Positions 1 to 64,000 of a stretch of 64,000 bases of DNA are shown here, piece by piece. The stretch covers positions 1 through 64,000 of the forward strand of contig NZ_AZUK01000001.1 in the NCBI RefSeq assembly GCF_000527035.1, in the 5' to 3' direction. The notes beneath the pieces are model-generated. The model saw nothing but the letters and a program-made list of their open reading frames with translations, made no database searches and was not told the DNA's origin. The number at the start of each line of letters is the position of its first letter. Position 1 is the first letter of the stretch. Source of the stretch: Tolumonas lignilytica. Lineage in GTDB: Bacteria > Pseudomonadota > Gammaproteobacteria > Enterobacterales > Aeromonadaceae. The translations under genes and the position numbers were made by a program.

Positions 1-10
1 TTTTTGTTAT
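1..10 (-). other. partial integron attC site at window edge
   Basis: The first ten bases repeat the right-hand end shared by the complete attC sites further along (a run of T followed by GTTAT). On the minus strand this is the R'' end of an attC that closes the NUDIX cassette, so the array continues to the left of the window. Only the end is visible, so assignment rests on this short match and on its correct position downstream of a cassette gene. Confidence 0.6.
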
Positions 11-239
11 GTGATTTTGGCTGCAGCAAAAGACGGTTTTTTTGAGAGCAAAAGCTACCGCACTGACTATCGACAATCAGATGCCCAACAACCGTGTTCT
101 GCTCTTGATTTACTCATATGAACATGATGCCGAATGGTACTGAAAGAGACAAATGAAATTGGGGACTCAATTAATGAAAACTGAGCTATATCAATGCTGT
201 GCATCATATCTGTGCAAGGTGATGATAGATTAATCAGCA

Positions 240-644
240 TTAGAATTTAGCACTGGTAACAACACCCGAAAAATTAAGGCAGTCAGATATGCGCTGTTGC
301 TGGACAGCACTGAGTTCTGAAATTGAGGCATAACGAAATTCAGAATGTTCATGACTGAGAATGATGTTAGAAGGCGAGGGCAGTTCGCAACGGAAAATGA
401 AAGCCTGTGAATTATAGGCAGAATGGAAATACACACCGCTGAGATAATGGATAAGAATTTCAGACCCGAGTTCTTCTCGGCACTCGCGGATCAACGCTTC
501 GTGAATGGTTTCACCGGGCTCTAATGCACCACCAGGAAGCCCCCAGGATTTGGAACCGTAATCGGCTTTTAAGAGTAAAACTTGCCCTTCGGAATTAAGA
601 ATGACCGCATGACTGCTGAGCCTGAATTTATCATCAAAAGCCAT
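240..644 (-). CDS. NUDIX (MutT-type) hydrolase in an integron cassette
   Basis: This 134-aa protein is about the usual single-domain NUDIX length. Residues 38-60 carry the NUDIX box: a GALEPGE start followed seven residues later by RECREELG, which fits the GX5EX7REUXEEXGU pattern that binds Mg2+ and cleaves nucleoside diphosphates linked to another moiety. The substrate cannot be told from sequence. The start at 644 is preceded by AAGGGG five bases upstream. It is the only gene of its cassette, lying between the attC at 660-717 and the edge attC at 1-10. The 229 bp after its stop (11-239) are unusually long for a cassette tail; the only reading frame noticed there is 16 codons and not credible. 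NUDIX proteins are frequent cassette cargo. Confidence 0.85.
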   Translation of the reverse strand: MAFDDKFRLSSHAVILNSEGQVLLLKADYGSKSWGLPGGALEPGETIHEALIRECREELGSEILIHYLSGVYFHSAYNSQAFIFRCELPSPSNIILSHEHSEFRYASISELSAVQQQRISDCLNFSGVVTSAKF

Positions 645-659
645 GACAACCCCTTAATC

Positions 660-717
660 ACATAACTTCGAATTGTGCGGTGGCTGAAAGCCATCCGACA
701 CTAATTTTTTGTTATAT
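660..717 (-). other. attC recombination site (58-bp class)
   Basis: The site is bounded by ACATAAC (660-666) and GTTATAT (711-717) and has an imperfect palindromic middle (GCGGTGG ... CCATCCG). It is nearly identical to the site at 1452-1509, differing only in the outer core bases. On the minus strand it reads TAACAAAAAATTA at the gene-proximal end, the usual arrangement at the 3' side of a cassette gene. The TAA stop of the 712-1431 gene lies inside it. Confidence 0.88.
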
Positions 718-1431
718 TGGTTTTTTTGTGGACAGGTGCTCTATTTTATATTTTTGAGATAAGTGAAAAATGTGAGATTTAATACCATCATATATGGCGA
801 TATTGTTATCACCAACCTCTATTAATAAACCTGTGACATTGATGTTGGAGTCTGAATCGAAATAATTTATACAATTGTTGAAATTCATTTTTGATTTTTC
901 AATGCAACCAACCTTATTGAATCGAGCTAAATCAGCAAATGAATTGTCATAACCTGTTTGATATGCCCAGTATGGCAATAAACAAAGTAGCAACATGAAA
1001 ACAAAAATAAAATAACCAATGGTGAAGATTGGCGATAAGATGTGAGCAAGGATTTTTGTTATTTCTATTTCGTAACTATTAGTTATGCTGTCAATTAGTT
1101 TGTTGAATTTTATTGAACTTATTTTTATATTCTTAGTGCGTCTAAATATTTGAGCTAGAGCCAAAATTAAAACCGCCACAACCAAAACAACCCAATGTAT
1201 GTTTTTAATGATAAAGCTAAATTTTTCTATGAGCCATATGGTTATGTAAGTTGTTTTATAATAAATAAAATAAAAAGCATTTATATAATAATTAGGTATA
1301 GATAGCGGGAAATAACCAGAGTCTACACCATATGCATTTAGTATCCCTTGATGATAAAAAAGACCAATCATATATGATGTCGGAGCAATGATTATTGCTA
1401 TGGTTGAGTAAAGTATTGTGGATATCTTCAT
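712..1431 (-). CDS. cassette-encoded multi-pass membrane protein, unknown function
   Basis: I do not recognise this 239-aa protein. Hydrophobic stretches near residues 5-25, 45-68, 80-98 and 128-155 suggest about four membrane segments. They are followed by a soluble C-terminal tail of roughly 80 residues with paired cysteines (C179 and C190 approximately) that would lie on one side of the membrane. It is very AT-rich with strong use of A/T-ending codons, unlike the backbone genes beyond 6.5 kb. It fills one cassette, and its stop codon overlaps the attC core. The Shine-Dalgarno is weak, so expression may depend on an upstream promoter in the array. Confidence 0.7.
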   Translation of the reverse strand: MKISTILYSTIAIIIAPTSYMIGLFYHQGILNAYGVDSGYFPLSIPNYYINAFYFIYYKTTYITIWLIEKFSFIIKNIHWVVLVVAVLILALAQIFRRTKNIKISSIKFNKLIDSITNSYEIEITKILAHILSPIFTIGYFIFVFMLLLCLLPYWAYQTGYDNSFADLARFNKVGCIEKSKMNFNNCINYFDSDSNINVTGLLIEVGDNNIAIYDGIKSHIFHLSQKYKIEHLSTKKPI

Positions 1432-1451
1432 AGATTAAACTCACAGAACCA

Positions 1452-1509
1452 ATATAACTTCGAATTGTGCGGTGGCTGAAAGCCATCCGACACTAATTTT
1501 TTGTTAGGT
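1452..1509 (-). other. attC recombination site (58-bp class)
   Basis: Bounded by ATATAAC (1452-1458) and GTTAGGT (1503-1509); the latter reads ACCTAAC on the minus strand, a perfect RYYYAAC core. The interior is the same as at 660-717. It closes the two-gene cassette 1511-2376. Confidence 0.88.
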
Positions 1510-1510
1510 T

Positions 1511-1825
1511 TTAGTCGAAAAAATCGTTTATATCGTTTTCTATGTTGTTAGCATTAACAATTATTGATTCGTATAAATGCTGCATAATTGAATAATCATC
1601 TTCATCATCTCTTACTGTAAATGGTGTTGATTTACCATCTGTAACCAGTCTGAAATGAAAAGAAGACATGCATCGATCTTCATCAAAATGGGAATTTATA
1701 TGTAAAGTATGGTTTTTATGATCACAAAAATATGCTAGAGAGTCAGCTTCTTGCCATGATAATTGATTATTTTCAGTTGCGGACTGAAGTTTGAATATAA
1801 AATCTCTTAATTTTTTAGGAATCAT
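1511..1825 (-). CDS. small soluble cassette protein, second gene of a pair
   Basis: This 104-aa protein has no recognised family. It is acidic at its C-terminus (DDEDDYS and ENDINDFFD), lacks a signal peptide or membrane segment, and is probably cytoplasmic. Its ATG overlaps the TGA of the upstream membrane protein (ATGA, 1822-1825) and is preceded by GGAG, so the two are translationally coupled. A small soluble protein coupled to a small membrane protein within one cassette resembles toxin-antitoxin, immunity or defence modules, but nothing in the sequence proves that. Confidence 0.7.
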   Translation of the reverse strand: MIPKKLRDFIFKLQSATENNQLSWQEADSLAYFCDHKNHTLHINSHFDEDRCMSSFHFRLVTDGKSTPFTVRDDEDDYSIMQHLYESIIVNANNIENDINDFFD

Positions 1826-2376
1826 TTTTTATACTCCGTGAAATTATTGGTCGCACCCTGAATCTCAGCTAAGTGACTTGTGATTGCAAATAAAGCTTGT
1901 TTAGTTTTCTTTGTCGAGGCATTCAGCTTATTTGTATTCGGATTATAAGCATAAGCCGCTATTATAGAACGATTTTTTCTGTAATCAGAGTTTTGGTCTT
2001 TAAGTTGCTCATGAAAAACTTGGGAATATAACCGAACAATCTGACAAAGTGTTATTGAAGCGATTGGTTTTCCTTCATCTAAAGTTGATATTGCTAAGTT
2101 TATTACACTTTGACACTCAATGATTTCTCTTGCACTAATCAACCCAGTTACAGCATGCAACGCTCGTTGAACTTCTTCACTTGCATGTTGAGATGCATTT
2201 TTCGTTCTTTTTAATTCGATTATTGCAAATATAATTCCGTATGCTGTTGCAAATGAACTTATTGTACCAAGCGTAGATGGTGGATCTTTGATTAGATCAG
2301 ATTTCCATTGAACAACAGTTATAAACAATAGAGTTATGATTGTTGCACTAATGATATGAGTATGTTTTTCAATCAT
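1822..2376 (-). CDS. cassette membrane protein with cytoplasmic helical domain
   Basis: This 184-aa protein is not recognised. Two N-terminal hydrophobic segments (about residues 7-23 and 36-53) are followed by a helical, charged region of about 130 residues beginning at ELKRTKNASQHASEE. The topology (two transmembrane helices then a cytosolic helical domain) is seen in several phage-defence effectors and in DUF4760-like proteins; that comparison is by architecture only. Start ATG at 2376 has AGG seven bases upstream. It is followed by the overlapping 1511-1825 gene in the same cassette. Confidence 0.7.
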   Translation of the reverse strand: MIEKHTHIISATIITLLFITVVQWKSDLIKDPPSTLGTISSFATAYGIIFAIIELKRTKNASQHASEEVQRALHAVTGLISAREIIECQSVINLAISTLDEGKPIASITLCQIVRLYSQVFHEQLKDQNSDYRKNRSIIAAYAYNPNTNKLNASTKKTKQALFAITSHLAEIQGATNNFTEYKK

Positions 2377-2399
2377 ATTAATACCTGATTTATCATGAA

Positions 2400-2476
2400 A
2401 CCTAACTTCTAATTAAACGGCGGCACGCAGTGCCGTCCAGTGAGCGAAGCGAACGTGTTTGAATTATTTGTTATAA
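2400..2476 (-). other. attC recombination site (77-bp class)
   Basis: Bounded by ACCTAAC (2400-2406) and GTTATAA (2470-2476). It contains a GCGGCACGCAGTGCCGTCC hairpin and the GTGAGCGAAGCGAACG segment also present in the sites at 3881 and 5735. It belongs to a second, longer attC family in the same array. The TAA of the MarR-family gene lies inside it. Confidence 0.88.
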
Positions 2477-2932
2477 GTCGTTTTGATTAATTATTTGTGC
2501 GGTCAGATTTTTATACGAACAGAGATTTATCTCATTTAGAACACCAAAAAACTCTTCATCAGCATTTTCAACCGCAATAATTGCATCAGCAATAATGTTA
2601 TTGCCTTGAGCTGTTAACTGAACATTGACTGCTCGTTTGTCATGTTCATCAGGTGTTCTTACGACTAGACCGAATGATTCTAGCTGTCTAATTGCTTTTG
2701 ACAGCGTCATTTTTTCAATTTTTGTATGCGTAACAAGTGCTGCTTGAGTAGATAGTTGTTGGTGCTCCTGAAACCAACGCAAAGAGGCAAGAATGGCATA
2801 TTGTGTTTGAGTGATTTCAAACACAGAAAGCGCTTGCGATAATCTGGCTTGCCAGAGCCCCATGAGTTTCCATAATAGAAATCCTGGACTGGCATCTGCG
2901 ACATCATATTTAAAAGGGCTGTTTTCTGACAT
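2471..2932 (-). CDS. MarR-family transcriptional regulator
   Basis: A 153-aa winged-helix regulator. The central region has the MarR wHTH pattern: TQTQYAILASLRW, then a recognition-helix region TKIEKMTLSKAIRQLE, then the wing DEHDKRAVNVQLTAQG, with the Asp-Arg-Ala wing typical of the family. I chose the ATG at 2932 because the protein from there matches family length; an upstream in-frame start would add a basic tail lying entirely inside the preceding gene. It overlaps the SRPBCC gene by 23 bp, so the two form an operon in one cassette. The palindrome at 3374-3397 over the operon promoter is its likely autoregulatory operator. Confidence 0.87.
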   Translation of the reverse strand: MSENSPFKYDVADASPGFLLWKLMGLWQARLSQALSVFEITQTQYAILASLRWFQEHQQLSTQAALVTHTKIEKMTLSKAIRQLESFGLVVRTPDEHDKRAVNVQLTAQGNNIIADAIIAVENADEEFFGVLNEINLCSYKNLTAQIINQNDL

Positions 2933-3344
2933 CGCGCACTTTCTTAAGTAGATTTTCAGTTTGAGTCGGTAAGCTTTCAACAATGCCTTTTGCGATAAGT
3001 CGTTTCCATAAAAAAGCCAAAGGCCCGCAAATGCGGATAGTTGATTTCAGTTCAATACAGTCAGCATGAGATATAATTTCATGTTTATCATACATTTTGG
3101 CCAGAGGTAGTTTAGTTAAGTCTGTGAAGAGACTATTTTCAACTACTTCGGTGATTTCAATTGAGAAGGTCGGCGCACCTTTGGGTTTAAATTTAAAAAC
3201 GGAGCCAACCTTAAAATCAACATCTAATCGAGCAAATTCAATGTCATCTTGCCAAATATGCCATTGATTAACATCTGTCCAGACATTCCATACTTCTTCG
3301 ACGGTAACGTCCGACACCATCTGACTATAACTTTGCTGCCACAT
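2910..3344 (-). CDS. SRPBCC (START/polyketide cyclase-like) domain protein
   Basis: A 144-aa protein with the SRPBCC layout: an N-terminal strand, then EEVWNVWTDVNQWHIWQDDI (helices with the family's W.v.td...W..W), a G-S-F-K-K-P strand region, and a C-terminal helix ending in ENLLKKV. Family members bind hydrophobic ligands in a deep pocket; the ligand is unknown. The start at 3344 is supported by AGGAG six bases upstream; the longer reading frame from 3374 would begin within the operator. Coupling to a MarR regulator suggests the protein handles the same small hydrophobic compound the regulator senses (inference). Confidence 0.82.
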   Translation of the reverse strand: MWQQSYSQMVSDVTVEEVWNVWTDVNQWHIWQDDIEFARLDVDFKVGSVFKFKPKGAPTFSIEITEVVENSLFTDLTKLPLAKMYDKHEIISHADCIELKSTIRICGPLAFLWKRLIAKGIVESLPTQTENLLKKVRDVRKQPF

Positions 3345-3373
3345 AACTAACTCCTCATGCTGTTGTGTTATCA

Positions 3374-3404
3374 ATATAGTAAACTAGTTTACTATATGCA
3401 ACAA
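3374..3404 (-). promoter_or_regulatory. promoter with 24-bp perfect palindromic operator
   Basis: On the minus strand a -35 TTGTTG (3399-3404) and a -10 TACTAT (3376-3381) are 17 bp apart. The 24 bases 3374-3397 form a perfect palindrome centred on AAACTAGTTT that fills the spacer and the -10. Size, AT-richness and placement fit a MarR-type operator repressing the SRPBCC-MarR operon. The promoter lies inside the cassette, downstream of the attC at 3416-3475, so this cassette does not need the array's own promoter. Confidence 0.75.
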
Positions 3405-3415
3405 CGCGCGAAGAC

Positions 3416-3475
3416 TTATAACTTCGTTTTATGCGGTGGCACGTAGTGCCATCCGACATTAAAATTTTGTTAGAT
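3416..3475 (-). other. attC recombination site (60-bp class)
   Basis: Bounded by TTATAAC (3416-3422) and GTTAGAT (3469-3475), with a GCGGTGGCACGTAGTGCCATCCG hairpin core akin to the 58-bp sites. It closes the geneless cassette 3476-3880. Confidence 0.87.
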
Positions 3476-3880
3476 ATGAACAAATAAATGCTGTTTATTA
3501 TCAACCAAAAAGCACGCTAATTGGTGCCACGGACTTTCGTTTTTCACTGTGCTTGATTCAAACAACCGCTTGGAATTACTCGCCGGCAATATCGAATCAG
3601 CGAACTTTGCCGAATTTTCGAATCAGCTGATTTATGAGCGGGAAGTGGTTGCTAAAAAAACTACGCCCCGATGATGAGCCGCTTAGGCGTTACACGCTGA
3701 CGGCGTTGAAGGTTGCCGAAGACGTAACCCGCGCAGGCTTTCAGTTTGCCGAATCAACGTGAATTCATGTGTTGCGCGAGGCAACCCACGCACAGATAGT
3801 GAGCCGTAAACACCACTGGACCCTCTGCACAGCCGCTTTAAGGCTTGAATTCACCCGCCAACAATTAAGCCGTTTTTATT
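3476..3880 (-). repeat. geneless integron cassette body, copy 1 of a repeated element
   Basis: These roughly 410 bases between two attC sites hold no convincing gene. They are clearly related, with many substitutions and small indels, to 5812-6216. Shared blocks include GGATGATGAGCCGCT, AAGGTTGCCGAAGAC and AGCCGCTTTAAGGCT. On the minus strand a 50-codon open frame (ending HLFVHI) stops exactly at the attC core and aligns loosely with the frame in copy 2, so a decayed or very short gene is possible. Indels between the copies do not keep to multiples of three, favouring a non-coding or degenerate element. Confidence 0.7.
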
Positions 3881-3957
3881 ATCTAACTTTTACTTAAATG
3901 GCTGCACGAAGTGCAGTCCAGTGAGCGAAGCGAACGTATTTCAAGTTTTTGTTAGAT
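3881..3957 (-). other. attC recombination site (77-bp class)
   Basis: Bounded by ATCTAAC (3881-3887) and GTTAGAT (3951-3957), with a GGCTGCACGAAGTGCAGTCC hairpin and the shared GTGAGCGAAGCGAACG segment. It closes the HEPN cassette, whose TAA stop (3952-3954) lies inside it. Confidence 0.88.
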
Positions 3958-5721
3958 TTTATTATCTGGGCCAAAAATGATGCTGATTATATTTTTTGAT
4001 GATATATCACTGCTATTGATAAATTTGTCATGATGTTTTTTTATGGTGGATTGTTCTAGTAAAAAATTATCAATCGAATTAATTGATTCATATCTGATTT
4101 TGCTTAATACCACAAAATTAATAATCATATCCAAGTAATAATGAGCTATTTCAACAATATTTTCACCTCGTTGAATTAAGGCGCCTTGGTGAACAATCCT
4201 ATTTCTTGTTCTATATACTCGACGTATATCTTTTATAGATTTTTCTTCTATGAATTTTTTTGATTTCTTTATGAGTTCTTTATTTTGGAACTCCTTAACT
4301 AGCAGCATGAATTTATATCTAAGAAGTGGGACCTCATTCATTTCTGCCAACAATAATTCTGCTTGAGGCTCAAACTCTTTGAGCGCAACCAATGCTAAAG
4401 TGCTTCGAATATCGCTAACTCTCCAAAGCTCGGGAAGTTGTTGAACTACTCTATAAAACAAATCACTATTCCATTCTTTAAGATAGACGCATAAGATGTC
4501 AACTCTATGTTTTAAATATTGATTCGATATTACAGTTTGAATTGCGTTTTCTATCGATGATATATGAGAATCTTTTGTGTTTATTAATAATGTTTCAAGA
4601 CAGATCCATAAGTTTAAAATCTGAGACGAAGCATCTTTTGTCTCTAAGGAAAGTGAATGAATGTCAATAGCTCTGGTGAATCGTTTTAATGAGTCATCTA
4701 GTAAGCCAAACTTGCCAATAAAAACCGGTAATATCTCTTTTGTATCCTCAATATCATAATCGTGCAATTTAGACATCGAGTTCATTGTCGCATTTGCTTG
4801 AAACGCACGTTTTTTATGATCATCTCTAACTAAACAATAATTTGATATCCAAACCTTTTTCTTGTGGTGGAATAACGTGAATATATCACTTATTCGAGAT
4901 ATTAGATCTTCAGCTCGTTTCATTGCCCCTAGATAATCTTTCGCTTTGACATTATTGCATTTTATTATAGATCTTGAGTTATTTCTTTTAAAAAATATTT
5001 TCTCTGCTTTTGAGTTATATTCAAAATCTTTATTTTCGATTATTTCAGCGTTGAACTCACTGCATGAGTCTTGAATTTCATCAAATAACTTTGAACAGTG
5101 AAAATACACGTCATAAACTCTATCTCTTAGATCGAATTTATCTAAAAATAAATTAATATCTTCGTTTTTTGTTATTTTTTGTTTTTTGTTGAAAAAGGTT
5201 GTATTTATAAAGTGATATATCGTACCTTTAGCATAACCATTTGATATTAAAAACTCAAACATTAACGTTGCAATATTATGGATTTTTCCTTTTTGTTTTG
5301 GCTGTTGTAAAATTTCATTAATATGTTTTCTTAGTGTTTTAAGGTAATTTTTTGGGCTTAGCTTAAGCTTTAATAACTCAAGTGTGTTAATTTTGTTTTT
5401 TTCATTTCCATCTTTTAATGAAATAATATATTCCTTTAACTTATCACCTATTAGCTGTGTGGAAATAGGGTCGTTTTTAATTTTTTGCTCAAGCTCTTCT
5501 TGTAATAAATCAACTTCCTTTGCGTTAACGCTTAAAGAAAATTTCTCATATGTTTCTAACAGTTCGATATATTCATCAATTATATCTTGCACTGTGGCTG
5601 ATATGTTTTTTTCTAAAAACTCTGAATGATCGTAAGATAGTTCTTGTATTCGTTGCACAAAAAATAGCAGTGATTCTAATTGTATTATGTTTTGCCAGTT
5701 GTCTGTTGTATTAAAAATCAT
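3952..5721 (-). CDS. HEPN-domain (ApeA-like) protein, candidate defence effector
   Basis: This 589-aa soluble protein has a C-terminal HEPN signature: RNRIVH at residues 506-511 (the R-X4-H catalytic motif of HEPN ribonucleases), preceded by a long helix and a segment reading NLWICLETLL near residue 370 that resembles the start of ApeA-type HEPN domains. The N-terminal ~350 residues are helical and charged, with no family I can name. HEPN proteins of this type cleave RNA, often tRNA, upon phage infection. The start at 5721 has AGGGAA upstream but lies only 13 bp from the attC at 5735-5811, so its promoter must come from the attC or from the geneless cassette beyond it. Very AT-rich, consistent with transfer. 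HEPN assignment is fairly firm; the defence role is inference. Confidence 0.75.
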   Translation of the reverse strand: MIFNTTDNWQNIIQLESLLFFVQRIQELSYDHSEFLEKNISATVQDIIDEYIELLETYEKFSLSVNAKEVDLLQEELEQKIKNDPISTQLIGDKLKEYIISLKDGNEKNKINTLELLKLKLSPKNYLKTLRKHINEILQQPKQKGKIHNIATLMFEFLISNGYAKGTIYHFINTTFFNKKQKITKNEDINLFLDKFDLRDRVYDVYFHCSKLFDEIQDSCSEFNAEIIENKDFEYNSKAEKIFFKRNNSRSIIKCNNVKAKDYLGAMKRAEDLISRISDIFTLFHHKKKVWISNYCLVRDDHKKRAFQANATMNSMSKLHDYDIEDTKEILPVFIGKFGLLDDSLKRFTRAIDIHSLSLETKDASSQILNLWICLETLLINTKDSHISSIENAIQTVISNQYLKHRVDILCVYLKEWNSDLFYRVVQQLPELWRVSDIRSTLALVALKEFEPQAELLLAEMNEVPLLRYKFMLLVKEFQNKELIKKSKKFIEEKSIKDIRRVYRTRNRIVHQGALIQRGENIVEIAHYYLDMIINFVVLSKIRYESINSIDNFLLEQSTIKKHHDKFINSSDISSKNIISIIFGPDNKI

Positions 5722-5734
5722 AATTTCCCTTAAA

Positions 5735-5811
5735 ATCTAACTATAAGTTAAACGGCGGCACGCAGTGCCGTCCAGTGAGCAAAGCGAACGTGTTTAAACG
5801 CCTTGTTAGGT
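5735..5811 (-). other. attC recombination site (77-bp class)
   Basis: Bounded by ATCTAAC (5735-5741) and GTTAGGT (5805-5811). Its GCGGCACGCAGTGCCGTCC hairpin is identical to that of the site at 2400-2476. It closes the geneless cassette 5812-6223. Confidence 0.88.
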
Positions 5812-6216
5812 AGGAGAATAAAGGATATATCTTTTATTCATCACCACTGAACTGGCTAATTGGTACACGGACTTCAATGCGGCCACTGCACCTGCTTTAA
5901 ACCACCGCTCGGAATTACCCACCGACAGAGTTGAAACTGCCGGTTTACTTTGTGTTTCACTGACATCATTCAGGAAATGGGGAGTGGGCATCTCAAATCG
6001 AAACGCCCGGATGATGAGCCGCTCCAGGCATACACACCGACGGCCTAGAAGGTTGCCGAAGACATAACCAGTGCGGAATCGAATTACACACCGGAAGTGA
6101 GATCATGAGTTATGCAAGGCAACCATTTCACCGGAAGTGAGCCGCAAACAACACGGAACCCTCATACCAGCCGCTTTAAGGCTCGAATTTACCGCAAAAA
6201 ATTAAGAAAATTAATT
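5812..6216 (-). repeat. geneless integron cassette body, copy 2 of a repeated element
   Basis: Same length, to within a base or two, as copy 1 at 3476-3880, and alignable with it over nearly the whole stretch. A 61-codon frame (5806-5991, minus) ends at the attC, but only its last ~50 codons have an open counterpart in copy 1 and similarity is loose, so I do not call it a gene. The element lies immediately upstream (in cassette direction) of the HEPN gene and could supply its promoter. Confidence 0.7.
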
Positions 6217-6223
6217 ACCTAAC
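6217..6223 (-). other. terminal integron core site (array boundary)
   Basis: ACCTAAC here reads GTTAGGT on the minus strand, a perfect GTTRRRY core, at the 5' edge of the last cassette. No attC palindrome follows on its right, so it could be the core of an attI or a scar of one. No integrase gene lies beyond it in the window. Confidence 0.6.
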
Positions 6224-6570
6224 AATTTATTACTACGAAATTATCCCCAAATACCTCAAAAAACATCATTAAAAGCGGAAAGATCTCTTCGCTAGTAAAA
6301 GCGATATCGGGGCATACAGGGGGATGAAATACGGAAAAAATCCGCAAATCAGCTTTAGGAACGCTACCGCCCCTAGCTGTCGTTGCCAGAGCCCGTGAAT
6401 GTCTGTTGTGCTTGTGGATATGCCGTAACTGTCATCTTTAACAGCCTAAATATGTCTGTCTAAGTTGGCAATTGAAACCATAAGGTTGGAAGTGATCTAG
6501 ATCAAGGTTGGTTGTTTTCATTTGAGGAAATGCCCCTCTGTGGTGGCTCAGAGGGGAGTGAAGCAGGGGG
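6224..6570. other. intergenic boundary between integron array and chromosome backbone
   Basis: About 350 bp with no supported gene. A 65-codon minus-strand frame at 6438-6635 overlaps the 3' end of the CvfB-like gene in another frame and is not credible. The stretch holds a terminator hairpin (6533-6556) and a GATCTAGATC palindrome near 6495. I see no integrase remnant and no recognisable attI beyond the core site. Confidence 0.6.
6533..6556 (-). terminator. terminator hairpin after the CvfB-like gene
   Basis: CCCCTCTG (6533-6540) pairs with CAGAGGGG (6549-6556) across an 8-base loop, 15 bp past the stop of the minus-strand gene. The following U-tract on the minus strand is weak (CATTTCC), so termination may be partial. 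Confidence 0.55.
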
Positions 6571-7401
6571 TTAATCTTGTAATTTGATACCGTTTTCTTC
6601 AATAGTGATGAGCCCCTGTTTGTATAGGCCACCAATCGCTTTTTTGAAGGTGCCTTTACTCATGCTGAACTGAGAATATATTAATTCTGGCGAGCTTTTA
6701 TCGCTGACGGCGAGATAGCCTCCGGATTTTTTTAAGCGGGCGAGAATTTTCTCACTTGCTTCATCTTTACGGGCCAGACCTGGTTTGTTGAGTGTAATAT
6801 CCAGTTTGCCATCATCGTGAATTTTCTTGATATAGCCTTTGGTTCGTTGCCCAATTTTGATATTGGCAAATATTTCATTGCGGAAAATGAGACCCCAGAA
6901 TTTATTTTCTACAATCACTTTATAGCCAAGATCTGTTTGTTCACAAATTAAAAGATCAACTTCCTGCCATGGTTCATAGCGAGGCATCTCGATGCTCAGA
7001 TAATGATCCAAACGGCTGGTTGCGACAGTTCTGCTTTCGCGATCGAGGTAGATATAAACGACATATGTATGGCCTGTCTGCATCGGTTTTGCCTGCTCTC
7101 TGGCCGGAACAAACAGATCTTTTTTTAATCCCCAGTCCAGAAATGCGCCGATTCGACTGGCTGAAATGACTTTTAAACCTTCAAATTCGCCTACCTGAGC
7201 CCGTGGTTTTTCAATACTGACTTGCAGTGTTCCATCACCATCTAGAAACAGGAAAACAAGAAGTGTTTGCCCAACAGTACAGCCTGCTGGAAGTTGGCTT
7301 TGGGGGAGAAAAGCTGTCCCTAAGTCATCTGCATCCAACCAAGCGCCTTTTTCGTTGATTTCTTTTATGTGTAAGGTATTCATACGGCCAAGTTGGATCA
7401 T
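6571..7401 (-). CDS. CvfB/YitL-type S1 RNA-binding protein
   Basis: A 276-aa protein of the CvfB family: several S1-like OB folds (an N-terminal one with GAWLDADDLG, a second with GAFLDWGLKKDLFVP, a third with GQRTKGYIKKIHDDGKLDI) followed by a C-terminal winged helix (SPELIYSQFSMSKGTFKKAIGGLYKQG). CvfB proteins bind RNA through the S1 domains; in staphylococci they affect virulence gene regulation. Length is normal (about 280-300). The start MIQLG matches the family's usual beginning, though the Shine-Dalgarno is poor and a second Met follows six residues later. Stand-alone transcription unit. Confidence 0.85.
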   Translation of the reverse strand: MIQLGRMNTLHIKEINEKGAWLDADDLGTAFLPQSQLPAGCTVGQTLLVFLFLDGDGTLQVSIEKPRAQVGEFEGLKVISASRIGAFLDWGLKKDLFVPAREQAKPMQTGHTYVVYIYLDRESRTVATSRLDHYLSIEMPRYEPWQEVDLLICEQTDLGYKVIVENKFWGLIFRNEIFANIKIGQRTKGYIKKIHDDGKLDITLNKPGLARKDEASEKILARLKKSGGYLAVSDKSSPELIYSQFSMSKGTFKKAIGGLYKQGLITIEENGIKLQD

Positions 7402-7559
7402 GGGTTTCAGTCTCTATGATAAATAACGAATAAATATGTTCACATGATATCACTTTCTGATGAAGGTCTGAGAATTTTGCCGTTGGGTGAATATTATCGA
7501 TTAAACTTTATATAGGTTTTCGCATGTAGCCATTGGATGGGTGAGTAAAGAAGGTTGAT

Positions 7560-9164
7560 ATGAAATGGAATAGTTACATATGCCTGTTACTCATATTTGC
7601 GTTTCTGGATCCGCTCAGCGTCTATGCGTATACAGGGTTAATTCCTGACCGGATAGAACTGAGTTCACAGACAATTGGTGCAACATTAATTTTTGCTCTC
7701 GTCCTTATTATTTATCTGTCGTATCAAATTTATCGGCTAAAAACTCGGCTGCACACCAGTCTATTGCACGAAGATCGCTTACGCACGCTTTACACCGCAA
7801 TAAATCAAAGCCCGGCTTCCGTTGTCATTGCAGGGCTTGATGCCAATATTCGGTATGTTAATCCGCGCTTTACCGAAGTAACGGGGTATTCATTACAAGA
7901 AGTGATGGGGCTTAATCCCAATATTCTTCATTCTGGATTAACAAGCACTGATGTATATGAAGAGATGTGGCAAACACTACAGAGTGGACGGGATTGGTCA
8001 GGTGAGTTCATTAATCGTAAGAAAAATGGCGAAATATATTGGGAGCAGGCACATATTTCTCCAGTTTTTAACGCGGAAGGGCAAGTTATTCAATATGTTG
8101 CCGTAAAATTGGATATTACAGAGCGTATTCACAGGGAGCGCTACCAAAAAGCACATAATCGGGTGTTGGAATTGCTTTCGAAAGGCGCGCCGTTGAACGA
8201 AATATTACTGGCTATCGTGGCTGGCGTGGAAGCTGAAAACCCGGAGATGATGTGTTCAATCTTATTGCTGGATAAGGCTGGAAAGCATCTCTTAACGGGC
8301 GCAGCGCCCAGTCTTCCCGATTTTTATAATCAGGCGATTAATGGCGTAGAAATTGGGGAAGGGCGCGGTTCTTGCGGAACGGCAGCTTTTACTGGGAAAC
8401 GAGTTATTGTTGATGATATTGCCACGCATCCCTATTGGGTGCCTTATCTGGAGCTTGCTACGCAGGCACATTTAGGCGCCTGCTGGTCTGAGCCTATCTA
8501 TGGTTCAACTAACAAAGTGCTGGGAACATTTGCCATTTATCACAAAGAGAAACATTCACCACAAGAAAAGGACATTAAGCTCATTGAAGCATCGGCTAAT
8601 CTGGCCGCCATTGCGATTGAACGTTATCTCGCCACTGAAGCATTACGGTTAAGTGAAGAAAAACATCGGCTCTTAGCTCATTATGACTCGCTGACAGGGT
8701 TGCCAACACGGGTATTATTTTCTGACCGACTGAAACAGGCGATACGCTCGGCAAAACGTGGTGGCAAGAAATTTGCGCTGATGTTTATTGATTTAGATAA
8801 CTTCAAACCGGTGAATGATTCCTTCGGACATGAAATTGGTGATCTGCTGTTAAAAGAAGTCGCAGATCGGATGGTTCATTGTTTGCGGGATTCAGACACG
8901 GTCTGTCGAATTGGTGGGGATGAGTTTGTCATTTTATTAGACGATGTCTCTTACGCCGTGAATGCAGTAGGTGCTGCAGAAAAAATTTTGATGTCATTGA
9001 GTCAACCGTTTGAGTTGGCTGATACACAAATCAATATTTCCGGCAGTATTGGTATTGCTTTATATCCTGATCATGGCACGGATGAACGTACACTCACTAA
9101 AAATGCCGATGCAGCTATGTATCAAGCAAAAGAAAATGGTAAAAATCAAATACAAGTGTTTTAA
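7560..9164 (+). CDS. membrane PAS-GAF diguanylate cyclase
   Basis: A 534-aa protein making c-di-GMP from two GTP. Order: signal-like hydrophobic segment (about 5-22), transmembrane helix (about 38-57), PAS (about 73-190, with GYSLQEVMG), GAF (about 205-350), GGDEF (about 370-530). The active-site loop reads RIGGDEF, and the inhibitory I-site RxxD is present five residues earlier (RDSD), so activity is probably product-inhibited. The protein ends soon after the GGDEF domain with no EAL domain. The PAS and GAF sensors suggest a cytosolic small-molecule or redox input. The start is preceded by GAAGGT. yaeQ follows 35 bp downstream and may be co-transcribed. Confidence 0.92.
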   Translation: MKWNSYICLLLIFAFLDPLSVYAYTGLIPDRIELSSQTIGATLIFALVLIIYLSYQIYRLKTRLHTSLLHEDRLRTLYTAINQSPASVVIAGLDANIRYVNPRFTEVTGYSLQEVMGLNPNILHSGLTSTDVYEEMWQTLQSGRDWSGEFINRKKNGEIYWEQAHISPVFNAEGQVIQYVAVKLDITERIHRERYQKAHNRVLELLSKGAPLNEILLAIVAGVEAENPEMMCSILLLDKAGKHLLTGAAPSLPDFYNQAINGVEIGEGRGSCGTAAFTGKRVIVDDIATHPYWVPYLELATQAHLGACWSEPIYGSTNKVLGTFAIYHKEKHSPQEKDIKLIEASANLAAIAIERYLATEALRLSEEKHRLLAHYDSLTGLPTRVLFSDRLKQAIRSAKRGGKKFALMFIDLDNFKPVNDSFGHEIGDLLLKEVADRMVHCLRDSDTVCRIGGDEFVILLDDVSYAVNAVGAAEKILMSLSQPFELADTQINISGSIGIALYPDHGTDERTLTKNADAAMYQAKENGKNQIQVF

Positions 9165-9199
9165 ACTAGCGGCTTTCATATTGTGGAATAGGGTATCTC

Positions 9200-9748
9200 A
9201 TGGCGCTGAAAGCCACTATCTTCAAGGCCGTATTGAATATTGCCGATATTGACCGAGGGATTTATCTCGACGCAAACCTGACATTGGCGCGACATCCGTC
9301 AGAAACAGACCAGCGCCTGATTGTCCGGTTATTGGCCTGGGCACTGAATGCTGACGACGCGCTGACTTTTACTAAAGGATTGTGCGCCGATGATGAGCCG
9401 GAATTGTGGTTGAAGAATTTACATGGCGGAATCGAACACTGGATCGAAGTCGGTTTACCCGATGAACGTCGTCTAAAAAAAGCCTGCAACCGTTCAGAGT
9501 TAGTGACGCTTTATACCTATGCCGGGCGTAATGTTGATCTTTGGTGGCAACCAAACGCCGCTTTGCTAAACAAACATGACAATTTGCGTATTATTGACTT
9601 GCCTGAAGAGGAATTGATCCCCGTGGTGGCATTGGCTGAACGAAATATGCAGTGGCAAGTGACCATCAGCGAAGGACAGATCTTTATCACCGCAGGTGAA
9701 ACAAATCTGACGATCACACCTAAAGTCAGAAAAGAATGGGTGCAATAA
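9200..9748 (+). CDS. yaeQ: YaeQ family protein
   Basis: A 182-aa protein matching YaeQ throughout (MALKATIFKAVLNIADID at the start and ERNMQWQVTISEGQIFIT near the end), the usual length. YaeQ has a PD-(D/E)XK nuclease-like fold; D, E and K residues around DDEPELWLK could be the active-site remnants. Its biological role is not established. It follows the diguanylate cyclase on the same strand, and the next gene is convergent. Confidence 0.93.
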   Translation: MALKATIFKAVLNIADIDRGIYLDANLTLARHPSETDQRLIVRLLAWALNADDALTFTKGLCADDEPELWLKNLHGGIEHWIEVGLPDERRLKKACNRSELVTLYTYAGRNVDLWWQPNAALLNKHDNLRIIDLPEEELIPVVALAERNMQWQVTISEGQIFITAGETNLTITPKVRKEWVQ

Positions 9749-9765
9749 GCACCCACTTGATCTAT

Positions 9766-10755
9766 TTAAATCTTTTTATCAGCATCAAAAACTAATCCTA
9801 TTTGCTGACGGATCGTCTGCATAATGTCAGCTACGCGTAAAGCCAAGGTGTAGTTATTCAGGGCGGATTCTGTTTTCCCTTGTTGGATGGTGCTGATAAA
9901 TTCGGCCAACTCATATTGCATCGGTGAGGATGATTGAAACTCGGTGATATCTTCCTCCCGACCATCTCTGTAGACAATTTTGACGCTATTTTGCTGAGAG
10001 ATATGTTCGATCAGAATAGAACCTTCTTCACCCTGAATTTCTGATGGCGTTTTCATGTCGCTGATTTTGGAATAAGAAACCGTAGCCACCAGATCGGGAT
10101 ATGAAAGTAATGCGGAACCCATACCGTCTACGCCAGTGTGTAACATTACTGCACTGGCTTTGATGTCATTTGGCATGCCAAACAAATCAATGACGGGATA
10201 AAGTGCATAAACACCAAGGTCCATCAATGCGCCATTTGATAATTCAGGGCGGAACGCATTCATAATTTCACCCGCCTTAAATTTGTCATAACGGGATGAG
10301 TACTGACAATAATGGCTTTGCACGTAGTGGATCTTACCTATTTTATGCAGATGCTTTTTCAGTGATAGGTAATTAGGCAATGTTGGCGTTTTCATCGCCT
10401 CCATGAGTAATACGCCATGTTGTCGGGCGGTTGCTACCATTTTTTCTGCTTCAGGAAGATTGGAGCAAAGCGGTTTTTCACATAACACATGTTTACCATG
10501 TTGCAGGAAAAGACAAGTTTGTTCGCAATGCAACGCATTGGGGCTGGCAATATAAACGGCGTCAATTTCCGGTGATTTTGCCATTAACTCTAAATCGTCG
10601 AAGGTATAAGTAGCACCATATTTTTCCGCAAAAAGCTGCGCTTTCTCCATGGTTCGGGAATATACCGTCGTGAGTTGAAACCCAGTCGTATTCTGTGCAG
10701 CAGTAAGAAAGGATTCTGTGATGGTATTGGTACCGATGATGCCGAATCTGATCAT
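9766..10755 (-). CDS. Gfo/Idh/MocA family NAD(P)-dependent oxidoreductase
   Basis: A 329-aa protein with an N-terminal Rossmann fold (RFGIIGTNTITESF) and the family's CEKPL motif near residue 95, whose lysine takes part in hydride transfer. The C-terminal alpha/beta domain carries GALMDLGVYALYPV, the usual substrate-domain motif. Members oxidise or reduce sugars, polyols or related compounds; the substrate here cannot be assigned. It is a single gene, convergent with yaeQ and divergent from the AsmA-family gene. Length is normal. Confidence 0.9.
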   Translation of the reverse strand: MIRFGIIGTNTITESFLTAAQNTTGFQLTTVYSRTMEKAQLFAEKYGATYTFDDLELMAKSPEIDAVYIASPNALHCEQTCLFLQHGKHVLCEKPLCSNLPEAEKMVATARQHGVLLMEAMKTPTLPNYLSLKKHLHKIGKIHYVQSHYCQYSSRYDKFKAGEIMNAFRPELSNGALMDLGVYALYPVIDLFGMPNDIKASAVMLHTGVDGMGSALLSYPDLVATVSYSKISDMKTPSEIQGEEGSILIEHISQQNSVKIVYRDGREEDITEFQSSSPMQYELAEFISTIQQGKTESALNNYTLALRVADIMQTIRQQIGLVFDADKKI

Positions 10756-10953
10756 GAAGTTGTGTCCTGCGGAATAATTGCCGGGAAGTGTACGTTTTTA
10801 CTGGCGATTTAGGTGATGCAAATCAATACTGTAAGTGAATAACGCATACAACGCCATCTGCTTTTCTGCGGCTTTTTGATGTTCGTTCAGCCTTACTGTC
10901 GCTGTTTTAAGGAAACCACAGATGCAGATGCGGCACATAAAGGAGCGGGCGGT

Positions 10954-13158
10954 ATGGATAAAATCACCAAATATTCTCTTTATTCGATTGGCACCATTGC
11001 AGTTATAGTGGCGGGCGCGGCGGTTTATGTCTCTTCGGTGTTTGATGCAAACACCCTTAAGCCGAAAATTGAGACATTGGTTAAGACAGAAAAGCAGCGG
11101 ACCCTGAAATTTAATGGGCCGCTAAGTTTAACGTTGTTTCCAAAGCCGGGCATCGTGCTCTCTGATGTCAGTTTATCTGAGCAAAATTCGGATCAATTGT
11201 TTGCGCATGTGGCTAATGCCAAGGTTGTGATGCAGTTCTGGCCACTGTTATCGAAAAAAATAGTCATTGACCAAGTTGCTATCGACGGCGCCTCGATCAA
11301 TCTGCTCAAGGATAAGACCGGGCAATATAATTTTGCCAACTTGCTCGCCACAAACAATGCGGTTCCTGTCGAAAATCATCAACCCGTTACCCCTGTAGTC
11401 AATTCATCTGCAGCCGGTGATGCAGTGGCTCCCAGCTTTAAACTTTCGCATTTCAGTCTCGCTAAGAGTGATATTAAATATCAGGATGTAAAATCAGGTC
11501 AGCAATTTGCGCTGAAAGATTTATCGCTGTTTGGTGATTCGCTTACGGCTAATGGCGGAGAACATATTGATTTCAGTTCCCGATTACAAAGTGTATCGCC
11601 AGCTTTAGACGTGCATATAGTGACCAAGCTGGATCGGGTTAATTTCGATCAAAAATCAGGGGGGGTAAAACTTGAAGGTTTACAGTATGCCATCGACGGG
11701 AAAGCCAATAGTGATACTTTAAAATTAACACTCAGTGCACCCAAGCTGAACATTGCTGGGAATAAATCTGACGCGGATATGTTGCTGTTATCTGCGCAAC
11801 TTGATGGTCCAACTCATAAAGCGGATGCGTCTTTGAAATTGGATGGTATTTCTGGCGATAATCAGCAAATCAGTGTCAAAACACTGAAGCTGGATCTAGC
11901 TGCCAACCAAGGTAATCAGTCAGTGAAACTGACCGCATCCAGCCCGGTAACTTATAGTTTGGCGGCACAAAATATTAATTTGCCGCAACTGACTATTCAC
12001 AGTGATGTTTCAGCCGGTGATGTAAAGTCAACACCGATTGAGCTGAACGGAAAACTGGCCGCTGCACTCAATGCACAGCAAATCAGTACCGCAATGAAGG
12101 GCACTATCGATCATAACCCACTGGATTTTGATGCCAATATAAAAGGGTTTGCAAATCCTGCGGTTCATTTCAATGTTAATGCGCAATCACTGGATCTGAA
12201 TCGCTATATCACGCCCAATCAGAAATCTTCTGGCAATGAACAAGGCACCAATAATTCAGCCAATTCAGCATCTTCCTCAAAGATCGATCTATCAGGGCTT
12301 AATGCTTTAAATCTGGACGGGAAGGTCACTCTGGGGCAATTGAAATATGCAGCGATGGACGCCAGCGACATCCGATTAGCGATGAATGCGCAAAAAGGGT
12401 TAATTTCGGTACAGGAATTAAGCCTGAAAGCGTTTGGTGGAACGATAACGGCAACAGGAACCGCGACAGCAACATCCAACCCTAAGTTTACGGTTAAACC
12501 GGCGATATCTGGTGTCGATATCTATGCGCTACTGAAGCAATTTGCTGGTTTTGAAAAGATAGAAGGAAAGGCGACGGTTAACGGCAGCCTTGTTACTCAA
12601 GGGGCTGATACCACTGCACTGAAAAATAACCTGAACGGTAATATGAATATCAGGGTTAATGATGGTGCCTGGCGAGGGATCAATATTGCTAAAACGATTC
12701 GTGATGCTAAAGCTGCATTGTCAGGTATGAGTGGGGGTGAACAAGCAATAGCGGCGAATAATGTAGAGAAGACAGACTTTACTGAATTAACAGCTTCCAT
12801 TTTATTCAATCAGGGTATTGCAACGAATAAAGACCTTGCTATGAAATCACCGTTGCTGCGGGTAAGTGGTGACGGTGAGGTTAATTTGAGAACAGACACA
12901 ATCGATTATTTATTGAAAGCGGCGCTGGTTGATAGCATCAAAGGGCAAACAGGTGCTGAGCGATCTCAGTTAAGCGGCGTCACGGTACCAATCCGCATTA
13001 AAGGGCCTGTCGCCACACCCAAATATTCACTCGATTTAACGGCGTCACTTAAAGACAACGCCAATGCGAAGCTGAATGAAAAGAAACAAGAGCTTCAGCA
13101 AAAATTGGAACAAAAGGCTGGTGGGGCATTGTCTCAGGGGCTGAAAAAGTTGTTCTAA
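10954..13158 (+). CDS. AsmA-family membrane-anchored protein
   Basis: About 734 aa from the ATG at 10954, chosen because AGGAG lies eight bases upstream and because the N-terminal membrane anchor (SLYSIGTIAVIVAGAAVYV) then starts near residue 8. The rest is periplasmic, beta-rich and repetitive, with AsmA N-terminal (GPLSLTLFPKPGIVLSDVSL) and C-terminal (VTVPIRIKGPVATPKYSLD) signatures, ending in a short coiled coil. AsmA-like proteins resemble bridge-like lipid transfer proteins and influence outer-membrane lipid homeostasis. Single gene followed by the bidirectional terminator at 13190-13216. Confidence 0.9.
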   Translation: MDKITKYSLYSIGTIAVIVAGAAVYVSSVFDANTLKPKIETLVKTEKQRTLKFNGPLSLTLFPKPGIVLSDVSLSEQNSDQLFAHVANAKVVMQFWPLLSKKIVIDQVAIDGASINLLKDKTGQYNFANLLATNNAVPVENHQPVTPVVNSSAAGDAVAPSFKLSHFSLAKSDIKYQDVKSGQQFALKDLSLFGDSLTANGGEHIDFSSRLQSVSPALDVHIVTKLDRVNFDQKSGGVKLEGLQYAIDGKANSDTLKLTLSAPKLNIAGNKSDADMLLLSAQLDGPTHKADASLKLDGISGDNQQISVKTLKLDLAANQGNQSVKLTASSPVTYSLAAQNINLPQLTIHSDVSAGDVKSTPIELNGKLAAALNAQQISTAMKGTIDHNPLDFDANIKGFANPAVHFNVNAQSLDLNRYITPNQKSSGNEQGTNNSANSASSSKIDLSGLNALNLDGKVTLGQLKYAAMDASDIRLAMNAQKGLISVQELSLKAFGGTITATGTATATSNPKFTVKPAISGVDIYALLKQFAGFEKIEGKATVNGSLVTQGADTTALKNNLNGNMNIRVNDGAWRGINIAKTIRDAKAALSGMSGGEQAIAANNVEKTDFTELTASILFNQGIATNKDLAMKSPLLRVSGDGEVNLRTDTIDYLLKAALVDSIKGQTGAERSQLSGVTVPIRIKGPVATPKYSLDLTASLKDNANAKLNEKKQELQQKLEQKAGGALSQGLKKLF

Positions 13159-13189
13159 CCTCTCACTTGGTAATTGCATCAACCATATA

Positions 13190-13216
13190 AAAGAAGCCGC
13201 AATAAGCGGCTTCTTT
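13190..13216. terminator. bidirectional terminator
   Basis: AAGAAGCCGC and GCGGCTTCTT form a 10-bp stem around AATAA, with A-runs and T-runs on either side. It serves both the AsmA-family gene (plus) and the minor pilin operon (minus). Confidence 0.85.
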
Positions 13217-13232
13217 ATTCTGAATTGTCAGA

Positions 13233-15128
13233 TTACAGATAACGTGACCAGACATAACTGACATTGGGGGACGTGTTAGGAGGGGTGTTGTTATTGTTAT
13301 TGTTATTATTGTTGTTACCACCGGAGTTGACCTGTGATGGATCATAAGTCGCAGGCAAGTTGCTCAAATCAATGGTTGTGCTGCCTTTGAAAGAGGAACC
13401 GTCAGTGCTATTACTCTGATTACTGATCGTGATATAGCCGTAAACCTTGGTGCTTCCTGTGGTGGAGAGCAGATCCCCGGCCATGATATCGCCATGCACA
13501 TCATTAGATGAGCCCAGACTGATGTCACCGCCTGAAAAGACATTTGACACATACCCTCCCGCCAGCAATGCAATATTTCCAAGAGGGCTGGAGACATAAG
13601 CGCCGTTCTGACAGAAATTGGTCGGATAAAAGGTTAGGAAGTTACTATTAACGCATACACCAGAATAACCCGCATAATTAGGGGCATATAACGAAGTGCT
13701 GCCTTGTGTAGCAATATTTCCCGTCGCAATAATGGTGTTATTGTAAGTGCCATTCCCGGCTGTGACATTACCATTAAACCAAATAACCCCTGGTGCCATC
13801 ATGCTGCCATTAAGGCTCCATGTTGCGGTTTTGGTGTTGTAGTCAAAGCAACTGTTATAGTCAGAATAGCCAACGCAAACTTTTTTATAGCAAGTATTGG
13901 CATTGTAGGTTGAAGTTGAACAGAGATAGTCCTGATTGCCTTTACTACCAACAAGGAAGTAGGTGCCGTTACTGATCCCATACATATTGGAGACAGTGAC
14001 CTTGATGTTGTTTGAGGCATCTACATCAAACGCAAGATTGGCAGAGGATTTCAAGGGCCACGCATCAATCACCGTTGTTTTTATTGTTGTCGCAGTTAAT
14101 GGTGTGATCGGCACGGTTAATCCATTCACCACGGTGACATGAATATTATTATTCCAGTCGGGTTTAGTTACGGTTCCACCTATTTGCCCACTGGCAACAC
14201 TACCGTTACTGGCTTCCGTCAGGTTACCTTGGGCCATCAACAGGCTCGTGATTGAGCCGTTGCTCATCGTGACGTTACCATCTGTATATACGTTAGCGGC
14301 CTCAGCGCCGCCTCCGGTCAGGGCAACATTACCGATAGATTTTATCGTAGTGACTTTGGCACTGGAGTTCAGTGTTGTTGTGCCGTTGGTATTCACATTC
14401 ACGGCCGAAACACCACCACTCATGGTCACATTAGTTAATGAATTGATGGTTGTGTATGTTCCGCTTCCAGAGAGTGTGACATCCTTTTCGGCACTGACAG
14501 TGTTAATGTTTGACTGAGAACCCGATAAATTAACCGTACCGGTTGCATATAGCAGGCTAAAGCCACTGATGCTTCCACTGGCCGAAATATTACCATTAAC
14601 AATGAAATTCGTATTTACATTAGACCCATTGATGACGCTGATATTTCCTGACAGCGTCAAGTCACCATTGATATTGATGGTATTAATAATAGTTGGTGGA
14701 GTATTACCTGAACCACCTGTAACACAATAAACCGATTGCACCGTGGCGGTAGCATTGGCGCTGGTTCCCGTTAAATTCGCGGTTACTTGTGTACCACTGC
14801 TGCATGTTGTGGCAGTAGTTGAAACAGCGACAACAGTGCCGGTCACGCCGGAGATCCCGGTAAAGGTAATCGCGTTGCCAGCAGCAAGGGATGCAGCACC
14901 ACTACTCTTGATCTGGTAAAGATATTGGCGAAAACCTTCTGCACCGCTCCATGCGCGCATTTGTGCCTGTGTGAGGGCATGCGAGGCAATGGCGCTATCC
15001 TGATCGCTACGGGAATAGTGCATGGCTCCCATGACAATGCCCAGCAGAGAAACACCGATGATTAGCGTAAACAGGATAGCGGCAATTCCTTTTTGCTGAT
15101 GCATTGAATTGCTACGATACATATGCAT
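13233..15128 (-). CDS. large PilX-like minor pilin with repetitive beta-rich domain
   Basis: A 631-aa protein, three to four times the length of ordinary PilX. The N-terminus is prepilin-like: a short basic leader ending QQKG, then a hydrophobic helix from IAAILF to about residue 38. Unlike major pilins it lacks Glu5, as do PilX/GspK-type proteins. Residues ~150-330 are Asn/Ser/Thr/Gly-rich repeats of short strands (GNVTLSG, GNISASG type) that look like a right-handed beta-helix. The C-terminal part has about eight cysteines and ends with ten consecutive Asn codons (13287-13316). It is the last gene of the minor-pilin operon, a position often taken by PilX/PilY1. It could be the pilus-tip adhesin (inference). 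Confidence 0.75.
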   Translation of the reverse strand: MHMYRSNSMHQQKGIAAILFTLIIGVSLLGIVMGAMHYSRSDQDSAIASHALTQAQMRAWSGAEGFRQYLYQIKSSGAASLAAGNAITFTGISGVTGTVVAVSTTATTCSSGTQVTANLTGTSANATATVQSVYCVTGGSGNTPPTIINTININGDLTLSGNISVINGSNVNTNFIVNGNISASGSISGFSLLYATGTVNLSGSQSNINTVSAEKDVTLSGSGTYTTINSLTNVTMSGGVSAVNVNTNGTTTLNSSAKVTTIKSIGNVALTGGGAEAANVYTDGNVTMSNGSITSLLMAQGNLTEASNGSVASGQIGGTVTKPDWNNNIHVTVVNGLTVPITPLTATTIKTTVIDAWPLKSSANLAFDVDASNNIKVTVSNMYGISNGTYFLVGSKGNQDYLCSTSTYNANTCYKKVCVGYSDYNSCFDYNTKTATWSLNGSMMAPGVIWFNGNVTAGNGTYNNTIIATGNIATQGSTSLYAPNYAGYSGVCVNSNFLTFYPTNFCQNGAYVSSPLGNIALLAGGYVSNVFSGGDISLGSSNDVHGDIMAGDLLSTTGSTKVYGYITISNQSNSTDGSSFKGSTTIDLSNLPATYDPSQVNSGGNNNNNNNNNNTPPNTSPNVSYVWSRYL

Positions 15129-15131
15129 TTC

Positions 15132-15902
15132 TCACGAAGTAAAGTTGATTAAACAAGACAACCAGGGCGTGCTGCCAGACAGTGTGCTCCAGTTGAATTG
15201 CAGTTTTAGCCCGGCTGTACTCGCTGACGGTGTGTTTATTCCTGCATCATCAGAAATTGCAGTCGACAAGGCCGTTGACGCAATTTCTGCACCGAACGGG
15301 GAACATTTTGCAGTATCCAGGAAGGCGGTAAACGTTAACGCGGTTGCCAATGTATTAGGCGATACAATGCGGGTAACCGTCCAGATTTGAGAAGCCCATT
15401 GCGTATAAACCGGATGACAGGAAGTGGTCGACGTCAGGAAATAAATTGCCTTGGTTGTTTGGTCTGATAAAAGCCCCTGACAACCCCAGCTAGCATCTAG
15501 TGTTTTATTGATTTCCCAGAATATGGCATTTCCACTCACGCTACTGGCGGCAATACTCTGCAACGAACCCGCAGTTGTTAATTGGGCGTTACCACTGACA
15601 GTATTGAGTGCAGCCCCCGTCAGTAGAATAAATTGCCTGTTTGTCGCAGGTGAGGTGACCCCGAAACCGGCTCCCTGAACCAAATTTTGTATGGTCAAAA
15701 GCCCAGTAGCAAGCTGACGATCCTGTGCAGCGCGTTGTTGTATACCTGAGTTTGTATCAAACAAATTATGTATGACAACCCGATAGAGTGACATGATTGA
15801 AATGGTCGCAAACATGGCTACGGTCATGCCTATCATGATACTGATCAAACTGTATCCTTGTTGTCTTTGCCGGATCCGGATCATCTTTCCCTCTATATTC
15901 AT
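15132..15902 (-). CDS. PilW-like minor pilin
   Basis: A 256-aa protein with a prepilin signal: RQRQQG then YSLISIMIGMTVAMF, cleaved after the Gly by prepilin peptidase. Position +5 is Ser rather than Glu, as in some pseudopilins. PilW-family proteins prime type IV pilus assembly as part of the tip complex. Situated between pilV-like and the large PilX-like gene with a 6-bp gap and a 3-bp gap, so co-translated. Length is normal for PilW. Confidence 0.82.
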   Translation of the reverse strand: MNIEGKMIRIRQRQQGYSLISIMIGMTVAMFATISIMSLYRVVIHNLFDTNSGIQQRAAQDRQLATGLLTIQNLVQGAGFGVTSPATNRQFILLTGAALNTVSGNAQLTTAGSLQSIAASSVSGNAIFWEINKTLDASWGCQGLLSDQTTKAIYFLTSTTSCHPVYTQWASQIWTVTRIVSPNTLATALTFTAFLDTAKCSPFGAEIASTALSTAISDDAGINTPSASTAGLKLQFNWSTLSGSTPWLSCLINFTS

Positions 15903-15908
15903 CGCGGT

Positions 15909-16340
15909 TCAGTTTTGTAACAGTAATGAACTAGCGCCTAACCGACTGTCAGTTACTGAATAACTGACGGAAGGAAGCAGAACGGTTTTGGTTGTTGCAC
16001 TGACGGTGACGCTCAATTGTGTCAAAGTACATGAACGAGTTAATGTACTTTGTGCACTGCTGTTGGCCGTAGAGAGTTTAATTGTGGTATTGGTCGATGA
16101 GTTGGTCGTTGTGCAGTTACTGTTCATCCCGGAACTTTGCACTTCGCCTCTGATTTCATTCAACGCAGAGATCTGAGCATTTAATTTGCCTTGCTGTAAC
16201 GTCCCTTTGGCCAAGTTATAGGTAATGGCTAGCCCCACAATAGTCATGAGCAAAATGGCAATGAGTGCTTCCAACAAAGAGGTGCCATGCTGTCGGCTGA
16301 ATGGCTGATAGCCGCATTTATTCAAGGTAGCCGGTCGCAT
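15909..16340 (-). CDS. PilV-like minor pilin
   Basis: A 143-aa prepilin with a basic leader ending RQHG and mature start TSLLEALIAILLMTIVG, including the conserved Glu5. The remainder is Ser/Thr-rich with two cysteines that probably form the usual C-terminal disulfide. It overlaps the FimT-like gene by 23 bp and is followed closely by the PilW-like gene. Confidence 0.82.
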   Translation of the reverse strand: MRPATLNKCGYQPFSRQHGTSLLEALIAILLMTIVGLAITYNLAKGTLQQGKLNAQISALNEIRGEVQSSGMNSNCTTTNSSTNTTIKLSTANSSAQSTLTRSCTLTQLSVTVSATTKTVLLPSVSYSVTDSRLGASSLLLQN

Positions 16341-16800
16341 TCTGACCTCCGCTTGAAATTGAATAACTCAGGGTGGTAGTACAGGTGGTACCGCCCAGCG
16401 TGGCGGTATCTGGCAGGCCCATACTATTCCAACCAATACATTGCGTTGATGCCGAGTCGATACTCGCTGATACGGATAATTGAGTTTGCCAGACAGGGTT
16501 CGTGCAGCCTAAGGTGTTCGCTGTGCCATTGAGTACGCACAACGTATTGTTTTTCAATACCAAAAATGAAGACACCGTATTGCTGTTAGTGCCCGAGCCA
16601 TTCCGTAATGCCAGTGATTTGGCATGGGCTGTACCCTGTGTCAGCAAATTTTTCCCGAGCTGCAACTGGTTAGCACTACTCCAGCTTTGTGTCAGTGCAA
16701 TACCCAATGTGGCTAAGATGCTCATGACAGCTAAAACGACCATTAATTCGATTAATGAAAATCCAGATGATAGCTGTAATGGGGGCTCTCTTTTTACCAT
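16318..16800 (-). CDS. GspH/FimT-like minor pilin
   Basis: About 160 aa from the Met at 16800 (MVKREPP), with a prepilin motif SSGFSLIELMVVLAVMSI including Glu5. FimT/GspH proteins are minor pilins of type IV pilus or type II secretion; some FimT proteins bind DNA for uptake. An earlier in-frame Met at 16815 is possible, but both starts fall at the end of the upstream pilin gene, showing translational coupling. Operon order PilE-FimT-PilV-PilW-PilX is a familiar minor pilin cluster. Confidence 0.82.
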   Translation of the reverse strand: MVKREPPLQLSSGFSLIELMVVLAVMSILATLGIALTQSWSSANQLQLGKNLLTQGTAHAKSLALRNGSGTNSNTVSSFLVLKNNTLCVLNGTANTLGCTNPVWQTQLSVSASIDSASTQCIGWNSMGLPDTATLGGTTCTTTLSYSISSGGQNATGYLE

Positions 16801-17237
16801 GATGTAAACCCACACTGGCTGGTTGCTGTTCTGGCATTACTATTATCAAGCGTTAATACGCATCCACTCAGGCCGGTTCCCGTCTTGCCTGTTGCCGTCA
16901 GGGTATAACTACTCGTTGAACTGTTTACGGTATATGTAAAAGAGGAAGATGCGGTTGGGCTCCAACCACTAAACAACGCAGTGGTTGCGGTTGTGCCTGC
17001 ACTATAAACCGGGTATTGCAGTTGTAGTTGATAGGTATTTTCAAAATTCAGTGCCAATGCCGTGAGATCAGATGAAGCATCTTTTGCTTTCCCTGAATTA
17101 ATGAAGCTGCTGTATGAAGGTAATGCTATTGCCGCTAATATGGCCACAATACCCACAGAAACCATCAGTTCAATGAGTGTAAATCCAGGCGAATGCCGCC
17201 GGGAGATTGTGTTTTTATGTGGAGTATTTGCAGACAT
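16794..17237 (-). CDS. PilE-like type IV (minor) pilin
   Basis: A 147-aa prepilin: leader ending SPG, mature start FTLIELMVSVGIVAILAAIALPSY, the classical N-methylated pilin helix with Glu5. Two C-terminal cysteines (GLSGCVLTL and TSQCGF) match the PilE disulfide loop. It is first in the minor pilin operon. No secretin, ATPase or platform protein of the pilus machine lies in this window. Confidence 0.87.
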   Translation of the reverse strand: MSANTPHKNTISRRHSPGFTLIELMVSVGIVAILAAIALPSYSSFINSGKAKDASSDLTALALNFENTYQLQLQYPVYSAGTTATTALFSGWSPTASSSFTYTVNSSTSSYTLTATGKTGTGLSGCVLTLDNSNARTATSQCGFTSW

Positions 17238-17452
17238 TCTCTCTGGTCTTCATCTTAAAAATTTCAGTCGAATAACCATCATATATGAAACTGGACTCAA
17301 AGAAAGCGATAAATGTCAATTAAATAATTCCATATTTGCCCTGTTAGTTATGGCAGGTTTAGTTAGGTAAGTTTTTTATATTGTAAGTTAATAATTCGAT
17401 TCGCCTTTTTACCTCTGTGCTATATCTGCTAAAAAACTCAAAAGGTACACTG

Positions 17453-18274
17453 ATGAAACAAGCCGTATTTTACATTTCTGACGGCACCGCCATTACCGCA
17501 GAAGTATTAGGGCATGCCGTATTATCTCAATTTCCGATTGACCCAGAGTTTCACACGATCCCTTTTGTCGATAACATCAATAAGGCAATCGCGGTACGAG
17601 ACAAGATCAATGAAGCCTATCTGCAGTCAGGTATTCGGCCTCTTGTTTTTTTCTCTATTGTGTCAGAGCAGGTCAGGGACCATATTCTGAGCAGTAAGGG
17701 TTTTTGTCAGGATGTTGTTCAATCACTCATTGCCCCGTTGCAGCAAGAGCTGGGCATTGCGCCCATCGCATCATCACTGCGTCGGCCTTACGGGCTAACT
17801 GAAAATAATATGCTCAAATATGACGCCCGAATTGCTGCAATTGATTATACCTTGGCGCATGATGATGGAATTTCGCTGCGAAATCTTGAATTGGCTCAAG
17901 TCATTTTGTTGGGGGTTTCCCGTACAGGAAAAACACCCACCAGCCTGTATCTGGCTTTGCAATTTGGGGTATATGCGGTGAATTATCCCTTTATTGCTGA
18001 TGACATGGATCATCTTACGCTGCCATCAGGCTTGTTGCCGCATAAGGCAAAGCTATTTGGTCTGACTATTGATGCGGAACGGTTATCGGCCATTCGGCAG
18101 GAGAGGCGGGAAAACAGCCGATACGCGAATTTACGCCAATGTCGTCTGGAATTGTCTGAAGTTGAAGCCCTGTATCGGAAACATCAAATTCCCTATTTAA
18201 ATACGACGAATTTCTCAGTAGAAGAAATCACTGCAAAATTGATGGAAACCATGAATTTGCAGCGACAAAAATAA
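17453..18274 (+). CDS. ppsR: PEP synthase regulatory protein (kinase/pyrophosphorylase)
   Basis: About 273 aa from ATG 17453 (AAAGGT upstream), reading [20 protein letters not shown] as PpsR proteins do. The nucleotide-binding loop [11 protein letters not shown] is present near residue 160. PpsR uses ADP to phosphorylate a threonine of PEP synthase and inactivate it, and reverses this with phosphate. It is convergent with ppsA, its target. The earlier in-frame start at 17417 adds residues not typical of the family. Confidence 0.95.
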
Positions 18275-18357
18275 CAGGCATTACCAGAGAAAAAAGCCAC
18301 CGGCTTAGTGTAGAGGCACACAATCTCTCAGCTAAGAACGGTGGCAAACGGACTCAA

Positions 18358-20709
18358 TTATTCAGCTAAGTCTAGCCAGGTTTGAACAACGGTATCAGGA
18401 TTGAGCGACAAACTGTCGATACCTTGTTGTTGTAACCAGGCAGCGAAGTCAGCATGGTCTGAAGGGCCCTGACCGCAAATACCCACGTATTTCCCTTGTC
18501 GTTTTGCTGCTTGAATCGCCATGGCTAACAATGCTTTGACGGCATCATTTCGCTCATCAAACAGCTCTGAAACCAGGCCGGAATCACGATCAAGACCGAG
18601 TGTTAATTGGGTCATGTCATTAGAGCCGATAGAGAAACCATCAAAATGGGCTAAAAACTGATCCGCTAAAAGCGCATTCGCCGGAATTTCACACATCATG
18701 AATATTTTCAGATCGTCTTCACCCCGTTTCAGCCCTTCTTTCGCTAATTGTTCAATCACGGCTTGTGCCTGCGCAACGGTTCGTACGAATGGGACCATCA
18801 GTTGGATATTGGTTAATCCCATAACGTTGCGTACCCGTTTTACGGCTTCGCATTCCAAGGCAAAACAATCGTGGAATGATGAGGATATGTAACGACCAGC
18901 GCCGCGGAAACCCAACATCGGATTTTCTTCTTCAGGCTCATAGCGGGCTCCGCCCAACAAGTTCGCGTATTCATTGGATTTAAAATCGGACAGGCGAACA
19001 ATCACTTGTTTCGGCCAGAATGCGGCCGCCAGCGTCGAGATCTCTTCAGCCAAGCGGCTAATATAAAATTCAACAGGATCATCATAACCCGCCATGAGCT
19101 TGCAAATTTGCTGTTGCAGTTCAGGCGTCTGCTGGTGGAATTCCAGCAAGGCCTTAGGATGGACACCAATCATACGGTTAATAATAAACTCAAGTCGTGC
19201 CAGACCTACACCCTGATTGGGCAGGCGCGCAAAATCAAAAGCGCGGTCGGGATTGCCCACATTCATCATGATCTTCAGAGGTAATTCCGGCATTTCATTA
19301 ACTTGTAACCGACGAACGGTGAAATCCTGCAGATCGCGGTATACAAAACCGGTATCACCTTCAGCGCAGGATACCGTCACATTTTGCCCTTCCTGCAGTC
19401 TCTCTGTCGCGTCACCACAACCCACGACGGCAGGAATGCCCAGCTCACGAGCGATAATGGCGGCATGACAGGTGCGACCACCCCGGTTAGTCACAATGGC
19501 CGATGCGCGTTTCATGATGGGTTCCCAATCAGGATCAGTCATATCAGTCACCAGCACATCACCCGGGTTAATGTGGTCCATTTCACTGATGCTATGCAGT
19601 ATTTTGACCGGACCGGCACCAATACGCTGGCCAATCGACCGGCCTTCGACCAAAACCTGCCCCCGAGATGCCAGCTGATAGCGCTCCATGACTTGTTCAT
19701 TAGATCGCACTGTTTCCGGACGCGCCTGCACAATATAAAGTGCACCGGTATGACCATCTTTGGCCCATTCGATATCCATCGGGCGACCGTAATGTTGTTC
19801 AATTAACAATGCCTGATGGGCGAGTGCTTCAACTTCCTGATCCGTCAGTGAAAACCGACGTGAAAGTGCTTCAGGAACATCCTCAATTTGTACTTGTTGC
19901 CCATGCTGCTGATTGTTGGCATAGACCATACGAATTTTCTTGGAGCCCAATGTGCGGCGCACAATCGCGGGTTTGTTTTTGTTTAACGTTGGCTTATGAA
20001 CGTAAAACTCATCAGGGTTAACCGCGCCCTGAACAACCATTTCACCCAAACCGTAAGAAGAGGTAATAAATACCACCTGATCAAAGCCTGATTCCGTATC
20101 TAAGGTGAACATGACACCAGAGGCGGCCAAATCTGAACGAACCATACGTTGTACACCCGCAGAGATCGCTACTCCCTGATGGTCATAGCCTTGATGAACA
20201 CGGTATGAGATTGCGCGGTCATTAAACAAAGACGCATAAACATGCTTGATAGCCAGCATGACCGCATCGATACCTTGCACATTCAGGAATGTTTCCTGTT
20301 GCCCGGCGAATGAGGCATCCGGCATATCTTCTGCCGTTGCCGAAGAACGTACAGCAAAAGAGGCTTCCGGCTGATCAGAAACGAGTGTGGCATAGGCTTC
20401 GCGAATGGCTTGTTCAAATTCGAGCTGGAATGGCGTATCAATGATCCATTGCCGGATCTGTTTGCCAGCCATATTTAATGCTGAAATATCATCGGCATTT
20501 ACCTGAGACAGCAGTTGGTAGATTTTGCTGTTAAGATCGCTTTGTTCCAGAAAGGCATTAAATGCCTGCGCGGTAGTTGCAAAACCATTCGGTACAGATA
20601 CACCGGATTCGGCCAGGTTTGTGATCATTTCTCCCAGAGAGGCATTTTTACCTCCCACTCGTTCAACATCCTGCATATTGAGTTGGTTATACCAAAGCAC
20701 ATTATTCAC
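18358..20709 (-). CDS. ppsA: phosphoenolpyruvate synthase
   Basis: Makes PEP from pyruvate and ATP, for gluconeogenesis. From GTG 20709 the protein has about 783 aa (E. coli 792) and begins [27 protein letters not shown], the conserved ATP-grasp start. The phosphohistidine swivel motif [15 protein letters not shown] lies in the middle. The C-terminal PEP/pyruvate barrel includes [19 protein letters not shown] and the GICGQGPSD active-site loop. GTG is preferred over an ATG 13 codons upstream because GGGAG sits just before it and the extra residues have no counterpart. Convergent with ppsR, 83 bp apart. Confidence 0.95.
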
Positions 20710-20997
20710 TTTGCTCTCCCTATTGGAACTGACCTGACGACATGTCATATAGAAAGATCCTTCTTCCGAAGTGATATTTCCGGTTATTGGAATTTGTCGT
20801 TGTAACCACTTTGTAACATCAATATTCCAAAGGTGCGGTTTATAGGGAAACGAATAAAAATTACAAAACTTATGAAAGCGGCAAAGAGAGAGGCGGCTCT
20901 TAAAAATAATAATATTATTAGACGATGAACCCGCGTTGATTTGGTAAAGTGATAGTGAATCGGTTTTGCCATTCTCTCTGATAGAAGGATAGGTCAG

Positions 20998-22638
20998 TTG
21001 AAACGATGCATTCTGATCACTGAATTCCTTTCTTGGCGCAACGCGAAAACTCGTGTGATTTACCGTCTCTTATTCCTTTGGGTGCTTTGTTTTTCCAACG
21101 AAACAACGGCTATGAATCTGTTTTCAACAGAATCTAAGTCTGAAGAAATTGTTCATCTCTATATTGTGATTGCAATAGTGACAGTGATCAGTTTCTTGTG
21201 CGTTGGCTTGGCCGCTATTTTTATTCGTCTTAATCGGCAATTGAATACAGAAATTAAAGCGCGGCAGGCCACTTTGGCTGAACTCAGGGAAAATGAACGA
21301 AATTTACGGTTCATCACCGAGAATTCTGCCGATGTTATTTGGACGATGGATATCGAATCCGGCAAATTTACCTATGTCAGCCCATCGGTATATAACCTGC
21401 GGGGTTATACGGTTGAAGAAGTGATGGCGCAATCTGTAGAAGAGCTGATGACGCCAGACTCTGCCGAGCGGGCATTTAACTCATTGGCAGAGTCAATCAC
21501 CCGCTGGAATTCAGGTGATCACAGTGATACCCGTCGAGTGACTGAAATTGATCAACCGCATAAAGATGGTCATCTGGTTTCCACTGAGGTGGTAACTACT
21601 TTACATGCCAATTCACAAGGGCAACTGACATCGATCATTGGGATCAGCCGTGACATTACCGAGCGGAAAAAATCAGAGGAAGCAATTCGTAATCTGGCAT
21701 TTTATGATCCGCTGACAACGCTACCGAACCGGCGTCTGTTATTTGATCGTCTTGAGCAAGCTATTTCACATGCCAGAAGAAACGAAGGTAGGTTGGCATT
21801 GATGTTTATTGATTTGGATAAATTCAAACCAATTAACGACCAATATGGCCATGCAACAGGGGATAAACTATTACAGACTGTCGCCCGACGTATGCAACGT
21901 TGTTTACGTGAAACGGATACGGCAGCACGCATCGGCGGTGACGAATTTATCGTGTTATTACCCGAGATTAGTAATCGGGATGATGTATTGATGATTGCTG
22001 AAAAGATCCGTGAAGCACTTAACAAGCCGTATCCGAATATCAACAGTAACGAGCTGCATATCTCTGCTTGTATTGGAATTGCGTTATATCCCGAGCATGG
22101 TCACACAGAAAAACAATTACTGAAAAATGGAGACAGTGCCATGTATCAGGCGAAAGAATCGGGCAGAAATTGTGTCTGGATTTATCAGCCTGAGGCTGAT
22201 GTCATCGCCGAGCAGGAAACGCAACTTCTACGTTTAAATTGGAAAAAGGCATATGAGAGTGGCAATGACCAAATTGATCATGAACATAAAGAACTTTTCC
22301 AGCTTGCCGCGATTCTGATTAATAATGCCATGGAAAAAGACCGCTATCATGAAGCGTTTGATCACGCATTTCAGGCATTGCATGATCATGTGGTTCAGCA
22401 TTTCGCGGAAGAAGAGAAAATACTGGCTGCTTACGACTATAGCGATCTTGCCGAACATACCAAACTGCATCGTGAGCTTATCGATCAAGTTGAACATCTG
22501 TATCAGTCTATGCGGGCTGAACAACTCTCAATGGGATCACTGATCGATTTCATTATTGATGATTTAGTGAAAGGTCATCTGCTGAAAAAAGACAGAAAAT
22601 TTTATCCTCTGTTTCGACAGGCACATAAACAGCACTAA
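20998..22638 (+). CDS. PAS diguanylate cyclase with C-terminal hemerythrin domain
   Basis: A 546-aa protein starting at a TTG (AAGGATAGGT upstream). Order: hydrophobic segment (~18-38), transmembrane helix (~54-78), PAS (~97-225), GGDEF (~232-400) with RIGGDEF and I-site RETD, then a bacteriohemerythrin domain (~415-545). The latter carries [20 protein letters not shown] and HTKLHREL, the His/Glu set that binds a di-iron centre. Hemerythrins bind O2, so cyclase output is probably tuned by oxygen or redox. An ATG at 21112 would remove the first hydrophobic segment only. In the oxygen-sensing cyclase known from Vibrio cholerae the hemerythrin domain is N-terminal; here it is C-terminal. Confidence 0.9.
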
Positions 22639-22734
22639 TTCACATATCACCGTCAATTTTCGATAATGACGTGATTTCCCGTTCTTCTTTCTGAATAATG
22701 TTTTGGCATTCAGTACATTTCTTCGAGGATCACA

Positions 22735-24114
22735 ATGACAGACATGGTTTTTAGCCTGCCCATTTTCGTGTTGGCATGCGTGTTTACCGGTGCAATTACC
22801 TGGTTATTATCTTATGTCCGATCACAAAAAATAATTGCGGAAATACACATTCAACTCGCCAAATTTGAAACAGAGCGGAATTTGCTACAAGAGCGTATTA
22901 ACGAACATGATTTATCGAGAAATAAACAAGAACTCGAACTGAGCCAATTACAGGGCAAACACACAGAATTATTACGTCAATATAGTGTGCTCAGAACATC
23001 GCTTGATGAAAAACAGAACCATTTCAATGAACAATTGCAACAGCTCTCAGACAGTCGGGCAATACTGAAGCAAGAGTTTGAAAATCTGGCCAATGAAATC
23101 TTGGAGCGTAAGGGGAAAGCATTCAAGGAGTTGAATCAGGAAAGTCTCTATCACTTATTGAAACCCGTACAGGCAGAAATGCAGGGATTCCGTCAGAAAG
23201 TGGAAAGTATTCACGTTGAGGAATTGAAACAGCGCAGCGAATTACGTGCAGAATTAATTAATCTCCAAAATCTGAACCGGCAAATTACAGATCAAGCCGA
23301 TAAGCTCACGAATGCACTCCAGGGACAGAAAAAGGTGCAGGGGAACTGGGGAGAATTAATGCTGGAAAATGTGCTGGATAATTCCGGCCTTCGTTTAGGC
23401 GAAGATTATCAGCGGGAAGTGAGTTTTTCGACAGAAGATGGGCGTCAACGACCCGATGTGATTGTGTATTTACCGCAAAACAAACATTTGATCATTGATG
23501 CCAAAACCTCTTTGGCGGCGTATACCCGCTATGTGAATGCAGAAAATGAGCTCGAATCTCAGCAGGCATTGGCTGAACATGCGCAAGCTGTTTCTGCCCG
23601 CATTAACGAACTGTCAGAACGCGATTATTTCAAATTGCCAGGGCTGAACTCGCCAGAAGTCGTGATCATGTTTATTCCTATAGAATCCGCTTATGTAGAG
23701 GCATTGAAATTTGATCATACCCTTTATCAGCGAGCCATTGAGCGCAACGTATTGGTTGCCACGCCGACCACCTTATTGACCAGTCTCAATATTGTTCGTC
23801 AACTTTGGCGTTTCGAAGATCAGAATAAGCATACGGCCGAGCTGGCAAACAGAGCAGAGCGGTTTTATACCAAATTAAACAATTTTCTGAGCAGTATGCT
23901 CGAGGTTGGTAAACAACTGGATAAAGCCAAAATCAGCTACGAAAAGTCTTTTTCACAGCTTTATTCCGGGAAGGGTAATTTGATCAAGCAAGCGGCAGAA
24001 TTTAAAGATCTGGGCGTATCCATACAAAAAGAATTGCCGGATGAGCTGATTGAACTGGCACAATTAGAAGTAGGCGAATTGGAACCAAGAAAATTAGAAA
24101 TAGGAGAGAGTTAA
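22735..24114 (+). CDS. rmuC: DNA recombination protein RmuC
   Basis: A 459-aa protein: N-terminal membrane helix (about 7-25), a long coiled coil (about 30-200), then the RmuC nuclease-like domain (QGNWGELMLENVLDNSGL, RPDVIVYLPQNKHLIIDAKTSLAAY). RmuC limits inversions at short inverted repeats and restricts some mobile DNA. The PD-(D/E)XK core is visible as the D of PDV and the D-K of IDAKTSL. Start ATG is preceded by GAGGA. Single gene, convergent with the ROK gene. Confidence 0.95.
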   Translation: MTDMVFSLPIFVLACVFTGAITWLLSYVRSQKIIAEIHIQLAKFETERNLLQERINEHDLSRNKQELELSQLQGKHTELLRQYSVLRTSLDEKQNHFNEQLQQLSDSRAILKQEFENLANEILERKGKAFKELNQESLYHLLKPVQAEMQGFRQKVESIHVEELKQRSELRAELINLQNLNRQITDQADKLTNALQGQKKVQGNWGELMLENVLDNSGLRLGEDYQREVSFSTEDGRQRPDVIVYLPQNKHLIIDAKTSLAAYTRYVNAENELESQQALAEHAQAVSARINELSERDYFKLPGLNSPEVVIMFIPIESAYVEALKFDHTLYQRAIERNVLVATPTTLLTSLNIVRQLWRFEDQNKHTAELANRAERFYTKLNNFLSSMLEVGKQLDKAKISYEKSFSQLYSGKGNLIKQAAEFKDLGVSIQKELPDELIELAQLEVGELEPRKLEIGES

Positions 24115-24138
24115 ACTCCCTCCTGTCGGATGAATCAA

Positions 24139-25047
24139 TCAGGGGTGGGGTGTTTCGGTTGTCAGAATATGGTGATACAAAGCCCCAACCAGATTGGCAT
24201 CATTCATGAAATGGCATCGAACAACTTTCGGTGTAATGAGGCGCATGGGCAATGTTTCTTCCAGGTAAGCGATATTTTGGTTGATGTATTGCAAGAGTAA
24301 CGGTTGCGCGCTGATCCCACCGCCAATAGCAATTAATTCTGGGTCAAACAAAGCCTGCAAATTGAATAACTGCATGGCTAAACGATAGGTGTAGGCATCC
24401 AGTGCCTCACAGACATCGGCGTCGCCTTCATTGACCCAGGCAAATACCTGCTTCCCGGTGACACTTTTGGCGGGTAACCGTTTGATATGTTCAACTGCCC
24501 GACACAAACCCCGCACACCACCATCATGTCCCCAATAATGGTAGGGTTCACCTTTACAATGCCAGCTATCCGTCAGCAGAAAACTGAGTTCCCCGGAGGC
24601 GAAATGAGCGCCTTTATAGAGTTGACCATTCAGAATGACGCCACCACCCACACCGGTTCCCAGAACGACAACAACGCCATTTTGACACTCGGCTAAACTG
24701 CCTTTCCAGGCTTCAGCCAGTGCGGCGCATTTGGCATCATTTTCAATGGTAATCGGTATGTGACAGTGCTTTTCCATCTCAGCGACAAAATCGCGGTTCT
24801 TATTGTAGGATAAAGAGCCACCGGTAATACTGCGCCCCTGTTCGCTATCAATAATGCCCGGTAAACTGAAGGCTATCCCTGAAATCTGAGTCTGGTATTG
24901 CTGGTATAATTTGACGATTTCAGCCTGGAAAAGATCAAACCTTTCCTGCGGGGTAGGGATTTCCCCTTTTTCCAGACTGTTTGCCTGATGATCTAATAAC
25001 GCATATTTGATGGCAGAGCCGCCTACATCTATTGCAAGATATTTCAT
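24139..25047 (-). CDS. ROK-family sugar kinase, BglK-like
   Basis: About 302 aa from the ATG at 25047 (GAGGTG seven bases upstream), beginning MKYLAIDVGGSAIKYALLD, the ROK phosphate-1 loop. Further motifs are LPGIIDSEQG, ENDAKCAALAE (catalytic Asp) and GTGVGGGVILNG. The zinc-binding CXCGX2GCXE cluster of glucokinase-type ROK proteins is missing; at that place there is DSWHCKGEPYHYWGHDGG. This and GELSFLLTD resemble beta-glucoside kinase BglK, so phosphorylation of a beta-glucoside or sugar is plausible, and the GH1 gene at 35341 could use the product. The substrate is not proven. Confidence 0.8.
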   Translation of the reverse strand: MKYLAIDVGGSAIKYALLDHQANSLEKGEIPTPQERFDLFQAEIVKLYQQYQTQISGIAFSLPGIIDSEQGRSITGGSLSYNKNRDFVAEMEKHCHIPITIENDAKCAALAEAWKGSLAECQNGVVVVLGTGVGGGVILNGQLYKGAHFASGELSFLLTDSWHCKGEPYHYWGHDGGVRGLCRAVEHIKRLPAKSVTGKQVFAWVNEGDADVCEALDAYTYRLAMQLFNLQALFDPELIAIGGGISAQPLLLQYINQNIAYLEETLPMRLITPKVVRCHFMNDANLVGALYHHILTTETPHP

Positions 25048-25083
25048 GACGATACACCTCACGGTGGGATTGTTTTTCTTAGT

Positions 25084-25776
25084 TTAGTTCAGATCGTCAA
25101 TATCTTCGATTTGTGTATGTCGGACATCTTTTCCTTTCACGTAATAAATAATGTAATCACTGATATTTTGACAGCGGTCACCAATGCGTTCGATGGAATG
25201 CGCACAGCGGATAAGTTCCAGCACCTGAGGAATAGAACGCGGGTTTTCTGCCATGTAATTCATTAATTCTTGAATCAGCAATCCATATTGTTCATCAACG
25301 TGGGCATCTTCCTGATAGAGTTTTACCGCATCTTCAACGTCCATACGAGCAAACGCATCCAGCGCACGGTGCAGCATTTTATTGGTTAAACGACTCATGC
25401 CATCGAGATGTTGGGGCAATATATGCGGTTGGCCGGCATGTTTCCGCACTAAACGAGCTACTTTTCGGGCTGAATTCCCGATCCGCTCCAGATCTGACAC
25501 GGTTTTGATAATGATCTGGATAAAACGTAAATCTCTTGCGGCGGGCTGACGTTTTGCAATGATACAAGTACATGCTTCATTGATTTCGACCTCCATGGAA
25601 TTTACTTGCCGATCGACCTCAATAATTCGATGTGCCAGTTCTAAATCCTGACTGTGTAATACATGAAGTGAATCACGAAGTTGCTGTTCAACAATGCCGC
25701 CCATGGCCAGTAAGCTGTTTCGAATAACATTCAGTTCCCGGTTAAACTGACCTGAAACATGATCTGCGATTTCCAT
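25084..25776 (-). CDS. phoU: phosphate transport/regulation protein PhoU
   Basis: A 230-aa protein with two PhoU helical-bundle halves; signatures are RVNSMEVEINEACTCIIAKRQP-type in the first and RIGDRCQNISDYIIYYV in the second, each with the acidic metal-binding E/D pattern. PhoU restrains PhoR and the Pst transporter when phosphate is adequate. It usually ends the pstSCAB-phoU operon; here pst genes are absent and it follows only the ABC transporter terminator, 155 bp away, and precedes the ROK gene by 36 bp. Confidence 0.93.
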   Translation of the reverse strand: MEIADHVSGQFNRELNVIRNSLLAMGGIVEQQLRDSLHVLHSQDLELAHRIIEVDRQVNSMEVEINEACTCIIAKRQPAARDLRFIQIIIKTVSDLERIGNSARKVARLVRKHAGQPHILPQHLDGMSRLTNKMLHRALDAFARMDVEDAVKLYQEDAHVDEQYGLLIQELMNYMAENPRSIPQVLELIRCAHSIERIGDRCQNISDYIIYYVKGKDVRHTQIEDIDDLN

Positions 25777-25900
25777 TGTTACCTCTCAGGTCAATCAATA
25801 AAGCAGTTTTGTCTAATTTACATGCAGCAAATGACATTATCATGACCAATTCAGATAAAAAAGCAGGTGAAATGATAGGCAATATAGGCACCAACACAGA

Positions 25901-25923
25901 AAAACCGGGGAAACCCCGGTTTT
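25901..25923. terminator. bidirectional rho-independent terminator
   Basis: AAAACCGGGG and CCCCGGTTTT form a perfect 10-bp stem with a 3-base loop, followed by T-rich sequence on both strands. It ends the minus-strand amino-acid transporter operon just past the ATPase stop. Confidence 0.92.
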
Positions 25924-25931
25924 TATATAAA

Positions 25932-26660
25932 TCACAATACGGCAGAAATAAAACTTTGCAATTCGGGTGTTTGAGGGTTACTGAAAAGAGCCCGGCTGGG
26001 GCCGCTTTCCCATATTTTGCCTTGGTGCATGAATACGATCCTGTCACCCACATCGCGTGCAAAGTTCATTTCATGAGTCACCAGAATGAGTGTCATTCCA
26101 TCTGCTTTAAGTTGCTCCAGCACTTTCAGCACTTCACCAACTAATTCCGGGTCTAATGCGGATGTAATTTCATCGCATAGTAAGACTTTCGGATTCATAG
26201 CCAATGAACGGGCAATAGCGACACGTTGTTGCTGACCACCAGACAGATTTCCCGGAAATTGATCGGCTTTATCTGCCAGGCCCACCTTTGCCAACATATT
26301 TTCTGCCAGTTCCCGGCATTCCGTTTTGCTCTTTTTCAGCACTAGCCTTGGAGCCAGCATGACGTTTTCAGCTACGGTCATGTGCGGAAACAGATTAAAA
26401 TTCTGGAAGACCATGCCCACTGAGCGGCTTAACTCCCGCAAATGATTTTCATCGTCAGAAACCGCCTGACGGTCAACAATAATTGCACCATCATCGAATT
26501 TCTCCAGCCCGTTAATACACCGCAGTAACGTACTTTTGCCTGAACCGCTGCGCCCGATGATCGAAATTACTTCACCTGCCGCTATTTTTAGTTCAATACC
26601 TTTCAATACATGGTGTGAACCATAATATTTATGAACATTTTCAATGCTTACCAGAGACAT
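25932..26660 (-). CDS. polar amino-acid ABC transporter ATPase
   Basis: A 242-aa ATPase of the GlnQ/HisP class: Walker A GRSGSGKST, Q-loop in VFQNFNLFPHMTV, signature LSGGQQQR, Walker B VLLCDEITSALD and H-loop THEM. It energises amino-acid import through the two permeases encoded just upstream. Its ATG overlaps the end of the preceding permease gene by 20 bp. Length is normal. Confidence 0.95.
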   Translation of the reverse strand: MSLVSIENVHKYYGSHHVLKGIELKIAAGEVISIIGRSGSGKSTLLRCINGLEKFDDGAIIVDRQAVSDDENHLRELSRSVGMVFQNFNLFPHMTVAENVMLAPRLVLKKSKTECRELAENMLAKVGLADKADQFPGNLSGGQQQRVAIARSLAMNPKVLLCDEITSALDPELVGEVLKVLEQLKADGMTLILVTHEMNFARDVGDRIVFMHQGKIWESGPSRALFSNPQTPELQSFISAVL

Positions 26661-27297
26661 TTAATTTCCTCTCCAGAAATTGGCTAAACAGAGACAGTGG
26701 ATAGCAGATCATGAAATAGATCAGTGCAACCCATGCGAAGACTTTGAATGGTTGGAATGTTGCGTTATTCAGCATCGTGCCGGCTTTGGTGAGTTCGACA
26801 AAACCGATGATAGAGGTCAGCGCAGTGCCTTTAACGACCTGTACAGAAAACCCGACCGTAGGCGCAATCGCAACTCTCAGCGCCTGAGGCAAAATGACAT
26901 AACGCATGGTTTGGAAAAAAGAGAGCCCCAGACAGCGTGATGCCTCCCATTGTCCTTTCGGTAATGATTCTATACAGCCGCTCCAGATGTCGCAGAGAAA
27001 GGCACTGCTGAATAACACCAAAGCCAGCGTAGCGGCAGTCCAGGCACTGACATCCAGACCCAATAAAGACAGCCCGAAAAATGCGAGAAACAACTGCATC
27101 AGTAAGGGCGTTCCCTGAAACAGCTCTACAAATCCGCGCACTAGCAACACCAGTGGCTTGCGTCGTGATGTGCGCATAAATGTCAGGACTAGGCCAAACA
27201 GTGTGCCGCCAATAAATGCAATCAGGGAAAGCAGCAATGTCCAGCGAGCTGCCAGCAGCAAATTTCGGAAGATATCCCAATCAGTAAATTGCATCAT
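26641..27297 (-). CDS. polar amino-acid ABC transporter permease
   Basis: A 218-aa inner-membrane permease with five predicted helices and the EAA-type coupling motif EASRCLGLSFFQTMRYVILPQALR that docks on the ATPase. The start overlaps the stop of the first permease (ATGA, 27294-27297). HisM/GltK type. The paired permease gene suggests a heterodimeric pore. Confidence 0.94.
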   Translation of the reverse strand: MMQFTDWDIFRNLLLAARWTLLLSLIAFIGGTLFGLVLTFMRTSRRKPLVLLVRGFVELFQGTPLLMQLFLAFFGLSLLGLDVSAWTAATLALVLFSSAFLCDIWSGCIESLPKGQWEASRCLGLSFFQTMRYVILPQALRVAIAPTVGFSVQVVKGTALTSIIGFVELTKAGTMLNNATFQPFKVFAWVALIYFMICYPLSLFSQFLERKLNVSGKH

Positions 27298-27962
27298 CGT
27301 GACTGACTCCTGAAAACATAGCGGGCTAACAGGCCGAATCCTCGACGCATAAGCATAGCTAGCAGCAGATACAGCAGGGCTGTTACCAGATAACTTTCAA
27401 AACTGAGAAAGCTGCGTGACTGGATGAAGTTGGCGGCAAATGTCAGTTCCTCTACCGAGATCTGTGATATGACCGAAGAGCCGAGCATGACAATAATGCA
27501 CTGTCCAACCAGCGAGCTGTAAATACGCTGAAATGCAGGCGGCAATACAATGCGGGTAAAGATTTGAAACCGGGTCAGACCGAGCGTACGACCGGCCTCC
27601 CATTGTCCTTTCGGTGTGGCTTCAATTCCGGCACGCAATATTTCGGCACTATAAGCCCCCAAGTTAACCACCATCGCGATGAGACCAGCCTGCCAGGCGG
27701 TGAGTTTGATATTCAACGCGGGTAAACCGAAAAAAATGAAAAAGAGCTGCACGATGAAAGGCGTATTTCGAATCAACTCGACATAAACACCGGCTAATAA
27801 ACGGGTAGGGCGAGTTCGGCTGATTCGCGCTGCAGCAACGATTGTTCCGAGCAGTATGCCACCAACCGTGGCATACAATGTCAGCTCCAGTGTGACCAGT
27901 AATCCTCGGCCCAGTTCAGGCAGATAAGGAATCAGATCATGAAAATTCAAGCGATAACTCAT
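27294..27962 (-). CDS. polar amino-acid ABC transporter permease
   Basis: A 222-aa permease with the EAA motif EAGRTLGLTRFQIFTRIVLPPAFQ and the GTIVAAARISRTRPTRLLAGVYVELIRNTPFIVQ region typical of the HisMQ family. It lies 13 bp after the binding-protein gene in the same operon and is translationally coupled to the second permease. Confidence 0.94.
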   Translation of the reverse strand: MSYRLNFHDLIPYLPELGRGLLVTLELTLYATVGGILLGTIVAAARISRTRPTRLLAGVYVELIRNTPFIVQLFFIFFGLPALNIKLTAWQAGLIAMVVNLGAYSAEILRAGIEATPKGQWEAGRTLGLTRFQIFTRIVLPPAFQRIYSSLVGQCIIVMLGSSVISQISVEELTFAANFIQSRSFLSFESYLVTALLYLLLAMLMRRGFGLLARYVFRSQSR

Positions 27963-27975
27963 AGCGTCATCCGTT

Positions 27976-28755
27976 TTATAAATCAGCCGGGAGCGGTGCT
28001 TTCAACCAGTTTTCAGAGAACTTATTCAGTGAACCATCCTGATGAGCGTCATTGATTAGCTCGTTAACTTTCTGCTGCAAGCGAGTTTCACCTTTGTAGA
28101 TACCGATATAACACGGTGAATTTTTCAGCAGGAATTTGGTGAGTGGTTTACGATTTGGCATGCGGGAAGAGATGTCGGCGACAACAACGTTACCTGTCGC
28201 AATCAAATCGATTTGACCGGAAAGATAAGCCGATAACGTTGTATTGTTATCTTCAAAGCGCTTGATGGTTGTGGAGGCCGGAGCAATTTTACTTAACTCC
28301 ATGTCTTCGACTGCGCCACGGGTGACACCGATAGTTTTATTTGCCAACTCGTCAGCTTTTTTAATAGCAATCGATTCTGCACCGAAAACACCTAAGAAAA
28401 ATGGGGCATAGGCATTACTGAAATCGAGCACTTTTTCTCGTTCAGGATTCTTACCCAAACTGGAAATGACCAGATCGACCTTTTTAGTTTGTAAATAAGG
28501 TATGCGGTTTGCACTGGTTACAGGGATCAGTTCCAGCTTAACATTCAGTTTGTTAGCCAGATAACCTGCCATATCAATGTCATATCCATGTGGTTGCATG
28601 TCGGCACCCACCGAGCCAAACGGAGGGAAATCCTGTGGTACAGCGACTTTCAGTACCCCTTTTTGCTGAATGTCAGCAAGTTGATCTGCGTTTGCGACAC
28701 CGAACATGCTGAGACTTAATAGTAAAGCGCCAGATAACTGTTTCCATGCTTTCAT
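27976..28755 (-). CDS. periplasmic amino-acid-binding protein of ABC transporter
   Basis: About 259 aa from the ATG at 28755 (AGAGGT five bases upstream). A Sec signal peptide (MKAWKQLSGALLLSLSMFG, cleavage after VANA) precedes the type 2 periplasmic binding fold: GVLKVAVPQDFPPFG, GYDIDMAGYLANKL, DLVISSLGKNPEREKVLDFSNAY. The Arg in NPERE normally contacts the amino-acid carboxylate. The ligand is not identifiable from sequence; a polar or dibasic/acidic amino acid is likely. First gene of the four-gene operon. Confidence 0.93.
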   Translation of the reverse strand: MKAWKQLSGALLLSLSMFGVANADQLADIQQKGVLKVAVPQDFPPFGSVGADMQPHGYDIDMAGYLANKLNVKLELIPVTSANRIPYLQTKKVDLVISSLGKNPEREKVLDFSNAYAPFFLGVFGAESIAIKKADELANKTIGVTRGAVEDMELSKIAPASTTIKRFEDNNTTLSAYLSGQIDLIATGNVVVADISSRMPNRKPLTKFLLKNSPCYIGIYKGETRLQQKVNELINDAHQDGSLNKFSENWLKAPLPADL

Positions 28756-29021
28756 AACCGACCTCTCATCCATCTTAAAGTAACTATCATTTCACTATCG
28801 AGATTGTTAGAAACAAAAGTTTCTTTTTATCCTAAAGCAAATACAATACCAACCTGCTATTAACCTCAAAAGCAGTAGCAAATAGTGGCTTTCCGGGGTC
28901 ATTCAAAGCCTTTTTTTGGGCGAAACAATGAAGTGGTATGAACATACAGAAACCTTGATGCACCATTAATGAGCAACCAAATCATTGTAGTGCACAACAA
29001 TAGAGATAATAAGGAATCACA

Positions 29022-29396
29022 ATGGAGTTAAATAATGCAGAGGTCATTGCTGAAGTTACCGCCCTGTTTATGCAGTATGAACAGGCATTAGTGACAAATG
29101 ATATTGCCGTGTTGGATAAACTTTTTTGGAATCACCCTAAAACCATTCGTTACGGTGCAACTGAAAATTTAGTCGGATATGAACAGATTAAGGCATTTCG
29201 CAACCAACGTTCCTCTATCGGGCTGGCAAGAACATTGGATGATACAGTGATCTCGACATTCGGTTCAGATATGGCAACAGCCAATACCACCTTTACCCGT
29301 GAAAACGATAACCGAGTTGGACGTCAAAGTCAGACGTGGATCCGTTTTCCTGAAGGGTGGCGAATTGTAGCTGCTCACGTTTCGTGGATGGGGTGA
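29022..29396 (+). CDS. AtzH/HpxZ-like NTF2-fold protein
   Basis: A 124-aa protein of the DUF3225 (AtzH-like) family with the SnoaL/NTF2 fold: N-terminal helix, then NHPKTIRYGATENLVGYEQIKAFR, and C-terminal strands ending WRIVAAHVSWMG. HpxZ sits in oxalurate/purine catabolism operons and AtzH is an amidohydrolase helper in s-triazine breakdown, but here no such partners are near, so the role is open. AAGGA precedes the start. It stands alone before a GGDEF gene. Confidence 0.82.
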   Translation: MELNNAEVIAEVTALFMQYEQALVTNDIAVLDKLFWNHPKTIRYGATENLVGYEQIKAFRNQRSSIGLARTLDDTVISTFGSDMATANTTFTRENDNRVGRQSQTWIRFPEGWRIVAAHVSWMG

Positions 29397-29493
29397 ACAT
29401 ATGTGTATTTTCTTGGCTAATCACTGTCTCTTGTTTATATTAAATTAACAAATTCTTTTTAACTTTAAGCAGTTATGGGGGAGAAAGTCATTT

Positions 29494-30921
29494 ATGCAGC
29501 CCATTCCTCATTTTCCCCCAAATAATTTTACCGATTTATTATTGGATGCGGTGTGTGTGGTTGACCGTGAAGGGTATTTTCTATTTGTCAGCGCTGCCAG
29601 TGAGCGGATATTCGGATATAAACCAGATGAAATGATTGGTCAGCCCATGATCAATTTTGTTTATCCGGGTGATCGCGAGCGGACACTGCAAACGGTCAAC
29701 GAAATTATTAATGGAGAGCCGAAACCTTATTTTGAAAATCGTTACGTGCGAAAGGATGGGAAATTAGTTGATATCATGTGGTCTGCTCGTTGGTCTGAAA
29801 CGGATCAGGTCAGAGTGGCCGTAGCCCGCGATGTGACTGAACGTAAACGGGCTGAATCCATGCAGGAGGCAGTCTATGCGATTTCTGAGGCTGCGAATGC
29901 ACCAGGAAATCTGAATACATTGTTTCAACGCATTCATGATGTTGTCGATGCACTGTTGTTGGCTACTAATTTTATGGTGGCTCTCTACGATGCAGAAAAA
30001 AAGGAATTAACTTTTCCGTATTCAGCCCATCCATTTGGCGATGCCGATTCAGCAAAATTGATGGTTGAAATGATAGCCACACAAGTTATCCATACGGGGC
30101 GTACGCTGTTGCTGACTCCGGAAACGCTTCCGTTAGTGTTACCTAAAACAGTCATCGATTCATACACCGAACCACTTAATTGGTTGATAGCCCCCATCAG
30201 AGCGCCAGATGGTATTAAAGGGGCTTTGTTGATCACCAGCGCAGGACCCAGCGGACGTTTTACTGAACAAGATAAAGAACTATTACAATTTATATCTGTT
30301 CAGGTTGCCGCCGCGATTGAGCGTAAACAGATGCTTTCACGATTAGAGTATATGGCTCAGTATGATCAACTGACACATCTTCCTAATCGAACATTGTTTT
30401 TGGATCGCTTAAAAAATTCGTTGGGAAGAGCGCATCGAGAAAAAACATTGCTGGCTGTTTTTTATCTGGATCTGAATAAATTCAAACAAGTAAATGACAC
30501 CTATGGCCATGCAACGGGTGATCAATTGTTGTATGAAGTAGCTCGTCGTTTGACGCATAGTGTTCGGGAGTCAGATACGGTCGGAAGAATTGGTGGTGAT
30601 GAGTTCGTCGTTCTTGCGGTGAACATTAAACGACATGAGGATATCGGTAAAATACAGACTAAAATCATGTCAACATTATCTGTGCCCTATATATTTAATG
30701 AGATACAACTCCAGATTTATCCCAGCATTGGATGCGCTATTTATCCTGACAATGGACAAAATGAAAGTGAGTTAATTCATTTTGCCGATAGTGCTATGTA
30801 TTCAGTGAAAAAAGAACATACCCTTGAACGAATTGCTGGGATTCAGCCAGAAGAAAGCCATCTTTATACAGATGGCTTTCAGACTGCTATGTCCAGTGGT
30901 TATTTAAAAAGCGAAAGGTGA
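29494..30921 (+). CDS. cytosolic PAS-GAF diguanylate cyclase
   Basis: A 475-aa protein without membrane segments. PAS (about 8-125, with FGYKPDEMIGQPM), GAF (about 140-290), GGDEF (about 305-455) reading RIGGDEF with I-site RESD, so it should be active and product-inhibited. It differs from the two other cyclases in the window by lacking a membrane anchor. Start has GGGGAGA upstream. Its last 22 bp overlap tail-to-tail with the convergent NmrA-like gene. Confidence 0.92.
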   Translation: MQPIPHFPPNNFTDLLLDAVCVVDREGYFLFVSAASERIFGYKPDEMIGQPMINFVYPGDRERTLQTVNEIINGEPKPYFENRYVRKDGKLVDIMWSARWSETDQVRVAVARDVTERKRAESMQEAVYAISEAANAPGNLNTLFQRIHDVVDALLLATNFMVALYDAEKKELTFPYSAHPFGDADSAKLMVEMIATQVIHTGRTLLLTPETLPLVLPKTVIDSYTEPLNWLIAPIRAPDGIKGALLITSAGPSGRFTEQDKELLQFISVQVAAAIERKQMLSRLEYMAQYDQLTHLPNRTLFLDRLKNSLGRAHREKTLLAVFYLDLNKFKQVNDTYGHATGDQLLYEVARRLTHSVRESDTVGRIGGDEFVVLAVNIKRHEDIGKIQTKIMSTLSVPYIFNEIQLQIYPSIGCAIYPDNGQNESELIHFADSAMYSVKKEHTLERIAGIQPEESHLYTDGFQTAMSSGYLKSER

Positions 30922-31736
30922 CTGCGAACATAAGCCGTCAATGTACGCGGTGCATGCCCCGTTAATTTCTCTACTGCATCCGTCGTTAATGCTGTCCAGC
31001 CTTCACGTACCGGATAAAAGATCGAAGCAAGAAAACCGGCATAATCATTGGGAACACCAGCCTCTGTCAGGATATTAACGAAGACACTGTCTTCAATCGC
31101 CTGATATTGGATCGGATGTCCGGATTCTTTACTCAGTATTTCTGCAGCCTCGGTATAACTCAATGCAACCGGGCCTGTAAGGTTGAATGCCTGCCCATCA
31201 AATTCACTGGTTGTCAGCGCACTTGCGGCTGATTCGGCAATATCCCGAACATCAATAAAACTTGATTTTCCTTGTCCGGCAGGTACAGCAATCACACCTT
31301 GTTTGATCCCTGCCAGCCAGAAGGTATGGAAGTTATCAGAAAACCAGTTAGGACGCAGGATCACAAATGGTACACCTGAGCGTTCAATTTTTAATTCCAA
31401 CTGGCGATAGGGAATATTGTCATCGGCATCAACACCCAAAACAGACTGGAATACAATTTTAACGCCTCTTTTAATGGCAGCATCTAAAACCGGAGTCACT
31501 AAAGAAACCACATCAATGTGACCGGTTGGTACCATGACATAAATTCGGTTAACGCCCTCAAGTGCATTATCAATGGTTGTCAGGTCGGTAAAGTCAAAGA
31601 TCACCCCTTCGGCTCCTACAATGGCTTTCCCAGTTCGGGAGGCTGCTTTCACTGTTTCACCTTTTGCAATTAATGCGGCTGTCAACGGTTTGCCTATGTT
31701 GCCGGTTGCGCCCAGAACCAGAATTTTATTTGTCAT
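30900..31736 (-). CDS. NmrA-like NAD(P)-binding oxidoreductase
   Basis: A 278-aa protein of the atypical SDR / NmrA group: Rossmann start ILVLGATGNIGKPL, and VPFVILRPNWFSDNF as in YtfG-type quinone reductases and NmrA-like sensors. The usual Tyr-x3-Lys catalytic pair is not evident, typical of this subgroup. It follows a DsbA-like gene by 26 bp on the same strand; a LysR regulator is divergent from the pair. Such NmrA/DsbA/LysR groups often respond to electrophile or redox stress (inference). Confidence 0.87.
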   Translation of the reverse strand: MTNKILVLGATGNIGKPLTAALIAKGETVKAASRTGKAIVGAEGVIFDFTDLTTIDNALEGVNRIYVMVPTGHIDVVSLVTPVLDAAIKRGVKIVFQSVLGVDADDNIPYRQLELKIERSGVPFVILRPNWFSDNFHTFWLAGIKQGVIAVPAGQGKSSFIDVRDIAESAASALTTSEFDGQAFNLTGPVALSYTEAAEILSKESGHPIQYQAIEDSVFVNILTEAGVPNDYAGFLASIFYPVREGWTALTTDAVEKLTGHAPRTLTAYVRSHLSLFK

Positions 31737-31762
31737 AATGAACTCCGTTTATTTAGTTTGAA

Positions 31763-32443
31763 TTAACTATTTTGAGAACTAACGAACTGTTTAATTGAAT
31801 GAATCAGTTGGGATGCGCCGTTATATAGATCGGCACCGTGCAAAATCAGCATCTGCTCATGAATGCAGACAAGCAGCATTGGAACGCCTGAAATGCCGAG
31901 ATGTTGCATATATTGTTGCGTCAGCCCGATCCTTTCTTTTGTCGTCATTGCCAATGATGGATCACTGCTAATTTGTGCTGAAAATTGGTCTGCAGAGATA
32001 TCTAAACCCCGCAGAGCAGCAAATTGTTCCGCTATCTGACCCAATATTTGCGCATTGGCGGTGTCCATCCCCTGGATATAACGAGCCTGTTGAATCGCAC
32101 TCAGAAATTCATGCTCCAACGTCGGTTCTATCGATCGGATAAGTGTCATGGCTCGCGAAGCCGGACCCGAATCAAAAAGCAAACCATCACCATGCAAAAC
32201 GTGGTTGTAGTACGCAGCACTAAATGGCTGACCTGTCATCTGTTCAATTCGTTGGTCATTTTTCCAGGCATATGCAGCCCATTCTGGTGAAATATCCCGT
32301 GCGTTTTCGTCAGAGAAAAGACCTGAGGGCATCAGCAGTAACGAATTCGGGAACGCTTCGGCCAAATCAGGCAAGACGGGGGCACTGGCATAACACCAAC
32401 CGCATAGTGGGTCGAAAAAATAATAAAGTTTTAATGTGTTCAT
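31763..32443 (-). CDS. DsbA-family (FrnE-like) thioredoxin-fold protein
   Basis: A 226-aa protein without signal peptide, so cytosolic. Active site CGWC at residues 14-17 (FFDPLCGWCYASAPV) and the cis-Pro loop SGVPMLLV near residue 185. Helical insertion of the DsbA/2-hydroxychromene isomerase type. Likely a disulfide oxidoreductase. First gene of a two-gene unit with the NmrA-like gene, divergent from the LysR gene (105-bp intergenic). Confidence 0.87.
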   Translation of the reverse strand: MNTLKLYYFFDPLCGWCYASAPVLPDLAEAFPNSLLLMPSGLFSDENARDISPEWAAYAWKNDQRIEQMTGQPFSAAYYNHVLHGDGLLFDSGPASRAMTLIRSIEPTLEHEFLSAIQQARYIQGMDTANAQILGQIAEQFAALRGLDISADQFSAQISSDPSLAMTTKERIGLTQQYMQHLGISGVPMLLVCIHEQMLILHGADLYNGASQLIHSIKQFVSSQNS

Positions 32444-32548
32444 AGATTGCTCCAGAGCAGTAATAACCTGATGGATAAAGTCTATTGGATATTGAAATGA
32501 GCGAATAGAGGTATATAGTTGACTATTTGTTGCATATTTTGAGCATAT

Positions 32549-33445
32549 ATGGATAAGTTCACTGCAATTAAGGTGTTTCTCGAAACCGTAGAGCGAGGCA
32601 GCGTCTCTGCTGCATCAGAACATCTGGATATGTCGCGGGCGATGGCTTCGCGTTATGTGGCGTTTATGGAAGAGTGGGCCGGAGCGCGCTTGTTGCACAG
32701 AACAACACGAAAGCTCACCCTCACTTCAGCGGGTACCCAACTGCTGCCTCTGTGTCGTGAAATGCTGAATTTAGCCGAAAATATGGAAACCACCGTGGCA
32801 GAGCAGGAAGGGGAGCCTCGAGGGCAATTACGTATCACCACCAGCGCTGTATTTGCGCATCCGCATATGACCAGCGCGGTGATGGCTTATCTTGAGCAAT
32901 ATCCATCGACATGTATTGATCTGCAAGTGGTTGATCGCACGGTTAATCTGATTGAAGAACGTATTGATCTGGCTATCCGCATCACCAACAATCTGGACCC
33001 CAATTTAATCGCCCGAAAAATTGGCATGTGTCGATCGGTGTTATGTGCATCACCTGCGTATTTGGAGAAAAAAGGGGTACCCACTTCACCTCAGGAACTA
33101 ACCCTGCATAATTGTCTGACGTATGCGTATTTCGGGCAGAGCTTATGGCAGTTTGAACATCAGGGGCAGCCCATTTCGGTGCCGGTACAAGGTAATTTCA
33201 GTGCCAATGAAGCTTTGGTATTACTGCAAGCCGCTGTCGCTGGTGGAGGGATCACCATGTTGCCGACATTTGCCGCAAATGACTACCTTAAAACAGGGAA
33301 ACTACAACCCGTGTTACCGGATTATCGAATGGCAGACATGGGAATTTATGCGGTTTATTCATCTCGAAAGCAGATGTCACAAGCGTTGCGGACCATGATT
33401 GATTGTCTGGTTGCGCGTTTTAATGAGAACCCAACCTGGGATTAG
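32549..33445 (+). CDS. LysR-family transcriptional regulator
   Basis: A 298-aa protein: N-terminal wHTH (MDKFTAIKVFLETVERGSVSAASEHLDMSRAMASRYV) and a periplasmic-binding-like effector domain from about residue 90. Divergent from the DsbA-NmrA unit, which by LysR convention is its likely target. Length is normal. No clear T-N11-A operator was singled out in the 105-bp gap. Confidence 0.92.
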   Translation: MDKFTAIKVFLETVERGSVSAASEHLDMSRAMASRYVAFMEEWAGARLLHRTTRKLTLTSAGTQLLPLCREMLNLAENMETTVAEQEGEPRGQLRITTSAVFAHPHMTSAVMAYLEQYPSTCIDLQVVDRTVNLIEERIDLAIRITNNLDPNLIARKIGMCRSVLCASPAYLEKKGVPTSPQELTLHNCLTYAYFGQSLWQFEHQGQPISVPVQGNFSANEALVLLQAAVAGGGITMLPTFAANDYLKTGKLQPVLPDYRMADMGIYAVYSSRKQMSQALRTMIDCLVARFNENPTWD

Positions 33446-33467
33446 TAATTAAAGGCGTATCAAGAAA

Positions 33468-33491
33468 AAAGGGTATGTTTCCATACCCTTT
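33468..33491. terminator. bidirectional terminator
   Basis: AAAGGGTATG and CATACCCTTT form a 10-bp stem with a 4-base loop and flanking A/T runs, between the LysR gene (plus) and argG (minus). Confidence 0.85.
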
Positions 33492-33511
33492 AACTGACTG
33501 GTTGCTATAGA

Positions 33512-36774
<3,263 letters not shown>

Positions 36775-36787
36775 TTAGAAACCTTAA

Positions 36788-36817
36788 AATCCCCGCTCTG
36801 AAAGCGGGGATTTTTTT
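36788..36817 (+). terminator. rho-independent terminator of bglA
   Basis: AATCCCCGCT and AGCGGGGATT form a 10-bp stem around CTGAA, followed by seven T's, 13 bp past the bglA stop. Confidence 0.93.
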
Positions 36818-36912
36818 ATTATCGATATAGTTCAATGAAATAGATCTCAGGGAAAAAATTGTTCATTTTTTATTCGTTTTTATGAGGCGATTTTGCGATC
36901 TCTGACTATAAT

Positions 36913-36931
36913 ACTAATGATAATGATTTCT
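36913..36931. promoter_or_regulatory. possible Fur box upstream of CusF-like gene
   Basis: ACTAATGATAATGATTTCT agrees with the 19-bp Fur consensus at 13 positions by my count. It is about 120 bp upstream of the CusF-like gene and overlaps a plausible promoter (TATAAT at 36907-36912 lies just before it). AT-rich sequence makes chance matches easy. Confidence 0.3.
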
Positions 36932-37052
36932 ATTGGTGTTTATTTCCAAAAGAGAGAGGTGTTCAAAGAGGATTGTTTTACACTGGAGGTAATTACATCT
37001 GATATAAATCATTAGGTTGTGTTTTTGGCAACGCAGTTCAGGAGTAATAGAC

Positions 37053-37361
37053 ATGAAAAACTCAGTATCTCTGACGGCTCTGGCAGTTTTTTCACTGATT
37101 ACAGCAGTTGCTGCTCAGGCTGAGATAAACAGCTATCGAGTCCATGGCACTGTGCAACAAATCGATGAAGCAAACCAACAGGTTACCTTAGCGCAAGATG
37201 GTGTTTCCGAACTGGGATGGCCAATGCGCACAATGACCTACAAGGTCAACAGTAATGATGCTCTCAAGGGGTTGGCAAAAGGTCAGCCAGTAGATGCCTC
37301 TTTTACTGCCGATTCTCCATTTAGTCCTGTCATTCATGATATAAACAAAACCGCTCATTAA
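37053..37361 (+). CDS. CusF-like small periplasmic protein, paralogue 1
   Basis: 102 aa from ATG 37053 (CAGGAG upstream). Signal peptide MKNSVSLTALAVFSLITAVAAQA precedes a single OB-fold domain of the CusF_Ec family: VHGTVQQIDEANQQVTL, then ELGWPMRTMTYKV. CusF is a periplasmic Cu(I)/Ag(I) chaperone using His36, Met47, Met49 and a stacking Trp44. Here Trp and the second Met remain but His36 is Gln and Met47 is Arg, so metal binding of the E. coli kind is doubtful. Close paralogue of 46928-47233. Annotated by family only; no efflux genes are nearby. Confidence 0.75.
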   Translation: MKNSVSLTALAVFSLITAVAAQAEINSYRVHGTVQQIDEANQQVTLAQDGVSELGWPMRTMTYKVNSNDALKGLAKGQPVDASFTADSPFSPVIHDINKTAH

Positions 37362-37434
37362 TCATCGATTCGGCAGCCGGATTATCATCCGGTTGCCTTT
37401 AAACTGTTCCTGCCTAAATCATCTTCAGTATTGT

Positions 37435-38079
37435 CTATGTAAAGTGCAGCAAGGTAATGCAGTAGTTTGTTATTGCTTTGATGAGAGGCATGATCGGCAA
37501 GATCTGTATTTTGGTGTTAACCTGGATCAGGATGATTAGTAGCAACCCCCATGTGCCATACGTGTACACCAATTGAAATAGTCTGGGATTTGTTTTCTGC
37601 AGGAAGGTTGTATAGATATGGGAACCATCGAGTGGGGGGATAGGGATAAGATTAAAGAAGAAAAGTCCGAAATTAATGACAGCCCAGGAAACCAGTAGAT
37701 TAATGATTTCTATTCCCGTCGCTGTGTAATGGAAATAGGGTAAAACGAACAAACCTCTGGCGCAAAGCAATAAGAAAAATGCCAGCGCAAAATTAGAAAT
37801 AGGCCCCGCCAGCGAAATCAGAATTTCGTCTCTGTGCTTATTTTTAAGATGTTCCGGATTAAAGCTAACTGGTTTTGCCCATCCAAATCCCGCAATAACA
37901 ATCAGAATGAAACCCAGCGGATCGATATGTTTCAGGGGATTGAGCGTTAATCGCCCCTCATTTTTGGCCGTCATATCTCCAAGTTTGAAAGCGGTATAAG
38001 CGTGAGCTAATTCATGTATGGTTAATCCAAGAATGACGGCAGGAAGTGATCTGAATAACCAGAACAAATCAAAATTCAT
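37435..38079 (-). CDS. site-2 protease family (M50) membrane metalloprotease
   Basis: A 214-aa integral membrane protein with the zinc motif HELAH (TIHELAHAY, residues 22-26) and the third ligand region NLIPIPPLDGSH, corresponding to the N/LDG motif. About five hydrophobic segments. Compact M50 proteins of this sort are near-minimal site-2 proteases, without PDZ or CBS domains. Its substrate is unknown. Single gene, divergent from the kdp operon by 200 bp. Confidence 0.88.
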   Translation of the reverse strand: MNFDLFWLFRSLPAVILGLTIHELAHAYTAFKLGDMTAKNEGRLTLNPLKHIDPLGFILIVIAGFGWAKPVSFNPEHLKNKHRDEILISLAGPISNFALAFFLLLCARGLFVLPYFHYTATGIEIINLLVSWAVINFGLFFFNLIPIPPLDGSHIYTTFLQKTNPRLFQLVYTYGTWGLLLIILIQVNTKIQILPIMPLIKAITNYCITLLHFT

Positions 38080-38278
38080 ATTTTCTCACTTAGGTGGAAT
38101 GCCTTTGATCTTCATTATGACAAAAAACGACACTGGCTAATGTTGCTATTCCTTTAAATAAACGCACCGGAGTCTTTTTTTATATCTATTTTATGGGGAT
38201 CTCCTTCATTTTTATCACGTCTTTATCTCCTCTTTCTTATGCTTAATGAAAGGACGCCATATCTGAAAGGAGATAACA

Positions 38279-38368
38279 ATGTCTTTTGTCTTGTGGTTAG
38301 CCGGGCTGATGGCCGCGGCTTTGTTTGTCTATTTGATTTATGCGCTGATCCGGGCTGAGGAGTTCTGA
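38279..38368 (+). CDS. kdpF: KdpF, small subunit of the K+-transporting ATPase
   Basis: A 29-aa single-helix peptide: [20 protein letters not shown] then YALIRAEEF, which is the expected KdpF pattern. GGAG lies seven bases before the ATG, and the stop is one base before the kdpA start. KdpF stabilises the KdpABC complex in the inner membrane. It is easily missed because of its size. Confidence 0.9.
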
Positions 38369-38369
38369 G

Positions 38370-40070
38370 ATGTTCAGTTCAGGTGTATTGCTGCTCATCA
38401 GCTACATAACGGTGTTATTACTGCTGGCGTGGCCGCTAGGTATTGCGTTGACTCGGCTGGTTGATGAGCGTTTACCGTTATGGCTGGTCAGGTTTGAGTC
38501 ACGTATAAAAATTGTAGATAACAGCCATATGAACTGGCAGACCTATGCGGCTGCCGTTCTGCTTTTCAATATTTTGGGTGCAGTCGTGTTGTTTTTCATG
38601 CTGCTGTTTCAGGATCTATTACCGCTGAATCCGCAACATTTGCCCGGTGTTTCACCGTTGCTGGCGATGAACACTTCAATTAGTTTTATCACTAACACGA
38701 ACTGGCAAGCGTATTCTGGGGAAACGACTTTGTCGCCGTTGAGCCAGATGCTGGGGTTGACCGTGCACAATTTTCTTTCTGCTGCAAATGGCATCGCCGT
38801 GGCCTTTGTGTTGATGCGGGCACTGGCCCGTACCGGCACACAGCAACTGGGTAATGCCTGGGCAGACATCTGGCGGATCACGGTTTATCTGTTGCTCCCC
38901 TTAAGCCTCGTTTATGCGCTGTTTTTGGCTCAGCAAGGGGTCGTGCAGACCTTTGCTGCTCAGATCGATGTGCCGGGTCTGAATGGTGTTGCACAACATA
39001 TCCCGCTTGGGCCGGTTGCTTCACAGGAAGCGATCAAAATGCTGGGAACAAATGGCGGCGGTTATTTCAATGCCAACTCGGCTCATCCTTTTGAAAATCC
39101 AACTGCACTGACCAATTTTGTGCAGATGATTTCTATTTTGCTGATCCCAGCAGCCTTGTGTGTTTGTTTCGGCCGGGTGGCCGGCGATCACCGGCTGGGC
39201 TCATCATTACTGTGGACGATGGGGATCATGCTGGTTGTTGCCGCATTAACCATCATGTGGGCGGAAAGCCACGGTCACCCTGTGCTGGCCCAGTTACCGG
39301 TCGATCAACAGATCTCTGCCTTACAAAATGGCGGTAACATGGAGGGCAAGGAAACCCGCTTTGGTATCTGGGCTTCTTCGCTGTTTGCCACGGTAACGAC
39401 GGCCGCCTCATGCGGTGCCGTTAATGCGATGCATGATTCGCTGACTCCGCTGGGCGGCATGGTACCCATGATATTGATGCAGCTCGGAGAAGTAGTATTT
39501 GGCGGTGTCGGCAGTGGTTGGTACGGCATGATGCTGTTTGTTTTTCTGACGGTCTTCCTTGCCGGATTGATGATTGGACGCACGCCTGAGTACATGGGCA
39601 AGAAGATCGAAATTTATGAGATGAAGATGGTGACCATCGCGATCCTCATTCCGCCTGCTCTGGTGTTGTTAGGCACGGCGCTGGCACTGATCTTACCGCA
39701 GGGGCTGGTTAGTCTGCATGAATCCGGTGCACATGGATTTTCTGAAATGCTGTATGCCTTTTCATCGGCCGCCAATAACAACGGCAGTGCTTTTGCTGGT
39801 CTGAATGCCAACACGCCGTTCATGAATATCACACTGGCAGTGATGATGTTTATCGGTCGTTTTGGTGTCATGGTGCCGGTACTGGCTGTAGCAGGGTCAT
39901 TGGCGGAAAAACGCCATCAGCCATCCAGTGCCGGTAGTCTGGCCTGCCATGGCCCCTTGTTTGTCGGCATGTTGATTGGTGTGGTGCTGTTGATCGGTGC
40001 TCTGACATTTATTCCTGCGCTGGCATTGGGTCCGGTTGTTGAACATCTGATCCTCTGGCAGACTCATTAA
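38370..40070 (+). CDS. kdpA: potassium-transporting ATPase subunit KdpA
   Basis: The K+-binding pore subunit of the high-affinity Kdp pump, 566 aa (E. coli 557), about ten membrane segments in four pore-like repeats. The selectivity-filter signatures are visible, e.g. [16 protein letters not shown] and [19 protein letters not shown]. Second gene of kdpFABCD. Confidence 0.97.
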
Positions 40071-40082
40071 GGGATTATGTAT

Positions 40083-42149
40083 ATGTCTCGTAAACAATTT
40101 TCACTGTTTGATCCTGAATTACTCAAACCGGCCCTGTGGCATGCGGTCTTAAAACTCGATCCGCGTGCGCAATGGCATAACCCGGTCATGATGGTGTTAT
40201 GGTGCTGCTGTGTTTTACTGACCATTGTCTGTGGAGTACAACTAGCAGCGCATGCCTCATCCGAAATTATTTTTACTGTCGGTGTAGCGGTGTGGCTTTG
40301 GTTTACCCTGTTGTTTGCCAACCTGGCCGAAGCATTGGCCGAGGGGCGGAGTAAGGCGCAGGCGGCCAGCCTGAAAGGGCTGAAGAAAACCGTCGTTGCA
40401 CATAAGCTGTCTGCACCTAATCACGAAGCTGTCAGTCAGCCAGTGGCAGCCGACAGTTTGCGCAAGGGCGATTATGTTCTGGTCTCTGCCGGTGAAGTGA
40501 TCCCCTGTGACGGTGAGGTCATTGAAGGGGTAGCATCGGTTGATGAAAGTGCAATCACCGGCGAATCCGCACCAGTGATCCGGGAATCCGGTGGTGATTT
40601 TTCTGCTGTTACCGGTGGAACGCGTGTACTGTCTGACTGGCTGGTGATCGGCTGTACGGTCAATCCCGGTGAAACTTTCTTGGATCGCATGATCTCGATG
40701 GTCGAAGGCGCCAAACGGCGTAAAACTCCGAATGAGATCGCGCTTTCGATTCTGTTGGTGGCGCTGACGCTGGTCTTTTTATTGGCGGTGGTGACCCTAT
40801 TACCGTTTTCCCAATACAGTGTGAATGCCATCGGGCATGGTGAGCCTATCTCTGTCACCGTGCTGGTTGCATTGCTGGTTTGCCTGATCCCAACCACGAT
40901 CGGTGGGTTGCTTTCTGCCATCGGGGTGGCGGGAATGAGCCGTATGCTGGCCGCCAATGTAATTGCCACCTCCGGACGTGCGGTAGAGGCGGCAGGGGAT
41001 ATCGATGTGCTGTTGCTGGATAAAACTGGCACCATCACGCTGGGTAACCGCCAGGCTGCGGCTTTTTTACCAGCCCCGGGGGTTAAAGAGCTGGATCTGG
41101 CCAGTGCGGCACAACTCGCCTCGCTAGCTGATGAAACGCCGGAAGGGCGCAGCATCGTCGTACTGGCCAAGCAACGTTTCAATTTGCGTGAACATGATCT
41201 ACATGCGCTGGGCGCAACCTTTGTGCCATTTTCGGCGCAAACCCGCATGAGTGGCGTCAATATCCATGAACGCATGATCCGCAAAGGCTCGGTGGATGCG
41301 CTACGCCGCCATGTGGCGTCCAATCAGGGCTATTTCCCTCCGGAAGTAGAAAAATTGGTGGAGGATGTCGCGAAAACCGGGGGAACACCACTAGTCGTTG
41401 CCGAAGGTGCCCGTGTTTTAGGTGTGGTTGCTCTGAAAGATATTGTGAAGGGCGGGATCAAAGAGCGTTTTGCCGAATTGCGCCGAATGGGCATTAAAAC
41501 TGTCATGATCACCGGTGATAACCGGCTGACTGCGGCCGCGATTGCCGCCGAAGCCGGGGTTGATGATTTTCTGGCGGAAGCAACACCAGAAGCCAAGCTG
41601 GCGCTGATCCGTCAGTATCAAGCTGAAGGCCGACTGGTGGCAATGACCGGTGACGGCACCAATGATGCGCCAGCCCTGGCTCAGGCCGATGTCGCGGTCG
41701 CAATGAACAGTGGTACACAGGCCGCGAAAGAGGCCGGAAACATGGTGGATCTGGATTCCAACCCGACTAAGCTCATCGAGGTCGTGCATATCGGCAAACA
41801 AATGCTGATGACGCGAGGTTCGCTGACTACCTTCAGTCTGGCTAACGATCTGGCTAAATATTTCGCCATTCTGCCGGCGGCATTTGTGGCCACTTATCCG
41901 CAACTGGGAGCCCTGAACCTGATGCATCTGGCTTCGCCGCAATCGGCCATTATGTCGGCGGTGATATTTAATGCACTGATCATTATTGCACTGATCCCGC
42001 TGGCACTCAGAGGTGTTCATTATCAGCCATTGTCAGCCAAGTCATTGTTACGCCGTAATTTATTCTATTACGGGTTGGGCGGGATTATTCTGCCGTTCAT
42101 TGGCATCAAAGCCATCGATCTTTTTCTGGCACTGATGGGTTGGGTTTAA
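40083..42149 (+). CDS. kdpB: potassium-transporting ATPase ATP-binding subunit KdpB
   Basis: P-type ATPase subunit, about 688 aa from [14 protein letters not shown] (third-codon Met of the open frame; AAGGGATT gives the better spacing). Phosphorylation motif [11 protein letters not shown], actuator loop ITGESAP (with the regulatory Ser), and hinge [31 protein letters not shown] are intact. It couples ATP hydrolysis to K+ uptake through KdpA. Confidence 0.97.
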
Positions 42150-42150
42150 T

Positions 42151-42723
42151 ATGAAAATGTTCCGAACAGCGTTACAAATGCTGATACTGATGACATTACT
42201 GACCGGGGTGGCTTATCCGTTACTGGTAACGGGAGGAGCACAAATCATGTTCCATAAACAGGCAAATGGTTCCATGTTATATCGCGACGGTAGAGCGGTT
42301 GCCTCTGCGTTGCTGGCACAGAATCTGACCGATCCCCGTTATTTCTGGCCACGCCCTTCAGCTGGGAACTTTGACGCGCTCTCCTCCGGTGGCAGTAACT
42401 ATGGCCCGAGTAGCCCGGATTTAATGCAGCAATGGAAAACGCGTATCCGATACTGGCAACAAACAACGGAACGAACGAAACCTGTTCCGGTGGATTTGAT
42501 CCAGGCTTCTGCTAGTGGCTTAGACCCGCAGATCAGTCTGGCTGCTGCTTATTACCAGTTGGATCGGGTAGCGCAAAGCCGTGGGCTGAAAGATACTCAA
42601 GTGAAAAAAATACTGGATCAGTATGTTGACCACTCAGGTTGGTTTACCGGTGTACCGATGGTGAATGTGATGATTTTAAACTTAGCATTAGACCTTCAGG
42701 ATGAATCTCATGCCGCTCGATGA
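42151..42723 (+). CDS. kdpC: potassium-transporting ATPase subunit KdpC
   Basis: A 190-aa subunit with one N-terminal membrane helix and a periplasmic domain with FWPRPSAGNFDALSSGGSNYGPSSP and ASGLDPQISLAAAYYQLDRVA, the KdpC signatures. One base after kdpB; its end overlaps the kdpD start by 14 bp. Confidence 0.96.
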   Translation: MKMFRTALQMLILMTLLTGVAYPLLVTGGAQIMFHKQANGSMLYRDGRAVASALLAQNLTDPRYFWPRPSAGNFDALSSGGSNYGPSSPDLMQQWKTRIRYWQQTTERTKPVPVDLIQASASGLDPQISLAAAYYQLDRVAQSRGLKDTQVKKILDQYVDHSGWFTGVPMVNVMILNLALDLQDESHAAR

Positions 42724-45415
42724 TGAAGATCTGCGTCCCGATCCGGATGTGTTACTGACAGAAGTCAGACCACCGCGAGGGCATCTGAAAATCTTTTTCG
42801 GAGCGTGTGCCGGCGTAGGGAAAACCTACGCCATGTTGCAAGAAGCACAACGGTTACGTTCCGAAGGATTGGATGTGCTGGTTGGTGTGGTTGAAACTCA
42901 CGGGCGAAGTGAAACGGCGATACTACTGGAAGGCTTGACACCTCTTCCGTTAAAACAGGTTCATTACCGAAAACATACGTTCCATGAATTTGATATTGAT
43001 GGCGCACTTGCTCGTGCGCCTGCATTGGTTTTGGTCGATGAGCTGGCGCATTCCAATATGCCAGGCTCTCGGCATCCGAAACGCTGGCAGGATGTTGAAG
43101 AGTTGCTGGCGGCGGGGATCGATGTATTAACGACATTGAATGTTCAGCATTTAGAAAGTCTGAACGATATCGTCGGCAGTATTACCGGGATCAGAGTCCG
43201 GGAAACGGTGCCTGATCGGTTATATGAAGAGGCCGATGAAGTAGTGCTGGTGGATTTACCACCAGACGATTTGAGACGGCGTCTTGATGAGGGAAAGGTA
43301 TATCTGCCCCAGCAAGCCGAACGTGCTATTGAACATTTTTTCCGCAAAGAAAATCTGATTGCGCTGCGCGAATTGGCTTTACGATGCACGGCTGATCGGG
43401 TGGATGATCAGATGCAGGCTTTTCGCCGGGCCAATGAACCGGTTTGGCATACCCGTGATGCGATTCTGGTTTGTGTCGGGCCGGGCAGTGGTAATGAAAA
43501 ATTAGTGCGTGTCGCAGCCAGATTGGCAGGAAGGCTGGGGTGTGTTTGGCACGCCGTTTATGTTGAAACGCCACGGTTACATCGACGCCCAGAACAGGAC
43601 CGGCGCCGAATTTTATCAACGCTGCATCTTGCTCAGGAACTGGGTGCTGAAACCTCAACACTACCTGCACAAGATGAGGCAGAAGCCGTGCTGCATTATG
43701 CCCGTGAGCATAATCTGGGCAAAATTCTGATCGGGCGTCACAGCCAACGGCGCTGGCACCACTGGTGGAAAGGCAGTTTTGCGCATCGTCTTGGAACGCG
43801 GGGGCCCGATCTCGATTTATTGATTGTGTCCCTTACCGAGAGCGAATCGCTTCCCGGTTCGGTTTTACCGGCCGATATTCGCCATAAGGATGAAAAATGG
43901 CAACGTCAGTTTTCAGGGATCGGCTTTGCCTTATTGAGCTGTGTCGCCATTACGCTGTTGTCTTCATTGCTGACCGATTATTTGGCTCCTCTTAATATCA
44001 TCATGCTTTATCTGTTAGGCGTTGTGTTGGTTGCGTTGTTATATGGTCGGTTGAGTGCCAGTGTCTCTGCCATTATCAATGTGGCTAGTTTCGATTTCTT
44101 CTTTGTGACCCCGCGCTTTTCATTTGCTGTCAGCGATGTGCAATATTTGTTCACGTTCGGCGTGATGTTACTGGTTGGTGTCATTATCGGGCAGTTAACT
44201 GCCTGGGCCCGCTATCAGGCACGTGTCGCTCAGTATCGTGAGGAACGTGCGCGAAATTTGTTTGAAATGGCCAAGGCACTAAGCTCGGCATTGACGGCAG
44301 AAGATATTGCCCGAACGGCGGAGCATTTTCTCAAGCGGAGTTTCCGAGCCGGTTCAACATTGTTATTACCCGATGAACAACAACCACGGTTAAGAGTGAT
44401 CGGACGAAAACAGATACAGTTTGATCAGGCGATTGCACAATGGAGTTTTGAACGCAGCGAACATGCAGGCATGGGAACCGATACATTACCCGCAGCAGCG
44501 CAACGCTATGTGCCGTTGATTACGCCGTTGAAAACCTTAGGAGTATTGGTTTTAGAGCCCACGAATCTGCGTATATTGATGATCCCGGAACAACAACGCT
44601 TACTCGATACCTATGCGTTGCTGATTGCAGTGGCACTAGAGCGGTTATTGCTAGCGCATATGGCTGAAGAGGCAAAATTGCACAGTGAGACTGAGCGTTT
44701 GCGCAATGCATTACTGGCTGCTCTTTCGCACGATTTGCGAACACCGTTAACGATATTGTTTGCGCAGGCAGAGATGCTGATGCAATCACTGGCAATGGAT
44801 AATTCGCCACATACGCAACAAGCGAATGCCATTCGATCACAAGTTTTGGGTACAACGCGTCTTGTTAATAATTTGCTGGATATGGCCCGTTTGGAATCGG
44901 AAGGCTTCTACCTGCGAAAAGAATGGCAATCATTGCAAGAGATTGTGGGTAGCGCACTGACCACCTTGAATATTCCGCTGACCGGGCATCCTTTAGAAAT
45001 CAATATTCCACCGGAATTACCGCTATTGAATTGCGATGGCGTACTCATCGAACGTGTTTTTGTGAATTTGCTGGAAAATGGCTGCAAATATGCAGGAAAT
45101 GGCGTCACGATCGGCGTTGATGTAGAAGCCCTTGATACCGAATTATTGGTCACAGTATGGAATCTGGGGCCCGTGTTACCAGCCGGACAGGAAAAGTTAA
45201 TTTTTGAAAAATTTGCCCGCGGTGAGAAAGAATCAACGATCCCGGGGATAGGGTTGGGTCTTGCCATTTGTCGGGCAATAGTTGAAACCCATAGCGGGCG
45301 GATCTGGGCCGAAAATCGGTTGGGAGGTGGAGTGAATTTTTATTTCACACTGCCTTTGCAACCTTTACCCGAATTGGAGCAAGAACCAGAATCAGAATCT
45401 ACCGAAGCTCAATGA
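42710..45415 (+). CDS. kdpD: osmosensitive K+ channel sensor histidine kinase KdpD
   Basis: About 901 aa. N-terminal KdpD domain with P-loop GACAGVGKTYAML and DELAHSNMPGSRHPKRWQDVEELL, a universal-stress-like domain (about 250-370), four clustered transmembrane helices (about 400-500), GAF, then HisKA (ALSHDLRTPLTILF) and HATPase. Senses low K+ and turgor and normally phosphorylates KdpE. I use the ATG at 42710 (AGGA eight bases upstream) rather than 42701. The kdpE gene that normally follows is missing: the next gene is convergent, 10 bp away. Confidence 0.96.
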   Translation: MPLDDEDLRPDPDVLLTEVRPPRGHLKIFFGACAGVGKTYAMLQEAQRLRSEGLDVLVGVVETHGRSETAILLEGLTPLPLKQVHYRKHTFHEFDIDGALARAPALVLVDELAHSNMPGSRHPKRWQDVEELLAAGIDVLTTLNVQHLESLNDIVGSITGIRVRETVPDRLYEEADEVVLVDLPPDDLRRRLDEGKVYLPQQAERAIEHFFRKENLIALRELALRCTADRVDDQMQAFRRANEPVWHTRDAILVCVGPGSGNEKLVRVAARLAGRLGCVWHAVYVETPRLHRRPEQDRRRILSTLHLAQELGAETSTLPAQDEAEAVLHYAREHNLGKILIGRHSQRRWHHWWKGSFAHRLGTRGPDLDLLIVSLTESESLPGSVLPADIRHKDEKWQRQFSGIGFALLSCVAITLLSSLLTDYLAPLNIIMLYLLGVVLVALLYGRLSASVSAIINVASFDFFFVTPRFSFAVSDVQYLFTFGVMLLVGVIIGQLTAWARYQARVAQYREERARNLFEMAKALSSALTAEDIARTAEHFLKRSFRAGSTLLLPDEQQPRLRVIGRKQIQFDQAIAQWSFERSEHAGMGTDTLPAAAQRYVPLITPLKTLGVLVLEPTNLRILMIPEQQRLLDTYALLIAVALERLLLAHMAEEAKLHSETERLRNALLAALSHDLRTPLTILFAQAEMLMQSLAMDNSPHTQQANAIRSQVLGTTRLVNNLLDMARLESEGFYLRKEWQSLQEIVGSALTTLNIPLTGHPLEINIPPELPLLNCDGVLIERVFVNLLENGCKYAGNGVTIGVDVEALDTELLVTVWNLGPVLPAGQEKLIFEKFARGEKESTIPGIGLGLAICRAIVETHSGRIWAENRLGGGVNFYFTLPLQPLPELEQEPESESTEAQ

Positions 45416-45419
45416 GGAT

Positions 45420-45437
45420 GAGGCCTTATTGGGCCTC
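45420..45437. terminator. short bidirectional terminator after kdpD
   Basis: GAGGCC and GGCCTC form a 6-bp stem (45420-45425 with 45432-45437) followed by TTTATT. It overlaps the last codons of the convergent gene. Short stem, so termination strength is uncertain. Confidence 0.55.
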
Positions 45438-45839
45438 TTTATTCATTTCTTTGAAATCATTGCCGAAGTCAGCAGGTACGCCCAGTTCTTTATCAATGTC
45501 ATACATCATCGCATGAGCGACGTTGGATATCGGTGTATTGGCATATTCCGGTTTCTGGCAATACTTGTCGAAACGATTAAAGAAATCATCGGCAGATAAT
45601 GTGGTGTATTGAATATCATGGATCAGGCTGTAAGCACTGATAAAACCCGCAATCCAGTGCATATCCATGACATGAGAGAAACTCTTATTACGATGTTGGT
45701 TGTATTCAGTACAGGTTTGACCGCCTGCACCCAGCATCGTTACTCCATGTGTAAAATTCGGGTTTTCGACAGGCTTGGTTTCGGCAAGACAGGTGAAACT
45801 CAATAAAAAAAGGCTTAATAGGCTGAATTTTATTTTCAT
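45426..45839 (-). CDS. periplasmic protein, Rap1a/HdeA-like
   Basis: A 137-aa protein with a signal peptide (cleavage after FTCLA) and a mature part of about 118 residues with two Cys: GGQTCTEYNQ and FDKYCQKP. The pattern of a Cys-x-x-Tyr, W-I-A-G-F helix and D-x-Y-C resembles the Rap1a/Tai immunity and HdeA-like small helical periplasmic folds with one disulfide. That likeness is weak and I assign no function. Convergent with kdpD. Confidence 0.7.
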   Translation of the reverse strand: MKIKFSLLSLFLLSFTCLAETKPVENPNFTHGVTMLGAGGQTCTEYNQHRNKSFSHVMDMHWIAGFISAYSLIHDIQYTTLSADDFFNRFDKYCQKPEYANTPISNVAHAMMYDIDKELGVPADFGNDFKEMNKEAQ

Positions 45840-45941
45840 ATCCGGTTCCGGTGGATTTATTCGGGTGGCATGTGGCAGACATCATGATCGTCTGAGTCGA
45901 TCATACCAGCCCGAATAAAGGAAAAGGATGCCTATCTAGCC

Positions 45942-46724
45942 TTATTTTTTCACTTCAGTCTTTATTCGCTCTACCAAGGGACCAACAAGATCCATGGGCA
46001 GAGGGAAGACAACCGTCGTATTTTTATCCGCACCAATGACCGTCAGTGTTTCCAGATATCGCAGTAAGATGGCTTGTGGTTCTTGCGCAAGAACTTTGGC
46101 TGCATGATAGAGTTTTTCAGAAGCCTGCAGTTCACCTTCCGCATGGATCACTTTGGCGCGCCGTTCACGTTCTGCTTCCGCTTGTCGAGCGATAGCCCGG
46201 ATCATAGATTCGGTCAGGTCGACCTGCTTTATTTCGACGTTGGAAACTTTGATCCCCCATGAATCAGTCTGCGCATCGAGAGCATGCTGAATATCGGTGT
46301 TTAATTTTTCGCGTTCAGCCAAAATGTCATCTAATTGATGCTTGCCCAATACTGACCGCAACATCGTTTGTGCCAATTGACTGGTGGCATTGAGATAATC
46401 CATCACCTGAATAATGGCTTTCTCTGGGTCAATCACACGTAAATAAACGACAGCACTGACCTTAACGGACACATTATCTCGTGAAATAATATCCTGCGTA
46501 GGAACTTCCAGCACAATGGTTCGGAGATCAACGCGCGCGATCTTTTGTATAAAAGGGATGACGATAACCAGCCCTGGTCCAGCCACTTTCGTGAATCGCC
46601 CCAGAGTAAAAACCACACCGCGTTCATATTCACGAAAGATATAAATGGCTAAAGAGATCAACCATCCCAATCCTACAGCAGCAATCAGTATTTCAACCCA
46701 CGTCGATGTATAGTCAATCAGCAT
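45942..46724 (-). CDS. slipin / SPFH-domain membrane protein
   Basis: A 260-aa protein: N-terminal membrane anchor (about 10-30), then the stomatin SPFH domain (REYERGVVFTLGRFTKVAGPGLVIVIPF, VDLRTIVLEVPTQDIISRDNVSVKVSAVVYLRV), then a coiled-coil-forming helix (ARQAEAERERRAKVIHAEGELQASEKL). Prokaryotic slipins organise membrane microdomains and are usually coupled to an NfeD protein; none is seen beside it. Single gene. Confidence 0.93.
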   Translation of the reverse strand: MLIDYTSTWVEILIAAVGLGWLISLAIYIFREYERGVVFTLGRFTKVAGPGLVIVIPFIQKIARVDLRTIVLEVPTQDIISRDNVSVKVSAVVYLRVIDPEKAIIQVMDYLNATSQLAQTMLRSVLGKHQLDDILAEREKLNTDIQHALDAQTDSWGIKVSNVEIKQVDLTESMIRAIARQAEAERERRAKVIHAEGELQASEKLYHAAKVLAQEPQAILLRYLETLTVIGADKNTTVVFPLPMDLVGPLVERIKTEVKK

Positions 46725-46927
46725 TTTGTATCTCCTTTGATTTATTCAGGAGATGTCTTTGTGTTATCAGGCACAGAAACATCGGGTCAGAGCCCAGAGA
46801 GACAAAGGTTCTTTAAAAAGTATGGTTCTGAGGTGTTATAAAGCAAGCGGGAAAGCAAAATGAATGATTTGCGCCAGGTGAGACTGGCGCAAATAGTTAA
46901 ACTTTGTTCGGTATATGTTTTAAAGCA

Positions 46928-47233
46928 TTATTTGGTCGGTGTGACAAAGTGAACTGATGCGTTATAAGGAGAGTCAGCAGAGAAAGATACATCAACACTT
47001 TGGCCGACCTTTACGCCGTCAAGAATGTTTTTACCATCGACATTATAAGTCATTGTTCTTTGTGGCCATCCTAATTCTGAAACGGCATCCTGAGACAATG
47101 TGATACGATTGTTTGCCGCATCAATTCCTTTTACCATGCCGTGGGTTTGATATGTTTCTATATCAGCTTGAGCGACGCTCATGAATAACAATAAAGCTGA
47201 AGAAACGATTAAACCAGATGCGAAACCTTTCAT
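46928..47233 (-). CDS. CusF-like small periplasmic protein, paralogue 2
   Basis: About 101 aa from the ATG at 47233 (GGAGG upstream; an earlier Met at 47245 is possible). Signal peptide ends VAQA; mature domain reads THGMVKGIDAANNRITLSQD and AVSELGWPQRTMTYNV. It keeps the Trp and second Met of CusF but, like paralogue 1, has Gln for His36 and Arg for Met47, and also replaces the extra Met of paralogue 1 by Gln. Divergent from the two-component genes, suggesting regulation by them. Confidence 0.75.
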   Translation of the reverse strand: MKGFASGLIVSSALLLFMSVAQADIETYQTHGMVKGIDAANNRITLSQDAVSELGWPQRTMTYNVDGKNILDGVKVGQSVDVSFSADSPYNASVHFVTPTK

Positions 47234-47338
47234 GTTATCCTCCAAATCGGTATTGAGATTATTTATTAAATTTGAACAGGCAATCCCAATTACCGAGCCA
47301 TTTAAAAATTATATGTAGATATCGTAACGTCAAATTGG

Positions 47339-47395
47339 TTTTCGATATCTCCGCGAAAGAGATGCATCGTTTCTTCTGCATTTCTTTCGATATAC
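47339..47395. promoter_or_regulatory. repeat cluster between CusF-like gene and two-component operon
   Basis: TTTCGATAT occurs twice as a direct repeat (about 47339-47348 and 47386-47394). Between the copies lies an 11-bp inverted repeat with one mismatch (AAAGAGATGCA 47356-47366, TGCATTTCTTT 47377-47387). Direct repeats of this kind in a divergent promoter region suit an OmpR-type regulator. No protein-binding consensus is matched. Confidence 0.4.
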
Positions 47396-47532
47396 TGAGT
47401 ATTGAACATCTTTGTAAACCAAGTTTGTTACGTTAAATTTTTTTGTAAATGAAATGTGATAATTTGCGACTTTTACATCTGCTAGTGGTATTACATATAT
47501 AGAGGCATGATGAAGAGGCTCTATAGATAATT

Positions 47533-48246
47533 ATGCATAATAAGATCCTTGTGGTAGATGATGACTTAAAACTAACCTCCCTGTTGGCTACGTATTTGGG
47601 TTCTCATGGCTACGATGTTGCTGTGGCTCATGATGGTTCTGCTATGTTTTCAAAACTATCAAGCTTCAAGCCTGATCTCATCATTTTGGATTTAATGCTT
47701 CCGGGTGATGATGGGTTAGTTTTATGTAAAAAAATCAGGCTAGATTCATCGGTGCCTATCATTATGCTGACAGCACGGGGCAACGATGTCGATCGCATCA
47801 TTGGATTAGAAACAGGTGCCGATGATTACTTACCGAAACCCTTTAGCCCACGAGAATTAGTTGCACGAATAAAGTCGGTATTACGACGTGTTACTGATAC
47901 CGCAACTCAAACAAATAGTAACACCATAAAAAGATTAAAATTTGCCGATTGGATCTTGGATCTTGGTTCTTACAATCTAATTAATACATCGGGAGTCGTT
48001 ACAATATTATCAGCAGGGGAGTTCAAGTTATTACGTTTATTTGTTGAAAATCCAAATAAAATTTTATCCCGAGACCAGTTGATGGAGTCATTGGCCGGTC
48101 ATGATATTTCACCGACAGATAGAACTATTGACGTCATGATTTCAAGACTACGACGTCGTCTGAATGATAATCCCAAAGAGCCAGCATTAATTATCACGGT
48201 AAGAAGTGAAGGATATAAGCTTGCGAGTGATGTTATATGCGATTAA
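47533..48246 (+). CDS. OmpR-family response regulator
   Basis: A 237-aa regulator. Receiver domain with phospho-acceptor Asp in LIILDLMLPGDDG, conserved Thr (MLTARG) and Lys (LPKPFSPRELVARI); C-terminal winged helix with SPTDRTIDVMISRLRRRL. The receiver is closest in feel to OmpR (GLETGADDYLPKPF). It overlaps the kinase gene by 10 bp. Although it is near kdpD it is not linked to it and does not look like KdpE; its kinase partner is encoded next. Confidence 0.93.
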   Translation: MHNKILVVDDDLKLTSLLATYLGSHGYDVAVAHDGSAMFSKLSSFKPDLIILDLMLPGDDGLVLCKKIRLDSSVPIIMLTARGNDVDRIIGLETGADDYLPKPFSPRELVARIKSVLRRVTDTATQTNSNTIKRLKFADWILDLGSYNLINTSGVVTILSAGEFKLLRLFVENPNKILSRDQLMESLAGHDISPTDRTIDVMISRLRRRLNDNPKEPALIITVRSEGYKLASDVICD

Positions 48247-49637
48247 ACATAGTTAACGACAAATCTCTGCAGGTAAGGGTGCTTTTCACTTTAGCATTGA
48301 GCCTTTCTGTTTTTCTTGTAGTGGGATTTTTATTTGTATTTGATGACCATAAAAGAATCAATACACATCTTTTAAATGAATATTCGGCACAACGCTTGGC
48401 TGGTCTCATTTCTGTTCTGAATAATGTATCACCGGATGAACGTAAAAAAATCGTACATTCATTAAGTGTTTTACCAACAACAATTTCTCTGTCAATTCCA
48501 TGGCAAGATCAACTCTCAGGAAAAGACAGTTATTCTATATCGCTGTCAAAAGCAGTCCTTTCTTATTTAGACAAAAAAATAAAACTAAATGTGGTGAGAA
48601 TGAAAAATGTCCCACAAGTCATATTAAAAACACTACATTTTGAAAATGACAGTAAATTTTTGATGTATCATGAAAAGGATAAAAATTTTTCATATCCAAG
48701 AGAGTTGTTTATACAGGCCAGATTAAACGACGGTCAGACTGTAACTTTTCATTATTTTTTACCTGATAATGTTGATCCATTTTTATTTCGATTCACGTTG
48801 TTTGTTATTATTCTTTCTATTGCCATCTTATTGTTTACCTATTGGAGTGTACGACGACTAACTAAGCCCCTTGATGATTTATCTAAAGCGGCAATAAGTT
48901 TGGGTTCTGATATGAATGCTCCGCCATTGCCAGAAAATGGTCCTGCAGAAGTTGTTGCTGCATCAAAAGCTTTTAATTTGATGCAAAAAAAATTGAAAAA
49001 ATATATCGAGACAAGAACTCAAGCATTATTTGCAGTGTCACATGATTTGCGATTGCCATTGACAAGAATAATGTTGCAACTGGAAGGGAATATAAATAGC
49101 GAAGTCAAAAAACAGATCTCACAAGATCTTGAAGAAATGAATAAAATGATCGGGCACACTCTTGATTACTTGCGTGCAGGTCAGGAAACAGAATCCTTTG
49201 TATTACTAAATTTGAATTCTTTGTTGGATACTTTAGCGGATCGAATGGAAGATCTTGGTATTACTATCATTAACCGTGCACATATTGAAAAGCCAATATT
49301 TGCTCAACCGCAAGCATTGACACGATGCCTGACAAATATACTGGATAATGCAAGACGCTATGGTGGTGATACCATCTGGTTAACAACAGAAGAGTTGCCA
49401 TCACATGTAAAAATAATAATCGAAGACAATGGAAACGGGATTCCAGAAAGCGAGTTTGAAAATGTCTTTGAGCCCTACTATCGCGTAGAGGCATCCCGTT
49501 CAAAAAATGGCGGCGGCACAGGTTTGGGATTGGCCATTGCTAAACGAACCATTGAAAATCACAACGGAACCATTACGTTATCATCACCAGAAAATAAAGG
49601 TCTGATAGTGACTATTATTCTGCCATTTCAGGTATAG
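48237..49637 (+). CDS. sensor histidine kinase (EnvZ-like)
   Basis: A 466-aa kinase: transmembrane helix (about 15-36), periplasmic sensor of ~145 residues, second helix (about 184-205), HAMP, HisKA with phospho-His in FAVSHDLRLPLTRI, HATPase with DNARRYGGDT, DNGNGIPES and GGTGLGLAIAKR. The signal is unknown; divergent orientation toward the CusF-like gene suggests a periplasmic or envelope cue. Overlaps the response-regulator gene. Confidence 0.93.
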   Translation: MRLNIVNDKSLQVRVLFTLALSLSVFLVVGFLFVFDDHKRINTHLLNEYSAQRLAGLISVLNNVSPDERKKIVHSLSVLPTTISLSIPWQDQLSGKDSYSISLSKAVLSYLDKKIKLNVVRMKNVPQVILKTLHFENDSKFLMYHEKDKNFSYPRELFIQARLNDGQTVTFHYFLPDNVDPFLFRFTLFVIILSIAILLFTYWSVRRLTKPLDDLSKAAISLGSDMNAPPLPENGPAEVVAASKAFNLMQKKLKKYIETRTQALFAVSHDLRLPLTRIMLQLEGNINSEVKKQISQDLEEMNKMIGHTLDYLRAGQETESFVLLNLNSLLDTLADRMEDLGITIINRAHIEKPIFAQPQALTRCLTNILDNARRYGGDTIWLTTEELPSHVKIIIEDNGNGIPESEFENVFEPYYRVEASRSKNGGGTGLGLAIAKRTIENHNGTITLSSPENKGLIVTIILPFQV

Positions 49638-49646
49638 CTATACGTT

Positions 49647-49757
49647 TTATTTACGTTTCAAGCGGACAGCCCAAAGCCGTCGACCTAACTTATGTAGGGT
49701 TAAGAATAATAGAAAGATTGAAGCTGCGATTAATAATCCGGGAGTCAGTGTCTTCAT
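49647..49757 (-). CDS. 36-aa single-helix membrane peptide, unknown
   Basis: The frame reads MKTLTPGLLIAASIFLLFLT then LHKLGRRLWAVRLKRK. It has a strong GGAGG five bases before the ATG, one hydrophobic helix (about 8-22) and a basic cytosolic tail, the usual small-membrane-protein layout. It lies convergent to the sensor kinase, ending 10 bp from it. No family recognised. Support is the good ribosome site, composition and topology only. Confidence 0.5.
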   Translation of the reverse strand: MKTLTPGLLIAASIFLLFLTLHKLGRRLWAVRLKRK

Positions 49758-50029
49758 TGCAACCTCCAGTATCATTTCATAATGCCATGAAACAAAAAAT
49801 GTTCAGTGCGGACTTAATAAATAGCATATATCAGGCCAAAAACAGAACAATGAGACTGCAAATCTCTTTGAGATAAAGTATCAAGCTAACATTTTGATAC
49901 TTAATATGTTTTTCTTCTTGTATAGCTCACTCTATGCGGATTTTATCTGATTAGAGTGAGCGGTTTATTTCAATGTAGATCCTACAAGCATCGCTACAGC
50001 GCGGATTTGCACTAAAATGGCGCAAATTA

Positions 50030-51523
50030 TCACGATGAGAGTTTAAGTGTTGTGAGCGTATGTTTTCTGATTTTGCCTAATAGCTGGGCATCAGTAATGA
50101 GTGAGCTACCATAAGACGGTATCATCGTTTTTATTTTATCTTGCCAGATTGCCGACTGAACTTGTTGTGGGAAACAACGTTCGAGTACTGCCAACATCGT
50201 TTTAACGCTAACTGAAGCACCAGGGGACGCACCAAGTAATGCAGCCAAACTGCCATCTTCTGAGGCAACAATTTCAGTGCCGAACTCAAGTTTTCCCCAC
50301 TTTTTATCGCATTGCTTGATAATTTGCACACGTTTACCAGCATGTGCCAGTTGCCAGTCGTCTGCATGTGCATTTGGAACAAATGCTTGTAATGACGACA
50401 TGCGCTGACTATGGGTTTGCAAGACTTCTTTGATTAAGTATTTGGTTAAATCCAGATTATCTTTGCCTGCACCAATGAGACTTTTCAGATTATGAGTCTT
50501 GACCGATTTCATCAAATCAAGACGAGACCCATGCTTTAAAAATTTAGTCGTAAACCCGGCATAAGGTCCAAAGAGCAGGCTGGGTTTTCCATTAATGATT
50601 CGGGTATCTAAATGAGGAACTGACATCGGCGGGGCATCAACAGCGGCCAAGCTATAGACTTTTGCATGGTGTTGCTGAATGAGATCTTGATTCTGACAAA
50701 TGAGCCATTGACCACTGACTGGGAACCCACCGTAGCCTGCGGCTTCTTTAATACCTGATTGCTGCAACAAATGCAGTGCGATGCCGCCGGCACCTAAAAA
50801 CACAAACGGACTTTCTATAGTGAATTTTTCGACACTATTTTGTTTTTTAGCTTTAATCACCCAGCATTTTTTCAGGTCATTTTTACGGTGTAAATGCGTC
50901 ACTTTCGTGCTGGTCATCAGTTCAAAATTAGCGTGTTTTTGCAGATAACCAACCATGATCCGCGTAAGTGCGCCAAAATTAACATCAGCCCCATGCTCAA
51001 CTCGGGTTGCTGCTAATTTGGCATCAGCTCCGCGTCCTTGCATCATCAGGGGCATCCAATCAAGTAGCGTTTGTTGGTCATCGGCCCATTGCATATCTGA
51101 AAAAAGATGGTGCGATTTAAGCGCGGTATAGCGCGCCTTGAGGTAATCAATGTTTTTATCGCCCCAGACAGCACTCAAATGAGGGACGCGATTAATGAAT
51201 TCCGCAGGGTCAAGATTTTGATTATCTGAATGAATCAAATGAGACCAAAATTGTAATGAAACCTCAAAGGCAGCATTAATTTCTAAAGCACGTTGGATCT
51301 GTATCTGACCCTGTTTGTCTTGCGGGGTGTAGTTCAGTTCGCAATATCCGGCATGTCCGGTGCCCGCATTATTCAGAGCTTGAGAGCTTTCCAAGGCAAT
51401 TTCAGGCAGTTTTTCAATCATACAGATATGCAACGAAGGATCGAGACGGTGAATCAACATCGCCAGTGTTGCACTCATTATTCCACCACCAACTAAAGTA
51501 ACATCTGCATGAATTGAAGCCAT
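50030..51523 (-). CDS. mqo: malate:quinone oxidoreductase
   Basis: Membrane-associated FAD enzyme oxidising malate to oxaloacetate and passing electrons to quinone. 497 aa, normal for the family. FAD-binding start DVTLVGGGIMSATLAMLI and Mqo signatures NNAGTGHAGYCELNYTPQ, FVFLGAGGIALHLLQQSGI and GGFPVSGQWLIC are clear. Single gene. Promoter would lie in the 51524-51680 stretch. Confidence 0.96.
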   Translation of the reverse strand: MASIHADVTLVGGGIMSATLAMLIHRLDPSLHICMIEKLPEIALESSQALNNAGTGHAGYCELNYTPQDKQGQIQIQRALEINAAFEVSLQFWSHLIHSDNQNLDPAEFINRVPHLSAVWGDKNIDYLKARYTALKSHHLFSDMQWADDQQTLLDWMPLMMQGRGADAKLAATRVEHGADVNFGALTRIMVGYLQKHANFELMTSTKVTHLHRKNDLKKCWVIKAKKQNSVEKFTIESPFVFLGAGGIALHLLQQSGIKEAAGYGGFPVSGQWLICQNQDLIQQHHAKVYSLAAVDAPPMSVPHLDTRIINGKPSLLFGPYAGFTTKFLKHGSRLDLMKSVKTHNLKSLIGAGKDNLDLTKYLIKEVLQTHSQRMSSLQAFVPNAHADDWQLAHAGKRVQIIKQCDKKWGKLEFGTEIVASEDGSLAALLGASPGASVSVKTMLAVLERCFPQQVQSAIWQDKIKTMIPSYGSSLITDAQLLGKIRKHTLTTLKLSS

Positions 51524-51682
51524 GAAACGAACCTGATAGTAATTTCGAAAGGACTAAATTATATACATAATTTACATATTTGCGTTGATTTTCTACACAT
51601 TACATTAACAATTTTAAAACTTTGACCGCAAATTCATGCCTTTGCTACAACGTCGATAAATCCGTTATATGAAGATTATCTA

Positions 51683-51700
51683 ATTGAATTTTAATTCAAT
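51683..51700. promoter_or_regulatory. perfect ARG-box-like palindrome upstream of the Mop gene
   Basis: ATTGAATTTTAATTCAAT matches the ArgR consensus WNTGAATWWWWATTCANW at every specified position. It lies about 83 bp before the di-Mop gene start. A partner box at the usual 3-bp spacing is not evident, and there is no obvious link between arginine and molybdate binding, so another regulator recognising the same palindrome is possible. Confidence 0.4.
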
Positions 51701-51782
51701 TTAATTCCTTTGTTATGCTGGCTTTTATATCACGATCAAATGTATGGTTAATTTGTTAGGAGTCCGGAATAAGGAGATTTAC

Positions 51783-52208
51783 ATGGCTATTAGTGCTCGC
51801 AATGTATTTGCTGGAACAGTAAGTGAAATTCGCGAAGGTGCAGTGAATGCTGAAGTTGTACTTTCGGTTGGCGGTGACGTGATTGTTGCTACCGTCACAT
51901 TAGACAGTCTGAAAGCGTTGGGGCTTGCGGTCGGTGTCGCTGCAACAGCCTTTGTGAAAGCACCATCAATTATGTTGGTCACCGGTGACGACAGCATGCA
52001 ATTCAGTGCGCGTAATCATCTGAAAGGCGTGGTTTCTGAAATTAAAACGGGGGCCGTCAACAGTGAAGTGATCATAAAACTGTCAGGTGGCAGTGAAGTG
52101 AAAGCGATCGTGACCAATGACGCGGTAACAGAACTGGGTTTAAGCGTTGGTGCTGTGGCTGGCGCGCTCTTTAAGGCTGGCAGCGTTATTCTGGGTGTAT
52201 CGGCCTAA
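51783..52208 (+). CDS. di-Mop molybdenum-pterin/molybdate-binding protein
   Basis: 141 aa from ATG 51783 (AAGGAG upstream). Two Mop/TOBE domains in tandem: residues ~1-68 (SARNVFAGTVSEIREGAVNAEV) and ~72-141 (SARNHLKGVVSEIKTGAVNSEV). Such molbindins form hexamers that store or buffer molybdate/tungstate in the cytosol. The earlier in-frame start at 51744 is not supported. Followed by a strong terminator. No mod transporter genes adjoin. Confidence 0.93.
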   Translation: MAISARNVFAGTVSEIREGAVNAEVVLSVGGDVIVATVTLDSLKALGLAVGVAATAFVKAPSIMLVTGDDSMQFSARNHLKGVVSEIKTGAVNSEVIIKLSGGSEVKAIVTNDAVTELGLSVGAVAGALFKAGSVILGVSA

Positions 52209-52228
52209 ACCTGTCGCGTTATATCAAG

Positions 52229-52254
52229 CGCCTGCTTATAAGCAGGCGTTTTTG
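52229..52254 (+). terminator. rho-independent terminator of the di-Mop gene
   Basis: CGCCTGCTTATAAGCAGGCG is a perfect palindrome followed by five T's, about 20 bp past the stop. Confidence 0.93.
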
Positions 52255-52375
52255 TTTATGTCCTCTTCAGTCGATATGGGCGTGCTATGCTCATAACAAG
52301 TACAGTACCCATGATCATCCACCAGCATTGTGAGCCAGATGTCATCATCTGACAAAGCAGGGAGGACATTGAGAA

Positions 52376-54067
52376 ATGTTGCTGACTGAACAGGAAAAAA
52401 CCAAAGAATTCATTGGGGAGGTTGTAAACAAATATCCCCGACAAGCATCGTCGTTGCTTTCTATTCTTTGGGCGGTTCAGGTAGAGTATGGGTATGTCTC
52501 TGATTTTTCAATGCAATATATCGGTGACTTGCTGGATATCTCACCCGCTAAAATCTATGGTGTCGCCACCTTTTATCATTTCATCAATAGAAAACCGCAA
52601 GGGAAATTCATTATTCGCCTGAGCCGGGATATCGCCTCCATCATGAAGGGGGCTTTAGTGATTGCTCGTCAGCTAGAAAATATTCTGGGTATCCCGTTTG
52701 GTGAAACAACCACTGATGGCATGTTCACACTACGGTGGGTCAATGGTATCGGTCTGGATGATCAGGTGCCCGCCATGTTGGTTAACAATACGGCATTTTC
52801 TAATCTCACCTCACTAGCCATTCCTCAAATCATTGAAGAATGCAAAACAACATATCAAACGCATCAACCGCTAGTCGGCAAATGCAAAGAAACGGTCACC
52901 AATACACTGACTTATGCTGAACACCAATCCAATAGTGGGCTTCGTAAAGCGGTACAACTCAGCCCAGAGCAGGTACTGGCGGAGATAGCATCATCTGGCT
53001 TGTGTGGACGTGGTGGCGCAGGGTTTCCAACCGGCAAAAAATGGAAAATAGCCGCGTCCATGAAAAGTGATATGAAATACCTGATTTGTAATGCAGATGA
53101 AGGTGAACCAGGCACTTTTAAGGATCGCGTCATTCTTTCTCGATTCGCTGATACGCTCATGGAAGGCATGACCATTGCTGCATATGCCATCGGGGCCAGC
53201 CAGGGCATTATTTATCTTCGGGCCGAATATGCCTACATACGGCCTCAACTCGAACAGGTTCTGAAGGTCAGACAAGAGGCTGGGCTATTAGGAGAAAATA
53301 TTCTCGGGATACCCAACTTCACGTTTGAAATCCGTATTCAGATGGGGGCAGGTGCTTATGTCTGTGGGGAAGAGACGGCGCTCATCGAGTCGTTGGAAGG
53401 AAATCGTGGTGAGCCACGCGATCGTCCGCCCTATCCGGTCGAAGTGGGTTTGGATGGCAAACCAACCGTCGTTAATAATGTAGAAACGTTAGCCACGGTC
53501 AGCATGATTTTGGAACGAGGTGCCGCCTGGTTTTCCAATATGGGTACTGAACGGTCGAAAGGCTTCAAGTTATTCAGTGTGTCAGGTGATTGTCTTCGTC
53601 CGGGGCTGTATGACTTGCCATGGGGACACTCGATATCAGAGATACTGATGCTCGTCGGTGGTGAACATGCGAAAGCCGTTCAGGTGGGCGGATATTCAGG
53701 AAAATTATGGCCCGCGTCAGCATTTGGGCGACGGTTAGCCTACGAAGACCTGGGGCCAGGCAGCTCCATCATTATCTATGGGCCTGAACGCGATCTGCTT
53801 TGGGTGGCGCAATATTATCTGGAGTTTTTTGTCGAAGAATCATGTGGTCAATGCATACCTTGTCGTGATGGAAACGTGGTTTTGCTGAATGGGATCCGCG
53901 CATTAAGAGACGGTCGATGCTCCGAACAGCAACTCACCGAACTGTTGGATCTGGCGGATACCATGCGGCTGACGGCGAAATGCGGTTTGGGTCAATCCAG
54001 CCCCAATATACTGATTGCACTCAACCAATATTTTCGCGATGAACTGATAACTCGCAGAAAGGAATAG
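52376..54067 (+). CDS. NuoE-NuoF fusion, NADH-binding subunit of [FeFe] hydrogenase
   Basis: 563 aa. Residues 1-150 resemble NuoE (24-kDa, thioredoxin-like): PAKIYGVATFYHFI, GETTTDGMFTL. Residues 180-560 are NuoF: FMN site GRGGAGFPTGKKW (211-223), NADH site GAGAYVCGEETALIESLEG, and 4Fe-4S ligands in SCGQCIPCRDG plus AKCGLGQ. It lacks the C-terminal ferredoxin extension of HydB-type subunits. In the NuoE part all four 2Fe-2S cysteines are replaced (Ser83, Ser88, Gly124, Asp128) and no Cys occurs before residue 156. It precedes hydA by 4 bp and would bring NADH electrons to it. Start ATG at 52376 follows GGAGG at distance. Confidence 0.9.
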   Translation: MLLTEQEKTKEFIGEVVNKYPRQASSLLSILWAVQVEYGYVSDFSMQYIGDLLDISPAKIYGVATFYHFINRKPQGKFIIRLSRDIASIMKGALVIARQLENILGIPFGETTTDGMFTLRWVNGIGLDDQVPAMLVNNTAFSNLTSLAIPQIIEECKTTYQTHQPLVGKCKETVTNTLTYAEHQSNSGLRKAVQLSPEQVLAEIASSGLCGRGGAGFPTGKKWKIAASMKSDMKYLICNADEGEPGTFKDRVILSRFADTLMEGMTIAAYAIGASQGIIYLRAEYAYIRPQLEQVLKVRQEAGLLGENILGIPNFTFEIRIQMGAGAYVCGEETALIESLEGNRGEPRDRPPYPVEVGLDGKPTVVNNVETLATVSMILERGAAWFSNMGTERSKGFKLFSVSGDCLRPGLYDLPWGHSISEILMLVGGEHAKAVQVGGYSGKLWPASAFGRRLAYEDLGPGSSIIIYGPERDLLWVAQYYLEFFVEESCGQCIPCRDGNVVLLNGIRALRDGRCSEQQLTELLDLADTMRLTAKCGLGQSSPNILIALNQYFRDELITRRKE

Positions 54068-54071
54068 TTAA

Positions 54072-55943
54072 ATGTCTGTCTCAACTGAAGGTACCGATAA
54101 TGGCATTATCCATTCTGTTGCGGTGAACATCGACGGTGTTGAAGTGAGCGTTCCCTCGGGCACGACTATTCTGGCGGCTGCGAGAAAAGCCGGTTTGCGA
54201 ATACCAACATTATGTGATCATCCTGATCTCCGTCCGATCGGCGTTTGCCGAATTTGTGTGGTAGAAATTGAAGGGCAGCGCGACCTTCAGACAGCATGTA
54301 CTTATCCCATTACAGAACCCATTCAGGTGCGAACGACAAGCGCCAGAATACGCAAAGCGCGGCGTCATCTTATTGAATTGCTGCTTATGGATCACTGCGG
54401 TGACTGTAACACCTGTCATCGAAATCATAACTGTGAGTTGCAAACGCTGGCCGCCGAGTTTGGGGTGGATACATTTCGTTTTGGTCATCCGATTACACCG
54501 AAATACAGCATTGATAGTTCCAGCACCTCGTTGGTATGCGACATGAACAAGTGTATTTTATGTCGCCGATGCATCCGTGCCTGTAATGAGCTGCAAACCG
54601 TCGGCTGTCTTGCCATTTCCGGCCGAGGCGAGGATACCCGTGTCACCACCTTCGAAGAGCTTCCTCAAGCTGCGGCCATCTGCATTGAATGTGGTCAGTG
54701 TATTGTTCACTGTCCGACTGGCGCGCTTACTGAAACTGATCAAACCAATGAAATCTGGGCAGCGCTGGAAGATCCGAGTAAACACGTGATCATTCAGACC
54801 GCACCATCACCCAGAGCCGCCATTGGAGAATGTTTTGATCTGGAACCCGGCATCCCGCTCACCTTTGAAATGAACACGGCAATCAAACGGATGGGATTTG
54901 ATGCGGTTTTTGACACCAATTTTTCTGCCGATCTGACCATCATCGAAGAAGGAACTGAGCTGCTGATGCGGCTGTATTCGGCGTTGGTCAACAAGAATGC
55001 CGCGCCAAAATTGCCCTTACTTACCAGTTGTTCCCCCGGCTGGGTTAAATACATCGAGTATTTTTATCCTGAATTTCTGGAGTTTTTGTCCACGGCAAAA
55101 AGCCCACAGCAGATGTTTGGTGCCATCATCAAAACTTATTACGCCAGTAAGAAGGGTATTGATCCTAAAAATATTGTGTCTGTTTCGTTGATGCCATGTA
55201 CGGCCAAAAAGTTTGAATGTAACCGGCCAGAGATGACGGCATCAGGGCTAAAAGATGTTGATTACGCGCTGACCACACGTGAGTTAGCCAAAATGATGCG
55301 GGAATCCGGCATTGATTTACCTAACCTGCCCAAAACACCGTTCGATGACCCATTTGGTATGCCCACCGGTTCTGGAGTTATCTTTGGGGCGACAGGCGGG
55401 GTCATGGAAGCTGCGCTGCGAACTGTGATTGAAATAGTCACCGGTAAGAAAGTAGAAGATTTCTATGCAAATGCCGACATTATTCCAGTGCGCGGTTTTG
55501 ACGGTATTCGTCTGGTTGAAATTCCGATCAAACAGACAGGGCCGGTGCCTGAATTGCTCCAGCATCTGTTTACTGACTTTGACTGGTTGCAAGGCGTGAC
55601 GCTGCGTGTCGCGGTGGCTCATGGGGTTGCCAACCTGCATAAGGTCATGGAAGACATCAAGGGCAAAGGCTTTTTCAGTAAATGTCATTTTATTGAGATG
55701 ATGGCTTGTCCGGGGGGGTGTCTGGGTGGTGGCGGTCAACCGATCCCGACCAGTGCTGAGATCCGCGCTAAACGGGCAAAAGCAATTTACAGCGAAGACG
55801 CTAACTATGTGGTTCGTAAATCACATGAAAATCCGCAAGTGCTCCAAATTTACCGTGAATTTTTGCAAGATGGCCCTTGTAGTCTGAAAGCACATGAGTT
55901 GTTACATACGACCTATATACCGCGTGGTAAGTTCATGCCCTGA
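54072..55943 (+). CDS. hydA: [FeFe] hydrogenase catalytic subunit, M3 type
   Basis: 623 aa. N-terminal 2Fe-2S domain (C48, C59, C62, C76), His-Cys3 4Fe-4S motif (H108, C112, C115, C121), two 4Fe-4S clusters (C156-C171, C204-C214), then the H-cluster domain: TSCSPGW (318-324), MPCTAKKFE (374-382), EMMACPGGCLGG (542-552). Reduces protons with electrons from the preceding NADH-binding subunit, or oxidises H2. The first motif has Ser where TSCCPxW is the textbook form; I recall Ser variants in NAD(P)-linked enzymes, so I do not read it as inactive. Maturases HydE, HydF and HydG are not in the window but are required. Confidence 0.93.
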   Translation: MSVSTEGTDNGIIHSVAVNIDGVEVSVPSGTTILAAARKAGLRIPTLCDHPDLRPIGVCRICVVEIEGQRDLQTACTYPITEPIQVRTTSARIRKARRHLIELLLMDHCGDCNTCHRNHNCELQTLAAEFGVDTFRFGHPITPKYSIDSSSTSLVCDMNKCILCRRCIRACNELQTVGCLAISGRGEDTRVTTFEELPQAAAICIECGQCIVHCPTGALTETDQTNEIWAALEDPSKHVIIQTAPSPRAAIGECFDLEPGIPLTFEMNTAIKRMGFDAVFDTNFSADLTIIEEGTELLMRLYSALVNKNAAPKLPLLTSCSPGWVKYIEYFYPEFLEFLSTAKSPQQMFGAIIKTYYASKKGIDPKNIVSVSLMPCTAKKFECNRPEMTASGLKDVDYALTTRELAKMMRESGIDLPNLPKTPFDDPFGMPTGSGVIFGATGGVMEAALRTVIEIVTGKKVEDFYANADIIPVRGFDGIRLVEIPIKQTGPVPELLQHLFTDFDWLQGVTLRVAVAHGVANLHKVMEDIKGKGFFSKCHFIEMMACPGGCLGGGGQPIPTSAEIRAKRAKAIYSEDANYVVRKSHENPQVLQIYREFLQDGPCSLKAHELLHTTYIPRGKFMP

Positions 55944-55960
55944 TCAGAGAAGGATAAAGC

Positions 55961-56650
55961 ATGGCTAACATGGCTCTGAGCGATAGACAGAAATCGCTAT
56001 TTACGATTGCGGCACTGGCCACGAAAGGGGATCTGGATGCATTGCGGGAGAGTCTGCGAGTCGGGCTGGATGCTGGCCTGACTATCAGTGAAATCAATGA
56101 AATTCTCATTCAACTGTATGCATACACCGGGTTTCCTCGCAGTTTGAATGCGATTAATACGTTTATGTCCGTATTGGATGCCCGCAAGATACAGGGTATT
56201 CAGGATGTCATCGGGCAAGCACCGCATCCATTTCCTGCTCATAAAAATAAATTTAAACTCGGTTGTGAGAATCAAAACCGATTAATGGGCGCGGCGCATC
56301 CGGCAATGCCTGCCTTAAATTTTGTTCCAATCATGGATATTTTCATTAAAGAACATCTGTTTGCAGACATCTGGGGGCGTGATAATCTTGATTTTCAATC
56401 ACGTGAGCTGGTCACGATTGCGGCATTGGCGTGTTTAGGCGGTGTGGATTTACAACTCTTCACTCATCTGAAAATCGGGTTGGAGAATGATCTTACGCCT
56501 GAGTTACTCGCTGAACTAGTTGTGGTTTTATCGGCACAAGTTGGAAAAGAGGAAGCTGATAATATGGGTCAGCTTCTAACGCGTCTTTATAAGGTTTTTC
56601 ATGGCGAACATTTGGCTCCACCGCAAACAGACACTCATCAAAGCCATTAA
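55961..56650 (+). CDS. carboxymuconolactone decarboxylase (AhpD-like) family protein
   Basis: A 229-aa protein with two CMD halves: residues ~5-80 (QKSLFTIAALATKGDLDALRESLRVGLDAGLTISEINEILIQLYAYTGFPR) and ~130-220 (QSRELVTIAALACLGGVDLQLFTHLKIGLENDLTPELLAELV). The CxxC of AhpD peroxidase-type members is absent, so a decarboxylase, or an uncharacterised role. It follows hydA by 17 bp and is probably in the same operon, which is unusual. The downstream gene overlaps it. Confidence 0.87.
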   Translation: MANMALSDRQKSLFTIAALATKGDLDALRESLRVGLDAGLTISEINEILIQLYAYTGFPRSLNAINTFMSVLDARKIQGIQDVIGQAPHPFPAHKNKFKLGCENQNRLMGAAHPAMPALNFVPIMDIFIKEHLFADIWGRDNLDFQSRELVTIAALACLGGVDLQLFTHLKIGLENDLTPELLAELVVVLSAQVGKEEADNMGQLLTRLYKVFHGEHLAPPQTDTHQSH

Positions 56651-57317
56651 TCAGATCACCGATACCGATTATGATGACTTGGATATCTCGGTTGTATTGA
56701 ATGTGTTGTGGACTGTGGAAGATGAAGACCGTGATTATTTATATGCCACGCTCAGAAACATGACATCCGGCAGTTTCGACGATACCAGTTATTCAAAATC
56801 ATTTCTGGAACAATTGGATCTGATTTGCAGCATTCCTGTTGAAGTGCCTGAGTATGATGAAGAAAAATCAGGGCTTGATGAAACAGACGATGAATCAGAA
56901 CTCGAAGAGTCGGAATCAGAAGAAGAATTCATTGAGGAACAACCTGACAATCTGAAGAACAGTGCAGTGGTTTGCCTATGCTCATGCATCCTGTTGTTTT
57001 TTTCTTTATATATGAAAAGAGAGACATTCAACAGTTCCGCTATTTTAGAATCCTTTCCGAAATGGCCGTATTTCTGGATTGAGTTTATCGTGATTGTGGC
57101 AGGTATCATCTTTGCGGCTTATTTGATCCGATCTATCACTAACAGCATTGCTGAACACATTGCTACGGTAGGTTATCTCATTTTGTTTATGCCATTCCTA
57201 TGGTTGTTAAAGGGGTTTGCCTTCAGTTCATCTTTCGGATTTTATTTTAACGGCACCTTATTCATTATTTTCATTGCGTCATTAAGTCGTATTTGCAGCC
57301 GAAAAACCATTGAATGA
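56601..57317 (+). CDS. acidic membrane protein of unknown function
   Basis: A 238-aa protein not recognised. Residues ~75-120 are extremely acidic (e.g. DETDDESELEESESEEEF). They are followed by three or four hydrophobic segments (about 128-142, 158-180, 188-208, 212-230). The start at 56601 overlaps the preceding gene by 50 bp and has AAGG upstream; a TTG at 56680 would give a shorter protein without the overlap. It ends the same-strand hydrogenase group. Confidence 0.65.
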   Translation: MANIWLHRKQTLIKAINQITDTDYDDLDISVVLNVLWTVEDEDRDYLYATLRNMTSGSFDDTSYSKSFLEQLDLICSIPVEVPEYDEEKSGLDETDDESELEESESEEEFIEEQPDNLKNSAVVCLCSCILLFFSLYMKRETFNSSAILESFPKWPYFWIEFIVIVAGIIFAAYLIRSITNSIAEHIATVGYLILFMPFLWLLKGFAFSSSFGFYFNGTLFIIFIASLSRICSRKTIE

Positions 57318-57326
57318 CGCAACAGA

Positions 57327-58208
57327 TCAAATCTGTTGCACATCAACGGAGACATACAACGCCAACGTTTTCCCGCCATCAAAAATGACGCCCTGCAGGG
57401 GCGTTACATCGGCATAATCGCGTCCCCATGCCGTGACGATGTGTTGTTCACTAGGCATCATATTGTTCGTCGGATCAAACTCAACCCAATCGAAACCCGG
57501 TACAAAAACTGAAAACCAGGCATGAGACGCATCTGCACCGATCAGTTTTTCCTGCCCCGGTGGTGGTAGTGTTTCCAGATAACCGCTCATATATCGAGCC
57601 GGTAGCCCGACAGAACGAATACAGGCGATCGCAAGATGCGCGAAATCCTGACAAACGCCCCGTTTTTCCGTCAAGACCTGTTCCGGTGGGGTACTGACTG
57701 TCGTTGCGACCGGATCAAACGTAAATTCATCAAATATCTTGTTCGTAAAAGCCATTGCAGCCTGTAGAACCGGGACATCATCAGAAAAAATTTCCCGCGC
57801 ATAAGCAGCCAGCACATTCGAACGTTGAATGAGTGTTGAGTCGAGTACGTACTCTTTGACCATGCGCAGTTCTGGGATTTGCGGATCTGCTAACCACAGA
57901 CGTAATTCCCCGCATGTCATGGAATACAGATTGTCGGGCTCGGCCCGATCTTTCACGTCGATTTCAAAATCACTTTCCACATCAATCGTCAGTTTTTCGT
58001 GTGGTTCTTGAATCGAGAAATAAAACGTCAGATTACCGAAATAATCGACGCCTTCATTTTGATAAACAGGCGTAGGCATGACATGAATTCGACGGCTAAG
58101 ACAACGCTGATGTTGCGTATCTCGGGGCAACAAGTGCGTCATGTTGTAACACAGGCTGACCGGTTTATTGTATTTATATTCCGTGAGATGACGTACTCGG
58201 TATTTCAT
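57327..58208 (-). CDS. transglutaminase-like cysteine protease-fold protein
   Basis: About 293 aa from ATG 58208. N-terminal bacterial transglutaminase-N domain (MKYRVRHLTEYKYNKPVSLCYN) and the catalytic triad: Cys in KRGVCQDFAHLAIAC, His in ADASHAWFSVFV, Asp in FDWVEFDPTNN. The Met codon overlaps the stop of the preceding gene (ATGA), so translation is coupled. Such proteins are encoded with ATP-grasp/Alpha-E partners across bacteria; they may hydrolyse or form isopeptide-like bonds. The substrate is unknown. Confidence 0.9.
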   Translation of the reverse strand: MKYRVRHLTEYKYNKPVSLCYNMTHLLPRDTQHQRCLSRRIHVMPTPVYQNEGVDYFGNLTFYFSIQEPHEKLTIDVESDFEIDVKDRAEPDNLYSMTCGELRLWLADPQIPELRMVKEYVLDSTLIQRSNVLAAYAREIFSDDVPVLQAAMAFTNKIFDEFTFDPVATTVSTPPEQVLTEKRGVCQDFAHLAIACIRSVGLPARYMSGYLETLPPPGQEKLIGADASHAWFSVFVPGFDWVEFDPTNNMMPSEQHIVTAWGRDYADVTPLQGVIFDGGKTLALYVSVDVQQI

Positions 58209-60772
58209 AAATCCGTCTTCCATTTGGTATTGATTAACGGTTGCGGGCCTGCGGTATGGTCGAAGTATTTATCACTCAGCAGCGCCGTAAATTGTTCAAG
58301 CTGATTGATGATTTGCGTCATTAACGTTTCCAGATTTTTACGTTGCTGGGTCTCATCATCCACCAGTGATAACTGCTCCAGATCTGACAGCAAAATATCA
58401 TTCAGGGATTTAATCAGCAGACGACTTTCCGGTACAACGCCTAAAGTCAGCTGATCTCGCTGAGGCAGTTCGCCGAGATATTTCTGCAGCAGTTCAATCT
58501 GATAAATCAGTGAACGCGGATTAGTGCTGTCGAACATTAGCAAGTCGAGACCAAATGCAATATCCATGCGCCCACGGTAGCGACGGCGGAATGAAATCAG
58601 TGCTTCAACGCTGAGCAGTACCGATTCCAGGATCTGTTGCTGTTGCATGCTGGCCAATGGTTGTGTGAGCGTATATTTCAGCAATGTAGCGGTCAGACGC
58701 GCTCGTTCCGCCCGACGGCCGATTTCCTGAAACATCCAGTCCATGCCGCGTAACATACTTTCATGGTTCAGCCCGGATAATGCCAATAATGAAGTGACCA
58801 GACTGTCGAGCGACTCTTCAGGTACAGCAGGTAGGCCCTCTTTATAGGCTTGTTCGACAGCCAGCAGATGATCCCGCAATTCATTGAGAATGATGCGGGT
58901 ATCGGCAGACAGCATTTCTTTTACCTGTTCGCCACACGACAGCATGCTGTGTAGGTTAAATTTGATCGAGCCAATCCGCTGACTATCATTTACCAGCGCC
59001 GCGAGTTCCTGATTCGGGTTTTCTCGTAATTTCTCATTGTCACTGAAACCGGGCAGAGCTCCTGTGAGATAAGACATCGCACTCAGCAGAACTTCACGAC
59101 TTTCTGGTGGAAAATACTCAACACCGTTGAGTTGTTTAAACAGCGTTCGCATCAGACGCAGGCTCATTTCCGCCCGTTCTGCATAGCGACCAAACCAGAA
59201 CAGATTTTCAATAACCCGGCTGGGTAAATTGGTACCGAGGGCTTCGTCTCTGGGAATCGCATCGCTGCGTGAGACGTGAGTGGTATCAGGCTGATGATTT
59301 AAGACCCATGTGTCTTTGCTGCGAGCCCCTGATAAGTCAGTAACGATCGCTTCTTCTGTCGATTCGGCAACACGGGAAAGACCGCCGGGCATGACGCAAT
59401 AACCATCCTGACTGGCAACCGTAAACGCTCTAAAAATACAGGGGCGACGCGCCAGATGATCACGCTCCCAGATCGGGACTAATGAACCCGGTATATATTG
59501 TTGTGCAACATAAGCGTGCGGATTGGCTGCAATGAGGCGGATTGTTTTTTCCCGCGCAACGCTGTCCAGATTATGACCATAGATGCTTTTGCTGTTAAAA
59601 CTACGATACGCGGGCTTGATGATAAGATTTTCAATATTATCAAAAACATATTGACGATCAGCCTTGTACCCACACCACCAGGTTTTTACTGTCGGCAAAC
59701 TCAGTGATTCGCCCATCAGAAATTGACTGATCTCAGGAAGAAACGAGAGCAGTGCAGGAGCTTCCAATACTGCCGAACCTAAGGGATTGGCCAAAACTAC
59801 ATTGCCGTTACGGGCGACTTCGAGCAAGCCGGGAATGCCAAGGCGGGAGTCTGAACGCAACTCAGTCTGATCACAGTAGGCATCATCCATGCGTCGCAGG
59901 ATCACATCGACCTCGGACAAACCATTCAACGATTTCATCCAGACTCGGCCATTTCGGACGGTTAAATCGCCACCCTGAACCAAAGGGAAACCGAGATAAT
60001 TGGCAAGATACGCATGTTCAAAATAGGTGCTGCTGTATGCCCCGGGAGTCAGTACCACGATTCTGGGCGTGTCAGTCTTGTGGCTGGCCAGATTGGCCAG
60101 CGTATTGCGCAAGGTATGGAAAAATCCAGACAGTCGCCGTACATTGCTTTTGTGGAACAGGGAGGGCAAGACGCGGGAAACAGCAGTCCGGTTTTCCAGC
60201 GCATAGCCTGTACCACTGGGGGCCTGCGTCCGATCGCCAATCACAATGAATTGGCCATTCGCCTCCCGAACCATATCGGAGGCATGAAAAATCAGTTGGC
60301 GGATACCAGGCAGCTTCATGCCATGACATTGGCGGAGAAAACCGGGGTGCGCGAAAATGATTTCAGAAGGAATGATCCCTTCTTTTAGCAAGCGTTGCGC
60401 ACCGTAGAGATCTTTGTAAATCAGATCAAACAGCGCGGAACGCTGTGCCAAACCCTGTTCAATAGAAGTCCATTCTGAACCGTCGATCAGACAGGGCACA
60501 ATATCCAGTGACCAGACGTTTGGGGAGAGTGGATCACTGTTCAAGTTATAGGTTGCACCATCATCTCGCAGTATACGCTGCGCCTGATGATGGCGTTTTT
60601 GCATGCCTTCTGTTCCTAAGCCGGCCAGATTGTCGATGACTGGTTGCCAATGCGGACGCGGTGAGTGCGTTAAGTCAAACGCCTCATCATAAGTGTTTTC
60701 TGATGGCGAAGAGGCCGTCAGTGGCATCGCCTCAAGCGACGATGCCATCATGTTAGAAACATTAGTCGTCAT
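58205..60772 (-). CDS. circularly permuted ATP-grasp fused to Alpha-E domain
   Basis: 855 aa. Residues ~40-490 are the circularly permuted ATP-grasp (DUF404/DUF407; GDRTQAPSGTGYALENRTAVSRVLP, QGGDLTVRNGRVWMKSLNGLSEVDVILRR). Residues ~530-840 are the Alpha-E domain (DUF403; NLFWFGRYAERAEMSLRLMR). In many genomes these are separate genes; here they are fused. ATP-grasp ligases join a carboxylate to an amine. By operon context with two transglutaminase-type proteins, a peptide-like or amide-bonded product is plausible but not identified. Middle gene of the operon, 25 bp after the DUF2126 gene. Confidence 0.9.
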   Translation of the reverse strand: MTTNVSNMMASSLEAMPLTASSPSENTYDEAFDLTHSPRPHWQPVIDNLAGLGTEGMQKRHHQAQRILRDDGATYNLNSDPLSPNVWSLDIVPCLIDGSEWTSIEQGLAQRSALFDLIYKDLYGAQRLLKEGIIPSEIIFAHPGFLRQCHGMKLPGIRQLIFHASDMVREANGQFIVIGDRTQAPSGTGYALENRTAVSRVLPSLFHKSNVRRLSGFFHTLRNTLANLASHKTDTPRIVVLTPGAYSSTYFEHAYLANYLGFPLVQGGDLTVRNGRVWMKSLNGLSEVDVILRRMDDAYCDQTELRSDSRLGIPGLLEVARNGNVVLANPLGSAVLEAPALLSFLPEISQFLMGESLSLPTVKTWWCGYKADRQYVFDNIENLIIKPAYRSFNSKSIYGHNLDSVAREKTIRLIAANPHAYVAQQYIPGSLVPIWERDHLARRPCIFRAFTVASQDGYCVMPGGLSRVAESTEEAIVTDLSGARSKDTWVLNHQPDTTHVSRSDAIPRDEALGTNLPSRVIENLFWFGRYAERAEMSLRLMRTLFKQLNGVEYFPPESREVLLSAMSYLTGALPGFSDNEKLRENPNQELAALVNDSQRIGSIKFNLHSMLSCGEQVKEMLSADTRIILNELRDHLLAVEQAYKEGLPAVPEESLDSLVTSLLALSGLNHESMLRGMDWMFQEIGRRAERARLTATLLKYTLTQPLASMQQQQILESVLLSVEALISFRRRYRGRMDIAFGLDLLMFDSTNPRSLIYQIELLQKYLGELPQRDQLTLGVVPESRLLIKSLNDILLSDLEQLSLVDDETQQRKNLETLMTQIINQLEQFTALLSDKYFDHTAGPQPLINTKWKTDL

Positions 60773-60797
60773 GTTTTACCAATAACTCAGGTTAAAA

Positions 60798-63700
60798 CTA
60801 CAGCCTAGTATACTTTCTTCTGAGATCTAAAGTATGCGGGTATTCGGCGCTTGGCTCTTCCACAGGCGGTGCCATGGGGCGTGGCACATTGCCATGTTCA
60901 TAGAACGTACGCAGTGCACTGAACGCCGGCGGCGGTATCAATATACCCTGTGTAAAACCATGCCCCCAGAACCGGTTAACACGACGGGCTTCCGCTTCAT
61001 TACTATTTACGGGCAGTGTGGCGTAGTTTCTGCCGCCGGGATGACTGACATGATAGGTACAGCCGCCAATGGAGAGACCATTCCAGGTATCGATCAGATC
61101 AAATACCAATGGAGTATCCACGCCGATGGTCGGGTGTAATGCTGATGGTGGAGCCCATGCCCGGTAGCGAACCGAACCAACCATTTCGCCATGACGTCCT
61201 GTCGGGGTTAAGGGTACCCGGCGGCCATTGCAAGAGAGAACATGACGTCCGTCGGTCATGCCGGACAGACGGATCTGCAAACGCTCCACGGAAGAGTCAA
61301 CATACCGGGCCGTACCAGAATGGGTGATTTCCTCACCCAGAACATGCCAGGGTTCGATCGCCCAGCGCAGTTCCAGTTCAATGCCATCAATTTGCTGGCG
61401 CCCATAATGTGGAAAGCGGAACTCTTCAAACGGCAGTAACCATTCCAGTTTGAATGGATAGCCATGGCTTTGCAGATCATCAACCACTTCTTTGATGTCT
61501 TGCCAGACATAATGCGGCATCATGAATTTATCGTGCAGCAGTGTTCCCCAGCGGATCAGTGGTTTTTTGTAAGGTTCAGCCCAAAAACGAGCCACCAGAC
61601 AGCGTAGTAACAGCATTTGTACCAGTGACATGCGGGCATGAGGCGGCATTTCAAACCCACGAAACTCCAGCAATCCCTGACGGCCACTACTAGAACCGGC
61701 GGCATAGAGCTTATCAATACAGAATTCGGAACGGTGTGTATTCCCAGTGATATCGACCAGCAGATTTCGCATCAACCGATCGACCAGCCAGGGTTGTTCG
61801 ACAAACCCATCAGGCATGTTGTTGAATGCAATTTCCATTTCATACAACATTTCGTCACGGCCTTCATCGGGGCGCGGTGCCTGACTGGTCGGGCCGACAA
61901 ACATGCCGGAAAACAGATAGGAAAGCCCCGGATGGTGCTGCCAGTACGTGACCAGACTTCGTAACAAATCAGGACGCCGGAGCAGGGGGCTGTCAGACGG
62001 CGTGATACCACCCAGCGTGACATGATTGCCACCACCAGTACCGGTATGTCGGCCATCCAGCATGAATTTTTCTGCACTTAGCCGTGATAAATAGGCCTGC
62101 TCATAAAGGGTTTCCGTGTTGAAAACCAGTTCATCCCAGTTTTTTGACGGATGAATATTTACTTCAATGACCCCCGGATCGGGCGTGATGAGAAATTTTT
62201 GCAGACGATAGTCTTTCGGCGGCTCATACCCTTCGATCACGACCGGAAGGTTCAGGCTTGCAGCCACACGTTCAATGGCATGAATTAATGCGACATAATT
62301 TTCCAGATAGGAAACAGGCGGTAAGAATAAATGCAGTTTGCCATCACGAGGTTCGAGACACAGCGCGGTACGTACTACATTTTTAACGATTTTCAGTGTT
62401 GGTTGTTTTTGTGACTGACGAGCTTGCTGCGTGGCCATAGTTGGCGCTTCGGTTGCTATTGAAAACAATGGCAGTGGGTCGCGAGGTTCAAAAGGATCAC
62501 GATCTACCTCGATTTCTTCCTGTGTGACCGCAGGGAGTGAATTCAGGGGTAAACGATATCCCATCGGGCTATCCCCTGGAACCAAGGTGATCACATCGGC
62601 GCGCATTTGCCACAGACTGCTTTGCCATTCCACGCCATTAAATTCAATCGGTAGAATGTAACCAGTGGGCTTATCCAACCCTCTGGTGAGCAATTTCGCC
62701 AGTCGTCGACGCTCCAGATCATCTTTCAGATTGGCTTTACGTGGATCAACGTTTTCCGGTAAGGCACGTTCCTGCCACAAATAATACAGCGTATCTTCAT
62801 AGGCAGGCTGGAGATAATGCTCTGCTAAGCCAAACTGCTGACATAATGCGAGGCCAAATGCTTGGGCCTGCGAAGTTGTCATGCCGTAATCTTTATCCAC
62901 CCGTGCCAGCAAAGCCGGGTTATGCCAGAGGGGTTCGCCATCGGTCCGCCAGAAACAGCCAAGTGCCCAGCGGGGAACTTCTTCTCCCGGATACCATTTC
63001 CCCTGACCATAATGCAGCAGGCCATTACCACCAAATTTCTCTTTCATTCGCAGTAACAGATCTTTGGCCAATCTGAGTTTATCGGCACCCAGTGCTTCCG
63101 TATTCCATTGGGCAGAATCCATATCATCGATGGAAACAAATGTTGGCTCGCCGCCCATGGTTAACCGGACATCGCCTTTTTGTAATTCGGCATCGACAGC
63201 CCGGCCCAGTGCCTTGATGTTTTGCCATTCATCATCACTGTAAGGCTTGGTGACACGCGGGTCTTCATGAATGCGGGTGACCACATTTGAATAACTGAAC
63301 TTGCATTCACATTTGTCGGTAAATCCGCTAATTGGTGCAGCAGATATGGGCTCCGCAGTACAAGCCAGAGGGATATGTCCTTCACCAGCAAACAGGCCAC
63401 TGGTTGGATCAAGCCCAACCCAGCCAGCCCCCGGTAAATAGACTTCACACCAGGCATGTAGATCGGTGAAATCCTGTTCTGGCCCGGACGGGCCATCCAG
63501 CGCTTTGACATCTGAACTGAGTTGCACCAGATAACCCGATGCAAACCTTGCCGCCAGCCCCAGATGACGGAAAATCTGCACCATTAACCAGGCGGTATCA
63601 CGACAGGAACCCTTTTTCAGATTCAGTGTTTCCTGACACGTCTGTATGCCGGGTTCTAGTCGAATGCCGTAACCAATTTCATTGGCCAGACGGCTGTTTA

Positions 63701-64000
63701 ATTGCACCAGAAAGCTGACGATTGGCATTGTGCTGCGATCAATGTCAGACAGCCACTGTGTCAGTTCCGGACAATCTTCCGATATTTTCAAATACGGCGT
63801 CAGCTCTTCTTTTAAGGTGCTGTCATAGTCAAATGGAAAAGTTTCGGCATATTTTTCAATGAAGAAATCGAAGGGATTGATGACAGTCATGTCTGCAATG
63901 ACTTCCACCGCAAATTCGAGCTTCTTCATTTTTTCCGGAAAAACCAGTCGGGCCTGATAGTTACCGTAAGGATCTTGTTGCCAGTTAATAAAATGGTTTT
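60798..64000 (-). CDS. transglutaminase-DUF2126 protein, 5' end outside window
   Basis: At least 1067 codons are in the window; the frame is still open at the edge (INWQQDPYGNYQARLVFPEK precedes the first in-window Met at 63929). An N-terminal transglutaminase-N domain start is therefore missing. Transglutaminase core: Cys in KKGSCRDTAWLMVQIF, His in TDLHAWCEVYL, Asp in VGLDPTSGL; then a large DUF2126 domain (GGEPTFVSIDDMDSAQWNTEA, GNHVTLGG). First gene of the operon with ATP-grasp/Alpha-E and a second transglutaminase. Function unknown. Confidence 0.9.
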   Translation of the reverse strand, partial: NHFINWQQDPYGNYQARLVFPEKMKKLEFAVEVIADMTVINPFDFFIEKYAETFPFDYDSTLKEELTPYLKISEDCPELTQWLSDIDRSTMPIVSFLVQLNSRLANEIGYGIRLEPGIQTCQETLNLKKGSCRDTAWLMVQIFRHLGLAARFASGYLVQLSSDVKALDGPSGPEQDFTDLHAWCEVYLPGAGWVGLDPTSGLFAGEGHIPLACTAEPISAAPISGFTDKCECKFSYSNVVTRIHEDPRVTKPYSDDEWQNIKALGRAVDAELQKGDVRLTMGGEPTFVSIDDMDSAQWNTEALGADKLRLAKDLLLRMKEKFGGNGLLHYGQGKWYPGEEVPRWALGCFWRTDGEPLWHNPALLARVDKDYGMTTSQAQAFGLALCQQFGLAEHYLQPAYEDTLYYLWQERALPENVDPRKANLKDDLERRRLAKLLTRGLDKPTGYILPIEFNGVEWQSSLWQMRADVITLVPGDSPMGYRLPLNSLPAVTQEEIEVDRDPFEPRDPLPLFSIATEAPTMATQQARQSQKQPTLKIVKNVVRTALCLEPRDGKLHLFLPPVSYLENYVALIHAIERVAASLNLPVVIEGYEPPKDYRLQKFLITPDPGVIEVNIHPSKNWDELVFNTETLYEQAYLSRLSAEKFMLDGRHTGTGGGNHVTLGGITPSDSPLLRRPDLLRSLVTYWQHHPGLSYLFSGMFVGPTSQAPRPDEGRDEMLYEMEIAFNNMPDGFVEQPWLVDRLMRNLLVDITGNTHRSEFCIDKLYAAGSSSGRQGLLEFRGFEMPPHARMSLVQMLLLRCLVARFWAEPYKKPLIRWGTLLHDKFMMPHYVWQDIKEVVDDLQSHGYPFKLEWLLPFEEFRFPHYGRQQIDGIELELRWAIEPWHVLGEEITHSGTARYVDSSVERLQIRLSGMTDGRHVLSCNGRRVPLTPTGRHGEMVGSVRYRAWAPPSALHPTIGVDTPLVFDLIDTWNGLSIGGCTYHVSHPGGRNYATLPVNSNEAEARRVNRFWGHGFTQGILIPPPAFSALRTFYEHGNVPRPMAPPVEEPSAEYPHTLDLRRKYTRL

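Follow-up and report, generated by a model that had tools for sequence, protein, structure and literature searches.

The window, by which we mean the whole stretch of 64,000 nucleotides analysed here (Tolumonas lignilytica contig NZ_AZUK01000001.1, positions 1 to 64,000), contains a two-gene unit, hydB and hydA, encoding a NuoE-NuoF fusion protein and the catalytic subunit of an [FeFe]-hydrogenase. The features to which we refer below are the following:

52226..52251, plus strand: terminator-like hairpin in the gap that separates hydB from the mop-type gene upstream (pattern only)
52376..54067, plus strand: hydB, HoxF-type NuoE-NuoF fusion of 563 aa (uninterrupted ORF, Pfam, PDB sequence and fold matches)
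52418..52846, plus strand: NuoE-like thioredoxin-fold domain without cluster ligands, residues 15-157 (Pfam PF01257 and search of the own genome)
52622..52624, plus strand: codon 83, Ser replacing ligand Cys 1 (alignment)
52637..52639, plus strand: codon 88, Ser replacing ligand Cys 2 (alignment)
52745..52747, plus strand: codon 124, Gly replacing ligand Cys 3, with Cys kept in most congeners (alignment)
52757..52759, plus strand: codon 128, Asp replacing ligand Cys 4 (alignment)
52985..53503, plus strand: NuoF FMN/NADH-binding domain, intact, residues 204-376 (Pfam PF01512, invariant columns)
53804..54046, plus strand: NuoF N3 [4Fe-4S] domain, intact, C490/C493/C496/C536 (Pfam PF10589, invariant columns)
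54072..55943, plus strand: hydA, [FeFe]-hydrogenase catalytic subunit of NCBIfam group A6, 623 aa, 4 bases 3' of hydB
55023..55043, plus strand: HydA L1 motif TSCSPGW, with Ser where the [4Fe-4S]H ligand (CpI C300) would be
55961..56650, plus strand: carboxymuconolactone-decarboxylase-family gene, accompanying hydBA across most of the genus (Pfam)

In HydB the Pfam family 2Fe-2S_thioredx was found at residues 15-157 with 127.5 bits, together with Complex1_51K and NADH_4Fe-4S. HydA was assigned by NCBIfam to the NADH-dependent group A6 [FeFe]-hydrogenases with 785 bits, exceeding the cut-off. The carboxymuconolactone-decarboxylase-family gene lies directly 3' of hydA in seven of the eight Tolumonas loci (the window, L057, L058 and L060 to L063) and is absent in L059. 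With regard to possible transcription signals, terminator-like hairpin sites are no commoner in the window than in shuffled sequence, and a scan for FNR boxes upstream of hydB gave no match. The window and its congeners have in common a GCTATGATCAT-like element 5' of hydB, the window copy being GCTATGCTCATA, which is possibly a promoter -10 region.

The cluster-ligand columns of the NuoE half were set by alignment with the complex I NuoE of the same genome, which reads C-C-C-C. At these columns HydB has S83, S88, G124 and D128, and the claim of the first-pass annotation that all four [2Fe-2S] cysteines have been lost is thus borne out. Since Gly124 cannot be a ligand, a normal four-ligand cluster is impossible in this half of the protein. 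That annotation had also proposed to survey whether the loss is clade-wide, and it proved to be genus-wide in Tolumonas: the six congeneric copies aligned have no more than one cysteine each at the four columns, reading S-A-C-D in four copies, S-S-C-D in one and S-S-S-D in one. The nearest hydA-linked fusion outside Tolumonas, from another gammaproteobacterial family (genome G104), reads S-S-C-S. As judged from these alignments, ligand positions 1, 2 and 4 are lost clade-wide and position 3 is lost in two Tolumonas species, including that of the window. Sequencing error or chance was rejected as the source of the loss, the same pattern being present in the six congeneric copies.

The remainder of HydB was also as first described. 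The NuoF half is intact, its N3 cysteines (C490, C493, C496 and C536) and its FMN/NADH motifs being invariant among 25 homologues. The fold is predicted to be kept without the 2Fe-2S cluster, the AlphaFold model having a mean pLDDT of 90.3 and HoxF as its best PDB fold match, and the suggestion that the NuoE half may be a structural remnant is a reasonable one.

The closest PDB sequence to HydB is the HoxF of the Hydrogenophilus thermoluteolus NAD-reducing hydrogenase (5xf9_A, matched over residues 21-558), a protein that is likewise without three of the four NuoE cysteines. This HoxF was also the best fold match of the predicted HydB structure, over the full length and with a TM of 0.88-0.90. 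Other HoxF homologues show varied ligand columns, such as C-A-C-S in Cupriavidus necator and S-D-C-C in many gammaproteobacteria, and all four cysteines are gone in two of them, from Lichenicola cladoniae (L070, 3944-5725; S-S-D-A) and a member of the Desulfobulbaceae (L034, 3941-5911; N-A-D-G). A contig scan with HydB as single query found three relatives, of which the fused L033 and L034 served as HoxF-type references and the third, L035, matched a bifurcating HydC-HydB set. In a 37-sequence tree the fusions linked to hydA fall into a single clade (98/93) that adjoins the HoxF fusions and stands apart from bifurcating HydC-HydB and from complex I.

This loss of cysteines is not peculiar to the Tolumonas protein, since the same has been published for the HoxF of Ralstonia eutropha: in a 2011 study of HoxFU this subunit was described as similar to an Nqo1-Nqo2 fusion without N1a, a lack ascribed to the missing cysteines (PMC3189943). 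HydB thus adds an example, in an [FeFe]-hydrogenase context, to a loss already known from HoxF, and is not a new phenomenon. In common with the HoxF of R. eutropha/C. necator and of H. thermoluteolus it has NuoE and NuoF in one chain, the same length and fold, and an incomplete set of N1a ligands in the NuoE part; the FMN/NADH motifs and the four N3 cysteines of a HoxF-type protein are also found. However, HoxF has HoxU, HoxY and HoxH as partners whereas the partner of HydB is a one-piece HydA, in which a HoxU-like N-terminus is joined to the H-domain, and the two groups of fusions form separate clades. No hoxU, hoxY or hoxH was found beside hydB, the next gene being hydA, and the genome is without a [NiFe] large subunit. 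Since it is not encoded with these three genes, we call HydB HoxF-like and not HoxF.

The missing cluster had been thought relevant to electron bifurcation. In HydABC the [2Fe-2S] cluster of HydC is believed to be important for bifurcation, but N1a of complex I lies outside the main path (PMC9499530), and the latter fits with a cluster being lost in HydB. Losey and colleagues showed biochemically that the HydAB dimer of Syntrophus aciditrophicus, in which HydB is a NuoE-NuoF fusion, is non-bifurcating and NADH-dependent, and gave the residues that discriminate the two types (PMC7311640). Bifurcating enzymes have A/E and M where HydB has T247 and K249 (EPGTFKDR), Phe where it has Y353 (RPPYPV), and GGPSG where it has GGYSG (PMC7311640). 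By these published criteria HydB is of the non-bifurcating type at all three places and, moreover, Pfam found in it neither the N-terminal [2Fe-2S] domain nor the C-terminal ferredoxin/2[4Fe-4S] domain, so that the proposed relevance is not supported. A separate HydC encoded elsewhere was considered and rejected: the genome has no separate HydC or NuoE with the cysteines, and its other NuoE, a single one, belongs to complex I and lies inside the nuo operon.

The Tolumonas and S. aciditrophicus enzymes thus share two subunits, a NuoE-NuoF fusion and HydA, and the non-bifurcating residue pattern. For S. aciditrophicus, nevertheless, two [2Fe-2S] clusters per heterodimer are predicted from its domains, and the fusion presumably carries one of these, whereas the Tolumonas fusion is without that site. 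It is extremely unlikely that HydAB is a bifurcating enzyme of the HydABC type in which the missing cluster has been functionally replaced. The NuoF and HydA parts are indeed homologous to those of HydABC (Thermotoga maritima, Acetobacterium woodii, T. kivui), and A. woodii HydA1 is the nearest PDB relative of HydA, but the diagnostic residues differ, the extra HydB cluster domains and a separate HydC are absent, and the fusion belongs to a clade distinct from HydC-HydB.

The residues of the HydA H-cluster pocket and proton path that we checked are all kept, save that HydA has Ser where CpI has C300, a state in common with A. woodii HydA1, and the accessory-cluster ligands are all conserved. 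The residue before Pro in the L1 motif is taken as the cubane ligand following a CpIII paper (PMC12138974), and Ser at this position has also been noted in Melainabacteria (PMC3787301). In the congener at locus L059 the motif reads SSCCPGW.

Between close pairs dN/dS was 0.045-0.06 for HydA, 0.07-0.12 for the NuoF half and 0.16-0.18 for the NuoE half, synonymous sites being saturated in distant pairs. The gene hydA is under strong purifying selection. These values bear on whether the loss of cysteines is part of a general decay, with HydAB a decaying remnant. The NuoE half does evolve faster than NuoF and HydA, but each of the three domains has a dN/dS far below 1 and the hydB frame is open in all seven loci read, which makes decay very unlikely. 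That hydB is a pseudogene was likewise rejected, since congeners share its pattern and dN/dS is low.

HydE, HydF and HydG were sought with the profiles TIGR03956, TIGR03918 and TIGR03955, respectively, in the genome of the window and in its congeners, and none reached the cut-off in the eight hydA-bearing Tolumonas genomes as assembled. Six of these are 99-100% complete, including G787 and G796, each a single contig. All three maturases were recovered by the same profiles in G104, which served as positive control, and in T. maritima, and the best Tolumonas matches were at the level of ThiH and of unrelated GTPases, so that an oversight by the search was rejected. The neighbouring DNA places the top HydG-profile match of the window's genome in an apparent thiamine (thi) operon. 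With no HydF, HydG or HydE above the cut-off, hydrogen chemistry cannot be assumed for Tolumonas HydAB.

A precedent is Rhodospirillum rubrum, whose [FeFe]-type hydrogenase without maturases was judged probably inactive or of different function (PMC4967309). Both genomes carry a hydA-type gene and lack HydE, HydF and HydG; Tolumonas differs in that its hydA is paired with a diaphorase gene, the two-gene unit being conserved across a genus of gammaproteobacteria.

Taking these data together, we think it probable that hydBA encode a soluble, non-bifurcating HydAB composed of a HoxF-type diaphorase and an M3/A6-type HydA, with the NuoE domain as a cluster-free cap. HydB and HydA would form a soluble complex in which electrons would pass from NADH to FMN and to the N3 [4Fe-4S] cluster in HydB, and then through the accessory clusters of HydA towards the H-cluster domain. 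N1a of the NuoE domain, being outside the electron path in complex I, would be dispensable, and this would allow the domain to persist as a structural cap. This reading agrees with the match to HoxF by both sequence and fold, the clade in the tree, the three sets of non-bifurcating residues, the low dN/dS and the HydA ligands, and by likeness with the R. eutropha HoxF diaphorase, which works despite its cluster loss (PMC3189943). Against it, a cluster of the NuoE type is predicted for both of the non-bifurcating enzymes that have been characterised.

What this complex does at the HydA end, as distinct from the diaphorase end, can be refined in two ways. It is quite plausible, if somewhat short of an even chance, that HydAB neither makes nor consumes H2, HydA carrying [4Fe-4S]/[2Fe-2S] clusters only and no [2Fe] subsite. 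HydAB could then be an Fe-S oxidoreductase or sensor that is linked to NADH and has a different acceptor, and it may be tied to the carboxymuconolactone-decarboxylase-family protein. The absence of maturases, the single-contig genomes included, points in this direction, as do the R. rubrum precedent and the adjoining gene in seven of eight loci. The retention of the pocket and proton-path residues argues to the contrary, because relaxed selection would be expected if the [2Fe] subsite were never inserted, and the one exception is the Ser seen in A. woodii HydA1. More tentatively, HydAB may be catalytically active as an NADH-dependent hydrogenase, with diverged or unrelated proteins assembling its H-cluster in place of recognisable HydEFG. 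This is consistent with the strong purifying selection on HydA, with its retained catalytic residues and with hydBA being the only hydrogenase-type gene set found, a [NiFe] large subunit being absent in the six Tolumonas genomes checked for it. However, no candidate maturases emerged, the best radical-SAM matches being at ThiH level and one of them in the apparent thi operon.

A bolder reading, to which we give an even chance, is that Tolumonas keeps a fully conserved two-gene NADH-hydrogenase complex, its only hydrogenase, without HydEFG, and that there is either an undiscovered route to the H-cluster or an H-domain selected for a non-hydrogen reaction fed by a cluster-poor HoxF-type diaphorase. 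The loss of cysteines alone is of modest interest: alongside the HoxF cases already known there is now a natural, [FeFe]-linked variant that lacks N1a, useful for probing the role of the off-path cluster. The absence of maturases from a genus that conserves hydBA, as it appears from profile searches of assembled genomes, is more interesting and weighs more, since it concerns a culturable genus with a HydA under selection for whose active site no assembly pathway is known. Whether HydA has a HydEFG-independent or H-cluster-free function thereby becomes directly testable in Tolumonas.

As to distribution, HydA was found within the Aeromonadaceae only in Tolumonas, in eight of 11 genomes. A survey of the phylum gave a strong HydA match in 2 of 397 other genomes, neither with a fusion in the flanks read. 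In genomes G432 and G379, where no HydE, HydF or HydG was found, loci L046 and L047 encode a distant HydA with a C-terminal extension of about 90 residues that is, by eye, NTF2/SnoaL-like.
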